DNA from: Acidobacteriota bacterium
GTDB lineage: Bacteria; Acidobacteriota; Blastocatellia; Chloracidobacteriales; Chloracidobacteriaceae
Reading direction: 5' to 3'
Length of the DNA: 64,000 nt
NCBI GenBank assembly: GCA_016208495.1
Contig: JACQXX010000116.1
Coordinates: forward strand, 62,001-126,000
The stretch's first letter is position 1, and each line of letters starts with the position of its first letter. The position numbers were made by a program, and so were the translations under genes. Below are positions 1 to 64,000 of the stretch, piece by piece. Under the pieces are notes generated by a model. It was not told where the DNA came from and did no database searches. It saw only the letters and a list, made by a program, of their open reading frames with translations.

Positions 1-6
1 CGAAAA

Positions 7-957
7 ATGAGAGAAGCCCATCTGGTCGCCAAAGGGCTTCTCTCAACCTCCCACCCTATCCTGGTTCACATTATTCCAATGCGTCGGTGCAATCTGGCCT
101 GCACCTATTGCAATGAATTCGATAAGGTATCGGATCCGGTCCCACTGGATGTGATGTATCGGCGAATTGATAAACTGGCTGAACTGGGCACCACGATTGT
201 GACTGAAAGTGGTGGCGAACCCATGATGCATCCCAATATTTACGACATCATTGCGCGCGTTCGAAAACACGGAATGATGTCAGGCATTATTACGAATGGG
301 TATTATCTTTCTCCGGAACGGATAAAACTTCTGAATGAAGCCGGATTGGAATACCTCCAAATCAGCATTGATAATGTCACGCCAGATGAAGTTTCACAGA
401 AAAGCCTGAAGGTTTTGGATAAGAAATTACAGAACCTGGCTCAGTACGCCGAGTTTGAAGTCAATATCAATTCCGTCATTGGTGGGGGAATCAAAAACCC
501 ACAGGATGCCATCACCGTTGGCCGCCGCGCAGCCGAACTTGGGTTCTCAGTCTCAGTGGGAATCATTCATGATGGGCACGGCCATCTCAAACCACTGACC
601 CCTGACGAAGCTGAAGTGTATCGCCAACTGAAAAAGATTGGAAAATCAGGACATTCGCAAATTACTCAGTTCCAGGATGCGCTGGCTGAAGGACGTCCAA
701 ACCAGTGGAAGTGCCGGGCTGGGGCCCGATACCTCTATATCTGTGAAGATGGGCTGGTGCACTATTGTTCCCAACAACGCGGCTATCCTGGCACACCGCT
801 TGAAAATTATTCGCGGGAAGACATTATTCGCGAATACAACACCCCAAAATCCTGTGCCGATTACTGCACGATTGCCTGTGTTCACAAAGTCTCGAAAATG
901 GATTTCTGGCGTGACCCTCAATATCATCAACCAACAATGGTTGAAACTGGAAAATAG
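7..957 (+). CDS. Radical SAM protein with SPASM-like C-terminal cysteines
   Basis: Radical SAM enzymes cleave S-adenosylmethionine with a [4Fe-4S] cluster to start radical chemistry. The cluster motif CxxxCxxC is at residues 28, 32 and 35 (context [10 protein letters not shown]), followed by a glycine-rich stretch near residue 66 (ESGGEP) that fits the SAM-binding GGE motif. Six further cysteines (about 236, 246, 254, 283, 287, 291) form a SPASM/Twitch-like pattern that would bind auxiliary Fe-S clusters. The 316 aa length is normal for this class. The start lies six bases inside the window, so an upstream in-frame start cannot be excluded, but the protein begins sensibly before the first beta strand. 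The substrate cannot be inferred: no precursor peptide or partner gene is visible, and the next plus-strand feature is a tRNA. Confidence 0.85.
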
Positions 958-1095
958 CTCTTTGAATGAAGAATGAAGAATTGAGAAAGTGGTGAGCGGT
1001 TCGTACCTGGTGTTTAGGCGTCAATATTTTCCAAGAACCAGGAACCAGGAACTAATACCAGTTTGTAATCAGTAGATCGTAGTCAGCAGCCAAAT

Positions 1096-1127
1096 TCTTC
1101 ATTCTCAATTCTTCATTCTTCATTCCG
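1096..1127. repeat. TTCATTC heptamer array
   Basis: This is a short imperfect tandem array of the 7-bp unit TTCATTC in the gap between the radical SAM gene and tRNA-Leu. The same family recurs at 17960-17995, 47198-47218 and 56759-56780. The gap (958-1133) also holds fragments of AACCAGG- and AGTAGTC-type repeats and no gene. Confidence 0.7.
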
Positions 1128-1133
1128 TTCCCC

Positions 1134-1215
1134 GGCCCGGTGGTGGAATTGGTAGACACGCAGGTCTTAGAAGCCTGTCTCGCAAGAGGTGTGGGTTCGA
1201 GTCCCACCCGGGTCA
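1134..1215 (+). tRNA. tRNA-Leu (anticodon UAG)
   Basis: The sequence folds as a class II tRNA. The acceptor stem pairs 1134-1140 (GGCCCGG) with 1208-1214 (CCGGGTC, one G-U pair), with discriminator A at 1215. The anticodon loop CTTAGAA gives anticodon UAG, which reads CUA/CUG leucine codons. There is a D-arm with GGAATTGG, a variable arm around TCTCGCAAGAGGT, and a T-arm with GTGGG-TTCGAGT-CCCAC. The 3' CCA is not encoded (the genome reads TCC) and must be added after transcription. Confidence 0.95.
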
Positions 1216-1260
1216 TCCGAACTTATGAATGACGAAAAGGTCCAATCCGGCATCAGTGCT

Positions 1261-2160
1261 TTATCCTCTGCGGATCCTGGACTGTAACTCTTCAGCCCGT
1301 GACTTCTCCCGTAACGCCTGAGCCTGGGCGGTCGCCATCGCGGTCCGTTCCCGCGCCAGTTGCTCCAACAGTTGTTGATTGCGTTTTTCAAGCGCTTCAA
1401 TCCGCCCTCCAGTTGTTTGTGATTGGCCTTTGACTTCATCCAGCCTGGCCACCACCTCGGCATACTCTCGCTGTAATTTTTCCACCTTAAGACTCAGGCT
1501 TTCTTTCTCAGAGCGCTCAGCCTCCAGCGCTCGCTCCAGCGACAGCACCAGTGAGGAACTTTGCGCCGCTTTCGTCTGGGCTTCGATTGATTTGCGCTCT
1601 TCTTCATTGGCCCGGGTCTGGGCCAGTAACAACTGCCGCTGAACGTCTTCCTTTTCCTGTTGCAAATCAAAATTATGGACCTTCAACCGCTGGTTTTCCC
1701 CTTGCAGGACGTCACAGTCCCCGGCCATCCGCTCCAACTGGGTTTGAAATTCTTTCACTGAAGCTTCCAACTCCTGAACCCGATCCTCAGCATCGTTGAC
1801 CTCAAGCGCCTGGGTCATCACCACCGAATCCACTTCCTGTTGAACCCAGGTGTATGCCGCAAAAGAGACTTCACGGGCAAAGGTTTGGGTTACCTGCTGA
1901 AACCACTCCGGGACTTTTCCCTCCCACTCCTCTTTCTTTTTTATTTCCGGTAACGGAGAGCGCAACGGCTCACGAGTCCGAAATGGTTGCCCGATGCCAG
2001 CATCAGGTTCATCTGAAGCCAGTTTCTGAATGAATTTTTGGATCGTGGAGTATGAACCACGTCCAATTTCAGTTCGAATATTCAGGGTTGTCACTGGCAC
2101 CTGAGCCATCTTTAACCGTTCGACCGCCTCGATAAATTCTTCCCAGGTAAGTTTGGCCAT
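1261..2160 (-). CDS. KfrA-like DNA-binding protein with long coiled coil
   Basis: The N-terminal ~60 residues (WEEFIEAVERL...RGSYSTIQKF) match the KfrA N-terminal DNA-binding fold, a helix-turn-helix first described in a plasmid transcription factor. From about residue 115 to the end the protein is almost entirely charged heptads rich in E, Q, K, R and L, typical of a long coiled coil. KfrA-type proteins bind their own promoter and may build alpha-helical scaffolds. Here the gene is chromosomal, without parA/parB or other plasmid genes nearby. The start chosen is the ATG at 2158-2160 (MAKLTWEE). The reading frame stays open for another 600 bases upstream, but that part overlaps the promoter region of the divergent peroxiredoxin gene and does not resemble protein. 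The length is 299 aa. A tRNA lies just beyond its 3' end in the opposite orientation. Confidence 0.75.
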   Translation of the reverse strand: MAKLTWEEFIEAVERLKMAQVPVTTLNIRTEIGRGSYSTIQKFIQKLASDEPDAGIGQPFRTREPLRSPLPEIKKKEEWEGKVPEWFQQVTQTFAREVSFAAYTWVQQEVDSVVMTQALEVNDAEDRVQELEASVKEFQTQLERMAGDCDVLQGENQRLKVHNFDLQQEKEDVQRQLLLAQTRANEEERKSIEAQTKAAQSSSLVLSLERALEAERSEKESLSLKVEKLQREYAEVVARLDEVKGQSQTTGGRIEALEKRNQQLLEQLARERTAMATAQAQALREKSRAEELQSRIRRG

Positions 2161-2514
2161 AGCGGATTTGCTCTCCAACTCCTTTTCTTTTTCTGGTGAT
2201 GGTTGTGCTGGGAAACAGCCATTCCATTCCCAAGAGCACTTTTCGATGATTCCATAAATGTAATTACAGGCGCAACCGTAAATTCTGGTGTGCTGATTTC
2301 CAATTGCCCGGTTTTCTCGATCTGGGAACTGCCAGGACTGGGGGAGCGAAAAATCATTGCTGCAGCCCCTCGGAATGGATATTGTTTCGCCTCCCGACCT
2401 TATTGCTGGGCGGGAGATCACACCATCGGTCATCAGGTACCACTGAAAATCTGTAACCACTACCGGTTTTACTTTCTCATACCAACTTTTAAGCTCAAAA
2501 GGAGAACCCACGTT
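2161..2514. other. Divergent intergenic region, no gene seen
   Basis: This is the gap between the divergent KfrA-like and peroxiredoxin genes. Open frames cross it on both strands, but they are continuations of the flanking frames and lack family resemblance. It presumably carries both promoters. No operator could be identified with confidence. Confidence 0.5.
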
Positions 2515-3048
2515 ATGCTGCAAGTCGGTCAGAAAGCTCCCGATTTTAATATGGCCAGCACCAAAGACCTCAATACTCTGGCTGAAAATGTAAAACTGTC
2601 GGATTATGCCGGAAAATGGCTGGTCCTGTTTTTCTACCCGCTCGACTTCACCTTTGTTTGCCCAACTGAAGTGACTGGATTCAGCGACCGGATTAGTGAG
2701 TTTCATGACCTCGGCGCCGAAGTCATTGCGGTCAGTACCGATAGTGTTTATTCCCATCGAGCCTGGATTGAAACGCCCCGTGAGAAAAACGGTGTCGGGC
2801 CAATCAACTTCCCACTGGCCAGTGATCTGACCAAACAGGTTTCACGTGATTTTGGCATTCTGATCGAAGAACGCGGGATTGCCTTGCGTGGGCTGTTTAT
2901 TATTGACCCCAATGGCGTCCTCCAGTACCAGGTCGTCCACTCCCTCAACATTGGTCGCAACGTAGATGAAGCCCTCCGGGTCCTGGAAGCCTTACAATCT
3001 GGAGAACGCTGCCCAATCAACTGGAAGCGCGGTCAGTCACATATCTAG
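2515..3048 (+). CDS. 2-Cys peroxiredoxin (AhpC/Prx1 type)
   Basis: This is a thiol peroxidase that reduces hydrogen peroxide and organic hydroperoxides in the cytoplasm. The peroxidatic cysteine lies in the signature FTFVCPTE (about residue 50). A second cysteine in GERCPINWKRG near the C-terminus is the expected resolving cysteine of typical 2-Cys enzymes, so the protein should work as an obligate homodimer. The length, 177 aa, is normal. The start is the ATG at 2515 with an AGGAG ribosome site just upstream (about 2500-2504). The longer upstream frame is rejected because homologues begin at this position (MLQVGQKAPDF). No AhpF or thioredoxin reductase partner is nearby, so the reductant is unknown. 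Confidence 0.93.
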   Translation: MLQVGQKAPDFNMASTKDLNTLAENVKLSDYAGKWLVLFFYPLDFTFVCPTEVTGFSDRISEFHDLGAEVIAVSTDSVYSHRAWIETPREKNGVGPINFPLASDLTKQVSRDFGILIEERGIALRGLFIIDPNGVLQYQVVHSLNIGRNVDEALRVLEALQSGERCPINWKRGQSHI

Positions 3049-3145
3049 AGGGCTGAAGACTCGCAAACTCGGGGCTGAAGACATTGGGTTTAATACCCTG
3101 AGCCCGATTTCTTCAGCCCCAAGCCCTCAGCCCCAAGCCCTGGAT
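3049..3145. repeat. CTTCAGCCC/GGGCTGA-type repeat
   Basis: The unit GGGCTGA-AGACTCG and its reverse complement (CTTCAGCCCCAAGCC) occur several times in this gap. The same family returns at 33480-33530, 37928-38045, 48490-48630, 55816-55938 and 62420-62535. Its period is close to 7 or 14 bp. Confidence 0.7.
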
Positions 3146-3298
3146 TTCCGCTTTACATCCTGGCGGCGAGTGCTACACTGGCAGGTTTTCATGCGCTGTG
3201 CGCCTGAAAACCTGCCTATTGCATCGAACGGCTATTCCAAACCGGCCCGTTTATCCTTCCAACCAAACCGTCTTTTCTTCATCAATTTCTGTTTCAAT

Positions 3299-3580
3299 AT
3301 GAAAGCTACCGTTCACGTCACCCTGAAACCTGGAGTCCTTGACCCACAAGGGCAGGCCATTCATCACGCGGCTGAAACACTCGGCTACCAGACGATTGAG
3401 GCCATTCGCCAGGGAAAATTTTTTGAAGTCTCGATTTCCGATGGTGTGTCACCTGAAACCGCACAGGCTGAGGTCGAGAAACTGGCCCAGGACGTTCTTT
3501 CAAACCCGGTCATCGAAGATTTCACCGTCTCGATTGATCCACCACCGATTCAACCAGCCACGTCAGGAGGCCAGGCATGA
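3299..3580 (+). CDS. purS: Phosphoribosylformylglycinamidine synthase subunit PurS
   Basis: This is the small subunit of the three-part FGAM synthase (PurS-PurQ-PurL) that makes FGAM in step four of purine biosynthesis. PurS bridges PurQ and PurL. The 93 aa product begins [18 protein letters not shown], the family's usual opening, and contains the conserved segment [13 protein letters not shown]. It overlaps purQ by four bases (ATGA at 3577-3580), which suggests translational coupling. An upstream in-frame extension to 2966 crosses repeat sequence and was discarded. The C-terminal tail ([13 protein letters not shown]) is longer than usual and proline-rich. Confidence 0.92.
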
Positions 3581-4290
3581 AATTCGGAGTTCTTGTTTTT
3601 CCTGGATCGAACTGTGACCACGATACTTATCATGTCATCAGCAAAGTCATCGGTCAGCCGGTTCAATTCATCTGGCATCGCAATACAACCCTGAATGGAT
3701 GCGATGTGGTGTTTCTTCCAGGTGGGTTTTCCTATGGAGATTATTTGCGATGTGGCGCCATCGCCAGCTTTTCTCCCATTCTGCAGGCGGTCAAAGAATT
3801 TGCCGCTCAGGGAGGCTATGTCGTCGGCATTTGCAATGGATTTCAAATCCTGTGCGAGTCCAAACTCCTTCCTGGAACGCTTCTGCGCAATCGTGACCTG
3901 AAATTCAAGTGCCAGTTCACTCACCTCCGGGTTGAAAACAACTCAACGCCGTTTACTCGCAATTGCTTACCTTCCAGTGTGATATCACTCCCAATCGCGC
4001 ATGGCGAGGGAAATTATTTCTGCACGAGCGAAGAGTTATCAGACCTAAATACTCACCAGCAAGTTGTTTTCCGTTACGCGACCCCAGAGGGTCACATTAC
4101 GGATCAAGCCAATCCCAATGGCTCGCTTGATAATATTGCCGGCATCATCAATCGCGAAGGAAATGTACTGGGAATGATGCCTCACCCGGAACGGGCCTGC
4201 GAAGAACTCCTGGGCGGCAGCCAGGGACTGAAAATATTTGATTCCCTCCTGACCTCCGTGATTGAGCGCCTGAAAGCCCGCGATGCCTGA
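3577..4290 (+). CDS. purQ: FGAM synthase glutaminase subunit PurQ
   Basis: This is a class I glutamine amidotransferase that releases ammonia from glutamine for FGAM synthesis by PurL. The nucleophile is Cys86 in GICNGFQ, and the catalytic His203 and Glu205 lie in MMPHPERA. The oxyanion-loop region [16 protein letters not shown] is present. The length of 237 aa fits the stand-alone bacterial subunit. It is translationally coupled to purS. No purL gene lies downstream, where the sequence turns into repeats, so the synthase subunit must be encoded elsewhere. Confidence 0.95.
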
Positions 4291-4300
4291 CCCTATTTAT

Positions 4301-4374
4301 GACAGGGTGACCAATGACAAAGTGACAAGGTGACAAGGTGACAGGGTGACAGGGTGACAAGGTGACAGGGTGAC
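4301..4374. repeat. GTGACAAG octamer array (forward)
   Basis: Eight or so imperfect tandem copies of GTGACAAG / GTGACAGG follow the purQ stop. Each unit contains TGA, and with an 8-bp period the array puts stops in all three frames of this strand. Confidence 0.85.
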
Positions 4375-4614
4375 CAACATTTATTTCTCCAGGTCAAGAG
4401 TTTAAGAATATACAATAAGGAGACTTTTTAGTTTTTTGTGTAAATGGCTAGACTGAATTTTTTAGATCGTTTTTAAGTTTAGATAAACTGTTTATATTCA
4501 ATATTTAGTGACTAAAGAAAGAGCCAATCACCTGGTTTTTTCAGGTTAAATTGACTGGTTACAGAAAAATATGGACAGTCCCTCCCGTTTCCTACAAAAA
4601 CACCCTCAGATTCT

Positions 4615-4797
4615 GTCATTTGTCACCCTCTCACCCTCTCACCCTCTCACCCTCTCACCTTGTCACCTTGTCACCTTGTCACCTTGTCACCTTGTCACCC
4701 TCTCACCCTCTCACCCTCTCACCCTCTCACCTTGTCACCTTGTCACCTTCTCACCTTCTCACCTTGTCACCTTCTCACCTTGTCACCTTGTCACCCT
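4615..4797. repeat. CTTGTCAC / CACCCTCT octamer array (reverse orientation)
   Basis: About 22 tandem 8-bp units alternate between CACCCTCT, CACCTTGT and CACCTTCT. The array is the reverse complement family of 4301-4374, so the two arrays face each other about 240 bases apart. Runs of identical variant units suggest block duplications. Confidence 0.85.
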
Positions 4798-5174
4798 CCC
4801 CGCCTTCCGGCTGAACTCACACCTTCTTTCTGATCTGGAATAAAGCAGGCAGGTTCGAAATTTTTCTCCATGACAAGAGAAAGCCACTACGGTATGCTCT
4901 CAGTGAACATAAACCGCTAATTGATCACCCCCACAGCACCATTCCTCTCTTATCCAGACTGCTGTGGAAGCCTTGACCCAAACCAACCAACCCGAATTCT
5001 TTCTCTTGAAAACCAGTCGTTCCTGAGCCTGATTTGATTCACAGTTCCAACCTCCCATTGGAAGCGTGGACCAACCGCCAGGAATGGTTCTTCAACCCTG
5101 CCAGGCAATGCTCTATCTGCCTTCGGCTCAGAAGTCACACCTTCAGCTCAACAACCGAAAGAGGACGAATTGTT

Positions 5175-7253
5175 ATGAGTACACCACGCCCATCTGGTTC
5201 AGTCGATACGCTGTGCGTGAATGCGATCCGCACCCTATCGATGGATGCCGTGCAAGCTGCAAATTCTGGCCACCCAGGAACACCGATGGCCATGGCGCCC
5301 GTCGCCTATACCCTGTGGAATGAATTTCTGCACTTTGATCCCGAAGATCCGATCTGGCCCAATCGGGATCGTTTTGTTTTATCGATGGGACATGCCTCCA
5401 TGTTGCTCTACAGCATGCTTCATCTGACAGGTGTCAAAGCGGTCAATTCCGTGTATGAAAAAACCGGTGAACTATCGGTCCCGCTTGATGATATCAAACG
5501 CTTTCGTCAACTCGACAGCCGCTGCCCGGGTCACCCGGAATACCGATGGACCTCCGGGATTGAAACCACGACCGGGCCCCTGGGTCAAGGCATTGCCACC
5601 AGTGTTGGAATGGCCATTGCAGGCAAGTGGCTGGCGGCGACCTACAATCGCCCCGGGTTTGATATTTTTAATTATCGGGTGTATGCGTTGTGCGGTGATG
5701 GATGCCTGATGGAAGGAATTTCCCAGGAAGCGGCATCGCTGGCCGGACATTTAAAATTGAACAATCTGTGCTGGATTTATGACAACAATAAAATCACGAT
5801 TGAAGGCAATACGTCGTGGGCCTTCAGTGAGGACGTCGCAACTCGCTTTATCGGATGCGGCTGGAATGTCACCCGCGTCGGTGATGCCAATGATCTTGCT
5901 ATGCTCCGCCGTGCGTTTCTCACCGCCCAAAAGGAATCCGACCGCCCAACCCTGATCATTGTTGATAGTCATATCGCCTACGGCGCTCCGAACAAACAAG
6001 ATACCCACGCCGCCCACGGCGAACCACTCGGCGAAGAAGAAATCCGACTCACCAAACGCAATTATGGCTGGCCGGAGGAGGCCAAATTCCACGTTCCCGA
6101 AGAAGTCTACGAGCATTTCCGCAAAGGCATCGGTGCTCGTGGCCACCAGGGTCGCAACCAATGGATTGTGAAGTTTAATGAATACAACAAAGCTTACCCC
6201 GATCTGGCGGAACAGGTCTTTCGCATGCAAAAACGCGAACTCCCCGAGGACTGGGACAAAGACCTCCCGACCTTCCCGGCAGATCCCAAAGGCATGGCTG
6301 GTCGTGATGCCTCTGGAAAAGTGTTAAACACTCTGGCCAAAAATGTGCCGTGGCTCATTGGGGGCTCAGCCGACCTGGCGCCCTCAACTAAAACCCGCCT
6401 GACCTTCCCCGAAGCGGGTGATTTTACTGCCGACAATTACGCTGGCCGCAACTTTCACTTCGGCATTCGGGAACATGCGATGGCCGCCGCCCTCAACGGG
6501 CTCTCGTTGTCCAAGATTCGCCCGTACGGCTCTGGTTTCATGATCTTTTCAGATTACGCCCGGCCCTCCATCCGGCTCAGTTCGATTATGGAAATTCCAA
6601 CCATCCACATTTTTACCCATGATTCGATTGGGGTGGGTGAGGATGGACCAACCCACCAGCCAGTCGAGCATCTGGCCTCGTTGCGCGCCATCCCTGGACT
6701 TCTGGTTATCAGACCGGCTGACGCCAACGAAGTCACCGAAGTCTGGCGAAATATCATGCAGATTAAACATGAACCCGTGGCATTGATTTTGACCCGCCAG
6801 GCCCTTCCAACCGTTGACCGGACCCGATTTGCCAGCGCTGAAAATGTAAAGCACGGAGCCTATGTCCTGGCTGACCCGCCAGATGGTTCAACACCGGACG
6901 TCATTTTGCTCGCTTCCGGCTCCGAAGTCTCACTCTGTGTCCAGGCGTATGAACAACTGACCAGTGAAGGCATCAACGCCCGCGTCGTCTCCATGCCCTG
7001 CTGGGAAATCTTTGAACATCAGTCGGCTGAGTATCGCGAGTCGGTAATTCCGGATTCGATTCAGGCCCGCGTTGCGGTCGAACAGGCTTCCACTTTTGGA
7101 TGGGGGCGGTATGTCCATCATCGTGATGCCATCATCGGCATGCACACCTTTGGCGCCAGTGCGCCACTCAAGGAACTGACCAAGAAATTCGGCTTCACCC
7201 TTGAAAATGTGGTCGCCACGGCCAAACGTGAAGTCGAACGGTCCAAAGCATAG
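5175..7253 (+). CDS. tkt: Transketolase
   Basis: This thiamine-diphosphate enzyme of the non-oxidative pentose-phosphate pathway moves two-carbon ketol units between sugar phosphates. The 692 aa length is typical. The ThDP-binding motif starts at G174-D175-G176 (GDGCLMEG) and ends with YDNN about 30 residues later. The pyrimidine-domain signature GVGEDGPTHQPVEHLASLR is present, and so are the N-terminal histidines in SGHPGTPMAM and MGHASML. The start at 5175 (MSTPRPSG) follows AGAGGA (about 5159-5164) and gives the family's N-terminus. A longer frame from 5034 has no matching homology. It is the first gene of a 17-kb sugar-phosphate block (transketolase, transaldolase-Pgi, gnd, zwf, opcA, pgl, glucokinases). 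Confidence 0.96.
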   Translation: MSTPRPSGSVDTLCVNAIRTLSMDAVQAANSGHPGTPMAMAPVAYTLWNEFLHFDPEDPIWPNRDRFVLSMGHASMLLYSMLHLTGVKAVNSVYEKTGELSVPLDDIKRFRQLDSRCPGHPEYRWTSGIETTTGPLGQGIATSVGMAIAGKWLAATYNRPGFDIFNYRVYALCGDGCLMEGISQEAASLAGHLKLNNLCWIYDNNKITIEGNTSWAFSEDVATRFIGCGWNVTRVGDANDLAMLRRAFLTAQKESDRPTLIIVDSHIAYGAPNKQDTHAAHGEPLGEEEIRLTKRNYGWPEEAKFHVPEEVYEHFRKGIGARGHQGRNQWIVKFNEYNKAYPDLAEQVFRMQKRELPEDWDKDLPTFPADPKGMAGRDASGKVLNTLAKNVPWLIGGSADLAPSTKTRLTFPEAGDFTADNYAGRNFHFGIREHAMAAALNGLSLSKIRPYGSGFMIFSDYARPSIRLSSIMEIPTIHIFTHDSIGVGEDGPTHQPVEHLASLRAIPGLLVIRPADANEVTEVWRNIMQIKHEPVALILTRQALPTVDRTRFASAENVKHGAYVLADPPDGSTPDVILLASGSEVSLCVQAYEQLTSEGINARVVSMPCWEIFEHQSAEYRESVIPDSIQARVAVEQASTFGWGRYVHHRDAIIGMHTFGASAPLKELTKKFGFTLENVVATAKREVERSKA

Positions 7254-7261
7254 CCAGGAGC

Positions 7262-7432
7262 GAACAAAAAGCGAGGAGTGAGGAGCGAGGAGCGAGTAGG
7301 AAAACCAGACGTCTCAATGGGCTGAGATTCCTGGATTGACCGCTCGCCGGCTCACTCCTCACCACTCGCTTTTTGATTGACAACTCACGGCTCACTCCCT
7401 ACTCCTCGCTCTTCGCTCTCCCTTCACTTAAA
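7262..7432. repeat. GCGAGGA/GCGAGTA heptamer arrays in inverted pair
   Basis: 7-bp units around GCGAGGA and GTGAGGA (7268-7300) face CTCACTC/CTCCTCG units (7350-7425). The transcript could fold into a large hairpin after tkt. The rest of the 7254-7715 gap shows no gene. Confidence 0.75.
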
Positions 7433-7715
7433 GAATGAGTTGATACCTTCCCAAGTTTGGCTATACTGTGCGCCACATTTCGTCATCGCCCGACTTTTCT
7501 TCTCCCAACTTCCGATTTTCACCAAAACTTTCATACTCACCCAGACCGGTGGGAATCATCAGGTAACGGCTGAGCCACCTGGCTTCACCGCTTGACCAGT
7601 TCCAATTTTCTTGACCATTCGTCTCTGGGTTCCTCCAGACACCGGATGTGTCGGAGAACTTTCGTAAGTCACCGTGCGATGGCATTCAATCGAACATCAA
7701 AGAGGACTACACCGC

Positions 7716-9173
7716 ATGCCAAGTAAGCTCACAGCTACCAAATCAATTACTGACCTCATGAAGGAGTCTGAAAACCCTGAGCACGGGCTGAAACGTGCCC
7801 TGGGTCGGTTGAATCTGACAACCCTTGGGGTCGGCGCCATTATCGGGGCCGGTATTTTTGTCCTTACGGGCTCGGCTGCCGCTCAATACGCCGGCCCGGC
7901 GATTGTCCTTTCATTTATCGTCGCCGGGATTGGCTGCCTGTTCGCCGGGTTGTGCTATGCCGAATTCGCCTCCATGATCCCGATTGCTGGCAGCGCCTAC
8001 ACCTACGCTTACGCCACCATGGGCGAATTCCTGGCCTGGATTATCGGCTGGGATTTGATTCTCGAATATCTGTTTGGGGCTTCCACCGTCGCCGTCGGCT
8101 GGTCAGGGTATATCGTCAGCTTTCTCAAAGATTTGGGGCTGGTTATCCCCCCAGCCCTGTCACAGGCGCCCCTGGCCTATAATGCCGCCACCCATGGCTG
8201 GACCCAAACCGGCGCCGTTATGAATCTGCCGGCAATGTTTATTGTCGCCCTGATGACGGCTCTTCTGGTCGTCGGTATTAAAGAATCCGCTTATTTTAAC
8301 AATCTGATCGTGATTATTAAGATTGTCGTGATCTTGCTCTTTGTTGGGTTTGGATTTGCCTACATCAAACCAGCCAATTTGACCCCCTTGATTCCAGAAA
8401 ATACGGGAACGTTTGGCGTGTATGGCTGGAGCGGCATCCTGCGCGGCGCGGCGGTCATTTTCTTTGCCTACATTGGATTTGATGCCGTTTCAACTGCCGC
8501 CCAGGAAGCCAAAGACCCTCAAAAAGATATGCCGATTGGGATTCTCGGCTCCCTGGCGATCTCAACCGTGCTCTATATTCTGGTGGCTATTGTGCTGTGC
8601 GGAATTGTCCGCTATGACCAGCTCAATGTGGCTGATCCAATTGCGGTTGGGATTGATGCCGCCGGGGATGGCCTCAAATGGTTGCGCCCGGTTATCAAAA
8701 TTGGGGCCATTGCCGGTTTGAGTTCCGTGGTGCTGGTCATGCTCCTGGCCCAGCCCCGTATTTTTTACGCCATGTCCAAAGATGGGTTGCTCCCAGCCTT
8801 CTTTGCCAAAGTTCATCCCACGTTCGGAACTCCGTATATCACCACCATTCTCACGGGTGGCGTCGCCATGGTGGTCGCTGGATTGTTTCCAATCGGACTG
8901 CTTGGCGAACTGGTTTCCATCGGCACCTTGCTCGCGTTTGTGATCGTCTGCGTTGGCATCCTGGTGCTGCGCTATACCAAACCGGATATCCATCGGCCAT
9001 TCAAAACGCCGCTGGTGCCACTCGTGCCAATCCTTGGAGCGCTGGTTTCACTGGCTCAAATGGCGGCCCTGCCGCTTGACACCTGGATCCGGCTCCTGGT
9101 CTGGATGGCTCTGGGAATTGTGATTTATTTCACCTACGGCATCCATCACAGCAAAATCCAGAAGGCACGGTGA
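7716..9173 (+). CDS. APC-family amino acid permease
   Basis: This is a cytoplasmic-membrane amino acid transporter of the amino acid-polyamine-organocation superfamily, cationic amino acid transporter/YfnA-like. The 485 aa protein has about twelve hydrophobic segments. TM1 carries the unwound substrate-binding motif GVGAIIGAGIFVLTG, and TM6 has the conserved FFAYIGFDAVSTAAQEAKDP. The start is the ATG at 7716 after AGAGGA (7700-7705). An in-frame ATG at 7674 lacks a ribosome site. It lies inside the sugar-phosphate block but has no obvious role in it. The substrate cannot be told from sequence. Confidence 0.9.
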   Translation: MPSKLTATKSITDLMKESENPEHGLKRALGRLNLTTLGVGAIIGAGIFVLTGSAAAQYAGPAIVLSFIVAGIGCLFAGLCYAEFASMIPIAGSAYTYAYATMGEFLAWIIGWDLILEYLFGASTVAVGWSGYIVSFLKDLGLVIPPALSQAPLAYNAATHGWTQTGAVMNLPAMFIVALMTALLVVGIKESAYFNNLIVIIKIVVILLFVGFGFAYIKPANLTPLIPENTGTFGVYGWSGILRGAAVIFFAYIGFDAVSTAAQEAKDPQKDMPIGILGSLAISTVLYILVAIVLCGIVRYDQLNVADPIAVGIDAAGDGLKWLRPVIKIGAIAGLSSVVLVMLLAQPRIFYAMSKDGLLPAFFAKVHPTFGTPYITTILTGGVAMVVAGLFPIGLLGELVSIGTLLAFVIVCVGILVLRYTKPDIHRPFKTPLVPLVPILGALVSLAQMAALPLDTWIRLLVWMALGIVIYFTYGIHHSKIQKAR

Positions 9174-9988
9174 ACAGTGGCTTTTTCCCATGGCAGGTGA
9201 CTGTCCCGTCACCTGCCACTTGTCTTCTCTCTCCTTGCCAGTTCTGTCCCATCCGCAGTTCCTTACCAGTCTCATTCATCATATTTCGCTTGCCTTTCTG
9301 TCGGTTGTGCTGGTACAACACGCCTACCATCTTCAATTTTCACACCTGTTCTCATTCAATTCCAATTCACGGCTATCCGCGCTCAGAAGCGTTCAAGGGG
9401 GAGTCTCACGTCATGTCACCATCGGCACGGACCTCAACCGCGCCTTCGCTGCCGCAGATTTGTATCACGACCATCCGGACCGCGGCGATTGACGCCGATA
9501 CACCAGATTCTCCCCTCCACGGTGGGTCTCCCTCGCCGCCGCCCCCAACCGGTTTGGAGGGTGGGTTCGTGTGTGGAGTCAACCCGTTCGAAAAATCAAC
9601 ACACCTGCTGCTTGCCGCCTTGACCCCTCCGGTCAGGTGGAGGTTTATCTCCACCTTGGTTGCACGTGCTGGTTATCTATCAATGCACCCAGGTCGCGTT
9701 TTCAGCCCTGCGTGATCCATCGTTTCCCGGAATAGACTTGGATCCTTGTGGATTCACCGCTGAACACATCATCAATCGGTCTTACCTATTCCTCCATTGA
9801 AGTAAGAAATATGACTGATGGAACTATTCAACGGGTGAGGTACTGGCTTGCCCCTGTGATGACCTCCTGGTGAAGAACGCCTGTGTTGGATCAACCTCCC
9901 CTGGTCCAGCCAGCCGCCACTTCGTTCCAAATGGACAATGTATCGTTTCAGTTAACCTTTGGTGAGAACAAGAAAGGCAGAGTATTCC
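9174..9988. other. Long gap before tal-pgi, no confident gene
   Basis: These 815 bases hold no recognisable gene. An open frame reaching 9715 (internal ATG at 9412) encodes a proline/serine-rich sequence without family resemblance, and overlapping frames exist in other phases. Unlike most gaps here it is poor in heptamer arrays, so it could hide a regulatory leader or an unannotated small gene. Nothing specific can be supported. Confidence 0.4.
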
Positions 9989-12841
9989 ATGAATCCCCTG
10001 AAGGCTTTACACGAATATAAACAATCTCCGTGGCTGGACTACATCCGACGGAGCCTGATTACCAGCGGTGAACTCCAACGCCTGATCGACGAAGATGGGC
10101 TGATGGGGTTGACCTCGAATCCCGCGATTTTTGAAAAAGCCATTACCGGCAGTAATGATTACACCGACGCCATTGCCGAACTCGAATCTGAAAATCTTGA
10201 AGCAACTGAGTTGTATGAGCGTCTGGCTATTCGCGACATCCAGGACACCGCTGATATCCTGCGGTCCGTCTATGAAAAAACCAGCCGCCGCGACGGGTAT
10301 GTCAGCCTGGAAGTGTCTCCCTACCTGGCCCGTGATACCCAGGGCACCATTGATGAAGCCCGCCGGCTCTGGAAAGCCGTCAACCGGGAAAACTTGATGG
10401 TCAAAGTTCCCGCCACGACCGAAGGCGTTCCAGCCATCAAGCAACTCATCAGTGAAGGAATCAATATCAACGTCACCCTGCTCTTTGCCCAGGCCGCTTA
10501 TGAAGATGTGGCTGAAGCCTATATCTCCGGTCTGGAAACCTTTGTCGCCAATGGCGGCGACCCCAGCCATGTGGCCAGTGTGGCGAGCTTCTTTATCAGC
10601 CGGATTGATACCGCGATTGATGCCCTGGCCCAGTCCAAACTGCAAGCAACCACCGACCCCGCCGAACAGACCCGCATCAAGAGCGTGATGGGCAAAGTGG
10701 CGATTGCCAACGCCAAAATCACCTACCAGGCATACAAGGAAATCTACCATTCCAAACGCTGGCAGGCCCTGGCCGAAAAAGGCGCCCAAAGCCAGCGCCT
10801 CCTCTGGGCCAGCACCAGCACCAAAAATCCCAGCTTCCGCGATGTGATTTATGTTGAAGAATTGATCGGCGCCGATACCGTCAATACCGTCCCGCCAGCC
10901 ACGTTTGATGCCTTCCGCGATCACGGGAAACTGCGGGCCAGCCTTGAGGAAGATGTGGTTGGGGCCCACGACGTCATGGACACCCTCGCCGCCGTCGGAA
11001 TTTCAATGAAGGACGTCACCGATACCCTCCTGAGCGACGCTGTCCGGTTGTTTGCCGAACCCTTTGAAAAACTGCTCCGCTCCATTGATAAAAAGTGCAA
11101 ACTCGTCTCCTGGACCGAAGTCAACAAACAGTCCTACCACCTCCCCGCTGATCTCGCCGCTCTGGTCAAAGAATCCATTGAAGACTGGCAGGTCAACGGC
11201 AAGGTCCGTCGGCTGTGGGCCCGCGATACCTCGCTCTGGACCCGGTCCGATGAGAATAGCTGGCTCGGCTGGCTCAGCATCATCGAAGACCAGCTTGGCG
11301 ACCCGGCACATCTGCACCGGATTGCCGAAGATGTCAAGACGGCTGGCTTTTCGCATGTCCTGCTGCTCGGCATGGGCGGCTCCAGCCTGTGCCCCGAAGT
11401 CTTCAAAATGACCTTCGGCCACCTTGACGGCTTCCCTGAACTCCACGTGCTCGACTCCACCGACCCGGCTCAGGTCAAAGCTTTTGAACAAAAAGTTGAT
11501 CTGGCCAAAACCCTGTGCATTGTGTCGAGCAAATCCGGCAGCACGCTGGAACCAAACATTTTCAAGCAGTACTTCTTTGAACGCTTGAAAGAAACCGTCG
11601 GCGCCGACAAGGCCGGCAGCCACTTTGTCGCCATCACCGACCCGAACTCCAAAGTTGAGCAAATCGCCACCAGCGAAGGCTTCCGCCATATCTTCCACGG
11701 CCTGCCCAGCATTGGTGGTCGCTACTCGGCGCTTTCGAATTTTGGGATGATTCCCGCCGCCGCCATGGGACTCGATACGCTGAAGTTCCTCGACCTGTCC
11801 GAGGAAATGGCCAGCGCCTGCTCCCACTGTGTTCCAACCGGCGATAACCCCGGCGTGGTGCTGGGCAATGTGCTGGGCGCCCTGGCCCGCGCCGGTCGCG
11901 ACAAAGTCACGATCATTACCTCTCCCGACATTTGGGATTTCGGCGCCTGGCTCGAACAATTGCTGGCTGAATCAACCGGCAAGGAGGGCAAGGGCCTGAT
12001 TCCGGTGGATCGTGAAAACCTCGGCGCCCCTGACGTGTACGGCAACGACCGCATCTTTGCCTACCTTCGGTCGGAAACTGGGGCCGATGCGGCCCAGGAT
12101 GCCGCCGTTGATGCCCTCGAACAGGCCGGGCACCCGGTGGTTCGAATCAATCTGATTGATACCTATCACATCGGGCAGGAAATGTTCCGCTGGGAAATCG
12201 CCACTGCCGTGGCCGGCTCCGTGATCGGAATCAATGCCTTCAACCAGCCTGACGTCGAAGCCAGCAAGATTGCGACCCGGAAACTCACCTCGGAATATGA
12301 AAAGACCGGCTCACTTCCCGCCGAATCACCGTTCTTTGAGGCTGATGGAATTAAACTCTTTAGTGATGAAGCCAACGTAGCCGCCCTCACCGCCGCTGTC
12401 GGCGAGAATCAATCGCTCAATGCCTTTGTCAAAGCTCATCTCGACCGATTGACCGATGGCGATTACTTTGCCGTCCTGGCCTATGTCGAAATGAATGAGG
12501 CTCACGATCAGCCGCTCCAGGCCCTTCGACACCAGGTTCGCGATACCAAGAAAGTGGCAACCTGCCTCGGGTTTGGACCACGGTTCCTCCACTCAACGGG
12601 TCAGGCATATAAAGGCGGTCCCAACTCAGGTGTGTTCCTCCAAATCACCTGTGACGATGCCGCTGATCTGCCAGTCCCCGGACAAACCTTTACGTTCGGA
12701 GTCGTCAAGGCCGCTCAAGCCCGAGGCGATTTCCAGGTTCTGGCGGAACGCAACCGGCGCGCCCTCCGGATTCACCTCGGCGCAGATGTCAAAGCGGGAC
12801 TGGCCACCCTCCAGGCCGCCGTGGCGGCAGCACTCGCCTAA
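9989..12841 (+). CDS. tal-pgi: Bifunctional transaldolase / glucose-6-phosphate isomerase
   Basis: This is a fusion of two pathway enzymes in one 950 aa chain. Residues 1 to about 370 are transaldolase, with the Schiff-base lysine Lys139 in LMVKVPATTEG and the signature GLTSNPAIFEKAI. About 380-950 is phosphoglucose isomerase, with the SIS-fold phosphate-binding motifs MGGSSLCPEVFK and SSKSGSTLEPN. Transaldolase exchanges three-carbon units between sedoheptulose-7-P and glyceraldehyde-3-P. Pgi interconverts fructose-6-P, a transaldolase product, with glucose-6-P, the Zwf substrate. The fusion could therefore recycle carbon straight back to the oxidative branch. The start is the ATG at 9989 after AAGAAAGG; an earlier in-frame start at 9959 would add only ten residues. 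The same fusion is known in other bacteria. The next gene is gnd. Confidence 0.94.
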   Translation: MNPLKALHEYKQSPWLDYIRRSLITSGELQRLIDEDGLMGLTSNPAIFEKAITGSNDYTDAIAELESENLEATELYERLAIRDIQDTADILRSVYEKTSRRDGYVSLEVSPYLARDTQGTIDEARRLWKAVNRENLMVKVPATTEGVPAIKQLISEGININVTLLFAQAAYEDVAEAYISGLETFVANGGDPSHVASVASFFISRIDTAIDALAQSKLQATTDPAEQTRIKSVMGKVAIANAKITYQAYKEIYHSKRWQALAEKGAQSQRLLWASTSTKNPSFRDVIYVEELIGADTVNTVPPATFDAFRDHGKLRASLEEDVVGAHDVMDTLAAVGISMKDVTDTLLSDAVRLFAEPFEKLLRSIDKKCKLVSWTEVNKQSYHLPADLAALVKESIEDWQVNGKVRRLWARDTSLWTRSDENSWLGWLSIIEDQLGDPAHLHRIAEDVKTAGFSHVLLLGMGGSSLCPEVFKMTFGHLDGFPELHVLDSTDPAQVKAFEQKVDLAKTLCIVSSKSGSTLEPNIFKQYFFERLKETVGADKAGSHFVAITDPNSKVEQIATSEGFRHIFHGLPSIGGRYSALSNFGMIPAAAMGLDTLKFLDLSEEMASACSHCVPTGDNPGVVLGNVLGALARAGRDKVTIITSPDIWDFGAWLEQLLAESTGKEGKGLIPVDRENLGAPDVYGNDRIFAYLRSETGADAAQDAAVDALEQAGHPVVRINLIDTYHIGQEMFRWEIATAVAGSVIGINAFNQPDVEASKIATRKLTSEYEKTGSLPAESPFFEADGIKLFSDEANVAALTAAVGENQSLNAFVKAHLDRLTDGDYFAVLAYVEMNEAHDQPLQALRHQVRDTKKVATCLGFGPRFLHSTGQAYKGGPNSGVFLQITCDDAADLPVPGQTFTFGVVKAAQARGDFQVLAERNRRALRIHLGADVKAGLATLQAAVAAALA

Positions 12842-12860
12842 ATTTAAATTATTGGATTGT

Positions 12861-12908
12861 GAAGTATGAATTATGAGGCAACATCCAAACACCCATAATT
12901 CATACTTC
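12861..12908 (+). terminator. Hairpin after tal-pgi (possible terminator)
   Basis: A perfect 15-bp inverted repeat (12861-12875 GAAGTATGAATTATG, 12894-12908 its complement) lies 20 bases after the tal-pgi stop, with an 18-base loop. There is no long T-run, so it may be a transcript-stabilising hairpin or repeat-derived instead of a true Rho-independent terminator. Confidence 0.45.
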
Positions 12909-12965
12909 ATACTTCATAATTCATTTCACCTTCCAACGAACAACTAAGAAAAGAGGAAAAGTGCC

Positions 12966-14411
12966 ATGTCTACTCCAAGCAGTGCCCCAACGTCTGCCAA
13001 AATTGGAATGATCGGTCTCGCCGTGATGGGACGCAACCTGGCGATGAATATCGAACGCAACGGCTTCCCGATTGCCGTGTGGAATCGCGACCCAGGCACC
13101 GTTGACAAATTTATGGAAACGGTTCAGGGCAAACAGTTTATTGGTGCCCACTCACCCGAAGAATTCGTCAAATCCATTGAACGACCTCGTAAAATTATCC
13201 TCCTCGTCAAAGCTGGCGGGCCGGTGGATTGGACCATTGATCAGATCAAACCTTATCTGGAAGAAGGCGATATTATTATTGATGGCGGCAACTCCTACTT
13301 TCCCGATACCATTCGCCGCGAAAAGGCCCTCAAAGCCGAAGGACTGAATTTTATCGGGTGCGGGGTGTCTGGCGGTGAGGAAGGCGCCCTCTGGGGTCCA
13401 TCACTGATGCCCGGCGGTGACCCGGAAGCCTATAAAAACCTGGCCCCAATCTGGGAAGCCATTGCCGCCAAAGTTGATGATGGCCCCTGTGTGACCTATA
13501 TCGGCCCAGATGGCGCCGGACATTTCGTGAAAATGGTCCACAACGGGATTGAATACGGCGATATGCAGCTCATTGCCGAAGCCTATGACATCCTGCGCCG
13601 GGTTCTGAAAATGGAAGCCGCCGAACTGGCTGAAGTGTTTACCAAATGGAACGAAGGTTCGCTCCAGTCCTTCCTGATCGAAATCACGTCCCACATTTTC
13701 AAGGCCATTGACCCTGAAACCGGTAAACCCCTGGTGGATCTGGTCATGGACAAAGCCGGCCAGAAAGGCACCGGCAAATGGACCTCCGAAGAAGCCCTCG
13801 AAATGGGCGTTGCCGTCTCAACCATTCACGCCTCAATTGAAGCCCGCTGCCTCTCAGCCCTCAAAGATGAACGCGTCGAGGCCAACTCGCAAATCCCTGG
13901 TCCAACCGATTATGTCTATGATGGTGATCGGCAGGCTTTCATTGATGCGGTTCACGATGCCCTCTATGCCAGCAAAATTTGCTCATATGCCCAGGGAATG
14001 GCCATGCTCGCCCAGGCGTCGCGTGAACGGAACTGGAACCTCAACCTGGGTGAAATCAGCCGGATTTGGAAAGGCGGCTGCATTATCCGGGCGCAATTCC
14101 TCGATAAGATCAAGCAGGCGTATCACCGTCGGGCCGATCTCCCCAACCTGCTCCTCGATCCCGATTTCAAAGCCTGGGTCGTTGATGCTCAACCTCGCTG
14201 GCGACAGGTGGTCAGCGTGGCCACGCTGGCCGGAATCCCCATCCCAGCCATGTCGGCCAGTCTCAGCTACTTTGATATGTACCGCACCGCCAACCTGCCG
14301 TTAAACCTGACCCAGGCCCAACGCGACTACTTCGGGTCCCATACCTACGAACGGGTTGACCAGCCTGACCTTGGCTTTATCCACACGGAGTGGAAGTCAT
14401 TGATGAAGTAG
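12966..14411 (+). CDS. gnd: 6-phosphogluconate dehydrogenase (decarboxylating)
   Basis: This enzyme oxidises 6-phosphogluconate to ribulose-5-phosphate and CO2, giving NADPH. The N-terminal Rossmann motif is GLAVMGRNLAMN, the substrate signature is SGGEEGALWGPSLMPGG, and the catalytic Lys189 lies in HFVKMVHNGIEYGDMQ. At 481 aa it is the long, E. coli-like form. The ATG at 12966 follows AAAGAGGAAAA. Its position between tal-pgi and zwf fits the oxidative pentose-phosphate role. Confidence 0.96.
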   Translation: MSTPSSAPTSAKIGMIGLAVMGRNLAMNIERNGFPIAVWNRDPGTVDKFMETVQGKQFIGAHSPEEFVKSIERPRKIILLVKAGGPVDWTIDQIKPYLEEGDIIIDGGNSYFPDTIRREKALKAEGLNFIGCGVSGGEEGALWGPSLMPGGDPEAYKNLAPIWEAIAAKVDDGPCVTYIGPDGAGHFVKMVHNGIEYGDMQLIAEAYDILRRVLKMEAAELAEVFTKWNEGSLQSFLIEITSHIFKAIDPETGKPLVDLVMDKAGQKGTGKWTSEEALEMGVAVSTIHASIEARCLSALKDERVEANSQIPGPTDYVYDGDRQAFIDAVHDALYASKICSYAQGMAMLAQASRERNWNLNLGEISRIWKGGCIIRAQFLDKIKQAYHRRADLPNLLLDPDFKAWVVDAQPRWRQVVSVATLAGIPIPAMSASLSYFDMYRTANLPLNLTQAQRDYFGSHTYERVDQPDLGFIHTEWKSLMK

Positions 14412-14417
14412 CCAGAG

Positions 14418-14560
14418 AGAGCGAGTAGCGAGTAGCGAGTAGTCAAACCCTGGTATTTCATTGAAGTGATCCATTTCAATTTCAACCTTGAATCCAGATC
14501 TGATTGACTACTCGCTACTCGCTACTCGCTACTCGCTACTTGCTTTCTCTCCGCGACTCG
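14418..14560. repeat. GCGAGTA heptamer arrays, inverted pair
   Basis: Tandem GCGAGTA units at 14418-14441 face the complementary CTACTCG units at 14509-14541, so the transcript between gnd and zwf can fold into a long hairpin. Similar inverted pairs lie at 7262-7432 and 41775-41878. Confidence 0.85.
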
Positions 14561-14594
14561 CTATTCACTCACAATCAGAGAAGGTGAAAAAGAT

Positions 14595-16136
14595 ATGAGC
14601 ACTTTGGATACCTTGGAAAATCCACTCCGCGAAGGGATGCGGCTTGAAACCTCACCCGCCCCCAATACGGTCGTTATTTTTGGGGCCTCGGGCGACCTGG
14701 CCAAACGCAAACTGGTGCCGGCATTGTACAACCTGGCGCGTGATCACCGGCTTCCCGGCGGCTTTTCGGTGGTCGGCTTTGCCCGCAGCGAATCCTCCCA
14801 CGATGCCTACCGCACTGATATGCGCGAGGCGGTTGCCAAATTCTCAACCACCGGGCCACCCGAAGACTCCCTCTGGGACAGCTTTGCCCAGGGCCTGTTT
14901 TACTGCACCGGCAACTATGACGATCTGGCCAGTTACCAGCGCCTGAGCACCCTGCTGGATCAACTTGATACCGAACGGGGCACGGGCGGAAATCGCGTCT
15001 TTTATCTCTCCACTCCACCCAGCCTGATCAGCCCGATTATGGATCACATTGGGAAATCCGGCCTCTCCAAAGGCAAGGATGGCGGCTGGGCGCGCATTAT
15101 TATTGAAAAACCCTTTGGACACGACCTGGCTTCCGCCCAACACCTCAACCAGGAAGTCAATCGGATCTTCGATGAAGACCAGGTCTATCGCATTGACCAC
15201 TATCGGGCCAAGGAAACCGTTCAAAATATTGTGGTCATGCGCTTTGCGAACGGAATTTTTGAACCGATCTGGAACCGAAATTTCATTGACCACATTCAAA
15301 TCACGGCGGCAGAAGCCGTCGGCGTGGAAGGCCGCGGCGGGTATTATGAAAATGCCGGTGCTGTCCGCGACATGCTTCAAAACCACCTGCTCCAACTCCT
15401 GGCCCTGGTCGCCATGGAACCCCCGCCCTCGCTTGACTCGACCGCCATCCGCGACGAAAACATCAAGGTTGTGAAGGCCATCCGCCCAATTCCAGCCGAC
15501 CGGGTCAACCAGTTTGCCATTCGCGGCCAGTACAGCCGGGGGTGGGTTGGGGGTGCCGAAGCCCCAGGCTACCGTCAGGAATCCGGGGTCAACCCTGAAT
15601 CAGCCACGGAAACCTTTGCCGCCACCAAGTTTTATATTGACAACTGGCGATGGGCCGATGTCCCGTTTTATATGCGCTCCGGCAAACGCATGACCAAACG
15701 CGCAACTGAAATTGCCGTCCAGTTCCGCAATGTCCCTCACCGGCTGTTTAACCAGACGGCAGCCGATCTGATCGAACCCAACCTGCTGGTGATCCGGGTC
15801 CAGCCAGATGAAGGCATCACGATCAAACTCGCGGCGAAAGTTCCCGGTCAGGCCATGCACCTGAGATCGGTCAATATGGACTTTCGCTATGGAAGTTCCT
15901 TCGGCGTCCGCTCGTCCGACGCCTACGAACGGCTCATCCTTGATTGCATGCTGGGCGATGCCACCCTCTTTACCCGCCGCGATATGGTCGAAGCCGGCTG
16001 GGCGTTGATGATGCCCGTCCTGGAGTCCTGGCAGGCCGCCAAAGACAAAGATTTGCACTTCTATCAGGCCGGCTCGTGGGGCCCTGAAGCTGCCGATTCT
16101 TTGATGCTTGAAGGCCGCTCCTGGCGCAGATTGTAA
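14595..16136 (+). CDS. zwf: Glucose-6-phosphate 1-dehydrogenase
   Basis: This is the first enzyme of the oxidative pentose-phosphate pathway: glucose-6-P plus NADP+ gives 6-phosphogluconolactone. The nucleotide-binding motif GASGDLAKRK is near residue 30. The active-site segment is R199-I-D-H202-Y-R-A-K206-E. The usual family signature is DHYLGKE, so Leu-Gly is replaced by Arg-Ala while the catalytic His and Lys stay. The 513 aa length is normal. The ATG at 14595 follows AGAAGGTG. It is 99 bases upstream of opcA, whose product assembles or activates Zwf, the arrangement common in cyanobacteria and actinobacteria. Confidence 0.95.
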   Translation: MSTLDTLENPLREGMRLETSPAPNTVVIFGASGDLAKRKLVPALYNLARDHRLPGGFSVVGFARSESSHDAYRTDMREAVAKFSTTGPPEDSLWDSFAQGLFYCTGNYDDLASYQRLSTLLDQLDTERGTGGNRVFYLSTPPSLISPIMDHIGKSGLSKGKDGGWARIIIEKPFGHDLASAQHLNQEVNRIFDEDQVYRIDHYRAKETVQNIVVMRFANGIFEPIWNRNFIDHIQITAAEAVGVEGRGGYYENAGAVRDMLQNHLLQLLALVAMEPPPSLDSTAIRDENIKVVKAIRPIPADRVNQFAIRGQYSRGWVGGAEAPGYRQESGVNPESATETFAATKFYIDNWRWADVPFYMRSGKRMTKRATEIAVQFRNVPHRLFNQTAADLIEPNLLVIRVQPDEGITIKLAAKVPGQAMHLRSVNMDFRYGSSFGVRSSDAYERLILDCMLGDATLFTRRDMVEAGWALMMPVLESWQAAKDKDLHFYQAGSWGPEAADSLMLEGRSWRRL

Positions 16137-16235
16137 CCCGATGTAGGGCATCCAAGGCCGCAGGTGACAGCGACCATTCACTGAGTCACCCACCTCAGCG
16201 GCCTCCCTACCGCGAACAAGACGGACGAAAAGGAT

Positions 16236-17411
16236 ATGGAACAGCAAAACTCAATTATCGAAGAAATCGAACGCAAGCGCCCGGTCGATGTCGCCAAGAT
16301 CGAACGTGAACTGGCCGAACTCTGGAAAGCCGCCGCCAGTTCCAAAGAAGGCGGCGGCGAAGCGGTCACCCGGGTGTGTCTGCTCAATCTGCTGATTTAC
16401 ACCTCGGATGAAGATCATGCCTCCACCCTTGGCGGAACCATCGCCACCGTCACCGAACATGCTCCCTGCCGGGCCATGGTGCTGGTCGGAAATCCAAAAA
16501 ATCCGGATAGCCACACCGAAGCCTGGATCTCGTCCCACTGCCATATGACCCAAAACCGACAACAGGTCTGTTGCGAGGAAATCCGGGTGACGGCCAGTGG
16601 AAAAGCACTGGAACACCTCTCGGATACGATTGCTCCGTTGCTCGTCGCCGATCTGCCGACCTTTCTCTGGTGGCAAGACGCCCATGCCCTGAGCCAGCCC
16701 CTGTTTCGTGGATTTCTCAACCAGGTCAATCGCATTATCGTTGATAGCGGCCAGTTGACCCACCGGGACCAGGAATTTCGCCACCAGGCGGAGATTATCC
16801 TCAATGCCCGCCATCAGGCCGCCTTTAGCGATCTGAATTGGGCCCGCTTAACCGTTTGGGAAGAATTGATAGCCAGCTTTTTCGATGCTCCTGAAATGCA
16901 CGTTTATTTGAAACGGCTGAACAAAGTCACCATCACCTACTCATTCAATGGTGAAATTGCAGGCGTGCCAATTCGCACGCTGTTCCTGGTTAGCTGGCTC
17001 TCCAACCGCCTGTCGTGGAAGTTGAAAGATGCGGCTGAAGTTTCGCCGCAACAGTTGGAGTTTCGATTCCGATCCCCATACACCCGGCTGCAGGTTGAAA
17101 TCCTGCCGGAAACCAACACCAACTTCCCGTCAACCGTTATCACCGGTGTAACCATGTCCACCGCAGGTGAAAAGCCGGCGACCTTTGAAGTCCGCCGGCG
17201 GGCGCCAAAAGAAAAAGAAGATGTCTTTGAGACCCGGGTGGTCATTACCGATGGAGCTTCCGTTGACCGCGTTGTTTCTTCCTACCGCCCGCATGATGCC
17301 GACCTCATTGCCCATGAGGTTGAAATTTTTGGTCGTGATCGAGGGTATGAAGAAGCCGTAAAATCCACCCTCAGCCTGATTGAAGAAATCCAGGCTGAAT
17401 TACTGGTCTGA
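16236..17411 (+). CDS. opcA: Glucose-6-phosphate dehydrogenase assembly protein OpcA
   Basis: OpcA promotes the oligomerisation and activation of G6P dehydrogenase. The 391 aa protein has the family's N-terminal region (VAKIERELAELWK, RVCLLNLLIYTSDE) and the central segment PLLVADLPTFLWWQD. Two cysteines in QQVCCEEIRV lie in the middle; redox-sensitive cysteines are known in cyanobacterial OpcA, but whether these correspond cannot be said. It follows zwf directly on the same strand, with AAAAGG before the ATG. The product is cytoplasmic and not an enzyme. Confidence 0.9.
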   Translation: MEQQNSIIEEIERKRPVDVAKIERELAELWKAAASSKEGGGEAVTRVCLLNLLIYTSDEDHASTLGGTIATVTEHAPCRAMVLVGNPKNPDSHTEAWISSHCHMTQNRQQVCCEEIRVTASGKALEHLSDTIAPLLVADLPTFLWWQDAHALSQPLFRGFLNQVNRIIVDSGQLTHRDQEFRHQAEIILNARHQAAFSDLNWARLTVWEELIASFFDAPEMHVYLKRLNKVTITYSFNGEIAGVPIRTLFLVSWLSNRLSWKLKDAAEVSPQQLEFRFRSPYTRLQVEILPETNTNFPSTVITGVTMSTAGEKPATFEVRRRAPKEKEDVFETRVVITDGASVDRVVSSYRPHDADLIAHEVEIFGRDRGYEEAVKSTLSLIEEIQAELLV

Positions 17412-17445
17412 CCCAATCAAATGAAGAATGAAGAATTGAGAAAGT

Positions 17446-17955
17446 GGTTAGTGGTTAGTGTGGTTAGTGGTTAGTGGTTAGTGTGGTTAGGGAGCGTTAA
17501 AAAACAACTTCCCGATTTTCATTTGGGTCGAAGCCATTTTCTTTTGAGTTCGGTGGCACTTTCCCTGACAAAAGCTCAGACCCCATTGAAGTCTTTGGAT
17601 TTCTTTTTCGTGTTTTTCGTGTTTTTCCGTGTTTTTCGTGTTTTTCGTGGTTTCCTGTTCTGAAATTGGATCTCTCCGGGTGACTTTCGATAAAAACGGG
17701 AAGTTGTATTTTTACAGTCCCTTAGTGGTTAGTGGTTCGTGGTTAGTTCTTGGTTCTTGGAAGGTATTGACCACTCATGCCAGTTAAGGGTTGAAAAAAT
17801 TGTTCGTTGAAAACAAAGGGCTTATCAAAATCTCAAATTTCAGACGTTCAATCTGCTGTCTGTAAGTTGTTGATTTTGAAGTCTCAATTTCAACTCTTCA
17901 TTCGCATCACTAATCACTAATCACTAACCACTAATCACTAACCACTAACCACTAA
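17446..17955. repeat. GTGGTTA heptamer arrays around a MITE-like element
   Basis: The 590-base gap between opcA and pgl has GTGGTTA/GTGTGGTTA arrays at 17446-17488 and 17723-17745 and the complementary ACTAACC arrays at 17905-17955. The MITE-like element (17489-17722) sits inside the first array. No gene was seen. Confidence 0.8.
17489..17722 (+). mobile_element. MITE-like element, copy 1
   Basis: A 234-bp element with imperfect terminal inverted repeats: the first 26 bases match the reverse complement of the last 26 at 22 positions (shared core ACAACTTCCCG). A second, shorter copy lies in reverse orientation at 57357-57536. Relative to it, this copy has about 35 extra bases after ATTTGGGTCG and more units of a TTTTTCGTG stretch. 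TA dinucleotides flank both ends. There is no coding capacity, so a transposase would have to act in trans. Confidence 0.75.
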
Positions 17956-18001
17956 AAGGTTTCTTCATTCTTCATTCTCCACCCTTCATTCTGCGAGGCA
18001 T

Positions 18002-18763
18002 ATGACAGCACCAACCTACACACTTGATGTTTCCCCTGACTCAACCGCACTCACCGTTCACGCCGCAGAAGAATTTGTGAAACAGGCCAGGGTAGCCATT
18101 GCCGAACGCCATCGCTTTAGCGTTGCCCTTTCTGGTGGCAGTACGCCGAAGGTATTGTTTGAAATGCTGGCCTCTGACCGTTTCCGGGATCAAGTTGACT
18201 GGTCCAAAGTCTACTTTTTTTGGGGAGATGAGCGGTCAGTCCCACCGGACCACAAAGACAGCAACTTTCGCATGGCGAACGACGCCATGCTCAAACCACT
18301 CAATATTCCGGAATCTAATATTTTTCGCATCCAGGCCGAAAAAGGAGCCACTGAAGCGGCGGCCCTGTATCGTCAGGTCCTGGCTGATTTTTTTACCCCG
18401 GATGAATTTCCACGCTTTGATTTGCTCTATCTGGGGATGGGGGATGATGGCCACACCGCGTCTCTCTTTCCCCATACTGAGGCCCTGAAGGAACAATCGC
18501 TGGCTGTGGTTGATAACTATGTCCCCAAATTTCAGACTACCCGCATTACCCTTACGATTCCAGCGATAAACCAGGCCCGCCACATTGTCTTTTTGGCCTC
18601 GGGCGCCGGCAAAGCGGATATGCTGGTACAGGTATTGGAAGGCGAATATCAACCGGAGACCCTCCCGTCCCAATTCATCCGGGCGGCTTCGGGAACGCTC
18701 ACCTGGATGGTTGACGCGCCGGCGGCTGAAAAGCTACACCAAAAAAACAATGAAAATTCCTGA
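18002..18763 (+). CDS. pgl: 6-phosphogluconolactonase
   Basis: Hydrolyses 6-phosphogluconolactone made by Zwf to 6-phosphogluconate. The 253 aa protein is of the DevB/SOL type, with the sugar-phosphate isomerase-like fold: ALSGGSTPKVLFEML, the DERSVPPDHKDSNFRM segment, and the signature GMGDDGHTASLFPHT. The ATG at 18002 follows GCGAGGCAT, a weak ribosome site. It completes the oxidative branch together with zwf, opcA and gnd. Confidence 0.94.
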   Translation: MTAPTYTLDVSPDSTALTVHAAEEFVKQARVAIAERHRFSVALSGGSTPKVLFEMLASDRFRDQVDWSKVYFFWGDERSVPPDHKDSNFRMANDAMLKPLNIPESNIFRIQAEKGATEAAALYRQVLADFFTPDEFPRFDLLYLGMGDDGHTASLFPHTEALKEQSLAVVDNYVPKFQTTRITLTIPAINQARHIVFLASGAGKADMLVQVLEGEYQPETLPSQFIRAASGTLTWMVDAPAAEKLHQKNNENS

Positions 18764-18915
18764 AGATGGAGATTGGGGCGGGGCCCTTTCCACGATGGTT
18801 CCCATCTGCCACTCACGTACCAGACGGGAAAAAGTACCTCTACTCACAAATATTCACCAACCCCACCCCCAAAACCCCAATTTGTAACACTCTTGAAAAG
18901 ACTGGAAGGCACACT

Positions 18916-20049
18916 ATGTCAAACGAAATTTTAGGAATCGACATTGGCGGTACCGGGATCAAAGGTGCTGTCGTTGATGTTGAAACCGGCACCCTTGTCA
19001 CGGAACGCTTCCGTATTAAAACACCTCGTCCCGCAACCCCTGAGGCCGTGGCCGAGACCGTTGGGCAAATTGTTCAGCATTTTGAATGGAAGGGTCCAAT
19101 CGGAATCGGGTTTCCGGCTGTCATCAAAGATGGAATCGCCTTTACGGCTGGGAATATCCACCCCTCCTGGATTGGAACTGATGCCCAGCGTCTTTTTGAA
19201 CAGGCTTCTGGCTGCACCGTTACCATTGCCAATGATGCCGACGCCGCTGGACTGGCTGAGATTCACCTTGGCGCTGGGAAAGATCGTGAGGGCGTTGTCA
19301 TTATGGTGACCCTCGGCACCGGGATCGGCACCGCCATTTTTCATGATGGGAAACTCTTTCCCAACACTGAACTCGGCCATTTGATCATTCGAAAGAAAGA
19401 TGCCGAACGACGGGCAGCCAATAGTGCCCGCGAAAAACATGACTGGTCATGGAAAAAATGGGGGAAGAAAGTAACCGAATACCTCGCCGAACTTGATCGG
19501 CTGCTCTGGCCGGATTTATTCATTATCGGTGGCGGTGCCAGCAATGAGTGGGAAAAACTCTCAGCCCATATCAAAGTCCGCGCTGAAATTATCCCGGCGA
19601 AAATGGCCAACATCGCGGGAATCGTCGGGGCGGCACTGGTGGCGCAATATGTCCCACACCACAGCCAACGCCCCACCCAGGTACACCTCCAGGCCGGTGA
19701 AGATGAAACCGAAGTCGGTCTCAAAGTCACCACCCATGATGCCCCAGACGCCGCCGAACCCGAATCAACCCAATCTGACGAAGGCGAAACTGAAGTTGGT
19801 CTCAAAGTCACGACCCATGAGGTATCATCTGAATCTGACTCAGTTCCATCGGAGGACGGATCAAATACGACATCAGAATCTTGTGATGAATCAGAGGCGA
19901 CCCAACTGGCAGCGTCTCCCGACGCCCCGGAGGAATCGGAGGAACCGCAGACCTCAGATTCTGCTTCAACCGACACGCCCCCAGCTCAAGTAAAATCCCG
20001 ATCCAAATCTCAAGCGAAATCTCGGGCCCGAGCTAAGGCGAAAACTTAA
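18916..20049 (+). CDS. ppgK: Polyphosphate glucokinase with repeat-bearing C-terminal tail
   Basis: This ROK-family kinase phosphorylates glucose with polyphosphate, and often also with ATP. The catalytic core (residues 1 to about 245) has the phosphate loop DIGGTGIKG (9-17), the catalytic Asp107 in ANDADAAG, and TLGTGIGTA (132-140). It lacks the ROK zinc motif, as PpgK enzymes do. After the core comes an unusual tail of about 130 residues. It contains the 11-residue repeat [11 protein letters not shown] twice (264-274 and 291-301), then an acidic S/E/D-rich stretch, and ends with a very basic [18 protein letters not shown]. The start is the ATG at 18916 after TGGAAGG; the longer open frame to 18766 overlaps the pgl end region and is not supported. 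Polyphosphate binding by the basic tail is a guess. Confidence 0.85.
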
Positions 20050-20071
20050 ATAGAAAGCGAGTACGAAACTC

Positions 20072-21043
20072 ATGATTTTGGCGGGTGATATTGGCGGGAC
20101 CAAAACCAATGTCGCGCTTTTTCGCGAATCAGACTTAAGCTTGATTCATAACCGAAGCTTTCCAAGTCAAAACTACCCAGGACTTTGGCCAATCCTTGAA
20201 GAATTTCTTCAAGACGCCAAAGGCGATATCTCCAACGCGTGTTTTGGAGTGGCAGGGCCAGTCAACAACGGAATCAGCTTCATTACGAATCTGAGTTGGA
20301 CCATTGAAGCAACCGCTTTAAGGGAAAATCTGAAGTGTACGAGCGTTCATCTGATCAACGATTTAGAGGCGAATGGATGGGGCATTGAAGTACTGCCTCA
20401 AGCATCCTTTCATGTATTGCGTGAAGGCACTCCCAAGCCGGGAAATGCCGCGTTGATCTCAGCCGGGACTGGACTTGGGGAATGCTGCCTTTTTTGGAAT
20501 GGCACCCGGCACATTCCGTCAGCCTCAGAAGGGGGACATGCCAGCTTTGCTCCCCGCAATGAGGAAGAAGTCGAACTCCTCAGATATTTATGGAAACAAT
20601 ATGCCCATGTCAGTTGGGAACGTGTGGTTTCCGGAAGTATGGGCTTCCAAAATATCTACAATTTTTATCGCGATACTCAGCGAGCCATTGAACCTCCCGA
20701 ACTGGCCGAGAACATTCAAACCGGTGATCCAGCGGCCATCATCAGCCAGTCCGCCAGCCAGGACATTGATATTGCGGTGAAGACCATGGAGATGTTCTTT
20801 ACGCTCTATGGTGCGGAAGCCGGCAACCTGGCATTGAAAATTATTGCGGTGGCAGGGGTTTACATCGGTGGTGGAATAGCTCCCAAAAATCTGAAGTGGA
20901 TGACTTCAGGGAATTTTCTGGATTCTTTTTCAGCCAAAGGCCGATTTACCTCAATGCTGGACGAGATTCCAGTCAAAATTATCCTGGATAGCCAGACCGC
21001 CCTGTATGGTGCCGCCAGATTTGCCCAATTGAAAGGGGAATGA
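20072..21043 (+). CDS. glk: Glucokinase (ATP, Glk family)
   Basis: Phosphorylates glucose to glucose-6-phosphate using ATP. The 323 aa protein has the Glk phosphate-1 motif AGDIGGTKTNVAL at the N-terminus, INDLEANGWG with the catalytic Asp, the glycine-rich ISAGTGLGE, and a C-terminal VYIGGGIAPK adenosine motif. It starts 22 bases after ppgK on the same strand, probably in one transcript, giving the cell two phosphoryl donors for the same reaction. A terminator follows at 21117. Confidence 0.92.
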   Translation: MILAGDIGGTKTNVALFRESDLSLIHNRSFPSQNYPGLWPILEEFLQDAKGDISNACFGVAGPVNNGISFITNLSWTIEATALRENLKCTSVHLINDLEANGWGIEVLPQASFHVLREGTPKPGNAALISAGTGLGECCLFWNGTRHIPSASEGGHASFAPRNEEEVELLRYLWKQYAHVSWERVVSGSMGFQNIYNFYRDTQRAIEPPELAENIQTGDPAAIISQSASQDIDIAVKTMEMFFTLYGAEAGNLALKIIAVAGVYIGGGIAPKNLKWMTSGNFLDSFSAKGRFTSMLDEIPVKIILDSQTALYGAARFAQLKGE

Positions 21044-21116
21044 CCCTTGAGTTCTGGATCCGATCCGTACTGAGCGATCTCAACCCATATCACCGACACA
21101 ACATCCCTTCGCGACA

Positions 21117-21161
21117 CTGCCCCTGGACTGACTCAACTTCAGCCCAGGGGCAGTTTGTTTT
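21117..21161 (+). terminator. Rho-independent terminator after glk
   Basis: A 10-bp perfect stem (CTGCCCCTGG at 21117-21126, CCAGGGGCAG at 21144-21153) is followed by TTTGTTTT. It lies about 75 bases after the glk stop and fits the end of the ppgK-glk transcript. Confidence 0.85.
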
Positions 21162-21258
21162 ATCAAACAGAATTATCATTACATCTATCATCAAATACAT
21201 AATTACATATTAAAAGCAAAGTTAATACCGTAATCGTAAATTACCACAATTACCTATT

Positions 21259-22803
21259 ATGAAAAATACACTTACAGTGCTTTCAATTGATATTGGCACC
21301 TCATCAGTCCGGGCTGTCTTATTTGATATTCAGGGAAATCCCATTCCCGGATCTGAAGCCCGGACGACGTATCAGGTTCATTACACTCCAGACGGAGGCT
21401 GCGAAATTACAATTACAGAACTTTTCACATGGGTTACCACTGTAATTTCAACCTGTCTACATCAAGTTCCTCACTCCCAGGTAGCTGGAGTCGGTATTTC
21501 GTGTTTCTGGCACTCACTCGTCGGAATTACACCTCAGACACATCAACCAGCAACTCCGGTTTATCTGTGGGCCGATACCAGATCGCGAGTGGTTCTTGAT
21601 GAACTCCATACGTCAACAGTCGAAGCTGATCTTTTTGGCCGAACTGGCTGCCGAATTCATTCGACCTACTGGCCAGCCAAACTCTATTGGATTCAGGCTT
21701 CCCAGCCCTCTCTCAACTTCCCTTCTCTGTGGTGGATGTCAGTTGCTGAATATGTCTGGCTCAGGTTGTTTGGAGAACGGGTAGTGAGCACGTCCATGGC
21801 TTCAGGAACGGGTGTGTTCCATCAGGGAACAGGCGATTGGGACTCACCAACTCTGAACCTCTGTGGTCTGACACGATCACAACTTTCAGTCATTGCCCCC
21901 GATACCACCCGATTCTCAGGCGATCAACTCTGCTCGCCTTTCAAAAACGACTGGACGGCGTTGACTTCAGCGTACTGGTTTCTCCCGCTTGGGGACGGCG
22001 CCTGCAGTACTGTAGGGAGTGGACCACCTGGGGGAACAATGGCGGTTCTCAACCTTGGAACCTCAGCCGCCGTGCGACTCAGTATTCCAGCAACAGTTCC
22101 AACCCTCAAGACACAGACCTTTGCCCAGAAGCTGTATACTGGAGGACTGTGGCATTATCGCCTTGACGAACAATGGCATCTCATTGGCGGCGCCTTGAGC
22201 AATGCGGGGAATCTCCTGGCCTGGCTGCGAACGGTCTTCAACCTTCCAGCTATCGCCGATATCAATCAGTATTTATCAGACTCCACTCCAGATTCCCACG
22301 GGTTGGATTGCCTTCCCTTTCTGGCTGGCGAGCGGAGCCCAGGCTGGAGGGCTGAAGCCTCAGGTCTCGTCTCGGGTCTTCAGTTCCATACGACCCCGCT
22401 TAACCTGCTCCAGGCAGCACTTGAAACAATTGCGCTTCGACTGGCCTGGATCTCAGACAACCTGCACCATGCCGGTTTTCCCATTGATCAAATGATTGCC
22501 TCCGGCGGTGCCTTAACCGCTTTTCCGGCCTGGACCCAGATGATCTGCGACGCCATCAACCTTCCACTGCTTCGACTGGACAATTCCGAAATTTCGGCTC
22601 GGGGCGCAGCCCTGTGGGTATTTGACCAGCTCGGTCTCCTGGAGCTGGCTCAATCCCCGCTTCCACCTCACACTTCTTTTTTGCCTGACGCTTCCCGGCA
22701 TCAAATCTATCGGCGGGCACTTGCTCGCCATCAACAGTTCTATTCCACCTTCTATCAGCCTGGACGACCATCTCCCTTGGATTCAACCGGAGGGAAAAAT
22801 TGA
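21259..22803 (+). CDS. FGGY-family carbohydrate kinase (gluconokinase-like)
   Basis: This ATP-dependent sugar kinase of the FGGY family has the N-terminal phosphate motif SIDIGTSSVRAVLFD and a C-terminal adenosine motif IASGGALTAFPAWTQ. The 514 aa length fits. The best guess is gluconokinase: the context (next to glucokinases and gnd) would feed gluconate into the pathway, and HSLVG-type residues near position 90 resemble gluconate kinases. Xylulokinase-like or another specificity cannot be ruled out. The ATG at 21259 has no strong ribosome site, and the 90 bases upstream are markedly AT-rich, unlike neighbouring gaps. A terminator upstream suggests its own promoter. Confidence 0.8.
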   Translation: MKNTLTVLSIDIGTSSVRAVLFDIQGNPIPGSEARTTYQVHYTPDGGCEITITELFTWVTTVISTCLHQVPHSQVAGVGISCFWHSLVGITPQTHQPATPVYLWADTRSRVVLDELHTSTVEADLFGRTGCRIHSTYWPAKLYWIQASQPSLNFPSLWWMSVAEYVWLRLFGERVVSTSMASGTGVFHQGTGDWDSPTLNLCGLTRSQLSVIAPDTTRFSGDQLCSPFKNDWTALTSAYWFLPLGDGACSTVGSGPPGGTMAVLNLGTSAAVRLSIPATVPTLKTQTFAQKLYTGGLWHYRLDEQWHLIGGALSNAGNLLAWLRTVFNLPAIADINQYLSDSTPDSHGLDCLPFLAGERSPGWRAEASGLVSGLQFHTTPLNLLQAALETIALRLAWISDNLHHAGFPIDQMIASGGALTAFPAWTQMICDAINLPLLRLDNSEISARGAALWVFDQLGLLELAQSPLPPHTSFLPDASRHQIYRRALARHQQFYSTFYQPGRPSPLDSTGGKN

Positions 22804-23228
22804 AAGCGCAACGGCAACCGTTTTGCGGCACTCATCAGACCGCCCGTGCTCCCCAGCCAAACCCACCGAAACCGGATTCAGCGGCGGAATGAGCTGGAGT
22901 ACGGCACGGTTTTTTGGCGGAACGTTCAGTGATTCAATTGAATACCCTTTGTGATCACAAACTGATATTCTGGCAACTCGTGTCCAACCGGGCGGTATCT
23001 TTTTCAGCCTAAAATACCTTTTCCCGCCGGTTCTGCCTCAGCCCTCACCCCCTTCCCACTTGACACCTGCCACATCAACTCTGATGATGCTCTCTTTCAC
23101 CTCTTCTGGTGAATTTTTGGTGGAAACACTTCGCCTTGAGCATCATTTTGGTCCATTCACATTCCCGCCCTCATCCCCCTGGATTTTTGGGAACACGATG
23201 GACACTCCCTGAAGGACACGGAACAACA
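22804..23228. other. Gap before leuS, no gene seen
   Basis: This 425-base gap shows no ORF with family resemblance, no heptamer array and no T-box leader (no TGGNACCGCG-type antiterminator box). The leuS promoter should lie here. leuS's own frame is open back to 23109, but that upstream part has no homology. Confidence 0.5.
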
Positions 23229-25898
23229 ATGAACGAGAAGTACCTCCCGCAAGACGTCGAACACAAATGGCAAAAACGGTGGGCTGATGAACATACCTTT
23301 GAGGTTCACCCGGATCCGAATCAACCCAAATTTTATTCGCTGGAAATGCTTCCCTACCCATCCGGGCGCATCCACATTGGTCACGTCCGCAACTATTCGT
23401 TGGGTGACGCATTTGCCTGGTATAAGCGCCTCAACGGATTGAATGTGCTTCACCCGATTGGATGGGATGCGTTTGGAATGCCCGCTGAGAATGCAGCGAT
23501 CAAGCATGGCCAGCAACCTGACATCTGGACACGGTCAAATATTGCGGTTATGCGCGACCAGCTTAAACGGGTTGGGTTTAGCTACGACTGGTCGCGGGAA
23601 ATCGCCTCCTGCACCCCAGAGTATTACCACTGGAATCAATGGTTCTTTATTCAAATGTTCAAGAACGGACTGGTGTATCGCAAACTCGCCACAGTCAACT
23701 GGTGCGATCAATGCCAGACCAGTCTGGCCAACGAGCAAGCCGAGGGTGGATTTTGTTGGCGCCACGAAGAGACTCCGGTTGAAAAACGTGAGCTTGAACA
23801 ATGGTATGTCCGCCTGACACATTACAATGAGGAACTGCTGGCTGGAATCAACGGTCACCTGCAAGGCAACTGGCCGGAGCGGGTGCTCACCATGCAGCGC
23901 AACTGGATCGGTCGGAGCGAAGGCGCGGTGATTGATTTTGCCCTGGCTGATGATTCATCCCGGTCAATCAACGTCTTCACAACCCGCCTCGACACCATCT
24001 TTGGGGCCAGTGCGGTGGTCATCGCACCTGAACACCCGCTCGTCAAGCACCTGCTTGAACATTCGCCCAATCGTGCAGAGGTTGAAACCTTTATTGATCA
24101 GGTCAGCACGATGAGTATGCTTGATCGAATCGGCGAGGGCACCACCAAAGAAGGCATCAGTACCGGGCTGTGTGCGGTCAATCCGTTTAACCAGGAACAG
24201 CTTCCGATCTGGGTGGCCAATTTTGTCCTGGCTGAATACGGCACCGGAGCAATTATGTGCGTTCCCGCCCATGATGAACGCGATTATGAGTTTTGCCGCA
24301 AATACCACCTGCCCATTCAGCGTGTGATCTGGGGCTATACCGAAGCAGATGCCAATGTCACCCTCCGGTTTTCGGAGTTGCCATTTACCGATCCAGGGTT
24401 TCTCGGGCCAAATTGCGACCAATATGCGGGACTGCCCTCGGATGAAGCCCAGGTTGCAATGGCTGAATTTGCTGAAACCAATGGGTTTGGGAAAGCGACG
24501 GTCACCTATCGCATCCGGGACTGGGGCATTTCCCGCCAGCGCGCCTGGGGCACGCCAATCCCGATGATTCATTGTTCAACCTGTGGAATCGTTCCAGCGC
24601 GTGAAGCAGACCTGCCCATCAAATTGCCTGACAACCTGGATTTCTCAGTTGGGGCACCGCTTACTCGCTGTGCCGAATACGTCAATGTCTCCTGTCCGAC
24701 CTGTGGTGGCCCGGCCCGGCGGGACACCGATACCATGGACACGTTCGTTGATTCAAACTGGTATTATTTCCGCTACTGCGATCCAAAAAATGATCAACTC
24801 CCCTTTGACCCGGCAATTGTCAAATACTGGATGCCGGTTGATTTCTACATCGGAGGCATCGAACACGCCGTCCTGCACCTGATTTATACCCGGGTCTGGA
24901 CCATGATGATGCGCGATCTGGGTCTGGTTGAATTTGGCGAACCGGTCAAAACCTTGCTGACTCAGGGAATGGTCATCCTGAACGGCGCGAAAATGTCGAA
25001 AAATAAGGGGAATGTGGTTGATCCTGACGAAATGGTTGACCGCTATGGAGCTGATGCCACCCGGCTGTCAATTCTGTTTGCGGCCCCACCTGAAAAAGAA
25101 GTTGATTGGAAACAATCCCTGCGGGTCATTGCCCCAGAGCATCCGCTGTTTGATCAGGTCTTTAAGGGTACCCGCACCTTTGATGATCAGAATCGGCTCT
25201 CGTTTATGCTGGAACAACCCGATGCGTCAACCCTGACCCTGCCGGATAACGATGTTTCAGTCGAATACCCGGCGGCGGAAGGTGCGATGCGCTATCTGGC
25301 GCGGGTCTGGCGACTGGTCCGTAAATGGCATCCACTTGTCGCCGAAACCACTTTTGACAGCGAGCCAACCGGATACTCCGATGCCCAGCGGACCCTTCGA
25401 CGGGCAACCCACCAGACCATTCAACGCATTACCCAGGCGTATGAAGACGGGCTTCGGCTCAATGTCACCGTTGCTGCCTGCATGGAATTGACCAATGCAC
25501 TGTATGACTTTGACGCCACGGTGACTGAGGTTTCACAAGCTGGAATACCTGATGTGTTTGTCATTAAGGAAGGGCTTGAAGCACTGGTGGTGATGCTGTC
25601 CCCCCTGGCCCCACATATCGCAGAAGAACTCTGGGAAGCACTGGGCCATCCGTCATCCATCTCCAAAGCCAGATGGCCAGTCTTCCTGGCTGAGTGGGCG
25701 CGCGAAGCCCAGCTTGAAATCCCGGTTCAAATCAATGGAAAACTGCGCACCAAAGTTCTGGTTGATGCCGAGGCCACTGAAGACGAAATGAACGCCATGG
25801 TACTGGCGGATCCCAAGGTTCAATCCTCCCTTGAAGGCAAAACCATCGTCAAAACGATTGTGGTGCCGAAACGCCTGGTGAACCTGGTGGTGAAATAG
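23229..25898 (+). CDS. leuS: Leucyl-tRNA synthetase with an insertion before the anticodon-binding domain
   Basis: A class Ia synthetase that charges tRNA-Leu. The 889 aa protein has the HIGH motif at 49-52 and KMSKN at 588-592 (the KMSKS loop). The CP1 editing domain includes the threonine-rich and GTGAIMCVPAHDERD segments, and the zinc-type cysteine pairs CSTCG and CPTCGG are present. Between Trp627 and the start of the anticodon-binding domain (EGAMRYLARVW, from Glu684) lie about 56 residues, where E. coli LeuRS has about five. The inserted stretch begins with RVIAPEHPL, echoing VVIAPEHPL in the editing domain. The start is the ATG at 23229 (MNEKYLPQDVEHKWQ), which matches the family N-terminus. 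The protein is cytoplasmic and essential. Confidence 0.95.
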   Translation: MNEKYLPQDVEHKWQKRWADEHTFEVHPDPNQPKFYSLEMLPYPSGRIHIGHVRNYSLGDAFAWYKRLNGLNVLHPIGWDAFGMPAENAAIKHGQQPDIWTRSNIAVMRDQLKRVGFSYDWSREIASCTPEYYHWNQWFFIQMFKNGLVYRKLATVNWCDQCQTSLANEQAEGGFCWRHEETPVEKRELEQWYVRLTHYNEELLAGINGHLQGNWPERVLTMQRNWIGRSEGAVIDFALADDSSRSINVFTTRLDTIFGASAVVIAPEHPLVKHLLEHSPNRAEVETFIDQVSTMSMLDRIGEGTTKEGISTGLCAVNPFNQEQLPIWVANFVLAEYGTGAIMCVPAHDERDYEFCRKYHLPIQRVIWGYTEADANVTLRFSELPFTDPGFLGPNCDQYAGLPSDEAQVAMAEFAETNGFGKATVTYRIRDWGISRQRAWGTPIPMIHCSTCGIVPAREADLPIKLPDNLDFSVGAPLTRCAEYVNVSCPTCGGPARRDTDTMDTFVDSNWYYFRYCDPKNDQLPFDPAIVKYWMPVDFYIGGIEHAVLHLIYTRVWTMMMRDLGLVEFGEPVKTLLTQGMVILNGAKMSKNKGNVVDPDEMVDRYGADATRLSILFAAPPEKEVDWKQSLRVIAPEHPLFDQVFKGTRTFDDQNRLSFMLEQPDASTLTLPDNDVSVEYPAAEGAMRYLARVWRLVRKWHPLVAETTFDSEPTGYSDAQRTLRRATHQTIQRITQAYEDGLRLNVTVAACMELTNALYDFDATVTEVSQAGIPDVFVIKEGLEALVVMLSPLAPHIAEELWEALGHPSSISKARWPVFLAEWAREAQLEIPVQINGKLRTKVLVDAEATEDEMNAMVLADPKVQSSLEGKTIVKTIVVPKRLVNLVVK

Positions 25899-25930
25899 CA
25901 GGACCGAAAAAAACTGACGGAAGCCAGTGG

Positions 25931-26063
25931 GGCTTTCCCGCACTCTCGCTGAGAGTTTTGCAAGTAAATCATTGATTTAAGGCTTCTTATAGTTTGAAAA
26001 TCAAAAACCTTCCAGGACTTGCAAAACAGCAATGTCTTCGATCAGCGAGCGTGCGGGAGAGCC
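25931..26063. mobile_element. MITE-like element with 22-bp terminal inverted repeats
   Basis: The 133-bp segment is bounded by inverted repeats at 25931-25952 and 26042-26063 that match at 20 of 22 positions. A second perfect inner pair of 11 bp (25955-25965 GTTTTGCAAGT and 26017-26027) continues the palindrome. It lies 32 bases after the leuS stop and has no coding capacity. No clear target duplication was seen. It could be a MITE, a solo IS remnant or a large terminator-like structure. Confidence 0.6.
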
Positions 26064-26215
26064 AATTTTACGTGACTGTTGACAACAATCGCCTTCAGCC
26101 AGTTCGCATCGTCCCATTTTCGTAGCTCCGCCTCTGTCCAATTCGACTTGGGGACCTCGCTCCAGGTAAAGTACACTTCAATTCCAAAACACCACCCTGA
26201 CTGGGTTCTTCTCAC
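26042..26215 (-). pseudogene. Possible gene remnant ending in the MITE-like repeat
   Basis: A short minus-strand frame starting with GTG at 26215 runs 57 codons and stops inside the right arm of the inverted-repeat element. Its product is rich in Trp and charged residues (YFTWSEVPKSNWTEAE, LRKWDDANWLKAIVVNS), which looks more like real protein than a chance frame. There is no ribosome site, and an in-frame stop lies a few codons upstream. It may be the tail of a gene cut off by the element's insertion. Confidence 0.3.
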
Positions 26216-26229
26216 GGAGTGTCTCCTGG

Positions 26230-27117
26230 ATGATCAACTGGCATCGGCTCTTCGGCATTGCCCTGACCGAATTCTTCAGCGGTTCGCCCTTTGTGGTCGA
26301 ACTGGAAAAAGATCTGTCGCAGAAAAAGCAATTGCTCGATATCGTCATCATTCGCCGGACCGACGGCCAGTGGGATCATCCGTTACCGGATGGATTTGAC
26401 AATCTGGCTGATCATAACCTGATTAGCTACAAATCGTTGCGGGAACCATTCGATGACTGGACGCTCAAGGAATTGACCGGCCATTACGTCAACTATCGCA
26501 AGCAGGTCAGTCCATCGCTCAATGACTTGTTGCCGGAGGACCAGTTTCGGCTCTACGGCATCTGTACCCGGTTTCCCAGCCACCTGACTGGTCAGGTTGA
26601 TATGTATCGGGTGCTGGGTGGCGTTTATGACATTTATCGGGGGTCGGACCGGATTCGGCTGATTGTGTTGAGTGAAATTCAGGATGCCGGGCAAAATCGC
26701 ATCTGGGAGCTATTCAGCACCAGGCCGGACCACATCCGGGTCGCTGCCCAGGAATTTCAAGCCAGATACGGGGAAGCCAGCACGATTCTGAACCAGTTGT
26801 TCAGGTATTACCACATGGAGGGATTACCCATGCCGTACACGATGGAAGATTTCAAACGGGATGCCAAAGAAGAATTTCTCAAGAGTCTGACACCTGAAGA
26901 ACGCCTCAAAGGCTTACCGGCTGAAGAACGCCTCAAAGGCTTACCCTCGGATGAACTCTTAAAACACCTTGACCCCGAGGAACGCCTCAAGGATTTACCT
27001 CCTGAAGAACTCTTGAAGCGATTATCGGTTGAGGATATTCAAGCTTATTTGAAGAAGTTGCTTGACCACTCAGAGTCAGATTCATCAGAAAAGCCCTCAA
27101 AAAACAGACCAGCTTGA
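26230..27117 (+). CDS. Rpn/PD-(D/E)XK-type protein with 9-residue C-terminal repeats
   Basis: The first ~120 residues (LFGIALTEFFS, VVELEKDLSQKKQLLDIVIIRR) resemble the Rpn/DUF4351-like family of PD-(D/E)XK nuclease-fold proteins, with acidic residues in the expected ELE...LDIVII pattern. The middle part is helical. From about residue 215 there are six tandem 9-residue units of the type LxPEERLKG, ending in LSVEDIQAY; the first two are almost identical in DNA as well. Such leucine/glutamate repeat tails are common in this family. The length is 295 aa. Some Rpn proteins promote recombination by DNA cleavage, but activity here is not shown. The start is the ATG at 26230 without a clear ribosome site. 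A MITE-like element lies upstream. Confidence 0.6.
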   Translation: MINWHRLFGIALTEFFSGSPFVVELEKDLSQKKQLLDIVIIRRTDGQWDHPLPDGFDNLADHNLISYKSLREPFDDWTLKELTGHYVNYRKQVSPSLNDLLPEDQFRLYGICTRFPSHLTGQVDMYRVLGGVYDIYRGSDRIRLIVLSEIQDAGQNRIWELFSTRPDHIRVAAQEFQARYGEASTILNQLFRYYHMEGLPMPYTMEDFKRDAKEEFLKSLTPEERLKGLPAEERLKGLPSDELLKHLDPEERLKDLPPEELLKRLSVEDIQAYLKKLLDHSESDSSEKPSKNRPA

Positions 27118-27339
27118 GGCCAGTTCTTTTTCAGGTGAGCGGTTATCCAGTTTTCAAGGCTGCAATCTGACGCTGATTTGAACCTGGCCTACAGTGAGTT
27201 GCCCACTACCAAAGCGGCGTCAAGTGGGCTGCACTCTCAAGTTTTAGCTTGACATCCCTTCTTAGACATAAGCATTCTGCCCATCTCTCAACTCCATTGA
27301 TTTTCGCATTCCTTTTTCACGCTTTTCGGTCAGGTGCTT

Positions 27340-28518
27340 ATGTCTCAACCAATTCCTTCTCAAAACATCCAGTCTCCGCCAGCGGAACACTTGTATCGCG
27401 ACGAACTCAGGTTTTTGGAGCATTTTGGCTCCGGAGTGCGCCCGCCAAACTGGCGCTTGACGCCGCAAGCGGTGGTGACCTTCATCGTTGGCTCGAAAGG
27501 CGAAACCCTGCGTCTGGCGAAAGATTCGAAAGCTCCAGAAGATGTGCCCCGGTCACTGGTCATTTCTGAAAAATTTGTTGGTAACCGCGCTCTGGTTGAA
27601 CGCTGTGTGGTCACCCTGGCCGGAGAACGCGGTCTGATGCTCGTAGGGGAACCTGGAACGGCCAAGTCCATGCTTTCGGAATTGCTCGCGGCTGCCATTT
27701 GCGGCACCAGCGGTTTGACGGTTCAAGGAACGGCTGGCACAACTGAAGAACAGCTTCGCTATGGCTGGAATTATTCGCTCCTGATTGCCAAAGGACCCAG
27801 GCCCGAAGCCCTGGTCCCATCCCCAATTTTGACGGCAATGAATACCGGCGGCATTGGCCGAGTCGAAGAAGTTACCCGCTGCCTGCCTGAAATCCAGGAT
27901 GCGTTGATTTCGCTACTGTCCGAGCGACGGCTGATGATCCCAGAGCTACAAACCGAAGCCATCGAGGAAAAAACGGTTTTTGCGCAAAAAGGCTTTAACG
28001 TTATTGCCACAGCCAACCTGCGTGACCGGGGCGTGTCGGAAATGTCCGCCGCACTCAAACGCCGCTTCAATTTTGAAACCATTCCACCAATTCCGGATCT
28101 GGCCCGCGAAGTTGCCCTGGTGCAGCGTCAGGCGACCGCCGCTCTGGCCCGCGTAGACGAACCGCTCCGCGTTGATCAGGCCGTATTGGAAGCCCTGGTC
28201 ACGGCCTTTCGGGATTTGCGGTCAGGCCGTTCAGTTGAAGGCTGGGCCGTGGAAACGCCGGGAACGGTGATGAGTACGGCTGAAGCTGTGAGCGTCGCCA
28301 CCGCTATTGGACTCCAGGCCGCCTATTTCCCGACCGAACGCGATCTGGTGTCGCACCTTCCAGGATATTTGCTCGGCGTGGTGCTCAAAGATGATCCAAA
28401 AGACCGTGGGCGTTTGCTGGCCTACTGGGACAGTGCGGTCAAACGTCGCGCCGAAGGCGGCACCCGACTCTGGAAACAATTGCTGGAACTTCGTTCAGTC
28501 ATCGAGTCAGAAAACTAG
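27340..28518 (+). CDS. MoxR-family AAA+ ATPase (DUF5682-associated type)
   Basis: MoxR ATPases act as chaperones that remodel or load cofactors into partner proteins, usually together with a vWA-domain protein. The 392 aa product has the Walker A motif GEPGTAKS at 103-110, and in the Walker B region RVEEVTRCLPEIQDALISLLSERR in place of the usual DEINRA. This variant is typical, as I recall it, of MoxR proteins that accompany DUF5682 proteins. Sensor 1 is IATANLRDRG. The start chosen is the ATG at 27340; a GTG two codons earlier is possible. It is followed by a lipoprotein gene (gap 100 bases) and then the DUF5682-vWA gene, its likely partner. Confidence 0.85.
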   Translation: MSQPIPSQNIQSPPAEHLYRDELRFLEHFGSGVRPPNWRLTPQAVVTFIVGSKGETLRLAKDSKAPEDVPRSLVISEKFVGNRALVERCVVTLAGERGLMLVGEPGTAKSMLSELLAAAICGTSGLTVQGTAGTTEEQLRYGWNYSLLIAKGPRPEALVPSPILTAMNTGGIGRVEEVTRCLPEIQDALISLLSERRLMIPELQTEAIEEKTVFAQKGFNVIATANLRDRGVSEMSAALKRRFNFETIPPIPDLAREVALVQRQATAALARVDEPLRVDQAVLEALVTAFRDLRSGRSVEGWAVETPGTVMSTAEAVSVATAIGLQAAYFPTERDLVSHLPGYLLGVVLKDDPKDRGRLLAYWDSAVKRRAEGGTRLWKQLLELRSVIESEN

Positions 28519-28618
28519 AAGCAATTGATAGGGAAGAAATTGCTTCAGGCCGAGATGTGCTATCAATCAATAAACCTCACATGTGAACTTCCTAACCTAC
28601 GAATGGAGAAATCCCCGC

Positions 28619-29341
28619 ATGGCTCATTATGTACGCCTTTTTCTCGCGCTGGCTGTGTTACTTAGCCTGACCTCATGTGCCAAGAACCTGTCCTTTACGT
28701 TTGAAATCCCCAAAGAAGAAATCCAGGCAAAAGTCCAAACCAAATTCCCGCTCAAGCCGGGCGCTGGGGAGAAAGAAAAATCCCCGGTTGAGTTGACGAT
28801 AAGTGATCCGGTGATACTCCTGGAAGAAGGAAAAAATCAAATCGGGATCAGAGTCAATGTCCTGGCGATTCCATCCGCACCTCAACTCAACGCTCCCAAA
28901 CCGCCATCGGCTCCGGCTGATGGCCCCAAACCGCCCGGTGGTGGTCCCAAACTTCCTGGTGGCGGCCCCGGTGGTCCTGGCGGTCCTGGTGGCCGGTTGA
29001 AGGACGGCCCTCCCTTGCCTGGAGGTGGTCCTCAAAAACCACCAGCCCCACCTCAACCTAAGTTCACCGGCACGGTGACGGTCTTTACCACGGTCAGCTA
29101 TGACCCCAAAACGAAGTCCATCCACCTCAGCAACCCGAAAATCACAAACCTGGACATCAAACAGCTTCCACCACCGCTGGAAGAACCGCTCAAACAAATG
29201 GCTGAGAAAAAACTGGCTGAAAAACTTGCCGAACAATCAATCCCCCTCGAAGGCAAATCTCCTATCGAAGAAACCGCCATTACATTTATGAAATCGGTTT
29301 CTGTGAAAAATGGAAAATTGCTGGTTGAAATCGGCTGGTAA
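28619..29341 (+). CDS. Lipoprotein with proline/glycine-rich linker (DUF1439-like)
   Basis: The N-terminus is a lipoprotein signal: a hydrophobic stretch (LFLALAVLLSLTSC) with lipobox LTSC at 17-20, so the mature protein would be lipid-anchored at Cys20. The following region (FTFEIPKEEIQAKVQTKFPLK) and the C-terminal part (VTVFTTVSYDPKTKSIHLSN, KKLAEKLAEQSIPL) resemble the YceB/DUF1439 fold. The two parts are separated by about 50 residues of G/P-rich repeats (PPGGGPKLPGGGPGG). The length is 240 aa. The ATG at 28619 follows TGGAGAAA; an earlier in-frame start at 28583 would bury the signal peptide. It sits between the MoxR ATPase and the DUF5682-vWA gene on the same strand, but the 443-base repeat-filled gap after it argues against tight coupling. 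Confidence 0.7.
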   Translation: MAHYVRLFLALAVLLSLTSCAKNLSFTFEIPKEEIQAKVQTKFPLKPGAGEKEKSPVELTISDPVILLEEGKNQIGIRVNVLAIPSAPQLNAPKPPSAPADGPKPPGGGPKLPGGGPGGPGGPGGRLKDGPPLPGGGPQKPPAPPQPKFTGTVTVFTTVSYDPKTKSIHLSNPKITNLDIKQLPPPLEEPLKQMAEKKLAEKLAEQSIPLEGKSPIEETAITFMKSVSVKNGKLLVEIGW

Positions 29342-29784
29342 CTGTTTGGGGTTCCGGGTTCCGGGTCTTGTCATTACCCAAATTTTTCGATGTGCCTGTT
29401 GCGTCCCAACTTGTGGTGAACCCCAACTTGTGGGGTCACCACATCGGGCAGCACTCAACCACCTCACCACAGAGGACACAGAGGAACACAGAGGTTTTGA
29501 GCAAGTGATCGGCCTCTGTGCTTCTCTGTGTTCTCTGTGGTTCAACAATGATGCTGACGGTTCATTGTGTTCGGGGTGATGGGGGCAATTCAGGTTGATA
29601 TTTTGGAAATCGAAAAAATTTGGGTAATGACAAGGTTCCGGGTTCCGGGTTCCGGGTTTTCGAATCAAATTCTTTTTGTTTCCGTGGGCTTCACACCACG
29701 GCTATTACACGACACCCGTGCCGGGCTAAAATCCTTATCCTGGCGCATATGGGGTGACAGGTGACAAAATGACAGGACAAAAAG
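29342..29784. other. Repeat mosaic before the DUF5682-vWA gene
   Basis: This 443-base gap contains GGTTCCG heptamers (29346-29370 and 29633-29658), an imperfect repeat of ACACAGAGG type (29468-29545), a copy of the palindromic dispersed repeat (29682-29751) and a short GTGACAAG array (29752-29775). No gene was seen. Confidence 0.65.
29682..29751 (+). repeat. Palindromic dispersed repeat, copy A
   Basis: It starts with the hairpin CCGTGG...CCACGG (29682-29701) and ends in TCCTGGCGCATATG. Related copies lie at 35011-35080 (minus) and 37877-37925 (plus, shorter). Like copy B, it directly abuts a GTGACAAG array. Confidence 0.8.
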
Positions 29785-32700
29785 GTGAATTCTTTCATCC
29801 CTCATCCTTCATCCCTTCGAAGAACCCGGAACCCGGAACCCGGAACCCGGAACCCGGAACCCGGAACCCGGAACCCGGAACCCGGAACTCAAACGCCGCT
29901 CCTGATCGGGGTGCGTCATCATTCCCCGGCCTGTGCGGCGGCAATCCCAAAGCTGCTTGACGCTTTTGGACCAGACAAAGTCGTAATTGAGCTTCCGACC
30001 GAATTTCAGGACTGGATCAAGTGGTTGGGTCATAAGGACTTGCTGGCCCCCGTGGCTCTGGCGGGCGTCAGGTCAGATGGCAATGGACTGGCGTTTTATC
30101 CGTTTGCTGATTTTTCCCCGGAACTGGCCGCTATCCGCTGGGCGATCCGGCACAACGTCCCGGTTGAAGCCTTCGACCTGCCAATGGAGCAATGGGAACG
30201 CCTCGAACGTGTCATCCGCGAGGCCGATCCTCAAACAGAAGTTGATCACGCCGGGCCCGTTCCTTCACTCCTGCAGCAATTGCTGGCTCAAACCAATGTC
30301 GAGGATTCAGAAAGTTTGTGGGATGTCCTGGTTGAATCCCACGCCACAGCCTCTGATCCAGAAGAAATCCGCCGGGCCGCACTTTTGTACGGCTGGGCCT
30401 TGCGCGTGGAAAGTATCCGGTCAAAAACAGTTCGCGACCATGACCTGCACCGTGAACGATTTATGCGGGAATGTCTGTTCAAGTCAGGGTTGAGTTGCTT
30501 TGGACCGTCGGCTGGGGCTGGTGAAGCGGTTGCCACACTGCCCCGGATTGCGGCGGTCATCGGGGCCTTTCATGCACCGGCGTTGCTCCGACATCCGTGG
30601 TACTGGTCACCGACTCAAGTTGCCGCCAAACCAGTGGAAAAAAAGAAGAATGACCGGGGCGCCACCATCAACACATCGCTCATTGCTTATTCGCACGAGT
30701 TGCTGGATTCACGGTCAGGATATCCGGCAGGCATTCGGGATCCGCTCTGGCAACACCGGGTCTGGGAAGCCGCCAGCACCGGACGTACACTTTCAACGGT
30801 TGTCACAGAATCAGTCGTCGGAATCTGTGCCGAAGTCCGCCGCAAGTTTCACGTCGCGAGCGTGCCGGATGCCATGGAAGCCGTTCGCCTGACCGAAGAT
30901 CTGGCGACCTTGCGGGGAATTCCATCGCCGGGCCGCCGTGAATTACTCGAAGCCATCGAAACCGCGCTGGGACAGGGAGAATTGCTCGGGCGGGGGCGAA
31001 TCCTGGCTCAGGCCATGGAACGAGTCCTGGTTGGCCGACGTCGAGGACGGCTCGCCAGTGGGACACCTCGTTCGGGTTTGGGCCCGCACGTTGAACAATT
31101 GCTGGCTGAACTAAAACTTCCGGGCCCAGGCACCGAATCAAGCGAAGCCAAACGCATGCGGCTTGATCCACTCCGTTCAAATTTGGATGCCCGCCGGCAG
31201 ATTGCCCTCAAACGGCTCGGTGCCTGTGGCGTGCCGTATGCCAAACTCGAAGCCGGCGAAGCCATTGGCGCCTCAGAGCTTTTGACACAGGTATGGACCG
31301 TTTCATGGACGCCCGGCACCGAAGCCATGCTGGAACTGGTGGGGGTACGCGGTGTCACGCTGGAACAGGCGGCGTTGGGTAGCCTCAAAGCCGAAGAAGC
31401 CCGCTACCGAAGCGACGAGAAGTGGGTCCCAGCCGTGCAGTTGTATTTGCTTGGTCAGGCCGCTGATTGTGCGCTCCACGAATTGACCCACGACTATTTA
31501 ACCGCCTTGACGCAGGCGTTTGCCACCGAAGCGACGTTGCCGCAACTCATTGCCGCCATTGAAATTGTACTGCGCATCGAGCACGAGCACATTCCCGGCC
31601 TTTCTTTTCAAAACCAAAAACTGGTGGTTGATTTTGATCACATCCGGGCCGAATTGTTTTCTGCCGCGCTCAAAGCAATTGAAGGACTGGCCGGATCGAA
31701 AGCGCTTGACGATGCCAGGGCCTTGCTGGAATTGATCCAGCTTTATGAACGTCAATCCGAAGATCCAACCAGCGTTGGTGATGGTCGGCTGCGGTGGGCA
31801 CTCGCCGAACTGGCGGAAAATGGCTCGTCACTGATGCAGGGGGCCGCCGGTGCCTTACAGGTCAGATTGGGTGTTACGACGGGCGCCGAATTTGGCAAAC
31901 TCGTGGCTTCGTGGGTAGACGCGGCCACCAGCAAAGACACCCATCAAACGCTGGCTGAACGGTTGCAAGGTGCGCTGGCGGTGGCAGCGCCATTGTTTGA
32001 GGCTGACCCAACCTGGGCTACGCCATTGATGGAACGTATTGAGCAGCAAATAGATACGGAATTTCTGCACCGATTGCCCGCGCTCCGCGAAGGGTTTGAA
32101 GTGCTTTCGACCGCCAGCCGGGCCCGGATGCTGACCATTCTGGCCGAACGATTAGAGGATGACGGCATCACCCAAACCTTTGACGTCGTGCTCAATGACA
32201 ACCCACACCTGCTCGCCCGCTGTGCTGAAATTGACCGCGTGGGCCGCCAGGCGGTTGAATCACTCTTCGGCCAGCTTCCGACCGTTGCTTCTGGAAATCC
32301 TGAGGCGGCTGGTCAGGAAATTCATAAACCATCAGTTTCAGGGCCAGACGTTGCGATTTCGCCTCGTGACCGGTGGCGGTTGATCCTGGGCCACGAGCGC
32401 GAGCGGATGAAGCCCAAATCGGCTGGAATTGCCCGTGCCCTGGATGAACTCTATGGCGCCGGCCACGGCGAAGGCTCGCGCGGGGAAATTAGTGGAGGGA
32501 AGGGAGGCGGAAAAGAAGCTCCTTTTCCATCAACCCGTGAATGGGCCGAAGAACTGGAAGCCCTGTTTGGAGGAACTGTCCGCGAAGAAGTGCTGGGCCG
32601 TGCCGTCGAACGTGGCCGGGCCTCAGCTCTGCTCGAACTCGATGCCGAAACCGTTTCACCTTCAATCGAATTGCTTGAACAGGTTCTTTCCCTCAAAGGC

Positions 32701-33459
32701 GGGTTGTCAGAGGGCCAGCTTGGCCACCTGCGGCGCATTGTCCAGCGAGTGATTGATGCCCTGGTCAAAGAACTGGCCACCCGTGTGCGCCCGGCATTGA
32801 CCGGGTTGACGGTGCCGCTCCCAACGCGCAAACCGGGTGGGCCGCTCGATATTCGGCGAACAATCACCGCTAATTTGAAGACACTTCGGCAGGATGAAGC
32901 TGGGAACGTTACATTTATTCCGGAACGGCTCTTGTTTAAGACCCGCACCAAACGCTCAATGGACTGGCGGATTGTGCTGGTGGTTGATATTTCGGGTTCG
33001 ATGGAAGCTTCGGTCATTTACAGCGCGATGATGGCCGCGATTTTGTCAGGATTACCAGCCGTTTCAGTTCATTTTGTGGCGTTCAACACTGAAATTCTGG
33101 ACCTGACCCATCGGGTTGAAGATCCGCTTGGGTTGTTGCTCGAAGTTTCAGTTGGTGGCGGAACACACATTGCCCGAGGGTTGCGCTATGCCCGTGAATT
33201 ATTGACCGTCCCATCGCGTTCGCTGGTGGTCCTGGTCACTGATTTTGAAGAAGGCTGGCCCGTGGCTGGTCTGGTTGAGGAAGTTCGGGCGCTGGTGGAA
33301 ACTGGCGCGAAAACCATTGGTCTGGCGGCACTGGATGATTCCGGGCAGCCACGCTATAGCAAATCAATTGCTGAACTTGTGGTCGGTGCCGGAATGCCAG
33401 TCGCGGCCCTGACGCCACTGGAACTTGCCCGCTGGGTTGGAGAAAAAATTCGCGGGTAA
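29785..33459 (+). CDS. DUF5682-vWA fusion protein
   Basis: This very large protein (1224 aa from the GTG at 29785) joins two families that are usually separate neighbouring genes. Residues about 38-850 belong to DUF5682, with the opening motif GVRHHSPACA (42-51) and VVIELPTEFQDW. About 860-1224 is a CoxE-like von Willebrand A domain protein (RWRLILGHERERMKPK, then the MIDAS motif D1068-I-S-G-S1072, and a later TDFEEGW with Asp1153). vWA proteins of this type work with MoxR ATPases, and the MoxR gene lies 1.3 kb upstream. The true start is unclear. Nine copies of the 7-bp unit ACCCGGA (29824-29886) are read in frame as NPEPGTR repeats at residues 14-34, and no ATG lies between them and the conserved motif. 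The substrate is unknown; related operons are thought to act in stress or conflict, which is inference. Confidence 0.8.
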   Translation: MNSFIPHPSSLRRTRNPEPGTRNPEPGTRNPEPGTQTPLLIGVRHHSPACAAAIPKLLDAFGPDKVVIELPTEFQDWIKWLGHKDLLAPVALAGVRSDGNGLAFYPFADFSPELAAIRWAIRHNVPVEAFDLPMEQWERLERVIREADPQTEVDHAGPVPSLLQQLLAQTNVEDSESLWDVLVESHATASDPEEIRRAALLYGWALRVESIRSKTVRDHDLHRERFMRECLFKSGLSCFGPSAGAGEAVATLPRIAAVIGAFHAPALLRHPWYWSPTQVAAKPVEKKKNDRGATINTSLIAYSHELLDSRSGYPAGIRDPLWQHRVWEAASTGRTLSTVVTESVVGICAEVRRKFHVASVPDAMEAVRLTEDLATLRGIPSPGRRELLEAIETALGQGELLGRGRILAQAMERVLVGRRRGRLASGTPRSGLGPHVEQLLAELKLPGPGTESSEAKRMRLDPLRSNLDARRQIALKRLGACGVPYAKLEAGEAIGASELLTQVWTVSWTPGTEAMLELVGVRGVTLEQAALGSLKAEEARYRSDEKWVPAVQLYLLGQAADCALHELTHDYLTALTQAFATEATLPQLIAAIEIVLRIEHEHIPGLSFQNQKLVVDFDHIRAELFSAALKAIEGLAGSKALDDARALLELIQLYERQSEDPTSVGDGRLRWALAELAENGSSLMQGAAGALQVRLGVTTGAEFGKLVASWVDAATSKDTHQTLAERLQGALAVAAPLFEADPTWATPLMERIEQQIDTEFLHRLPALREGFEVLSTASRARMLTILAERLEDDGITQTFDVVLNDNPHLLARCAEIDRVGRQAVESLFGQLPTVASGNPEAAGQEIHKPSVSGPDVAISPRDRWRLILGHERERMKPKSAGIARALDELYGAGHGEGSRGEISGGKGGGKEAPFPSTREWAEELEALFGGTVREEVLGRAVERGRASALLELDAETVSPSIELLEQVLSLKGGLSEGQLGHLRRIVQRVIDALVKELATRVRPALTGLTVPLPTRKPGGPLDIRRTITANLKTLRQDEAGNVTFIPERLLFKTRTKRSMDWRIVLVVDISGSMEASVIYSAMMAAILSGLPAVSVHFVAFNTEILDLTHRVEDPLGLLLEVSVGGGTHIARGLRYARELLTVPSRSLVVLVTDFEEGWPVAGLVEEVRALVETGAKTIGLAALDDSGQPRYSKSIAELVVGAGMPVAALTPLELARWVGEKIRG
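29824..29886. repeat. ACCCGGA heptamer array, nine perfect units
   Basis: Nine identical tandem copies of ACCCGGA fill 63 bases. They lie at the 5' end of the DUF5682-vWA frame. Because the unit is not a multiple of three, gain or loss of one or two units would shift the frame. Confidence 0.95.
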
Positions 33460-33746
33460 AGCAGATCAAACAAAGCTGATTGGGGCTGATTGGGGCTGAG
33501 GGTATGGGGCTAGGGGCTAAGGGAAATACAATTTTTCCAATAATTTAGCTTTCTGAACCACGAGGGTTTTATTCCCAAATGGTAAGTACCTTGTCATAAG
33601 GTTTCTGAGGTATTGGGTTTGGGAGTGCTTGATTCTTTTCGTGTATTTCGTGTGTTTCGTGGTTAGAAATGCGGAAGTTTTCTGTTCAGAGTAACATCTT
33701 CAGGTGTGAGAGTTAACGAGTGAGACGAACGATGAAACCCTCTCGT
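33460..33746. other. Gap between convergent genes
   Basis: This 287-base gap separates the 3' ends of the DUF5682-vWA gene and the minus-strand glycosyltransferase. It contains GGGCTGA-type repeats (33480-33515) and a TTTCGTGTATTTCG stretch (33637-33662) similar to the internal part of the MITE-like elements. No gene and no clean terminator were seen. Confidence 0.5.
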
Positions 33747-34934
33747 CTAAAGACGATACTCTGAACCTTTTTCTGAAGAGCTATATATCCGATTCAGTTT
33801 TCCACCAGCTTCCAATCGGAAACGATCACCGCGCCACAGCACGGTTGTTCCCCAAAAACTCACCACCCACACCACAAAACTCAGGACATCCCGCACCGGC
33901 ACCAGGAAAAAATAGCGGCCTAAGCGACGGTCTCGGAGCCCCTGCACGCCAATCATCCAGGCGGCGACCAGCCTGAGGATGAGTGCTCCGATTCCAACCC
34001 CAATTCCCAAAGCTGAACTACCGCTCAGCAGAAGGAGCGTAAGAGCAAGCACGGTTGTATGCGTGAACAATAATCCAAGATATCCGCCTGGACGGGAATA
34101 TTTGACACATCGCGCCCAGCGCAATTGATGGTCGAAAAACTCTCGAAACCCATAGTCCGGTAAAACGGTTTCCACGACATAGGGTGAAAGCTGAACTTCA
34201 TATCCAGCATCTGCGGCGAGCTTTCCAAGCAGATAATCATCTGCCAGATAATCTGCAATAGCGTGAAATCCGCCAATGTGATCCAAAACTGTTCGACGCA
34301 GGGCAATGGTGGATCCCATGGCAAATTTGATTCCTTCAAAGCGTTCAGACACCAGTGCACCAGGCAGAAACTCGGCGGTAATGCCAATGCCTTCAATCAA
34401 GGCTGCCAGCCGGGTGCTTCCAATGGCGCGATACATACAGGTCACCAGTCCAACTCGTGGATTTGCAAACGGTGATACAACTGTTCGTAAATACTCGGCT
34501 CCGACACGGATGTCACTATCGCTCAATACCAGCAGCTCGTAGTGGACACCAGCCAGCATATTATTGAGATTACTGACCTTGCCACTGACACCGATTTGAG
34601 TCGGGTTGATAATGAGTGTAATTTGAAGCGAGGGAAAATCTTGTTGAAGCTGGCGAATGAACGGCACGGCAGGGTCAGCTTCGTCCCGCACGCCGAACAC
34701 AAGTTCAATTGGTCCTGGATAGTTTTGCCGGCAAAAGGACGTCCAGCACTCCAGGGCTCGGTCGTCCATCCCGCGCACTGGTTTGAGAATTGAAACTGGT
34801 GGAAAGAAATCTGGATAAGCTGCCTGCCGTCGATGCCACCGAAAAAAATGAAAGGCACTGTACAGGCTCACCAATTGATACATTGATGAGGCGACCACAA
34901 GACCCAAAACCAGGTAAAAAGCAAATTGAGCCAT
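33747..34934 (-). CDS. HpnI-like glycosyltransferase (GT2, ceramide glucosyltransferase family)
   Basis: A membrane glycosyltransferase of family 2. The 395 aa product has an N-terminal TM segment (about 4-30), then the catalytic domain with the opening PPVSILKPVRGMD, the LSDSDIRV metal-binding acid cluster, DDYLLG, and the QLRWARC form of the Q/RxxRW motif. Three or four C-terminal TM segments follow. This layout matches ceramide glucosyltransferase and HpnI, which adds N-acetylglucosamine to bacteriohopanetetrol in hopanoid synthesis. No other hopanoid gene is near, so glycolipid synthesis of another kind is possible. The start is the ATG at 34932-34934. The frame continues upstream for 48 codons, but those codons are a GTGACAAG array and a dispersed repeat, not protein. 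Confidence 0.78.
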   Translation of the reverse strand: MAQFAFYLVLGLVVASSMYQLVSLYSAFHFFRWHRRQAAYPDFFPPVSILKPVRGMDDRALECWTSFCRQNYPGPIELVFGVRDEADPAVPFIRQLQQDFPSLQITLIINPTQIGVSGKVSNLNNMLAGVHYELLVLSDSDIRVGAEYLRTVVSPFANPRVGLVTCMYRAIGSTRLAALIEGIGITAEFLPGALVSERFEGIKFAMGSTIALRRTVLDHIGGFHAIADYLADDYLLGKLAADAGYEVQLSPYVVETVLPDYGFREFFDHQLRWARCVKYSRPGGYLGLLFTHTTVLALTLLLLSGSSALGIGVGIGALILRLVAAWMIGVQGLRDRRLGRYFFLVPVRDVLSFVVWVVSFWGTTVLWRGDRFRLEAGGKLNRIYSSSEKGSEYRL

Positions 34935-34936
34935 AA

Positions 34937-35010
34937 CGTGACAAGGTGACACGATGACAAGGTGACAAAGTGACACGATGACAAGGTGACAGGGTGACAA
35001 GATGACAAGG
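34937..35010. repeat. GTGACAAG octamer array upstream of the glycosyltransferase
   Basis: Imperfect 8-bp units (GTGACAAG, GTGACACGA, GTGACAGG) lie directly before the glycosyltransferase start and join the dispersed repeat at 35011. The array replaces the usual spacer, so the ribosome site, if any, lies within it. Confidence 0.8.
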
Positions 35011-35080
35011 CATATGTGCCAGGATAAAGATTTCAGGCCCGAAGGGTCGTTGTGTAATAGCCGTGGTGCGAAGCCCACGG
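35011..35080 (-). repeat. Palindromic dispersed repeat, copy B
   Basis: Reverse complement of copy A with about 80 percent identity by eye, including the CCGTGG...CCACGG hairpin (35061-35080). A second fragment of its tail (CTTATCCTGGCGCATATGGG) occurs at 35151-35170 in the opposite orientation. Confidence 0.8.
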
Positions 35081-35199
35081 AATACCGTCACGACGAAACC
35101 CAAGTTTGGCAAGGGTGTCGCTCGATGACCACGGAAAGGATTCAGTTTTTCTTATCCTGGCGCATATGGGTGACCGGGTAACAAGAGTTTTCGCCGCAT

Positions 35200-36240
35200 T
35201 TAAAGTTTCACTTCCATCCGGCCAGCATCGCCTTCGACCAGTTCTCCGATGATTGCGGCAGCGGGTGTTCCACGGCGGGTGAGTTCGGCCACCAGTGCGT
35301 CAGCTTTTTCTGGTGCAACCGCAATTAATAAACCGCCTGATGTCTGAGCATCACAGACGATTAATTGCTGTTCTTTGGTTAATTCCGGGGCGTAGCGAGT
35401 CCAGTCATTCATAAATCGCCAGTTGGCATGCGTGCCGCCAGGGGCAATGCCTTCATTGACATAGTGGACCGCTTTTTCAAGCACCGGAACAGCACTGAAG
35501 TTAACGATTGCACTGCAATTGCTGGCTTTGGCCAAATTTCTCAGATGTCCAAGCAAGCCAAACCCGGTGACATCAGTGGCCGCGTGAACACCAACGGTTG
35601 TCATGGCTTCACTGGCATCACGGTTCAGCGTGGTCATCAGGGCGATGGCTTCCTGGATGGCTTCGAGGGTATCCCGGTCCTGCTTGGCCGCCGTGGTAAT
35701 AATGCCCAGACCGAGTGGTTTGGAAAGCACCAGTGTATCGCCTGGTTTCCCGCCCGCATTGCTGATGATTCGATCTGGATGAACAATACCCGTCACGGCC
35801 AGTCCATAAATCGGTTCATCGGTTTTGATTGTGTGGCCACCAACCAGTTCAATCCCGGCTTCTTTGGCTTTCTCGGCGCCACCTTTCAGGATTTCCCCCA
35901 ACACGGCGGCATCAAGTGAAGCATCTGGAAATCCCACAATGTTGAGTGCTGCCAGTGGTTGACCACCCATTGCGTACACATCGCTCAAGGCATTCGCGGC
36001 GGCAACCGCGCCAAAATCATAGGGTTCATCCACAATCGGCGTAAAAAAATCAGTTGTCAAAACCAGTGCGGTGTCAGCCGTCAACCGATACACCGCCGCA
36101 TCATCCGCGGTTGAACTCCCAATCAGGACCTTTGGATCCGTGATTGCTGGAAGCCCGCCCAAAAGTGAAAAAAGATAACCCGGAGGATGTTTCGCCGCAC
36201 ACCCGGCACGTTTTGCAAGTTGCGTAAGTCTCACCGTCAT
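35200..36240 (-). CDS. selD: Selenide, water dikinase SelD
   Basis: Makes selenophosphate from selenide and ATP, the selenium donor for selenocysteine and selenouridine. The 346 aa protein has the catalytic loop RAGCAAK with Cys14 and Lys17, equivalent to E. coli Cys17 and Lys20. The neighbouring second cysteine of the E. coli GCGCK motif is Ala here. The ATP/metal-binding segments TADDAAVYR, TTDFFTPIVDEPYDFG and GGHTIK are intact, and the C-terminal TSGGLLIAV motif is present. It starts with the ATG at 36240. No selA, selB, tRNA-Sec or SECIS-bearing gene is in the window, so the destination of the selenium is unknown. Confidence 0.93.
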   Translation of the reverse strand: MTVRLTQLAKRAGCAAKHPPGYLFSLLGGLPAITDPKVLIGSSTADDAAVYRLTADTALVLTTDFFTPIVDEPYDFGAVAAANALSDVYAMGGQPLAALNIVGFPDASLDAAVLGEILKGGAEKAKEAGIELVGGHTIKTDEPIYGLAVTGIVHPDRIISNAGGKPGDTLVLSKPLGLGIITTAAKQDRDTLEAIQEAIALMTTLNRDASEAMTTVGVHAATDVTGFGLLGHLRNLAKASNCSAIVNFSAVPVLEKAVHYVNEGIAPGGTHANWRFMNDWTRYAPELTKEQQLIVCDAQTSGGLLIAVAPEKADALVAELTRRGTPAAAIIGELVEGDAGRMEVKL

Positions 36241-36267
36241 AAAACCCCTTTAGAATGAAGAAGCCAT

Positions 36268-36393
36268 ATAGTGGTTAGTGGTTAGTGGTTAGTGGTTAGT
36301 GGTTGGTGGTTAGAAATCAACAAATATTGTCATTTTGTCACCCTGTCATTTTGTCACCTTGTCACCCTGTCACCTTGTCACCCTGTCACCTTG
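36268..36393. repeat. GTGGTTA heptamer and GTCACC octamer arrays
   Basis: GTGGTTA units (36271-36313) are followed by 8-bp CACCTTGT/CACCCTGT units (36331-36393). The second array runs into the cupin gene: its stop codon (36386-36388) and last sense codon are part of the array. Confidence 0.85.
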
Positions 36394-36715
36394 CCTGGTT
36401 TGGGTTTGGCGACATAAAAACAAATACCACGGCACGCTGCGAAGACGCATTCCGAATGCCGTGAATCACATCGGCGGGGGCCAGAACAACGTCGTTGGCT
36501 GAAAGTTCCTGTTCTTCTTCGCCAATGAGGGCAACCACTTTTCCTTCCATCACCGCATAAATCTTATCCGCACCTGCATGAGCGTGGGCTTTTTGGGCCT
36601 GGCCAGGTTCAAGACAGTAAATATCCGCAAAAAAATTCCGGGTTTCAAAGAGGTTGATTTTCTGCATTTTCTCCGTCGAAAAATGGCGAAGTGCTTGTAA
36701 GTTTTTGATTTCCAT
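36386..36715 (-). CDS. Small cupin-domain protein
   Basis: A 109 aa single-domain cupin (cupin_2 type). The metal-binding motif is AHAHAGADKIYAVMEG and the second motif is LAPADVIHGIRN, so it probably binds a divalent metal through the histidines. Such small cupins have varied roles (isomerase, dioxygenase, ligand sensor), and none can be chosen here. The start is the ATG at 36713-36715. The reading frame ends in a GTGACAAG-type array, which supplies the TGA stop; the final residues NQAR may be repeat-derived. Confidence 0.85.
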   Translation of the reverse strand: MEIKNLQALRHFSTEKMQKINLFETRNFFADIYCLEPGQAQKAHAHAGADKIYAVMEGKVVALIGEEEQELSANDVVLAPADVIHGIRNASSQRAVVFVFMSPNPNQAR

Positions 36716-37045
36716 ATACTTCCAGGCTTTCTAATAATCATGAAAATATTTCTTTTGGTTCAGGCAACCAAAACCAAGCTACACCATATGGTTCAACACA
36801 TGCTACCCCTTCGGTCGAAATGGTATGAACTGGAAATTTCATCGGCATTTTCCAGGCGTCGAATTTTAAGCACAAATCGTTTTTTTTCAGTAGTTTCACA
36901 CAACTTTACAGTCCCTTCGAAACTGTGGCACGCCGATTGACCTGGAGAAAAGCACAACAATTACACGTGGGTGATCAGAGTTGACCAAACCCAACTCACA
37001 GGCATCGCAAATAACACTAAGCATCAACAATTTGGAGGCATCACA
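36716..37045. other. AT-rich gap, no confident gene
   Basis: This 330-base gap lies between the divergent cupin and secreted-protein genes. A perfect 8-bp stem (36753-36760 TTTTGGTT, 36766-36773) lies about 40 bases upstream of the cupin start. A 66-codon plus-strand frame (36740-36940) lacks protein-like composition. Nothing else was seen. Confidence 0.5.
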
Positions 37046-37570
37046 ATGAAACATTTGACTCAATTATTCAAAATACCAGTATTGGCCGGCGGGATATTCT
37101 TCGTGGCATTTTTCTTCGCCTCGCTCCCTGCCAACGCTCAGAACTGGCGCTATGATGATGACAACTATCGTCCGTCTGAATCGTGGGTTCGCCAGCAGGG
37201 ACGGGAAAAGGGATATCAACTCGGCACTCGTGAAGGGGCTCAGGATCGGGTTCAAAACAACCGGTATGACTATTCAGATGAAACGTATGACTACGCCCTG
37301 AATGGATTTAAACCGCAGTGGGTGCACGACGACAATTACAAAAAGGGATTCCGCGAAGGGTACAAACAGGGCTATGAAAATGGCTACCAGAACCCACGTA
37401 GCGTTCTCAATGACTGGCGATACGGCAACAACAACAATCGTCGCAATGATGATTACTACCGCACCAGCAACAATGGTCGAAACCGGGACTGGAACCGTGG
37501 TCGAGACCAAAATTGTGACCGCGACGATGATTATTACCGCCGCAACAACAACAATCGCCGCCGATTTTAA
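37046..37570 (+). CDS. Secreted Gly/Tyr- and Asn/Arg-rich protein
   Basis: This 174 aa protein of unknown function has a clear signal peptide (about 1-32, hydrophobic core GGIFFVAFFFASLP, cleavage after ANA). The mature part is low in hydrophobics. Two stretches carry G-E/K-G-Y periodicity (REKGYQLGTREGAQDR and KKGFREGYKQGYENGYQN), as in small exported proteins of the YdgH/DUF-type glycine zipper or stress-exported groups. The C-terminus is a low-complexity Asn/Arg/Asp region (NNNNRR repeats) with a single Cys. The start at 37046 follows TTGGAGG. A Rho-independent terminator lies 250 bases downstream. It is probably periplasmic or extracellular. Confidence 0.75.
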   Translation: MKHLTQLFKIPVLAGGIFFVAFFFASLPANAQNWRYDDDNYRPSESWVRQQGREKGYQLGTREGAQDRVQNNRYDYSDETYDYALNGFKPQWVHDDNYKKGFREGYKQGYENGYQNPRSVLNDWRYGNNNNRRNDDYYRTSNNGRNRDWNRGRDQNCDRDDDYYRRNNNNRRRF

Positions 37571-37824
37571 CCGTGGAGTTACAGGTGTGGTCCTCGGTAA
37601 GTTCCTTCTAAGGCGGAATGGGACAGGCTAAACACTGACAGCCACACCTCCACTCCACAATATTTCTCATACCAGTTTTTAGTCAGTAGTCAGTAGTCAG
37701 TAGTTCACAAAGCTCATTTGGCCGAATTACTTCACTCCCTACTTATGCGATTTTGGGATTAAAAAGTGGTATCACCTTTGTCTTTCCTTGGATTCTCTCT
37801 CAAGAGCCTTTGGAAACTATAAAC

Positions 37825-37863
37825 GGCGTGAAGCTTTGGGGATATGGCTTCACGCCTTTTTTT
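37825..37863 (+). terminator. Rho-independent terminator
   Basis: A perfect 10-bp stem (GGCGTGAAGC at 37825-37834, GCTTCACGCC at 37847-37856) with a 12-base loop is followed by TTTTTTT. It is the strongest terminator in the window. It lies well after the secreted-protein gene, with AGTAGTC repeats (37679-37702) in between. Confidence 0.9.
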
Positions 37864-37876
37864 GTTTTTCAAAAGA

Positions 37877-37925
37877 CCGTGGGCTTCGCACCACGGCTAT
37901 TACACGACGACCCTTCGGGCCTAAA
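37877..37925 (+). repeat. Palindromic dispersed repeat, copy C
   Basis: Contains the perfect CCGTGG...CCACGG hairpin (37877-37896) and the following CTATTACACGACGACCC of the family. It is truncated before the CATATG end. GGGTTGAAGA-type repeats follow to 38045; the rest of the 37571-38047 gap shows no gene. Confidence 0.8.
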
Positions 37926-38047
37926 ACTCAAACCAGGGCTGAAGAAGTCGGGTTGAAGAAAACGGGTTGAAGAACTTGGCTTTATTTCATCCCTCATCCT
38001 TCATCCCTTCGATTGCCCCCAAGCCTGAAGTCTTCAACCCTGGTTTT

Positions 38048-38998
38048 TCAATCAATCTGATCCAGAATGTCTTTTGGTTCTTCAGGTTGTGGAGCTTCAG
38101 GTTCGGCAGCACCCGCCGAAGATGGGTCAATCCCGACATCATAAAATGACGGTAATGGTTCAGGACGGGCTACGGGAACTTCGGGTTGGGCTTCCAGCGC
38201 TTCGAGCATTTGTGGCCGGAACTGGTTCAGGCCCGGTACTTCACCGCCAAACCGGATTTCGTGCAACTGAAAATGGCTGTGGCTTCCGCTTAAGGCCGTA
38301 ATGTCAAAATTATCGGGGGACAGATGGGTAAATTCGACTTCCCGATAGTCAATCACAATGTCTGATTCCCAACCCTTGACGGTTCCATCTTTGCGTTTGA
38401 GCGTGGTCTGGTGTTCACGGGTTGAAATTTCAAAACTGGGTGCACTCTGGGACTGGCGGTAGCAAATCGGGTGCTGTGGTTCATAAAAATAGTTCACGCC
38501 TTTGCAGGACTTGCCAAAAACGGATTGAATTCGAGCCGGTGCCGTTGACTGCAAAAAACAATACAGGCGGAATGTGGTGCCAATGCCGGACAATTTTCCA
38601 CGAATTTCAGTCACAAACAGCACCTGGTCCATCAGCCCCTCACGCATCAGGGCGTGGGTAATGGCCAGAAACGTGGCTTTGGCCGTGGCATCCAGTGTGG
38701 TCCAGACGTGGGTGGACTGAGCATTAATAAAGGAGCGGGCATCGTCTTCGTGATCAGACGCCCAGTCATTCCAGGCCACTGAAATGGCTTGCAGCCGGTT
38801 ATTGGTGCGGATCTGGTCCACCAATCCCCGGAACCTCGGGTATTCAGCCCACAAATGCAAAATTTCCAAAAAACCGCGGCCTTCGTGCAAATAGGTTTTC
38901 CAAAGCCGCATGCGCTCTTGCCCAAGTTCACTGCCGTCAAAAATGTCACGGTACGGCGCAATTTCAAAAAATCCTCCCGGTCTGCGAAAGGGATACAT
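38048..38998 (-). CDS. Hypothetical protein with acidic, proline-rich C-terminus
   Basis: This 316 aa protein is not recognised. Residues 1-130 are helical and rich in Trp/Arg (RMRLWKTYLHEGRGFLEI, VAWNDWASDHEDDARSF). The middle part is beta-rich (VLFVTEIRGKLSGIGTTFRL, SFEISTREHQTTLKRKDG), ending in an Ile/His-rich strand region (FDITALSGSHSHFQLHEIRF). The C-terminal 70 residues are Pro/Glu-rich and probably disordered. There is no signal peptide or TM segment, so it should be cytoplasmic. It stands alone on the minus strand, divergent from kdsB. The start is the ATG at 38998; a ribosome site is not clear. Confidence 0.65.
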   Translation of the reverse strand: MYPFRRPGGFFEIAPYRDIFDGSELGQERMRLWKTYLHEGRGFLEILHLWAEYPRFRGLVDQIRTNNRLQAISVAWNDWASDHEDDARSFINAQSTHVWTTLDATAKATFLAITHALMREGLMDQVLFVTEIRGKLSGIGTTFRLYCFLQSTAPARIQSVFGKSCKGVNYFYEPQHPICYRQSQSAPSFEISTREHQTTLKRKDGTVKGWESDIVIDYREVEFTHLSPDNFDITALSGSHSHFQLHEIRFGGEVPGLNQFRPQMLEALEAQPEVPVARPEPLPSFYDVGIDPSSAGAAEPEAPQPEEPKDILDQID

Positions 38999-39163
38999 GG
39001 CACTGATTCTCCCGAAATGTTGTGGACGGTGTTATGTTGATCGAAATGCGGAAAAAAATGAAAGGGCAGGGAGTATAAAGCTTCACGCGCTGAACGGGAA
39101 GCCCATGACATGGGTCATGGGCCACTTGCCAACGGCAAAGAGTCTGGGCTAAGGTGGCATCCC

Positions 39164-39979
39164 GTGAAATCCAATAGCTTCTCAACTCCAAAACAAGACA
39201 CCCACTCTGTCGTTGCCATTCTTCCCGCCCGCTACGCCTCGTCACGCTTCCCCGGAAAACCGCTGGTGGATTTGTGTGGCAAACCAATGGTGCAACGGGT
39301 GTACGAACAGGCCCAACAGGCTCAGACCGTTACCCGAGTCCTGGTTGCCACTGACGATGAACGCATTCAGGCAGCGGTGCTTCACTTTGGCGGCGAAGTC
39401 GTCCTGACGCGACCTGATCATCCAACCGGCACTGATCGGCTGGCCGAGGTGGCGGCTGGGCTTTCAGAATCCATCATCGTCAACGTCCAGGGTGATGAAC
39501 CTCTGATGTCGCCAGCGACAATTGATGCCGCAGTTCAACCACTGCTGGACGATCCAACCCTTGAGATGGCCACCACCTGTGAGCCGCTGACACAGGGCGA
39601 AGACATCATCAACCCAAACATTGTCAAAGTTGTGTGTAATCAGCAGGGGTTTGCTCTGTATTTTTCACGGTCGGTCATTCCGGCACTCCGGCTTCCCAAT
39701 CCACTGAGCGAATCGGTCATCCCACCCGGTGCCACATCGGCTCATCCCGCTGATGTCTGGTTTAAGCACACGGGGCTCTATGTCTACCGGCGTGAATTCT
39801 TGCTCCACTTTGCATCATTGTCGCCGTGTTTTTTAGAGCAACTTGAATCACTCGAACAATTGCGGGCGCTCTATCACGGCCACCGCATCAAAGTTGTGAA
39901 AGTCCCCCAGGCGTCGCCCGGAGTTGATACACCCGAAGATGCTGACCGCGTGCGGGCCCTTTTAAATTCAATACCCTGA
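39164..39979 (+). CDS. kdsB: 3-deoxy-manno-octulosonate cytidylyltransferase (CMP-KDO synthetase)
   Basis: Activates KDO with CTP for transfer to lipid A, so the organism makes lipopolysaccharide. The 271 aa protein has the nucleotide-binding opening VAILPARYASSRFPGKPL, then the QGDEPL metal/sugar motif, and the C-terminal VDTPEDADRVR. The start chosen is the GTG at 39164, preceded by AAGGTGG at 39151-39157. An ATG at 39110 would add 18 residues without homology. pyrG follows 82 bases later and supplies CTP; the kdsB-pyrG pairing is frequent in Gram-negatives. Confidence 0.93.
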   Translation: MKSNSFSTPKQDTHSVVAILPARYASSRFPGKPLVDLCGKPMVQRVYEQAQQAQTVTRVLVATDDERIQAAVLHFGGEVVLTRPDHPTGTDRLAEVAAGLSESIIVNVQGDEPLMSPATIDAAVQPLLDDPTLEMATTCEPLTQGEDIINPNIVKVVCNQQGFALYFSRSVIPALRLPNPLSESVIPPGATSAHPADVWFKHTGLYVYRREFLLHFASLSPCFLEQLESLEQLRALYHGHRIKVVKVPQASPGVDTPEDADRVRALLNSIP

Positions 39980-39983
39980 TTGA

Positions 39984-41774
<1,791 letters not shown>

Positions 41775-41878
41775 GTAGCGAGTAGTGAGTAGTGAGTAGT
41801 GAGTAGTCAATCCAATAAGCTGCGAGCAAGTGCAATCTTTGTTTGACTACTCGCTACTCGCTACTCGCTCAGGTTCAC
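41775..41878. repeat. GTGAGTA heptamer arrays, inverted pair
   Basis: GTGAGTA units (41775-41805) face CTACTCG units (41846-41868) between the convergent ends of pyrG and the large secreted-protein gene. The hairpin could end transcription from both sides. Confidence 0.8.
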
Positions 41879-41882
41879 TACT

Positions 41883-44462
41883 TCACTCAATCGGAGGACT
41901 TTTGGCATCAGGGATCTGAGTTGGGTCGCCTGAATGCCTGATGATGCCGGTGTGATCAATATAGAAACAATCGTTCCCGGTTTTCGAAATTCCATCCTTC
42001 ACCACTGGAACCGCATAGATTGAGAAGGTCGCCGGCACGCGTTTTGACCCTCGCGTCACCTTCATTGGGCCAAGCAGATAGCCACTTTTCGGAATTTCCT
42101 GCATTTGGAGGATGGTATTGTCCAGGTAATCTGCCTGGCCAAGTTCCGCCAGCGAAGAGGCAAAATTCCCTTTTCCAATAGATTCCTGATAAGTCACTTG
42201 AGCAAAGTGAATATTGCGCAGGGACTGGATCGCAGACGCCCTATTGGCTGACTGTCGAGCCGCCAGTAGATTGGGAATCGCAATCGCCGCCACAATTCCC
42301 AAATACCCGGAAGACATTCCTGAGTCGCTATAGAGCCGAACATCATCCCGCTGTACGGTTTGCAGCATGAGGCTTCCGTCAAAAATCAATTCATTCAGTA
42401 AAGGCTTAAAGTCTTCGGGTATGGCTGTTTGCAAGGCTTTGAAAAGATCACGAAATGGCTTTTCGGCCATATAGTTCACATAGATTGTGTTTGGCGGAAC
42501 AGTGGCCATGACCCGTTGAAATTCAGCCGTTTTGCTCAGGACCAAACCTTCTTTGCGAGCGTCAATCGTGCGCTTGACGTCCTCTTTTTTCCCAGCCACG
42601 GCGACGTTTTCGATCAAGGCCACCGTGATAGCCGTTGGTCCCTGGCCCAGGTGAAATAAATCAACCCCTTGATAATTTTCGGTGACTTGAGGTTTGGGTT
42701 TGTCTTTCGGGGCAAGTTGGGCCAATGCCAGAGCTATCTTTTCAGCGCTTTTGCGCAGGAGCACCGGGTCTTTTACCCCGGCGACAACCAGTGTGAATGT
42801 TTCTTGCGGTGGCGCCTGTGGATCCCCAAGTTTGGAGAAATCTCCCAAACTGGTTGCCATCAGATATTCCCCGGTCAATCCAGCTAAAACCTCGTCCCGC
42901 AATTTGATGCCGCAGAGTTGTTCAATCTGGCCAATTAACACATCCAGTTTTGGCATGGAGGGTAAATCAGGAAGCTCCTTCGATATTGCCAAACTTTCAT
43001 CGTGCAATCGCAGCAAATTGACTCCAAACCCATACACAATTTGAGCGTTTGCGGGTGCATAGTCGGCTAGTTTTGGGTTGACAACTGAGGTATCCACCAT
43101 AACTGGAAACAGCCCTTTGCCTTTGTGATCAAGGCGGACTGTAAACCGCTGACTGAATTTTCCGTCGGCTACTTTAAAACCAAAGGCGAATCCTCCGGTT
43201 GAGGGAAAGCCCAGGTATCTGGGCAAATTTCTGGCCAGCGTCTCATTCTGGCTTTTATTTGAGGATTTACTGGTTTCGGATTGAATGCTCTGTTCAATCA
43301 AACTCGCAGCTTCCCGAGTGTTGATATAAAACAAGGCTGGCCAGTGCTGACCAAGATCTTGACGAGCAACTTGAAAATCCTTGAGATTCAATAATCGAGG
43401 TGAATCCTGGGGCGCGGTGAGAAAGCGTTTTAACTGTCCAAATGCGCTTATGATCACCAGTCCATCGGGTTGAATGGTGTAGGCAAAAGCGTCTTCCAGT
43501 TTGAGGCTGGTATTGGGAAAAACGGTCACCAGATTTTTTCCGACTTCTTCGGTTTTGGGTTCTCCGGCACGACCGTAATTTTCCAGCTTGATCAAGGCTG
43601 TGATGCATTGGGTTGCGACTTGAACGGTCGGGGTTTTGATCAAAAAGACCATTTCCGGGGATGGCGAGGGCGCGGTTGGAATTGATTCAACAGGTTCACT
43701 CTCTGGCCCGGCAGACTTTGTGGCTGATCCTGAATGTTGAATAATCCCACTTTCACTCACGTAAAAACAATCATCTCCGGTTTGGGCATCCCCCTCTTTG
43801 ACGGCTGGAAAAGCGGTGATTGAATAGGTTGGTGCAACGTTATTGCCGGCTGCCGTGACTTTGAGTGGTCCAAGCACATACCCGTTCCAGGGTGTCGTTT
43901 GCATATTCACGATTGGCTCATCCAAAAAGCCAGCCGCTTCTTCTCCACCGGGTCCTAAAAGTTTCAATGAACTGGCAAAATTCCCTTTGCCGAGCGAGGT
44001 TTGATACACAAGCTGGGCTGAATGGAGATTTCGCAAAACCTGCATGGCCAATGCCGTATTGGCCTGCCGACGGGCTGGGGCAGATGTATCAGGTGTTTGC
44101 ACCCGGAAGCCAAACCCAAAGCGCAACTGGCTCAGAGTTGCCTTGTCAGGAAATCCCATTTCCTGGAGTTTGGCCTCAATTTGGGCAGGGCTGGTGATTT
44201 TGCCCTCCGAAAGTTTGGTCACGGCTTTGCGGATGCCTTCAGACTTAAACAGCTCATCCACCATGCCTGGAAGATTCTCGATTTCAATAAACAGAAGCTG
44301 GTTGTCCGGTAGATACCGGGCCAGTGATTCGGTGACCGGAGTAGATTGGCTGGCTGGCTGGGGTGTTTGGGCGAGGACCGGCATCACACCCACACCTTGA
44401 ATCAGCATCACCAGCAGTCCCATCCAGGCTTTGAAAACTTGACGACGAATTATCCCAGGCAT
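41883..44462 (-). CDS. Large secreted protein with two pilin-like segments
   Basis: This 859 aa protein has an N-terminal signal peptide (about 1-32, ending VLAQ) and a region of DUF3352-like type (RYLPDNQLLFIEIENLPGM). It contains two copies of a segment that resembles the body of type IV pseudopilins. Copy 1 is residues about 132-246 (ALAMQVLRNLHSAQLVYQ, then GKGNFASSLKLLG). Copy 2 is about 719-845, and it keeps the pilin-type hydrophobic stretch YLGIVAAIAIPNLLAARQS directly before SAIQSLRNIHFAQVTYQ. Both end with a DDCFYVSESGI/NDCFYIDHTGI element and HSG. There is no prepilin peptidase site or Glu5, so this is not an assembled pilin. The central part is unrecognised. The start is the ATG at 44462 after AAAGGA. 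Probably envelope-associated; function unknown. Confidence 0.7.
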   Translation of the reverse strand: MPGIIRRQVFKAWMGLLVMLIQGVGVMPVLAQTPQPASQSTPVTESLARYLPDNQLLFIEIENLPGMVDELFKSEGIRKAVTKLSEGKITSPAQIEAKLQEMGFPDKATLSQLRFGFGFRVQTPDTSAPARRQANTALAMQVLRNLHSAQLVYQTSLGKGNFASSLKLLGPGGEEAAGFLDEPIVNMQTTPWNGYVLGPLKVTAAGNNVAPTYSITAFPAVKEGDAQTGDDCFYVSESGIIQHSGSATKSAGPESEPVESIPTAPSPSPEMVFLIKTPTVQVATQCITALIKLENYGRAGEPKTEEVGKNLVTVFPNTSLKLEDAFAYTIQPDGLVIISAFGQLKRFLTAPQDSPRLLNLKDFQVARQDLGQHWPALFYINTREAASLIEQSIQSETSKSSNKSQNETLARNLPRYLGFPSTGGFAFGFKVADGKFSQRFTVRLDHKGKGLFPVMVDTSVVNPKLADYAPANAQIVYGFGVNLLRLHDESLAISKELPDLPSMPKLDVLIGQIEQLCGIKLRDEVLAGLTGEYLMATSLGDFSKLGDPQAPPQETFTLVVAGVKDPVLLRKSAEKIALALAQLAPKDKPKPQVTENYQGVDLFHLGQGPTAITVALIENVAVAGKKEDVKRTIDARKEGLVLSKTAEFQRVMATVPPNTIYVNYMAEKPFRDLFKALQTAIPEDFKPLLNELIFDGSLMLQTVQRDDVRLYSDSGMSSGYLGIVAAIAIPNLLAARQSANRASAIQSLRNIHFAQVTYQESIGKGNFASSLAELGQADYLDNTILQMQEIPKSGYLLGPMKVTRGSKRVPATFSIYAVPVVKDGISKTGNDCFYIDHTGIIRHSGDPTQIPDAKSPPIE

Positions 44463-44621
44463 AGAAAAATCCTTTCGTTTGAGTGAAAAGAGTTCAGAGT
44501 TCAAGCTTGAGCTTGCTAACCATCTCACGGACCGATCAAACCTGACTTTTCAACCGGAACGTCACTGGTGCGATTTTAAGATTTTCACAAGCTAAAGCGT
44601 GAACCCGGTACTTTTTAAAAG

Positions 44622-44900
44622 CTATTTGCTGGTTTCATCAGCGCCTTCGCCGCTTTCCTTCTGGTTGTCAGTCTGGCCTTCTTCGGCATCTTTGGCAAAT
44701 TCAATCGCTGCCTGAAGGTTGGGTTTGGTGAGTTTGTCGAGTTCGAGTAACCCGGCGCGCATCAACGACGTCCCGGTGTTTTCACCTTCTTTGATTTCGG
44801 TTTCATATTCTTCAATTGACCGCGCCTGTTTGCGTTGATAGTCGTAGATGAGCGCCCCAAACATCAAGCCAATAAAGGCAATCGTCACCAGCCAGATCAT
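44622..44900 (-). CDS. Small single-TM protein
   Basis: This 92 aa protein has one N-terminal TM segment (MIWLVTIAFIGLMFGALIY) followed by a charged, Glu/Lys-rich helical tail ending in a low-complexity acidic stretch. It overlaps the end of the CruF-like gene by four bases (ATGA at 44897-44900), so the two are likely translated together. It is not recognised as a known family. An accessory role for the carotenoid enzyme is only suggested by position. Confidence 0.65.
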   Translation of the reverse strand: MIWLVTIAFIGLMFGALIYDYQRKQARSIEEYETEIKEGENTGTSLMRAGLLELDKLTKPNLQAAIEFAKDAEEGQTDNQKESGEGADETSK

Positions 44901-45781
44901 AGTTCACCTCGTGCAAAAAATTGTGGATACACTGGCGCCAAGGGGCTTTGTGGGAAGTCTCGAAGGTGTTCTTCGATCACGGTTTTGACAGGTGGTTGGG
45001 GTTGCTGGCTGACATGGTTGACCAGCAAGAACAGCAGTGTAGCCGAAATAAAGCAACTCGCCCATCCCATCGTGACTTCGCCAATCCAGAACGTAACCGA
45101 CACGTTAAAAATCAAGATGCCGAAGTAAAGCCCCGCCGGGCTCAAGCCTTTCAACGGATAATACCAGACCCCTGTGCGGTCCCAGGTTTCCAGCCATCGC
45201 TCAATCATCAGATAGACCCGGATGATAGCCGCATTCACAAAAAACCAGCCGGCAAAATTGGCAATGGTGACGCCGAAATAAGAGCCGCCAAAGGGGTAAT
45301 AGTAAATTTTCCCCAAAAACCACTTCTCACCCTGGAGCGCCACCGGGTCAATCACGATGTCGAGGTACATCATCAGCAGTGCCGACACAAACGTAGTGAA
45401 CCAGGACCGGCGAACACGGTTGGTCAACACCACCTGCACATCAAACGGGCGGACAATCAACACTGACCTGAGCACAATCGCCATTTCAAAGCTGACATAA
45501 GAGAGAAAGGTGAAGGAAAGCGAATCCATAAACGGTACGCCCGCAACCCAAAGCTCCTGGTTGGTTGTGGTTGCGATATAGTAATACAACCCGAAGGGAA
45601 ACCCGTTGTGGACCGAACTCCATTCACAGACAAAGGCAATCACGTAGGCCAGTATGGTAAACACCGCTGTTCGCCGCCAGCCCATCGAAGTAATTGCCAA
45701 AAACAGATAGGCGGCAAAAAAAACAAACACATAGGGCCGCAAAGCGACTGTTCCGATTAACAGCCGAATAACTTCCTGCAT
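44897..45781 (-). CDS. CruF-like carotenoid biosynthesis membrane protein (DUF422)
   Basis: A 294 aa integral membrane protein with seven or so hydrophobic segments. It carries the DUF422 hallmarks: FVCEWSSVHNGFPFGLYYY near residue 55, PFMDSLSFTFLSY, and the MYLDIVIDPVALQGEKWF acidic motif. CruF-type proteins hydrate the 1' or 1,2 double bond of carotenoid end groups. No other carotenoid gene (crtB, crtI, cruG) is in the window, so the substrate is open. The start is the ATG at 45781; the ECF sigma gene lies divergently upstream, about 260 bases away. Confidence 0.8.
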   Translation of the reverse strand: MQEVIRLLIGTVALRPYVFVFFAAYLFLAITSMGWRRTAVFTILAYVIAFVCEWSSVHNGFPFGLYYYIATTTNQELWVAGVPFMDSLSFTFLSYVSFEMAIVLRSVLIVRPFDVQVVLTNRVRRSWFTTFVSALLMMYLDIVIDPVALQGEKWFLGKIYYYPFGGSYFGVTIANFAGWFFVNAAIIRVYLMIERWLETWDRTGVWYYPLKGLSPAGLYFGILIFNVSVTFWIGEVTMGWASCFISATLLFLLVNHVSQQPQPPVKTVIEEHLRDFPQSPLAPVYPQFFARGEL

Positions 45782-46041
45782 ACTTTTTTGAAAAGGGCTT
45801 CTTTCTTGGAATTTAAAACAGGTAAGCTGAAGAGGTTGGAATTGATTTCCAAAAAATCTGCGAACCAGCTAACTTGTTGATTCAAACTACTTTGCTGATT
45901 TTATTCTGTTTTTGCAAGGGAAAGTTTGAACCTGAAACTTTTTCCTTTTCCGATGAAAGTGTAACCATCTGGCTGGATGAAGCGTTAACCCCTTTGCACT
46001 CAATACCAGATCCTTCTTTTCCTGATTCATTCAAAAACTCG

Positions 46042-46677
46042 ATGCCACTGGTCAAACTCCAATCACAGGGGGACGAGGTGAGCCCGGAGCACCCCGCCGA
46101 AAACCATGTTCCCGATGAATCGCTGGTTGAGTCGGTCCTCAACGGTGATGACAGTGCCTTTGGTGTCCTGTTTGACCGGCATAAACGCCGGATGGCCCAG
46201 CTCGCGGCAAAGTTCTTTCAACGCTCAGAGCGGATTGAAGATGTAGTGCAGGATATTTTCACCAAGCTCTATTTTGTGCTTGGGGAATATTCGGTTCGGG
46301 AAGGGAGTTCCTTTGCCGCCTGGCTAACGCGTGTCGCGGTGAATGTCTGCTATGACCAGCTTCGGTCTGCACGGCGAAAACCGGAAAGCAACCTGCTGGA
46401 ACTCACCGAAGACGAGGCCGACATTGTCCATCAGCGCATTCATCAGCCGCATTCCACCCAGCACAACCTGGAGCACCGCATGATTTCTCATGATCTTGCC
46501 AAAAAACTGCTTGCCCGGCTCGATCCAAAAGATCAGATGGTACTGGTGCTGCTCGAAGTCGAAGGGCTTTCCATCACTGAAATTGCTGAAGTGACTGGCT
46601 GGTCGGCGTCAAATGTGAAAGTCCGTGCCCATCGGGCGCGCCTTGCCTTGCGCAAGGTGGTCGAAGATTTTGTGTGA
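46042..46677 (+). CDS. ECF-type sigma factor
   Basis: An alternative RNA polymerase sigma-70 factor of the extracytoplasmic function group. Region 2 runs from LFDRHKRRMAQLAAKFFQ through IEDVVQDIFTKLY to VAVNVCYDQLRSARR (about residues 42-110). Region 4 is at about 150-208, with the helix-turn-helix ITEIAEVTGWSASNVKVRAHRAR. The length is 211 aa from the ATG at 46042. The frame stays open to a TTG at 45874, but the added part (LLILFCFCKG...) is not sigma-like. No ribosome site is obvious before 46042. The next gene (46710) encodes a single-TM protein that may be its anti-sigma factor, and the third (47261) a Spy-like periplasmic protein. Confidence 0.88.
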   Translation: MPLVKLQSQGDEVSPEHPAENHVPDESLVESVLNGDDSAFGVLFDRHKRRMAQLAAKFFQRSERIEDVVQDIFTKLYFVLGEYSVREGSSFAAWLTRVAVNVCYDQLRSARRKPESNLLELTEDEADIVHQRIHQPHSTQHNLEHRMISHDLAKKLLARLDPKDQMVLVLLEVEGLSITEIAEVTGWSASNVKVRAHRARLALRKVVEDFV

Positions 46678-46709
46678 CGGGTTGGCTCTCAACCCACGAG
46701 GTATGATCT

Positions 46710-47165
46710 ATGTTTTGGCGAAAGAAGAAATCAACCGTTTCTGATGAAGTCCTTGACCGGGTGAGCACCGAGGTGCTGCAGGCGCTCCGGGAAGGTTCAC
46801 CGGAACTTGATTCGCTCAATCTTCAGTATGGCCAGCTTCGCGCCCGGATTGCCGAAGTGAAGCGTCAGCGCCAGCAGTCCTTTTTTGATTTCGCGGCGAT
46901 CCTGACCCTGGCACCACGGGCACTGACCGTGATGGCGCTGATTACCGTTTTTGCGATGAGCGCGAAGTTTCTGGTGAAACCCCAGGGAAATGTACTTTCC
47001 CAAACTGAGCTGGTTCAAGCAGAGCAAACTTTTGAAGAAAACGTCGTGCCGGTTACGGCACCCGTCACGGCCTGTTCAATTTCAACGAATCCACAATGCG
47101 TGGTTTCGACCGGTGATGTCTGGACACTCCTGATGCGTCAGGACACGCCGCTTCCAAACCGATAA
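46710..47165 (+). CDS. Single-TM protein, possible anti-sigma factor
   Basis: This 151 aa protein begins 32 bases after the sigma gene. The cytoplasmic N-terminal 70 residues are charged and helical (DEVLDRVSTEVLQALREG...LRARIAEVKRQRQQ). A single TM segment (about 75-98, LAPRALTVMALITVFAMSA) follows, then a short periplasmic tail with two cysteines (CSISTNPQC). The layout, small cytoplasmic domain plus TM plus periplasmic part next to an ECF gene, is that of anti-sigma factors. No ZAS zinc motif (HxxxCxxC) is present, so this is inference from position and topology. Confidence 0.6.
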   Translation: MFWRKKKSTVSDEVLDRVSTEVLQALREGSPELDSLNLQYGQLRARIAEVKRQRQQSFFDFAAILTLAPRALTVMALITVFAMSAKFLVKPQGNVLSQTELVQAEQTFEENVVPVTAPVTACSISTNPQCVVSTGDVWTLLMRQDTPLPNR

Positions 47166-47255
47166 AGTGAATTATGAATTATGAATTCAGTTTTTCTTCA
47201 TTCTTCATTCTTCATTCTGATTTCCCAAACCCTGAACCCTGAACCCTGAACCCTG
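47166..47255. repeat. TTCATTC and AACCCTG heptamer arrays
   Basis: The 95-base gap between the putative anti-sigma gene and the Spy-like gene is made almost wholly of TTCATTC units (47198-47218) and AACCCTG units (47226-47252). The arrays leave almost no room for a normal ribosome site before 47261. Confidence 0.85.
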
Positions 47256-47260
47256 CTTTT

Positions 47261-47668
47261 ATGTCTCACTCTTCTTCTCGATCAGTTCAATGGAAAGCCT
47301 GGCTGGTGCTGGGTTGTGTGTTTGGCCTTGGATGCCTGACTGGACTTTCGATTGGCGGCGTTTTTACTTCCCGAGCGGCCAAACCAGCGGCTGTGCCGGC
47401 GCCCAACATTCGGGATGGCGAAGCTTATTTTGCGACACTCCAGCGCGAACTCAACCTCAGCCCGGATCAGGCGGGCACAATCAAAACCATCATCACTGAA
47501 GCCGGGACCGAATACAAAGCTGTCTGTACTGAAGTCCGTCCACGCTACGATCTGGTCCGCGACCGCGCTCGCTCCCGCATGCGGGTTCTCCTGTCCGCCG
47601 ATCAGCAAAAGAAGTTTGATATTCTGGTGACACAGGAAAACTGTAATTGCCCCGAATTAAAAAAATAA
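47261..47668 (+). CDS. Spy/CpxP-like periplasmic protein
   Basis: This 135 aa protein has an N-terminal TM or signal anchor (WLVLGCVFGLGCLTGLSIGG) followed by a helical domain with the pattern LNLSPDQAGTIKTIITEAG and RMRVLLSADQQKKFDIL. That pattern is typical of the Spy/CpxP/CnrX-like 'heavy-metal sensor' fold with LTxxQ-type motifs. These proteins act as envelope chaperones or as sensors that report stress to an anti-sigma factor. Third place in an ECF sigma operon fits either role. It has Cys near the C-terminus (ENCNCPELKK). The upstream gap is filled with TTCATTC and AACCCTG heptamers. Confidence 0.75.
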   Translation: MSHSSSRSVQWKAWLVLGCVFGLGCLTGLSIGGVFTSRAAKPAAVPAPNIRDGEAYFATLQRELNLSPDQAGTIKTIITEAGTEYKAVCTEVRPRYDLVRDRARSRMRVLLSADQQKKFDILVTQENCNCPELKK

Positions 47669-47905
47669 TTTCTTCTTGTGTAACCAATCTTTTTTTCCCT
47701 CCGTTAATGGAAAGTAAGCAAGTCAAAAACACTCAATTTCCTTCTTCTTCGATTTAGAAATACTGATTGAAGTTTGCATACTTCAATCAGTACAAACCTG
47801 GTTGGTTTCGATTGGAACCAATTGAAGGAATTGTGTTTTTAGAATTGCAGATTTGTGTCAAACAGTTCACTCAACCACACTTAAATTCTGTAAAGAGGAG
47901 CATCT

Positions 47906-48358
47906 ATGTTTTCAAAAGTTCTGACCGTATTCACTATTTCCTTGACGATTTTTGTTTCTTCAAATTTTGGTGTTCAAGCAGCATTTTCACCAGTATTCTT
48001 TGAAGAAAAAGGTAGCGTTACATACACCGAAGCTGACTATCCACGCATTTCGGTTGATGAATTAAAGACCAAACTGGCCAAAGGCGAAGAGGTCATCATT
48101 ATTGACGTTCGCGGGAAAGATTTTGACACCAGTGCGACCAAGATCAAAGGCGCGCTCCGATTCAACGGCGATTTGAAGACGGCGGCGGCGAGTCTTCCAA
48201 AGGACAAGGAAATTGTGACCTATTGCGCCTGCTCAACCGACGGTGGTTCGGTCAAAGCGGCAATGATGCTCCGTGAAGCCGGGTTTACCAACGTCCGGGC
48301 ATTAAAGGGCGGCTGGACGGCCTGGAACGCGGCTCAAGGCGCGGTTGAAAACAAATAA
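47906..48358 (+). CDS. Exported rhodanese-domain protein
   Basis: A 150 aa single-domain rhodanese (sulfurtransferase fold) with a signal peptide (about 1-25, cleavage near VQAA). The domain shows ISVDELKTKLAKGEEVIIIDVRG, then the active-site loop YCACSTDGGS with the catalytic Cys, and the closing GWTAWNAAQG. Exported rhodaneses move sulfane sulfur or act in redox control in the periplasm. The ATG at 47906 follows AAGAGGAGC, a strong ribosome site. It is monocistronic by spacing. Confidence 0.88.
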   Translation: MFSKVLTVFTISLTIFVSSNFGVQAAFSPVFFEEKGSVTYTEADYPRISVDELKTKLAKGEEVIIIDVRGKDFDTSATKIKGALRFNGDLKTAAASLPKDKEIVTYCACSTDGGSVKAAMMLREAGFTNVRALKGGWTAWNAAQGAVENK

Positions 48359-48360
48359 AA

Positions 48361-48630
48361 CCAGTTAGTAGTCAGTAGTCAGTAGTCAGTAGTTCACCAA
48401 GCTTATATCAATTTGCGGTAAAATTCTCGTGTGAGTGAACAGGCAAATGATTCAAAAAAATAAACTTAGCGGGCTACTGGCTACAAAACGGCTGCAGGCT
48501 GAAGAAAACGGATTTGGGCAAGCTGAACCTGTTTCTGCTAAACTGTTGTCTTCAACCCGAAGTCTTCAACCCGTTGTCTTCAGCCCCGAGTCTTCGAATC
48601 TTCAGCGCCGAGTCTTCGAGTCTTCAGCCC
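48361..48630. repeat. AGTAGTC heptamers and CTTCAGCCCG repeats
   Basis: AGTAGTC units at 48364-48391 and a long run of CTTCAGCCCG/AGTCTTCA units at 48540-48630 fill the gap before the phosphoribosyltransferase gene. An ORF across them is translated repeat. Confidence 0.75.
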
Positions 48631-48631
48631 G

Positions 48632-49294
48632 ATGTTTTCTCCTATGCGTCACGAACGAACCGCTTTCACCAACCGCGTCACTGCTGGTCAGGCACTGGCC
48701 AAAAAGCTTCAGACTTACCACCATCAGCCTCGGCTCCTGGTCCTGGCCCTGCCGCGTGGTGGAGTTCCCGTCGCCGCTGAAGTCGCCGCAGCACTCAACG
48801 CCGAACTCGAAGTCATCCCCGTGCGCAAACTGGGCGTGCCGGGAAATTCCGAACTGGCGATGGGAGCGATTGCATTGGGCGGCCAGCACGTCTTCAATCG
48901 AGAAATCATTGATTATCTAAAACTTCCTCGAACCATTCTCCAATCGGCGATTGACCGCGAAACCAAAGAACTGACTCGCCGCAACGAAATCTATCGGCAA
49001 GGGCGTCCAATGCCGGACCTGGCCAATCGAACGGTGATTCTGGTGGATGACGGGTTGGCCACCGGTGCCACAATGAAAGCGGCGATTGCGGCGGTTCGTG
49101 CCGGAAAAGCTGGCCGCATCGTGGTTGCGGTCCCAGTTGGTGCGGCTGAAACCTGCGAGAGTCTTGCTCCGGAAGTAGACGAACTGGTGTGCCTGCTCAA
49201 ACCCGAACCTTTTTACGGCGTCGGTTTTGGATATGAAGATTTCTCGCAACTGACTGACCAGCAGGTTCTTGATTGTTTGCAAGGTCAGGGCTAA
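48632..49294 (+). CDS. Phosphoribosyltransferase-fold protein
   Basis: This 220 aa protein of the type I PRTase fold has the PRPP-binding motif VILVDDGLATGATMKAA at about residue 128, LALPRGGVPVAAEVA as the second loop, and IPVRKLGVPGN. It matches the stand-alone 'phosphoribosyltransferase' family often found next to hydrolases or erythromycin-esterase domains. Its substrate is unknown, and many members are not true nucleotide-salvage enzymes. Homologues usually begin near the internal ATG at 48644 (MRHERTAF), which may be the real start; neither start has a ribosome site because the upstream sequence is repeat. Confidence 0.82.
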   Translation: MFSPMRHERTAFTNRVTAGQALAKKLQTYHHQPRLLVLALPRGGVPVAAEVAAALNAELEVIPVRKLGVPGNSELAMGAIALGGQHVFNREIIDYLKLPRTILQSAIDRETKELTRRNEIYRQGRPMPDLANRTVILVDDGLATGATMKAAIAAVRAGKAGRIVVAVPVGAAETCESLAPEVDELVCLLKPEPFYGVGFGYEDFSQLTDQQVLDCLQGQG

Positions 49295-49486
49295 TGATTT
49301 CGATACCATTTAGGGCTGAGGGGAATACAGATTTATCAACAACTTAGCCTTTTGCTCAGGCGATTTTGGAATGAACCACTTGTATGAGTGAGCAGTGAAG
49401 TGACTGAAAGAAATGGAGTTAGCGAACTACTGACTACTCTTTTTCCGTGTCCCCTTGTCTCCTGGTTCGTTTGTCGGATGGTCTTT

Positions 49487-50746
49487 TTATCCTGACACAA
49501 GCGAGCCTGTCACTTTTGTTTTTGGTCCACAGTTTTGGTTTCGCCCTGACTGTTTGGCGACATAGAGCCGTTTATCCACCAGTGTTTTTAACTCCTCAGT
49601 AAAATCGTGGATTCGTTCCCAGGTTTCTGGGTCAACTTCACCATCAAGCGACGTTGGGGGGTGCTCTCGGAAAAAGGAAATGATTTCCTGATACTGCTTT
49701 GACTCTGACGCCTGGGCATATCCACAGGAAATGGTGATTGAGCAGTCTGGATCAATCGTGCTTTTGACCAGAACTTCCTGTCCATTCAGGTCCTTGACAT
49801 AGATTTTGGTGGTTCGGACTTCCGATTGGATTCGACCAATGATGATATCCAGTTCGGCTGGCTGCACATTGGGGAAGACCAGAACGAATTCCTCGCCGCC
49901 AAACCGAATCACAAAATCATCCTGGGTGCGAATATTCGTTGAGAGGATTTTCGCCAGGGTTTTTATCACGACATCGCCTGCCGGGTGACCAAGCGTGTCA
50001 TTGACCCGCTTAAAAAAATCAATATCCAACATCGCGACTCCGATTGGCTGGCGACCAAGCTGGCTGGCAATCACTTTGTAAAATTTGGACATTCCTTTTT
50101 TGGAGTACACGCCATAAACACCTGTCATGGCATCGAGCAGGGCATCTTCGCGTTCTTTCACCAGCATGGTCATCAGTTTTCGGTTTTCACGCCCTTGCTG
50201 CAACATCGTAATGATTCGATCCCGGTTGTGGAACATGGCTTCAGTCAGCGCGCTTTCCTTGTCGGAAAGCTCCATTTCAAGCTCCGACTTGAGTTGAGAT
50301 TCACGCCGTCGCAACAACCCGACATAAGCAAAGCTGACTGAATTAATTGAACAGAGCAGGGCCGCAACAATCCAGAACGGCTGTTTCTGATGAATGATGT
50401 TTCCGGCTTCTTCAGCATTGAGCGTGCTGAGCCGATCAATTTCGGTTCTGCAAATTTTGACCAGGGGTTCAAAATCTGCTTCCTGGGCTTTCCGGGTCAA
50501 GCCGGATGCCTTATCAGCCGCCTGATACACTTCAGAATGTACCTTTTGCAAAACATCAACGGTTTTTAATTCCTTTACCCGTTCATTGACCACTTGAGAT
50601 GATTTCTCAATGGCAGCCTGCCCAAGCCCACCCAAAGCCAGGTAAATTTTCCCGTAGGCTGGAACCTTTGATTGATCTGTTATCTGGACAATGGCGATAA
50701 AAACAAACACCAAATTCAGAAGTGCGAACACAAAGTAGCGACGCAT
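49487..50746 (-). CDS. Diguanylate cyclase (GGDEF) with N-terminal sensor region
   Basis: Makes the second messenger c-di-GMP from two GTP. The 419 aa protein has TM1 (about 6-22), a 100-residue extracytoplasmic helical region, TM2 (about 123-146) and a coiled linker. The GGDEF domain follows, with the active site GGEEF at 283-287 and the metal/GTP helices DIDFFKRVNDTLGHPAGD. The I-site position nine residues before GGEEF is Thr instead of Arg (sequence RTQDDFVIRF), so product inhibition through the canonical RxxD is probably absent. It is 54 bases downstream of the PilT/GspE-like ATPase gene, likely in one operon. Confidence 0.9.
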   Translation of the reverse strand: MRRYFVFALLNLVFVFIAIVQITDQSKVPAYGKIYLALGGLGQAAIEKSSQVVNERVKELKTVDVLQKVHSEVYQAADKASGLTRKAQEADFEPLVKICRTEIDRLSTLNAEEAGNIIHQKQPFWIVAALLCSINSVSFAYVGLLRRRESQLKSELEMELSDKESALTEAMFHNRDRIITMLQQGRENRKLMTMLVKEREDALLDAMTGVYGVYSKKGMSKFYKVIASQLGRQPIGVAMLDIDFFKRVNDTLGHPAGDVVIKTLAKILSTNIRTQDDFVIRFGGEEFVLVFPNVQPAELDIIIGRIQSEVRTTKIYVKDLNGQEVLVKSTIDPDCSITISCGYAQASESKQYQEIISFFREHPPTSLDGEVDPETWERIHDFTEELKTLVDKRLYVAKQSGRNQNCGPKTKVTGSLVSG

Positions 50747-50800
50747 GCAGTGACCTCAATCTGGCAATTTTCACCCTCATGGTTGGCCCCATGGTGAATC

Positions 50801-52285
50801 TTACTGTTCCGGAGTATCAAGGGGGCCTGTTTTTTGATTTCGATTTCGCAAAAACTCTGGCGCCTTATGTTTTCCTGACATCCGACTTGATTTCCGGTAG
50901 GAGCCTCCGATGGCGGCGTCTTCGTCCCGTTCGGCAGCTTTTAAAACCATGCTGTTGTAAATCAAACTTTGCTCAACTGCATTTTTTAAGGCCGAGCCAA
51001 AGGATTCTTCCAGGATCAAGGTCTCGGTATTCTCAGTTCCGATGGCCATATAGTAGGCATACGGGTCATCGCTTTGGGTTCTGAGTAAAGCCTGAATTTG
51101 TTTGTTTTTGGTCGGACGCATGACTTCTTGAATCAGCACCGGCAGCGTTGCCTGCTGGACTCCGTTTTCATCAATTGAATACCGATGTTTGGGCGGCAAG
51201 ATCTTTTGGGCAATGATTGCCTGCAAATGGTTGCTGATTGAAAAGTAATCATCGCCAGTCATTTGGAGAAATTTCAGCAGGGCAGCGGGCGCATTGGTTG
51301 AGGAATGCATGGTCCCAATTACCATGTGTCCGGTTTTGGCCATCGCCAGCGCCTGATTGGCCATATCTTCGTCTCGGATTTCACCGACCACAATGATGTC
51401 TGGATCCTGACGAAGCGCATGCCTGGCACCTTCGGTATAACTTCCGACGTCGCGCCCGACATAAATCTGCCTGAATCGCGCCCGACGGTTGGTAAATCGG
51501 TATTCGGGTGGATCTTCAAACAGGGTGATATTGACCGGAAGGCGATCATTTACCGCTTCAAGCATGGCCCCCACCGTGGTTGATTTTCCCGAGCCAGTTG
51601 ATCCAACCACCAGGATCAACCCACTGCTGATGGTGCCATTCATCAGATCGTAGACAAGCGACCCGGCGGCTGGTGAAAACCGGAGCTGTTTGAGTGTTGG
51701 CAACACCGGCCAGATCCGTCGGAAAGACAGGCATAACCCAGAGCCAAGCGGGGTAACCGGTTCTGATCGGTATACATGCACCCGATACCGTCCCTTGATT
51801 TCATTCCCGTCTTCATCACAGGTTAAAACATCAAATGCTACGTCAAACGGCTGGAAGACCAGCATCTGAGTGGTGACCTGTGACGGTTCATATCGTTCCG
51901 GAAGGAGCGAATCCTCGGGTTCATCGGGGAGGAGTTCATCCGGTTGGAGCGGGTTGGGATCCTCGTACTCCAAATCCAGGTCAACTGACAAACTCCGATA
52001 TTTTGACCGAAGATGGCGAGTGTAAGCTGCCAGGGCCCGGAGACGCTCAGTAAAGGGTGTCCCCCGGCATACCAGGTACGCCAACTCAAACAGAACCTGC
52101 TCTGAGATGATGCGTTGGGGAATGCCTTCAATGCGCCCTTCGAGATCTTCTAATTCGCGCTGGAGGTTCCGTTTATAGGGCGGGGTATCGGCCTGCAGGT
52201 GCAAATCGCTTTCCCCGCTCAGCGTCATATCCCGCAATTCATTGATAATGTCTTTATACGTAAAAACTGAATTATCTAAAAACAT
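50801..52285 (-). CDS. PilT/GspE-family secretion or pilus ATPase
   Basis: This 494 aa protein is an AAA-type hexameric ATPase of the type II/IV secretion superfamily. Walker A is GSTGSGKST with Lys234. The Asp box is ITLFEDPPEYRF, Walker B is DPDIIVVGEIRD and the His box is KTGHMVIGTMHSS. These are close to PilT retraction ATPases. The N-terminal domain is longer than in PilT and carries an acidic Pro/Glu/Leu stretch (about 108-135). The C-terminus has a basic tail. No pilin, PilC or PilQ gene lies nearby; only a two-TM protein upstream and a diguanylate cyclase downstream. The target machine is therefore unknown. Confidence 0.88.
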   Translation of the reverse strand: MFLDNSVFTYKDIINELRDMTLSGESDLHLQADTPPYKRNLQRELEDLEGRIEGIPQRIISEQVLFELAYLVCRGTPFTERLRALAAYTRHLRSKYRSLSVDLDLEYEDPNPLQPDELLPDEPEDSLLPERYEPSQVTTQMLVFQPFDVAFDVLTCDEDGNEIKGRYRVHVYRSEPVTPLGSGLCLSFRRIWPVLPTLKQLRFSPAAGSLVYDLMNGTISSGLILVVGSTGSGKSTTVGAMLEAVNDRLPVNITLFEDPPEYRFTNRRARFRQIYVGRDVGSYTEGARHALRQDPDIIVVGEIRDEDMANQALAMAKTGHMVIGTMHSSTNAPAALLKFLQMTGDDYFSISNHLQAIIAQKILPPKHRYSIDENGVQQATLPVLIQEVMRPTKNKQIQALLRTQSDDPYAYYMAIGTENTETLILEESFGSALKNAVEQSLIYNSMVLKAAERDEDAAIGGSYRKSSRMSGKHKAPEFLRNRNQKTGPLDTPEQ

Positions 52286-52311
52286 GAGAACGCTTCTACC
52301 CTTTTCAGTAA

Positions 52312-53730
52312 CTAATGAATCCCGAAAAATGAACCACGAGGCGGCACGGTAATTGAAATCTCAGGCAATTCCAATTGGCGGTCTCCAAACACAAACACAC
52401 TATCCCGATAAGCATTGAGCAAAAATGATTCGATCTCAGACGGTGAGATATCAACTTCGGCTGGAATATACCAGTAAACGGTATCGTACTCGATGGCGAT
52501 TTCAGCCGGTCGAACCCGGCATCGAAGCAATAAATTGACAATGTTCTGGAGTGCGGCTTCTAAAACCACTTCCGGTTTGATGTAGATATGTTGAAACAAC
52601 TCCACATCCTGCAAGGCAATTGACACCAGCATTCCATTTTGCCGTTGAAGCTGTTCGAGCTGGCTGAACTGACCTGACCCAATTGGAATCCGTGGCACCA
52701 TTGCCGGATCAGTGGTATCTCCCAGAATAAACCCTCCAATGCTATCGGCAAGCCGGGCATACTTGGCGGACCCAATATCAGCACCAGGATCCTGGGTTGG
52801 TGTCCTGGCGGGAGGGACTGTCGGTGACTCTTCAGTAGATAAGGTAAATGCTGGCACCGAACTGTTGCTGGGGACTGGGGGAAATTTTTCGGATGATTGA
52901 CTATGGGCGAGAGGGAAATACGGCTCCGGTAAAGGAGGCGAAACTGGTGAGGGAGCAGGTGTTTCCGCCGGCGAAGTCTTGATCGTTTCCAGGCTGCTGG
53001 GCGGTGGTTTCAAGGCTGGTGCTTTGAGGGGGGCGGTTTTACTCGTTGGAGGGGCCGGAAGCGGTGTGTTCACTGGCTCAAAGCTACCAGAGGAGGTTTG
53101 CATTTTGATCCGACGCTGCATCAAGGCCAAATCCAGGGCCTGTCGTTCACGGGCCTGCACGTCGCGTTGTAAACTTTCGAAACTCTCAATCAGGTTGGAG
53201 AGTGCTTCAGACAATGAACGGGGAGGGGACAAACTATACTTTCCCAGTTGTCGGATCAGGTGTTGGCGATAGGCCCATAATCCCAGTCCAATAATCGTCA
53301 CAATACTCCAAAAGCAACCACTCATTACCAGCAAGCGCTGTTGCATGGCCGCCGTTTCCTGTGTTTGCACCACCCTGGCTTCCTGTTCACAGGCAGCCAG
53401 CAATGGTTCAGCAACTGAAAAAATATTTTCACTGGACGAGGTTTGGGTCAATTTTTCTAATTGCAATTTGTCACGTTTTTCAACCAACCCAGAGAGGGCG
53501 GCCCAGGTTTTTGGATAGCGTGACGTGTCAGGGTCAGCGGCAGCTAAATGCTTGCGGAAGGTATCGAGGCGGGAGGTAAACTCAGGTTCAGGGGAAATGG
53601 CCAGCCGGGCTGCGGAAGCAACGACCTGGGTGTGTCCTTCAAGCGAATTGGTGGTCGTAACCCCATACCAGGTGAAGAACAATCCACCCCCTAACACAAT
53701 GATGATAAGCACTTTTAGAAATATCTGCAC
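52312..53730 (-). CDS. Two-TM protein with proline-rich linker
   Basis: This 472 aa protein is not recognised as a known family. TM1 is residues about 4-22 and TM2 about 138-157. Between them is a helical periplasmic domain, and after TM2 a short helical part (LSEALSNLIESFESLQRDVQ). About 130 residues of Pro/Ser/Thr-rich linker (PAPPTSKTAPLKAPALKPPP) lead to a C-terminal folded domain (about 350-472, LSNVALQDVELFQHI-like and VRPAEIAIEYDTVYWYIPAE). The ATPase gene starts 26 bases downstream, so the two are probably coupled. It may be a membrane platform or regulator for the ATPase, by position only. Confidence 0.65.
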   Translation of the reverse strand: MQIFLKVLIIIVLGGGLFFTWYGVTTTNSLEGHTQVVASAARLAISPEPEFTSRLDTFRKHLAAADPDTSRYPKTWAALSGLVEKRDKLQLEKLTQTSSSENIFSVAEPLLAACEQEARVVQTQETAAMQQRLLVMSGCFWSIVTIIGLGLWAYRQHLIRQLGKYSLSPPRSLSEALSNLIESFESLQRDVQARERQALDLALMQRRIKMQTSSGSFEPVNTPLPAPPTSKTAPLKAPALKPPPSSLETIKTSPAETPAPSPVSPPLPEPYFPLAHSQSSEKFPPVPSNSSVPAFTLSTEESPTVPPARTPTQDPGADIGSAKYARLADSIGGFILGDTTDPAMVPRIPIGSGQFSQLEQLQRQNGMLVSIALQDVELFQHIYIKPEVVLEAALQNIVNLLLRCRVRPAEIAIEYDTVYWYIPAEVDISPSEIESFLLNAYRDSVFVFGDRQLELPEISITVPPRGSFFGIH

Positions 53731-53980
53731 AGGTGCAGGGCTCCTTCAGACGGCTGAACACAAGCAGAGGCTACATCTTACAGCGATGCAGGCTGATTTT
53801 TTATACCTGGATAAATAAAGTTGTTAAGGAAATCAACTCAATTGAGCAATGATGAGAACTGTTAGCTGATCAACGAGCCAGCAGATAATAAAAAGGTTCA
53901 CTGAATTTTGCAATTTTTAGCGAAGAGATCGAGGGTAAATTACCAGGATTCACATTTAAATTTATCAAAAGAAAATTGGG

Positions 53981-54661
53981 TCACCTTCCTTGAATCAGTT
54001 TTACCTGATTGGCCTCAAAAGCTTTTTGAAGGGCCATTCTGGTTGCGATCTTAAATGAAAAGGGATTGCTGTCTACTTCGTGATACCGGCCAAATATCAC
54101 GGCAACATCAAACATCACGGATACTTTTTCAGTTTCTATGTACTTACGCTGATATGTTTCAATGGCTTCTTTGACGGCTGGTCGAAACTCAGGCGGGAGT
54201 TGATCCCCTGTAACATACCACCGTAACTGGCAGTTCTGACTATCTGAAGCCGGAAAAATTTCAAGCGAGACGATTGCGAATCGTGATGGACACGAACTTT
54301 GTTTCACGTATCGGGCAGCACCAGTCGTTTTCCAACGCACAGTTGCACCAGGGAACTCACCCGGCTTGAGAAAGTCCAGTGGTTGAATGGCTTCCGGCTG
54401 GTGCTCGGGAATGAACCCGGCTGAGATTGCCCACGCCCGAAGCTGATCAGCCAGGTACTCAGAAAAGTCATGGCACGTCGGGCGCGCGCTTTCAGCACGG
54501 CTCACCAATGCGACCACTTCAGCACCGGACACGTCATCTCGCTTGAGCAGTTCGAGCCAGTCGGTCACGATCTGATAGACCGCCTTTTCCCGCCCGCCCC
54601 GATCTTTGAGCGAAACATAATCGTGCGCCATCTTTTCAACCAGATTCAACCAGAACGCCAT
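53981..54661 (-). CDS. Hypothetical protein (226 aa)
   Basis: Not recognised. The N-terminal half is helical (MAFWLNLVEKMAHDYVSLKD, YQIVTDWLELLKRDDVSG). The C-terminal half alternates strands and helices (SRFAIVSLEIFPASDSQNCQ, VMFDVAVIFGRYHEVDSN). No signal peptide, TM segment or nucleotide motif was found. It lies alone on the minus strand between the two-TM protein (250-base gap) and waaF, which is divergent. The start is the ATG at 54661. Confidence 0.6.
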   Translation of the reverse strand: MAFWLNLVEKMAHDYVSLKDRGGREKAVYQIVTDWLELLKRDDVSGAEVVALVSRAESARPTCHDFSEYLADQLRAWAISAGFIPEHQPEAIQPLDFLKPGEFPGATVRWKTTGAARYVKQSSCPSRFAIVSLEIFPASDSQNCQLRWYVTGDQLPPEFRPAVKEAIETYQRKYIETEKVSVMFDVAVIFGRYHEVDSNPFSFKIATRMALQKAFEANQVKLIQGR

Positions 54662-54765
54662 AATTCATGCTCCATCAGGGTTCGTGTGCTGAGTTTGATA
54701 CTATGCAGGGCTCTGTTTTCCGATAGAATGCTCCAAATCTCAAATCCTAAATCCCAAACCCTACT

Positions 54766-55815
54766 ATGTCTGAAAACATTTGCATTCGCGGCACCAACTG
54801 GGTGGGCGATAGCATCATCACCATTCCAGCCCTGCGCGAACTCCGCCGCATTTTTCCCGAGTCGCGCTTGACGTTGCTGGTTCGGCCCTGGGTGACTGGT
54901 ATTTTTGAAGGTACGGGGCTGGTTGACGATCTTCTGACCTATGATAGTCAAAGCGAATCGTTTTGGACCTGTGTCCAAAAGATCAAAGCACGCAAGTTTG
55001 ATCGGGCAATTTTATTTCAAAATGCTTTTGAAGCCGCCGCCTTGATGTTTTGCGCCCGGGTGCCGGTTCGGGTTGGATTTCCGACCGATGCCCGACGGCT
55101 GTTGTTAACCAGCGCGGTCCCACTCGAACCGGCAACTCTCAGAAAACACCAGATTTATTATTATCTGGACCTGGTCTCCCGATATGAAGAATATCTCACC
55201 GGCCAGACCCAGGTTAATTTTAATGCACCAGCCTATCAGCTCCGAATTCCAACAGAAAAACGTGAGGCGATTCGCTCAACTTTGATTGAAAGAGGACTGA
55301 ATCCAGACCGACAATGGATTGCCATCAACCCAGGTGCCACCAATAGCGAAGCCAAACGGTGGCCAACCGACTATTTTGCATCCCTGGTTGACCAACTCAT
55401 TGAGCGAGGTGACCTGGAAGTGTGTCTGATTGGTGCTGCGAATGAAACCGAGATTTCTCAGGCCGTGGTTGAGTATTCGCGGCACAAATCAGCGATTCGG
55501 GTTCTGACCGGTACCACCACCCTGGCCGAAAGCATTGCCTTTTTGACGTGGTGTTCGCTGGTGATTTCCAATGACACTGGTCCGGCCTATGTCACCGCCG
55601 CACTGGACCGCCCGCTCCTGACGATTTTTGGCCCAACAAACCCAAATATGATCAGTCCGTTTTCTCCGCATGCCCACCTGATTCGCAATCTGGTGCATTG
55701 TGCGCCATGTATGCTCAGAAAATGTCCGATTGATCACCGTTGTATGCAGAACATTACTCCCCAGGAAGTCTTTCGCCGGGCCATTCAGGTGCTTGAAGCC
55801 AGTCAATATATTTAG
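54766..55815 (+). CDS. waaF: ADP-heptose--LPS heptosyltransferase (WaaF type)
   Basis: A GT9 glycosyltransferase that adds heptose to the lipopolysaccharide inner core. The 349 aa protein opens with CIRGTNWVGDSIITIPALRE, the WaaF signature, and has the C-terminal donor-binding ISNDTGPAYVTAAL followed by TIFGPTNPNM. A cluster of cysteines near the end (CAPCMLRKCPIDHRCMQ) is family-typical. The start is the ATG at 54766. Together with kdsB it shows that this organism has an LPS with core sugars. It is convergent with the NUDIX gene. Confidence 0.9.
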   Translation: MSENICIRGTNWVGDSIITIPALRELRRIFPESRLTLLVRPWVTGIFEGTGLVDDLLTYDSQSESFWTCVQKIKARKFDRAILFQNAFEAAALMFCARVPVRVGFPTDARRLLLTSAVPLEPATLRKHQIYYYLDLVSRYEEYLTGQTQVNFNAPAYQLRIPTEKREAIRSTLIERGLNPDRQWIAINPGATNSEAKRWPTDYFASLVDQLIERGDLEVCLIGAANETEISQAVVEYSRHKSAIRVLTGTTTLAESIAFLTWCSLVISNDTGPAYVTAALDRPLLTIFGPTNPNMISPFSPHAHLIRNLVHCAPCMLRKCPIDHRCMQNITPQEVFRRAIQVLEASQYI

Positions 55816-55938
55816 GGCTGAAGACTCGCAAGCTCGGGGCACAGAAAGGGATGAGGGATGAAGGATGAGGGATGAAATAAAACCAGCTCTTCAGCCCTGA
55901 GCCCGTTGTCTTCAGCCCAAAGTCTTCAGCCCTCATCC
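55816..55938. repeat. GGGCTGA/CTTCAGCCC and CATCCCT repeats
   Basis: Units GGGCTGAAGACTCG and their complements, with GATGAGG heptamers between them (55852-55875), fill the gap between the convergent waaF and NUDIX genes. Confidence 0.75.
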
Positions 55939-56628
55939 CTAAATTTCAAAATTGAATCCGTGTTCCTTCAATTGAAAATAGCGGGTTTCGTCAAAGGAAT
56001 AGAGCCGGGCGGCGCGGTGGGCAACATCTTTTTGGGTTTCGTTGAGGTCAATCAGGAGTTCCATGCTGAGGATTTTTTTGCGGAAGTTGCGCTTATCCAG
56101 CTCCTGTTTAAGCACAATTTCATACAGTTTTTGAAGTTGGGACAGGGTGAATTTTTTGGGCAGGAGTTCAAATCCAATCGGCTGGTAACGAAGCTTTCCG
56201 CGCAATCGCTCCAGCGCCACTTTGAAGATTTTGTCGTGGTCAAATGCCAGTGGCGGAAGGTCATCCACTGAAAACCAGCGAGCATCGTGGGCATCAGTTG
56301 TGGCCTGGATAGTATGGTCCGACAAATTGACCAGAGCATAATAGGCAACGGTTACCGTCCAGCCACGTGGGTCCCGGTCTTTGTCGCCAAAGGTATAAAG
56401 CTGTTCCAGAAATGCCTGTTCGATCCCGGTTTCTTCCTGAAGTTCACGCATCGCGGCGGTTTCGAGGGGTTCTTCGGGTTTGACGAACCCGCCCGGTAAT
56501 GCCCAATGTCCCTGAAACGGAGGGACGCCGCGTTCAATGAGCATCACTTTCAGATCGTTGGTATCCAACCCAAAGACAACACAATCAACCGCTAAACTTG
56601 GCCGCTCATATTCGTAGGCAAATGACAT
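55939..56628 (-). CDS. NUDIX protein with C-terminal extension (NrtR-like)
   Basis: This 229 aa protein has the full NUDIX box ([19 protein letters not shown] followed by EETGI), with catalytic glutamates intact, at about residues 43-66. The opening [16 protein letters not shown] and the C-terminal part ([32 protein letters not shown]) match the NUDIX proteins with a C-terminal winged helix. These include NrtR, an ADP-ribose-responsive repressor of NAD genes. The protein could be a repressor or an ADP-ribose pyrophosphatase; an intact NUDIX box favours some activity. The start is the ATG at 56628; the upstream frame is a GTGACAAG array. It is the last gene of the NAD/ADP-ribose-type series. 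Confidence 0.85.
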
Positions 56629-56631
56629 ATG

Positions 56632-56785
56632 GTGAAATGACAAGGTGACAGGTGACAAGATGACAAAGTGACAGGGTGACAGGGTGACAGGGTGACAAGG
56701 TGACAAGATGACAAAATGACGGAACAAAGCACCAAAAAAATATCACAAACCTGGGATTTCATTCTTCATTCTTCATTCTCAATTC
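56632..56785. repeat. GTGACAAG octamer and TTCATTC heptamer arrays
   Basis: GTGACAAG/GTGACAGG units (56634-56722) directly precede the NUDIX start, and TTCATTC units (56759-56780) follow up to the stop of the next gene. The gap contains nothing else. Confidence 0.8.
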
Positions 56786-56793
56786 CCAATTCT

Positions 56794-57285
56794 TCATTCA
56801 AAGAGTTCTTTTACCACCTGACGGCAGGTTGCTTCCAGTGAGTCGAAAATTGTGATGGATGGACAATCCTGAGCGAATCGGCGGCGAATGTAGCGCGCAT
56901 TGGTAAATCCATCTTCAATGCCAACCACAAGTTTGCAGGCTGTCTGTTCGTGGCGAACTTTCCACTCACCCAGTTCAAACCGGGTAGTTTGGGCAAACGC
57001 CCGGTCGCACTGATGGTGAACTTCTTTGGCAAGCCAAAACATGACAACCCCGTTTTGTGCGGCTCGCCTCAGAAAAGTAGTTTCCCAATCAACCTGAGCT
57101 TCATAGACAAATTCGCCATCAAAATAAGTCCGGCGCGGGCTGGCAATATGCAGGTCTGGGGCAATCCTGCTCAGGTACTCAATGGCAGTATCCTGCCAGT
57201 GGGCACCCTGAATCGGTCCGGCCAGAAAGACCAGTGGTCCATCAATTTGGAGATGTGTCGGAGGCAATATCACTTGTCCAGGCAT
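56794..57285 (-). CDS. Nucleoside 2-deoxyribosyltransferase-like protein
   Basis: This 163 aa protein has the nucleoside deoxyribosyltransferase-like Rossmann fold: VFLAGPIQGAHWQDTAIEYL at the N-terminus, then a SPRR motif, and VMFWLAKEVHHQC with acidic and aromatic residues in the usual active-site region. Related domains cleave or transfer the base of (deoxy)nucleosides, and some act on NAD or nucleotide-derived signals. The start is the ATG at 57285 (MPGQVILPPT). The frame runs further upstream, but that part is within a MITE-like element (57357-57536). It belongs to the series with NAD-kinase-like, NADAR and NUDIX genes. Confidence 0.7.
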   Translation of the reverse strand: MPGQVILPPTHLQIDGPLVFLAGPIQGAHWQDTAIEYLSRIAPDLHIASPRRTYFDGEFVYEAQVDWETTFLRRAAQNGVVMFWLAKEVHHQCDRAFAQTTRFELGEWKVRHEQTACKLVVGIEDGFTNARYIRRRFAQDCPSITIFDSLEATCRQVVKELFE

Positions 57286-57356
57286 AAGGCGGCTCCGTGT
57301 GAGAATAGTGTCTGTTCCCTGGTTTTTGGTCCCTGGAACTTCAGCCCTGAGCCCTA

Positions 57357-57536
57357 AGGGACTGTAAAAATACAACTTCCCGTTTTTATCGAAAGTCACC
57401 CGGAGAGATCCAATTTCAGAACAGGAAACCACGAAATACACGAAAAACACGAAAAAGAAATCCAAAGACTTCAATGGGGTCTGAGCTTTTGTCACGACCC
57501 AAATGAAAATCGGGAAGTTGTTTTTTAACGCTCCCT
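57357..57536 (-). mobile_element. MITE-like element, copy 2
   Basis: About 180 bp, reverse complement of the element at 17489-17722 with near-identical ends (AGGGACTGTAAAAATACAAC and the complement of AGGGAGCGTTAAAAAACAAC). It lacks about 35 internal bases present in copy 1 and has fewer TTTTTCGTG units. It sits between the NAD-kinase-like stop (57542) and the deoxyribosyltransferase-like start, where it may supply or break transcription. Confidence 0.75.
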
Positions 57537-57541
57537 AAAGT

Positions 57542-58483
57542 TCACACAATCAAATGCCCTTTTTCCTCAGCCAGCGTGATGGTGGCCTGAGTTCCAGAAT
57601 TGAATTCAAGGAAGTCACGTTCAATGCCATCGCTGAAGATCACACCGCTTTCGGACATTTGGGAAATCAGTTTGAGTGGGGTCGCTGGGGTAATGGCGCC
57701 AAAAACAAGGCTGGTCGAAGAAGTTTTGCTGGGGAATGGCTCGCGGACGGTGTAGTACAGCATGTCGGCATCCCAGCTTAGTTTCTGAAAGTATTGATGT
57801 GAAAGCGTTTGGCCTGAAATCCGAGACGCAACCTCCAGCGCACCACGCATCAGGCTGGTAAACCAACCCGTAGACCCAAGCCCGGTCGAAATGATGACGC
57901 CGCTTGATGATTGCTGTTCTTTTTGATTTCCGATTTGGAGCATGTATCGTGCCGAAGTGTGCGATTTCACTCCAACGAAAAAATCGTTGACGGCATAGAG
58001 CGCCTGGCCGTTGTTGAGCTGGGCTTTGGCCATCGAAACTTCCTGAAATTGGCGACGCTGGGTGAAAACTTCCGGCACAATTTTTGGTAGATCCTTGACG
58101 GTAAAGGGAAGCAACACGCCATCCCAGCGTTTCGGATCCGGATTGACACCGATGATCGGAAGTGCCGGCGCATATTTAACCGTGTTGGCCACGAGTCCAT
58201 CCTGCCCCAGTACCACAATCGTGTCGTCCTTGCCGAAAATAAAATTGGGCAGAAAGGCACGATCCACCGTCTGAACCCGACCCAATTCACCCAACAGGTT
58301 TTCAGTTGTGCGAAGTGCTTCATTGTATTGATCGTGTTCGGCCTGATAGTCAGAAAAATCAGCGTTCTGGTGCTCGATGTAAAACCTGGCCTGGTTGACC
58401 GTGTTATAGCGCACAATCATCTCATCGAGGCGTGTCCGCCGCTTGATCAGGATGAGTTTGTTTTCGGTAAGACGCTGTTTCAT
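57542..58483 (-). CDS. NAD-kinase-like protein with altered GGDGT motif
   Basis: The 313 aa protein follows the NAD kinase fold. The usual GGDGT nucleotide motif reads G93-Q-D95-G-L here (VVLGQDGLVANT), and the second conserved block STGLGSTGWFTSLMRGA fits NAD kinase's STGS-type segment. The catalytic Asp is kept but the motif's second Gly and the Thr are lost, so full NAD kinase activity is doubtful. It may bind NAD(P) or a related nucleotide without normal phosphorylation, or act on another diphosphate nucleotide. The N-terminal 70 residues are helical. The start is the ATG at 58483 (MKQRLTENK). It is part of the minus-strand NAD/ADP-ribose-type series. Confidence 0.75.
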   Translation of the reverse strand: MKQRLTENKLILIKRRTRLDEMIVRYNTVNQARFYIEHQNADFSDYQAEHDQYNEALRTTENLLGELGRVQTVDRAFLPNFIFGKDDTIVVLGQDGLVANTVKYAPALPIIGVNPDPKRWDGVLLPFTVKDLPKIVPEVFTQRRQFQEVSMAKAQLNNGQALYAVNDFFVGVKSHTSARYMLQIGNQKEQQSSSGVIISTGLGSTGWFTSLMRGALEVASRISGQTLSHQYFQKLSWDADMLYYTVREPFPSKTSSTSLVFGAITPATPLKLISQMSESGVIFSDGIERDFLEFNSGTQATITLAEEKGHLIV

Positions 58484-58490
58484 ATGAGGT

Positions 58491-58676
58491 TCAGGGTTCA
58501 GGGTTCAGAAAAAAACAAAAGGGACGAAAGGGACGGAAAGGACGGAAAGGACATAAATTCGAAGACCCGGAACCCTGACAAGGTGACAAGGTGACAAAGT
58601 GACAAGGTGACAAGGTGATTTTTTTCATCCCTCATCCTTCATCCCTCATCCCTTAAAGAACCCGGAACCCTCATCC
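58491..58676. repeat. Mixed heptamer and octamer arrays
   Basis: AACCCTG (58493-58508), GGACGAAAGG (58521-58552), GTGACAAG (58577-58617) and CATCCCT units (58625-58653) fill the gap between the NAD-kinase-like and SPFH genes. Confidence 0.8.
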
Positions 58677-58678
58677 CG

Positions 58679-59638
58679 TCACCGTTTATCCATCAATTCA
58701 CGCAGCAAATCGGGGCTCACGTTGAGCTGGCCAATTTTGTCGGCTTTGTCGGCTAATCCCTGGAAGGCAAGCGCCATCAATTGATTCGGTTTCATTCCAA
58801 CGCTGGCCAGTGCCTGGACAACCTTTGGATCCGCACCTGAAATGGCATTCATCATGGTTGAAATCGCGTAGGCTTGCGCATCCGATTGATTCTTCTGGTT
58901 TTCAACTGAGAGCGAAACAAGCTCTTTATTTTGGACTTCGAGGGCGATCTTGGAGGCCATTTTGGCTTCACCCAGTTGACGTTGTTTTTCCTGGATCGCC
59001 AATTCGGTGTTTAATTCATTTTCACGAATGCGGCGTTCCTGTTCGACGGCAGCGTTCCGGCGCGAATAAATGGCGTCATCGGCTTCCATCAGGAGTTTTT
59101 CGCGAGTCTCGGCCTCAAGCGCCCGAGCGGTGTCTGGCGTCGGTTTAATCGCCAGAATGGACAATCCCAAAATTTCCAACCCAAGCGAAGCAATTTCAGT
59201 TGATTTTGGCAAACCCGCCTGCACCTGTTGAACAATCTGGTCAGATGAACGCAACGCCTCGCGAAGTGATAGACTCCGCAATTCTTTGCGGGTCAATACT
59301 TTGACTACGTTGATCACCCGTTGCGAAAGTTTTTCCGGATCGTCGGAGACATACTGTTGGTGGGCCGGATCAATCGTGAAATTCAGGAGTTGTGATGTTT
59401 TGAGTGGATCAGAAATGCGGTACGTCACCTGACCCTGGATGCTGATTTCCTGAAAGTCGCCGGAGGCTTCTTCAAAAATGAACGGCACATCGGTACTCGC
59501 CAGCGGCACCGCGACCAGCGTCGTGGTCGGCGCATAGCAGAAAAACGACAACCCGCCGCCCTGGCGCACAATTTTGCCGTTTCGATATTGGAATATATAA
59601 GTCGTTGGCTGCGCTTTGATGTATCGAATGCCAAACAT
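58679..59638 (-). CDS. SPFH/band-7 domain protein
   Basis: A stomatin/prohibitin/flotillin-type scaffold protein, 319 aa. The SPFH domain (about 25-190) includes SIQGQVTYRISDPLKTSQLL and KELRSLSLREAL. A coiled-coil region rich in Glu/Arg/Ala follows (about 195-265, NAAVEQERRIRENELN). The N-terminus has only a weak hydrophobic stretch (YIFQYRNGK...LSFFCYAP) and no clear TM, so it may be soluble or peripheral. SPFH proteins form large ring or cage assemblies. In the middle of the NAD/ADP-ribose-type series it may be the scaffold of the complex; inference from position. Confidence 0.82.
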   Translation of the reverse strand: MFGIRYIKAQPTTYIFQYRNGKIVRQGGGLSFFCYAPTTTLVAVPLASTDVPFIFEEASGDFQEISIQGQVTYRISDPLKTSQLLNFTIDPAHQQYVSDDPEKLSQRVINVVKVLTRKELRSLSLREALRSSDQIVQQVQAGLPKSTEIASLGLEILGLSILAIKPTPDTARALEAETREKLLMEADDAIYSRRNAAVEQERRIRENELNTELAIQEKQRQLGEAKMASKIALEVQNKELVSLSVENQKNQSDAQAYAISTMMNAISGADPKVVQALASVGMKPNQLMALAFQGLADKADKIGQLNVSPDLLRELMDKR

Positions 59639-59669
59639 AACCGCTCCTTTTTAAAGGCAGAATGAAGAA

Positions 59670-59846
59670 AGTGGTTAGTGGTTAGTGATTAGTGGTTAGT
59701 GATTAGTGGTTAGTGGTTAGTTCTTGGTTCCTGATTCTTCTTCGAAAGTATTGATTTCTAACCACTAACCACTAACCACTAATCACTGGATTGTTTCTTC
59801 ATATTGATTTCTAACCGCTAACCACTAACCACTAATCACTGGATTG
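59670..59846. repeat. GTGGTTA heptamer arrays with duplicated segment
   Basis: GTGGTTA/GTGATTA units (59673-59728) face ACTAACC units (59758-59840). A segment of about 37 bases ending in GGATTGTTTCTTCAT occurs twice (59767-59803 and about 59819-59855), and the second copy includes the last codons and stop of the NADAR gene. Confidence 0.85.
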
Positions 59847-60306
59847 TTTCTTCATTCCTTCTGATTTCTTCCCGGATGCTCATCAAAATCTGACCAAGCA
59901 TATTGAGACCGTTTCCAGATTTTCCACAACCCCAGTAGGAATCTCGCGGGGAGTCTTCAATCAATTTCGCGTCGCCTGTGTTCAGTAAAATCTGTTTCAG
60001 GTCTTCGTGTTGCGTGAACTTGGCAAACACTGCTTCACGCATGATCGAGGTTTTAACCGATTCCCAATCCTTGCGAAGCGGTTTCTTGCGATCCCGACCT
60101 TGCCTCGCGGCAATCATCGGCGACGCAATCAATCGAATGGTTTTCTCATGCTCGGTTCCAGCAAACTTCTGGGCTTGAAAGTAGTGCTCAACCGTGGGCC
60201 AGACTTTGTCTTTTAATTTGAACGAGTGCGCTGAAAAATTTGAAAAGCACCCAAATTCATCATTGACTCGATAAAATCGAATTTCCTGAACTTCAATCTG
60301 ATTCAT
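59836..60306 (-). CDS. NADAR-family protein (YbiA-like)
   Basis: The 156 aa protein matches the NADAR/YbiA family: NDEFGCFSNFSAHSFKL at the start, VWPTVEHYFQAQKF with the conserved Glu-His-Tyr, and the closing YWGCGKSGNGLNMLGQILM. Family members hydrolyse N-glycosidic bonds (YbiA on riboflavin intermediates), and some remove ADP-ribose from guanine in nucleic acid. The substrate here is unknown, but the neighbours point to NAD or ADP-ribose. The start chosen is the ATG at 60306 with AGAGGA five bases upstream; an ATG two codons earlier overlaps that site. The TGA stop lies inside a heptamer array. Confidence 0.88.
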   Translation of the reverse strand: MNQIEVQEIRFYRVNDEFGCFSNFSAHSFKLKDKVWPTVEHYFQAQKFAGTEHEKTIRLIASPMIAARQGRDRKKPLRKDWESVKTSIMREAVFAKFTQHEDLKQILLNTGDAKLIEDSPRDSYWGCGKSGNGLNMLGQILMSIREEIRRNEETIQ

Positions 60307-60357
60307 ATTCATCCTCTGTTTTGAAGGCCCCCGGACTTGACCAAGCCCCAAGCCCTG

Positions 60358-61209
60358 TTACGGTACACAGAAAAAACCACCCGCGGCTGTCTTGCTAAAG
60401 CTGGCCGCACCTTGACTGGCCCGGACGGCTGATTGTGAAAAGACCTGGAATGCCTGCCGGATTTCCTGGGCGCTGTTGCCCGGCGTCAAAATCCATTCAT
60501 CCCGGATCCCCATTTCCTTAAAGACTTTGCGAAAATCAGTGTAGCCATCTGAAATGCCCATGGCCGCCACAATGTGTTTTTCACCAAGGAGGTCATCCAC
60601 CAGTGATTTTACATTTTTGGCCTTGGCCTTGGTTGAATGTTCGTCAGCGCCATCGGTGATAATGAGCGTCACCGTGCGGCAACTCACACCACCATCGGCA
60701 AATTCCTGGTATTTGGCCAGAACCCGCCCAAGCAGCACCACCGATTGATCATAGAGCGGTGTTCCGAGGTTTGGGTTATAGTTTTTTGGCGTCAGATCTT
60801 GAACTTCTTTGTTCCGAACGTAGACAATTTTACCGCTGCGGTTCTTTTCAGCTTCGTCCACGGTTGCCAGTGGCAGGTACGGGAAGAGCACATAGCCATT
60901 CAAATACCCGGTATGCGCCAAAATGTTGTTGTTTTGCTTTGACGCCATCAGTGCCTGCAACACGGCGTTGTGACCATCACGAACGTGCTGGGTGTTTTTC
61001 CCAAATCGGATTGATCCGGAATCGTCCACCATCATCGTTACCAGCACGACTTCGCTGGCATTGATATTATTGACCGAGATACCGAGTCCGGCCTGGATTT
61101 GGGCACCGATATCAACCAGATTCAACGCCTGAAACGATTGAGGAGAAAGCACGCCGTCATCAAGTGCATTTTGAAAAAGATTGCTCAAATTTGGTATTCC
61201 GTTTGACAT
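60358..61209 (-). CDS. von Willebrand A domain protein
   Basis: This 283 aa protein has a vWA metal-ion site: the MIDAS motif D62-x-S64-x-S66 in VDDSGSIRFG, a Thr in LGTPLYD and Asp in ITDGADEHS. TerY-type vWA proteins look similar and act with protein kinases and phosphatases in Ter-type stress operons. It has no TM segment or signal peptide. It lies between the cysteine hydrolase and NADAR genes (gaps 114 and 51 bases). It could be the switch or assembly factor that links the kinase-like protein to the enzymes of the series. Confidence 0.85.
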   Translation of the reverse strand: MSNGIPNLSNLFQNALDDGVLSPQSFQALNLVDIGAQIQAGLGISVNNINASEVVLVTMMVDDSGSIRFGKNTQHVRDGHNAVLQALMASKQNNNILAHTGYLNGYVLFPYLPLATVDEAEKNRSGKIVYVRNKEVQDLTPKNYNPNLGTPLYDQSVVLLGRVLAKYQEFADGGVSCRTVTLIITDGADEHSTKAKAKNVKSLVDDLLGEKHIVAAMGISDGYTDFRKVFKEMGIRDEWILTPGNSAQEIRQAFQVFSQSAVRASQGAASFSKTAAGGFFCVP

Positions 61210-61323
61210 AAAAGTAGGTCCTTTCTGAAAAAACTGTTCTTGGTGACTGGTATTTAGTACTTCGAAAGTAGCAGTTCCTAAACACCAGGCACTAAACCCT
61301 GAACCCCGAACCCTGAACCCTGA

Positions 61324-62403
61324 TTAGCACAATCCCGTGGCCTGGATTTCCGGCCAGCTTTCAATCGGGTCAGTTGAATTGACGATGTGCATTCCGGCAT
61401 CCTTGAAGTTTTGGAAGGCCCGTTCGGCTTCGTCGGTAAAATCGGGCCCACCTGGGACCACCACCGCCGCCGTGCAGTCACGCAAAATGTAAACTTTCTT
61501 CGCCAGCTTTGGATCCTGGCGCTGAATTTCACCCAGGAAATCCGCGATGCTGCCGCGTACACAGTGGCTCGAAGCCAAACCAGCCATCAGCACGACATCG
61601 GCTTCCATCAGGGTTTTGACCAGGTGGGTGTTCTTTTGGGCACCGGGAATTGGGCGACTATCCCAACAGGTTGTCACTTCCGGAGCAAAAATCGAATAGT
61701 GCTCCGTCAGCGGATTGCCGCCTTTAATTTCGGGGCGATTTTCCGCACCTCGCGCAAAGCTATGAAACAACCGGGCTTCCTCGACCACCCCTGCCAGCCG
61801 GTGTCCGTTTGATCCAAGCAGACAGTGATACGGCCACAAATAAAGCTGGTACTTGCCGCTGGCTTCGAGCTGTTCGCAGTAGTGAATAAACTGCCGCCGG
61901 AGCCACATCACATCCGCTCCGAGTTGTTTGGCCATAGCTGGATTTGGCTGGAACTTGCCGCGCCGGTATTCATCGGCTGAAACGATGGTGTGGGCATCCG
62001 GATGGCTCCCGTCGTCACGCAGGTGAGCACTGGTGAAAAACACCTGATAGGGCAGGTGGGTGTCCATCGTACACGTAATCTGCGACAACACATGAATATA
62101 GCGATAAATGAACTGCACCAGGTTGTTTTGGGCATCCATCGCGCCCGTTCCTGAGCGACCAGCCACAAAAAGCGACCCTGACGGGAAGGTAAAGTCCACC
62201 TGATCGTCAATGACCAGCATATGAACTTTGGTTTTATCGCTTCCAACCGGTTTCAATCCGTGTTTTTGCTTCCAGATTTCGGCTTTGCGAATCAGGGTAT
62301 TGGCGTCATTGACGTTGAATTCAGGCCGTTGGGCGTGCTTGAAGTCATAGTGGTCCGGAACCGGTAACATCTGGATTTGGGGTTTCATTTGAGTATTCAT
62401 CAT
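61324..62403 (-). CDS. Nicotinamidase/isochorismatase-like cysteine hydrolase
   Basis: The 359 aa protein has the isochorismatase-fold catalytic features: Asp66 in VIDDQVDFTFPSG, the WPYHC metal/substrate segment, and the nucleophile Cys281 in GLASSHCVRGSI. Nicotinamidases (PncA) turn nicotinamide into nicotinate for NAD salvage. This protein is about 150 residues longer than PncA, with a 60-residue N-terminal extension and an insertion between the metal site and the nucleophile (MWLRRQFIHYCEQLEASGKY...). The start is the ATG at 62403 with AAGGAG seven bases upstream; the longer frame is repeat sequence. The substrate cannot be fixed from sequence, but the cluster suggests nicotinamide or a related NAD breakdown product. 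Confidence 0.8.
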   Translation of the reverse strand: MMNTQMKPQIQMLPVPDHYDFKHAQRPEFNVNDANTLIRKAEIWKQKHGLKPVGSDKTKVHMLVIDDQVDFTFPSGSLFVAGRSGTGAMDAQNNLVQFIYRYIHVLSQITCTMDTHLPYQVFFTSAHLRDDGSHPDAHTIVSADEYRRGKFQPNPAMAKQLGADVMWLRRQFIHYCEQLEASGKYQLYLWPYHCLLGSNGHRLAGVVEEARLFHSFARGAENRPEIKGGNPLTEHYSIFAPEVTTCWDSRPIPGAQKNTHLVKTLMEADVVLMAGLASSHCVRGSIADFLGEIQRQDPKLAKKVYILRDCTAAVVVPGGPDFTDEAERAFQNFKDAGMHIVNSTDPIESWPEIQATGLC

Positions 62404-62524
62404 AAAAGGGCTCCTTAAATTGAGGGCTGAAGGCTTGGGGCTGAGGGCTTGGGGCTGAGGGCTTGGGGCTGAAAACATCGGGCTGAAGAATTTCATTCCT
62501 CATCCCTTTGGTCGCCTCAAGCCC
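62404..62524. repeat. GGGCTGA/GGGCTTG heptamer array
   Basis: Alternating GGGCTGA and GGGCTTG units (62422-62482) give a 14-bp period made of two 7-bp units, followed by CATCCCTTTGG-type sequence. It fills the gap between the kinase-like and hydrolase genes. Confidence 0.8.
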
Positions 62525-64000
62525 TTAGCCTCCAGCCTTCAATTCCAACAATCGAATTTCCTGTGATGTCACCACATACAGACCCTGGCGACCAGCAATC
62601 AGTTGACATCCGGCATCCACAAAACTTTCGGTATCAGGAAATTCACGGGTTTTGAGTATCTGGTTAAACTTTGGCTCCATTCGAATAATGCCATCATCGG
62701 TGGCAACGAGCAGAAAATTTCCAACCGCGCATTTTCCGCGAAGCGTTGAAAGCCAGCTTCCATCACCGGCTTCGGCTTCCGCCGTGGCTTCAATTGTTCC
62801 GTTGGGCCGGATCACCGTGCAGCGGTTGACGGTTCGGCCCTGAATGTTTTCTGAAGTGAAAAACCACGCCCGGTCATCCGTGAACAGACAGTTGGCTTCC
62901 AGCAGTTGCCCACGAAATTTCGGCAGGCTGATATTGTCGTTGAGTCCAGGCTGGGTGGTGTGAAAAGTGAACGCAACACTCAGTTCACCAGCTCGATACA
63001 ATCCAAACCCGAATTTTGAACCAACCCAAAATTGAGTTTGACCGGTGAGGACTTCGCCGACTAGCTCTGGCCCATAGTTGCCATCCCGCATTAACTGCCC
63101 GCTGGTAATCCAGTACCGGGCACTTTCGGTCGCCGCCACTGCTGGCTGGTTATGGAACATATCCACACTGAGCCGATCAATGTGCGGATTATCCGGGGTG
63201 AGTGTCAGCAGCAAGCCATCCCGAGCCAGCAATGTTCGGTTTCCACAGAGCGCAAAGCCCATTTTGGGATCGAGTCCACCGTGCAGCACCGTGCCGCCAT
63301 CTTCCCGGCGATAGGTGCCATTTTCGTGAACCAGCCAGCGCAGGTCACCATTCTGGTATTCAACCGCTAAAATCCGGCCACGCGTTGTAAACAATTGAGT
63401 GGCAGTGACCGTCCCACGAATGACCGTGACTGATTTCACGGCTGCCGGCGCGGCCTGAGCACAGTTTGGACAGACCATCCGGGCGTGTTCGGTATTGCAA
63501 GCTGTGCAGGTTGTCCAGCGTAACGTATCAAGCAGATCAACCGGGAACTGGCCGCGTGAATCTTTTTCAAAGACCAGATGAAAGTACTGTAACAGCTCAT
63601 CCGGCAATACTTTGTAGGGGGTCGCGGGTTTCGGATACCGGACCGCCGGGTGAAACACTGTGATCCGGTGCAATGGTCGCAAATCGTGTGGAACGGCTGG
63701 TTTGCTTCCGCCCTTGGGTTTGTAGATGCCTCCGTACGGGTCAACAAACAGCAAACACTGCATCAGCATGACCGCGAAGGCATACCAGTCGGAATCAGCC
63801 GTGTGCGGACGAAATAACATCAGGCTTTGTGCCTGTGGGTCACAGAGCAACGGGTCTACGAACCGTTGGGTGAACACCTGACAGAAAAATTTGCCGAACT
63901 GAAAGCTGTCGGCGTCAATCAAATTGGCTTCTGTCCCAAGCACCATCACATTCAGGTCATTAAAGTCGCCAATCACAACGCCTGAGCGATGCAAATCGCC
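62525..64000 (-). CDS. Kinase-like protein with zinc ribbon and C-terminal propeller-like region (5' truncated by window)
   Basis: Only the C-terminal 491 codons are in the window; the gene continues beyond 64000. The visible part begins in the catalytic loop of a protein-kinase-like domain (SGVVIGDFNDLNVMV, where HRDLKPxN would be), followed by LIDADSFQF in place of DFG and the ADSDWYAFAVMLMQ helix. This variant is like the kinases that pair with vWA proteins in Ter-type operons. A zinc ribbon (CTACNTEHARMVCPNC) follows, and then about 320 residues of repeated beta strands with WxxG-like turns, resembling a beta-propeller. The first visible TTG is inside the kinase fold and is not the start. 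As the first visible gene of the series it is a likely sensor or regulator. Confidence 0.75.
   Translation of the reverse strand, partial: GDLHRSGVVIGDFNDLNVMVLGTEANLIDADSFQFGKFFCQVFTQRFVDPLLCDPQAQSLMLFRPHTADSDWYAFAVMLMQCLLFVDPYGGIYKPKGGSKPAVPHDLRPLHRITVFHPAVRYPKPATPYKVLPDELLQYFHLVFEKDSRGQFPVDLLDTLRWTTCTACNTEHARMVCPNCAQAAPAAVKSVTVIRGTVTATQLFTTRGRILAVEYQNGDLRWLVHENGTYRREDGGTVLHGGLDPKMGFALCGNRTLLARDGLLLTLTPDNPHIDRLSVDMFHNQPAVAATESARYWITSGQLMRDGNYGPELVGEVLTGQTQFWVGSKFGFGLYRAGELSVAFTFHTTQPGLNDNISLPKFRGQLLEANCLFTDDRAWFFTSENIQGRTVNRCTVIRPNGTIEATAEAEAGDGSWLSTLRGKCAVGNFLLVATDDGIIRMEPKFNQILKTREFPDTESFVDAGCQLIAGRQGLYVVTSQEIRLLELKAGG

Follow-up and report, generated by a model that had tools for sequence, protein, structure and literature searches.

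A lineage-restricted insert at the junction of the stem-contact fold with the anticodon-binding bundle in an acidobacterial leucyl-tRNA synthetase

The leucyl-tRNA synthetase (LeuRS) encoded in the stretch of acidobacterial DNA analysed here (64,000 nucleotides, hereafter the window) carries 51 extra residues where its stem-contact fold joins the anticodon-binding helix bundle. The insert is real, and elaborates a well-known enzyme within one small lineage. Quite probably it is a beta-rich mini-domain, specific to its lineage, that grew at the linker between the two parts and serves as an appendage, either passive or mildly stabilising.

The leuS gene (positions 23229..25898, + strand; ATG start at 23229, stop at 25898) is intact, with a frame open throughout its 889 codons. 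An in-frame GTG at 23109 merely lengthens the ORF; the LeuRS of a sister genus (genome G001, see below) begins with the same MNEKYLPQDVE as the ATG-started protein of the window. The protein scores 975 bits with the TIGR00396 (leuS_bact) profile, whose curated cut-off is 548.4, and 202 bits with PF13603 (CP1 editing domain); the PF08264 anticodon domain is also found. HIGH is located at residue 49 and the KMSKS motif, in the form KMSKN, at residues 588-592 (24990..25004, + strand). The class I signature columns are invariant in 56 aligned sequences, and the CP1 motifs TTRLDT and VPAHDERD, with their conserved Thr and Asp, are kept. All the catalytic and editing motifs are intact in this insert-bearing enzyme. 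The leucine-specific domain (LSD) is absent upstream of KMSKS, which is preceded by a short ILNGA. The host genome (8.4 Mb in 177 contigs, 99% complete) belongs to the same family as the photosynthetic bacterium Chloracidobacterium. The window leuS is an otherwise canonical, housekeeping LeuRS gene carrying a lineage-specific elaboration.

An earlier note on this DNA had counted 56 residues between Trp627 and Glu684, where the E. coli enzyme has about five, and our own counts and the PDB alignments agree. The codons of W627 and E684 lie at 25107-25109 and 25278-25280, and the 56 residues between them (five in canonical LeuRS, 51 extra) are encoded at 25110..25277 (+ strand). Indeed, alignments with LeuRS proteins of the PDB jump from 'W..S/E' to '(V/A)EGA', skipping about 50 residues of the window protein. 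The linker was also measured from GADxxR to EGA, the motif with which the first bundle helix begins; this spacing amounts to 71 residues for the window protein and 72 for that of G001. The insert is found about 40 residues downstream of KMSKS. The strand next to the KMSKS helix pair immediately precedes it, and the anticodon bundle immediately follows. GC and GC3 are the same in the insert as in the whole leuS gene. In both genera the insert holds 4 basic and 9-10 acidic residues, and this acidic character does not suggest a phosphate-binding patch.

The LeuRS of G001, which represents a sister genus in the same family, contains a homologous in-frame insert of 52 residues. The two inserts can be aligned end to end (LRV..P..P..DQVFK..RT....E....TLP..D..V.YPA); their local score is 79, and 3000 shuffles give at most 52. 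In G001 only, the match is uninterrupted across the full length of LeuRS; it is split in all other relatives. Identity between the window and G001 is 71% over the whole proteins, 38-41% in the insert and 61-71% in the rest of LeuRS, the insert having evolved about twice as fast as the remainder. Third codon positions of the two leuS genes differ at about half of all sites. Together with the identity of the whole proteins, this divergence indicates that the insert has been held in frame over a long period. The earlier note had left room for a frameshift artefact. Such an error, or one of assembly or sequencing, is ruled out by the in-frame homologue in G001, which belongs to a different genus and was assembled independently; the leuS ORF is moreover open, and the flanks align immediately on either side of the insert.

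A search with the insert and its flanks in 396 Acidobacteriota genomes gave a match through the insert in two of them, the window genome and G001. Among all other class members that could be read, as well as in 74 LeuRS loci representing about 13 phyla, the GADxxR-EGA spacing is exactly 20, with no extra residue. These 74 are the loci that could be parsed among 80 LeuRS loci from genome contigs, which belong to Thermodesulfobacteriota, Rokuibacteriota, Methylomirabilota, Nitrospirota, Nitrospinota, Omnitrophota, Bacillota, Actinomycetota, Pseudomonadota, Spirochaetota, Schekmanbacteria, Saganbacteria and Acidobacteriota. The idea that the insert might be common in many phyla does not survive this survey. 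The lineage-specific domain proposed in the earlier note does, since the insert is confined to two sister genera and has the same predicted fold in both. A spacing of 30, that is 10 extra residues, is found in seven genomes of the genus Chloracidobacterium and in G017, a member of another family (f6) of the same class. By these spacings, 10 residues of the extra length are shared with Chloracidobacterium, and about 41 are peculiar to the two genera that bear the insert.

A LeuRS tree computed with the insert left out has the window and G001 as sisters (support 100/98); their sister group consists of Chloracidobacterium together with G002. G002 is of the same family, and a contig end interrupts its leuS within the editing domain. 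Judging from the 10 extra residues that Chloracidobacterium has at this place, the linker of the family ancestor was probably already somewhat extended. One branch would then have lengthened it further, or the other would have shortened it. G017 is placed elsewhere in the tree, among families without the insertion. Its 10 extra residues (loci L042/L137; WEVKKSAAGVQEYPGIEG) occupy precisely this LeuRS site and were apparently gained separately, with the caution that the branch is long. In the sister family of the same order (f2; loci L131-L134), LeuRS is distant, at about 50% identity and on a branch of length 1.1, which suggests replacement through horizontal transfer.

The AlphaFold2 model of the window LeuRS, computed from an alignment of 56 sequences that is two sequences deep over the insert, has a mean pLDDT of 90.6. 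As a whole it superimposes in Foldseek on the tRNA-bound E. coli LeuRS 4aq7 with a TM of 0.86. The core of the insert (residues 631-679; 25119..25265, + strand) is predicted to be a beta mini-domain in the models of both the window and the G001 proteins. Five strands are predicted (630-633, 644-651, 657-662, 668-672 and 676-679), and a helix (681-706) follows directly; a separate AlphaFold2 run on the G001 LeuRS gives the same five strands. The pLDDT of the insert, about 73-86 as means per ten-residue block, is good for a stretch with only two aligned sequences; at this shallow depth, however, the predicted order may be exaggerated. In both models, then, the insert is predicted to be a compact five-stranded beta element, situated between the stem-contact fold and the first helix of the anticodon bundle.

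As the earlier note observed, the insert opens with RVIAPEHPL (residues 632-640; 25122..25148, + strand), which resembles VVIAPEHPL of the CP1 editing domain (residues 263-271; 24015..24041, + strand). A partial internal duplication had been proposed on this ground; the insert would then derive from a copied CP1 segment, VVIAPEHPLVKHLL..., that later diverged. The resemblance itself stands: eight residues (VIAPEHPL) are identical, and the comparison of the window insert with the rest of LeuRS yields a notable score of 49, equalled by 1 of 3000 shuffles. Its extension to the insert as a whole is not supported. The motif is not conserved in G001, which reads RVMNPDSPY there (VMNPDSPY for VIAPEHPL) and whose insert scores only 19 against its own editing domain, that is, no match. 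The remainder of the window insert bears no convincing resemblance to the editing domain; about 40 of the 51 residues are left unexplained. The two DNA copies of VIAPEHPL differ only synonymously, but they do so at 6 of the 8 third codon positions, so that there is no trace of recent copying. Convergence, or a tiny duplication long ago, may lie behind the motif but would account for about nine of the 51 residues. The duplication reading is weak, and we consider it improbable. Another gene was also considered as the source and rejected: the host genome gives no second match to the insert at E<=10, the insert has no match in Pfam or among plasmids, none better than E 0.1 in PHROGs and none better than 0.9 in the PDB, and no viral contig encodes a relative.

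The proposed mini-domain would have grown at the linker that leads from the stem-contact fold, just past the KMSKS segment, to the first helix of the anticodon bundle. It would lie on the surface, at the joint of the catalytic and anticodon-binding halves. This joint moves between states of class I enzymes. Its position there, together with the missing LSD, makes a stabilising or tuning role reasonable: the appendage may be passive, or it may mildly stabilise the enzyme by stiffening the joint or by modulating the movement of the helix bundle and KMSKS on tRNA binding. A new catalytic activity would not be part of this proposal. Given where the insert lies in the chain, it may affect tRNA contact or KMSKS movement, as the earlier note had suggested. 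The insert is most likely a putative structural or tuning appendage. A more ambitious version, in which the insert is a newly evolved and selected module that contacts tRNA or KMSKS and covers part of the role of the missing LSD, is quite improbable. If true, a new functional domain would have been acquired by a housekeeping synthetase inside a single bacterial family. Chloracidobacterium has neither the LSD nor the long insert, indicating that neither is essential for charging.

In other bacteria, the LSD buttresses KMSKS and guides the tRNA (PMC5059758). The window lineage is without an LSD, and both elements are small, beta-rich and close to KMSKS in the chain, so the insert might be imagined as a displaced LSD, lost before KMSKS and re-acquired after it with the same task. 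This is very unlikely. In a comparison of the insert with 16 LSD or zinc-type inserts the best score is 24, which about 75% of shuffles reach, and the relocated LSD was rejected on this result; in addition, Chloracidobacterium, lacking both elements, must charge tRNA-Leu normally. At the other extreme, the insert could be a neutral, dispensable surface loop that arose by slippage or insertion and has no role. Its fast divergence (38% identity versus 61-71%) would also be expected of a dispensable loop. The insert is acidic and variable, the length of the site varies independently in G017, and Chloracidobacterium manages with 10 residues. However, the core pattern given above is conserved across two genera, and the same strands are predicted in both, despite their high synonymous divergence. 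On this evidence, a loop without any role is a serious possibility but a somewhat unlikely one.

In families f3 and f7, a Cys-rich, zinc-ribbon-like insert replaces the LSD before KMSKS (e.g. RCEEHDWLYPYEVIDGKCKYCQR; loci L021, L025, L028, L043, L044, L182-L184, L188 and L189). It reaches about 100 residues in G033.

No co-adaptation of tRNA-Leu was seen: the tRNA-Leu genes of the window genome and of G001 are like common bacterial ones. A shorter D-loop occurs in 4 of 5 Chloracidobacterium tRNA-Leu genes; a tRNA-Leu change matching the insert was rejected because these altered D-loops are found in Chloracidobacterium and not in the insert-bearing genera. A tRNA-Leu(UAG) gene lies at 1134-1215, in the same window as leuS. 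The tRNA-Leu(UAA) gene is split at the anticodon by a group I intron of about 220-240 nt in the window genome (L169, G000:C70:78103-78432) and in G001 (L167, G001:C39), and is uninterrupted in C. validum (L139). Introns of this kind are classically associated with cyanobacteria. In the class, 42 of 118 genomes have group I intron matches. One of them, in the window's own genome (L168, G000:C107, around 31630), contains an inserted stretch of coding length, and its host gene, mislabelled as Leu by ARAGORN, resembles an initiator tRNA. In G001, a stretch of about 8 kb (L158, G001:C101:6000-14600) carries 30 predicted tRNA genes, all on the same strand. A second tRNA-Leu set is among them, and the array looks like a mobile tRNA island.

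Downstream of leuS, the window encodes at 26230-27117 a protein of 295 residues with C-terminal EERLKGLP-type repeats and no Pfam match, resembling by eye the Rpn-type transposase-family proteins. At 27334-33459 follow, in a row, a MoxR-type AAA ATPase, a DUF1439-like protein and a protein with DUF5682 and VWA_CoxE, that is, a MoxR-vWA system adjoining leuS.

No paper on such an insert was found among open-licence papers. The insert appears to represent a recent domain gain in an essential and highly constrained enzyme, at a site of otherwise invariant length. With living Chloracidobacterium as a 10-residue intermediate, the growth of a synthetase domain could be traced step by step. As a conserved signature indel, the insert also provides a clean taxonomic marker by which two genera of the family can be told apart from the others; in other respects it is an ordinary elaboration specific to its lineage.

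Compared with the TIGR00396 enzymes of E. coli (4aq7), T. thermophilus (1h3n/2bte) and N. gonorrhoeae (6q89), the window LeuRS has the same domains and motifs in the same order: HIGH, CP1 (TTRxDT, conserved Asp), KMSKS, anticodon bundle and C-terminal domain. It differs from them by the 51 extra residues at the junction of the stem-contact fold and the anticodon bundle and by the absence of the LSD before KMSKS. The LSD is likewise a small, lineage-variable insert near KMSKS; it precedes this motif, whereas the window insert comes about 40 residues after it, and the two share no sequence similarity. The LeuRS of Chloracidobacterium is also extended at this site, and its insertion likewise ends in DYPAAEGAMRYLARVWRL, but it has 10 extra residues only, as against 51 in the window.
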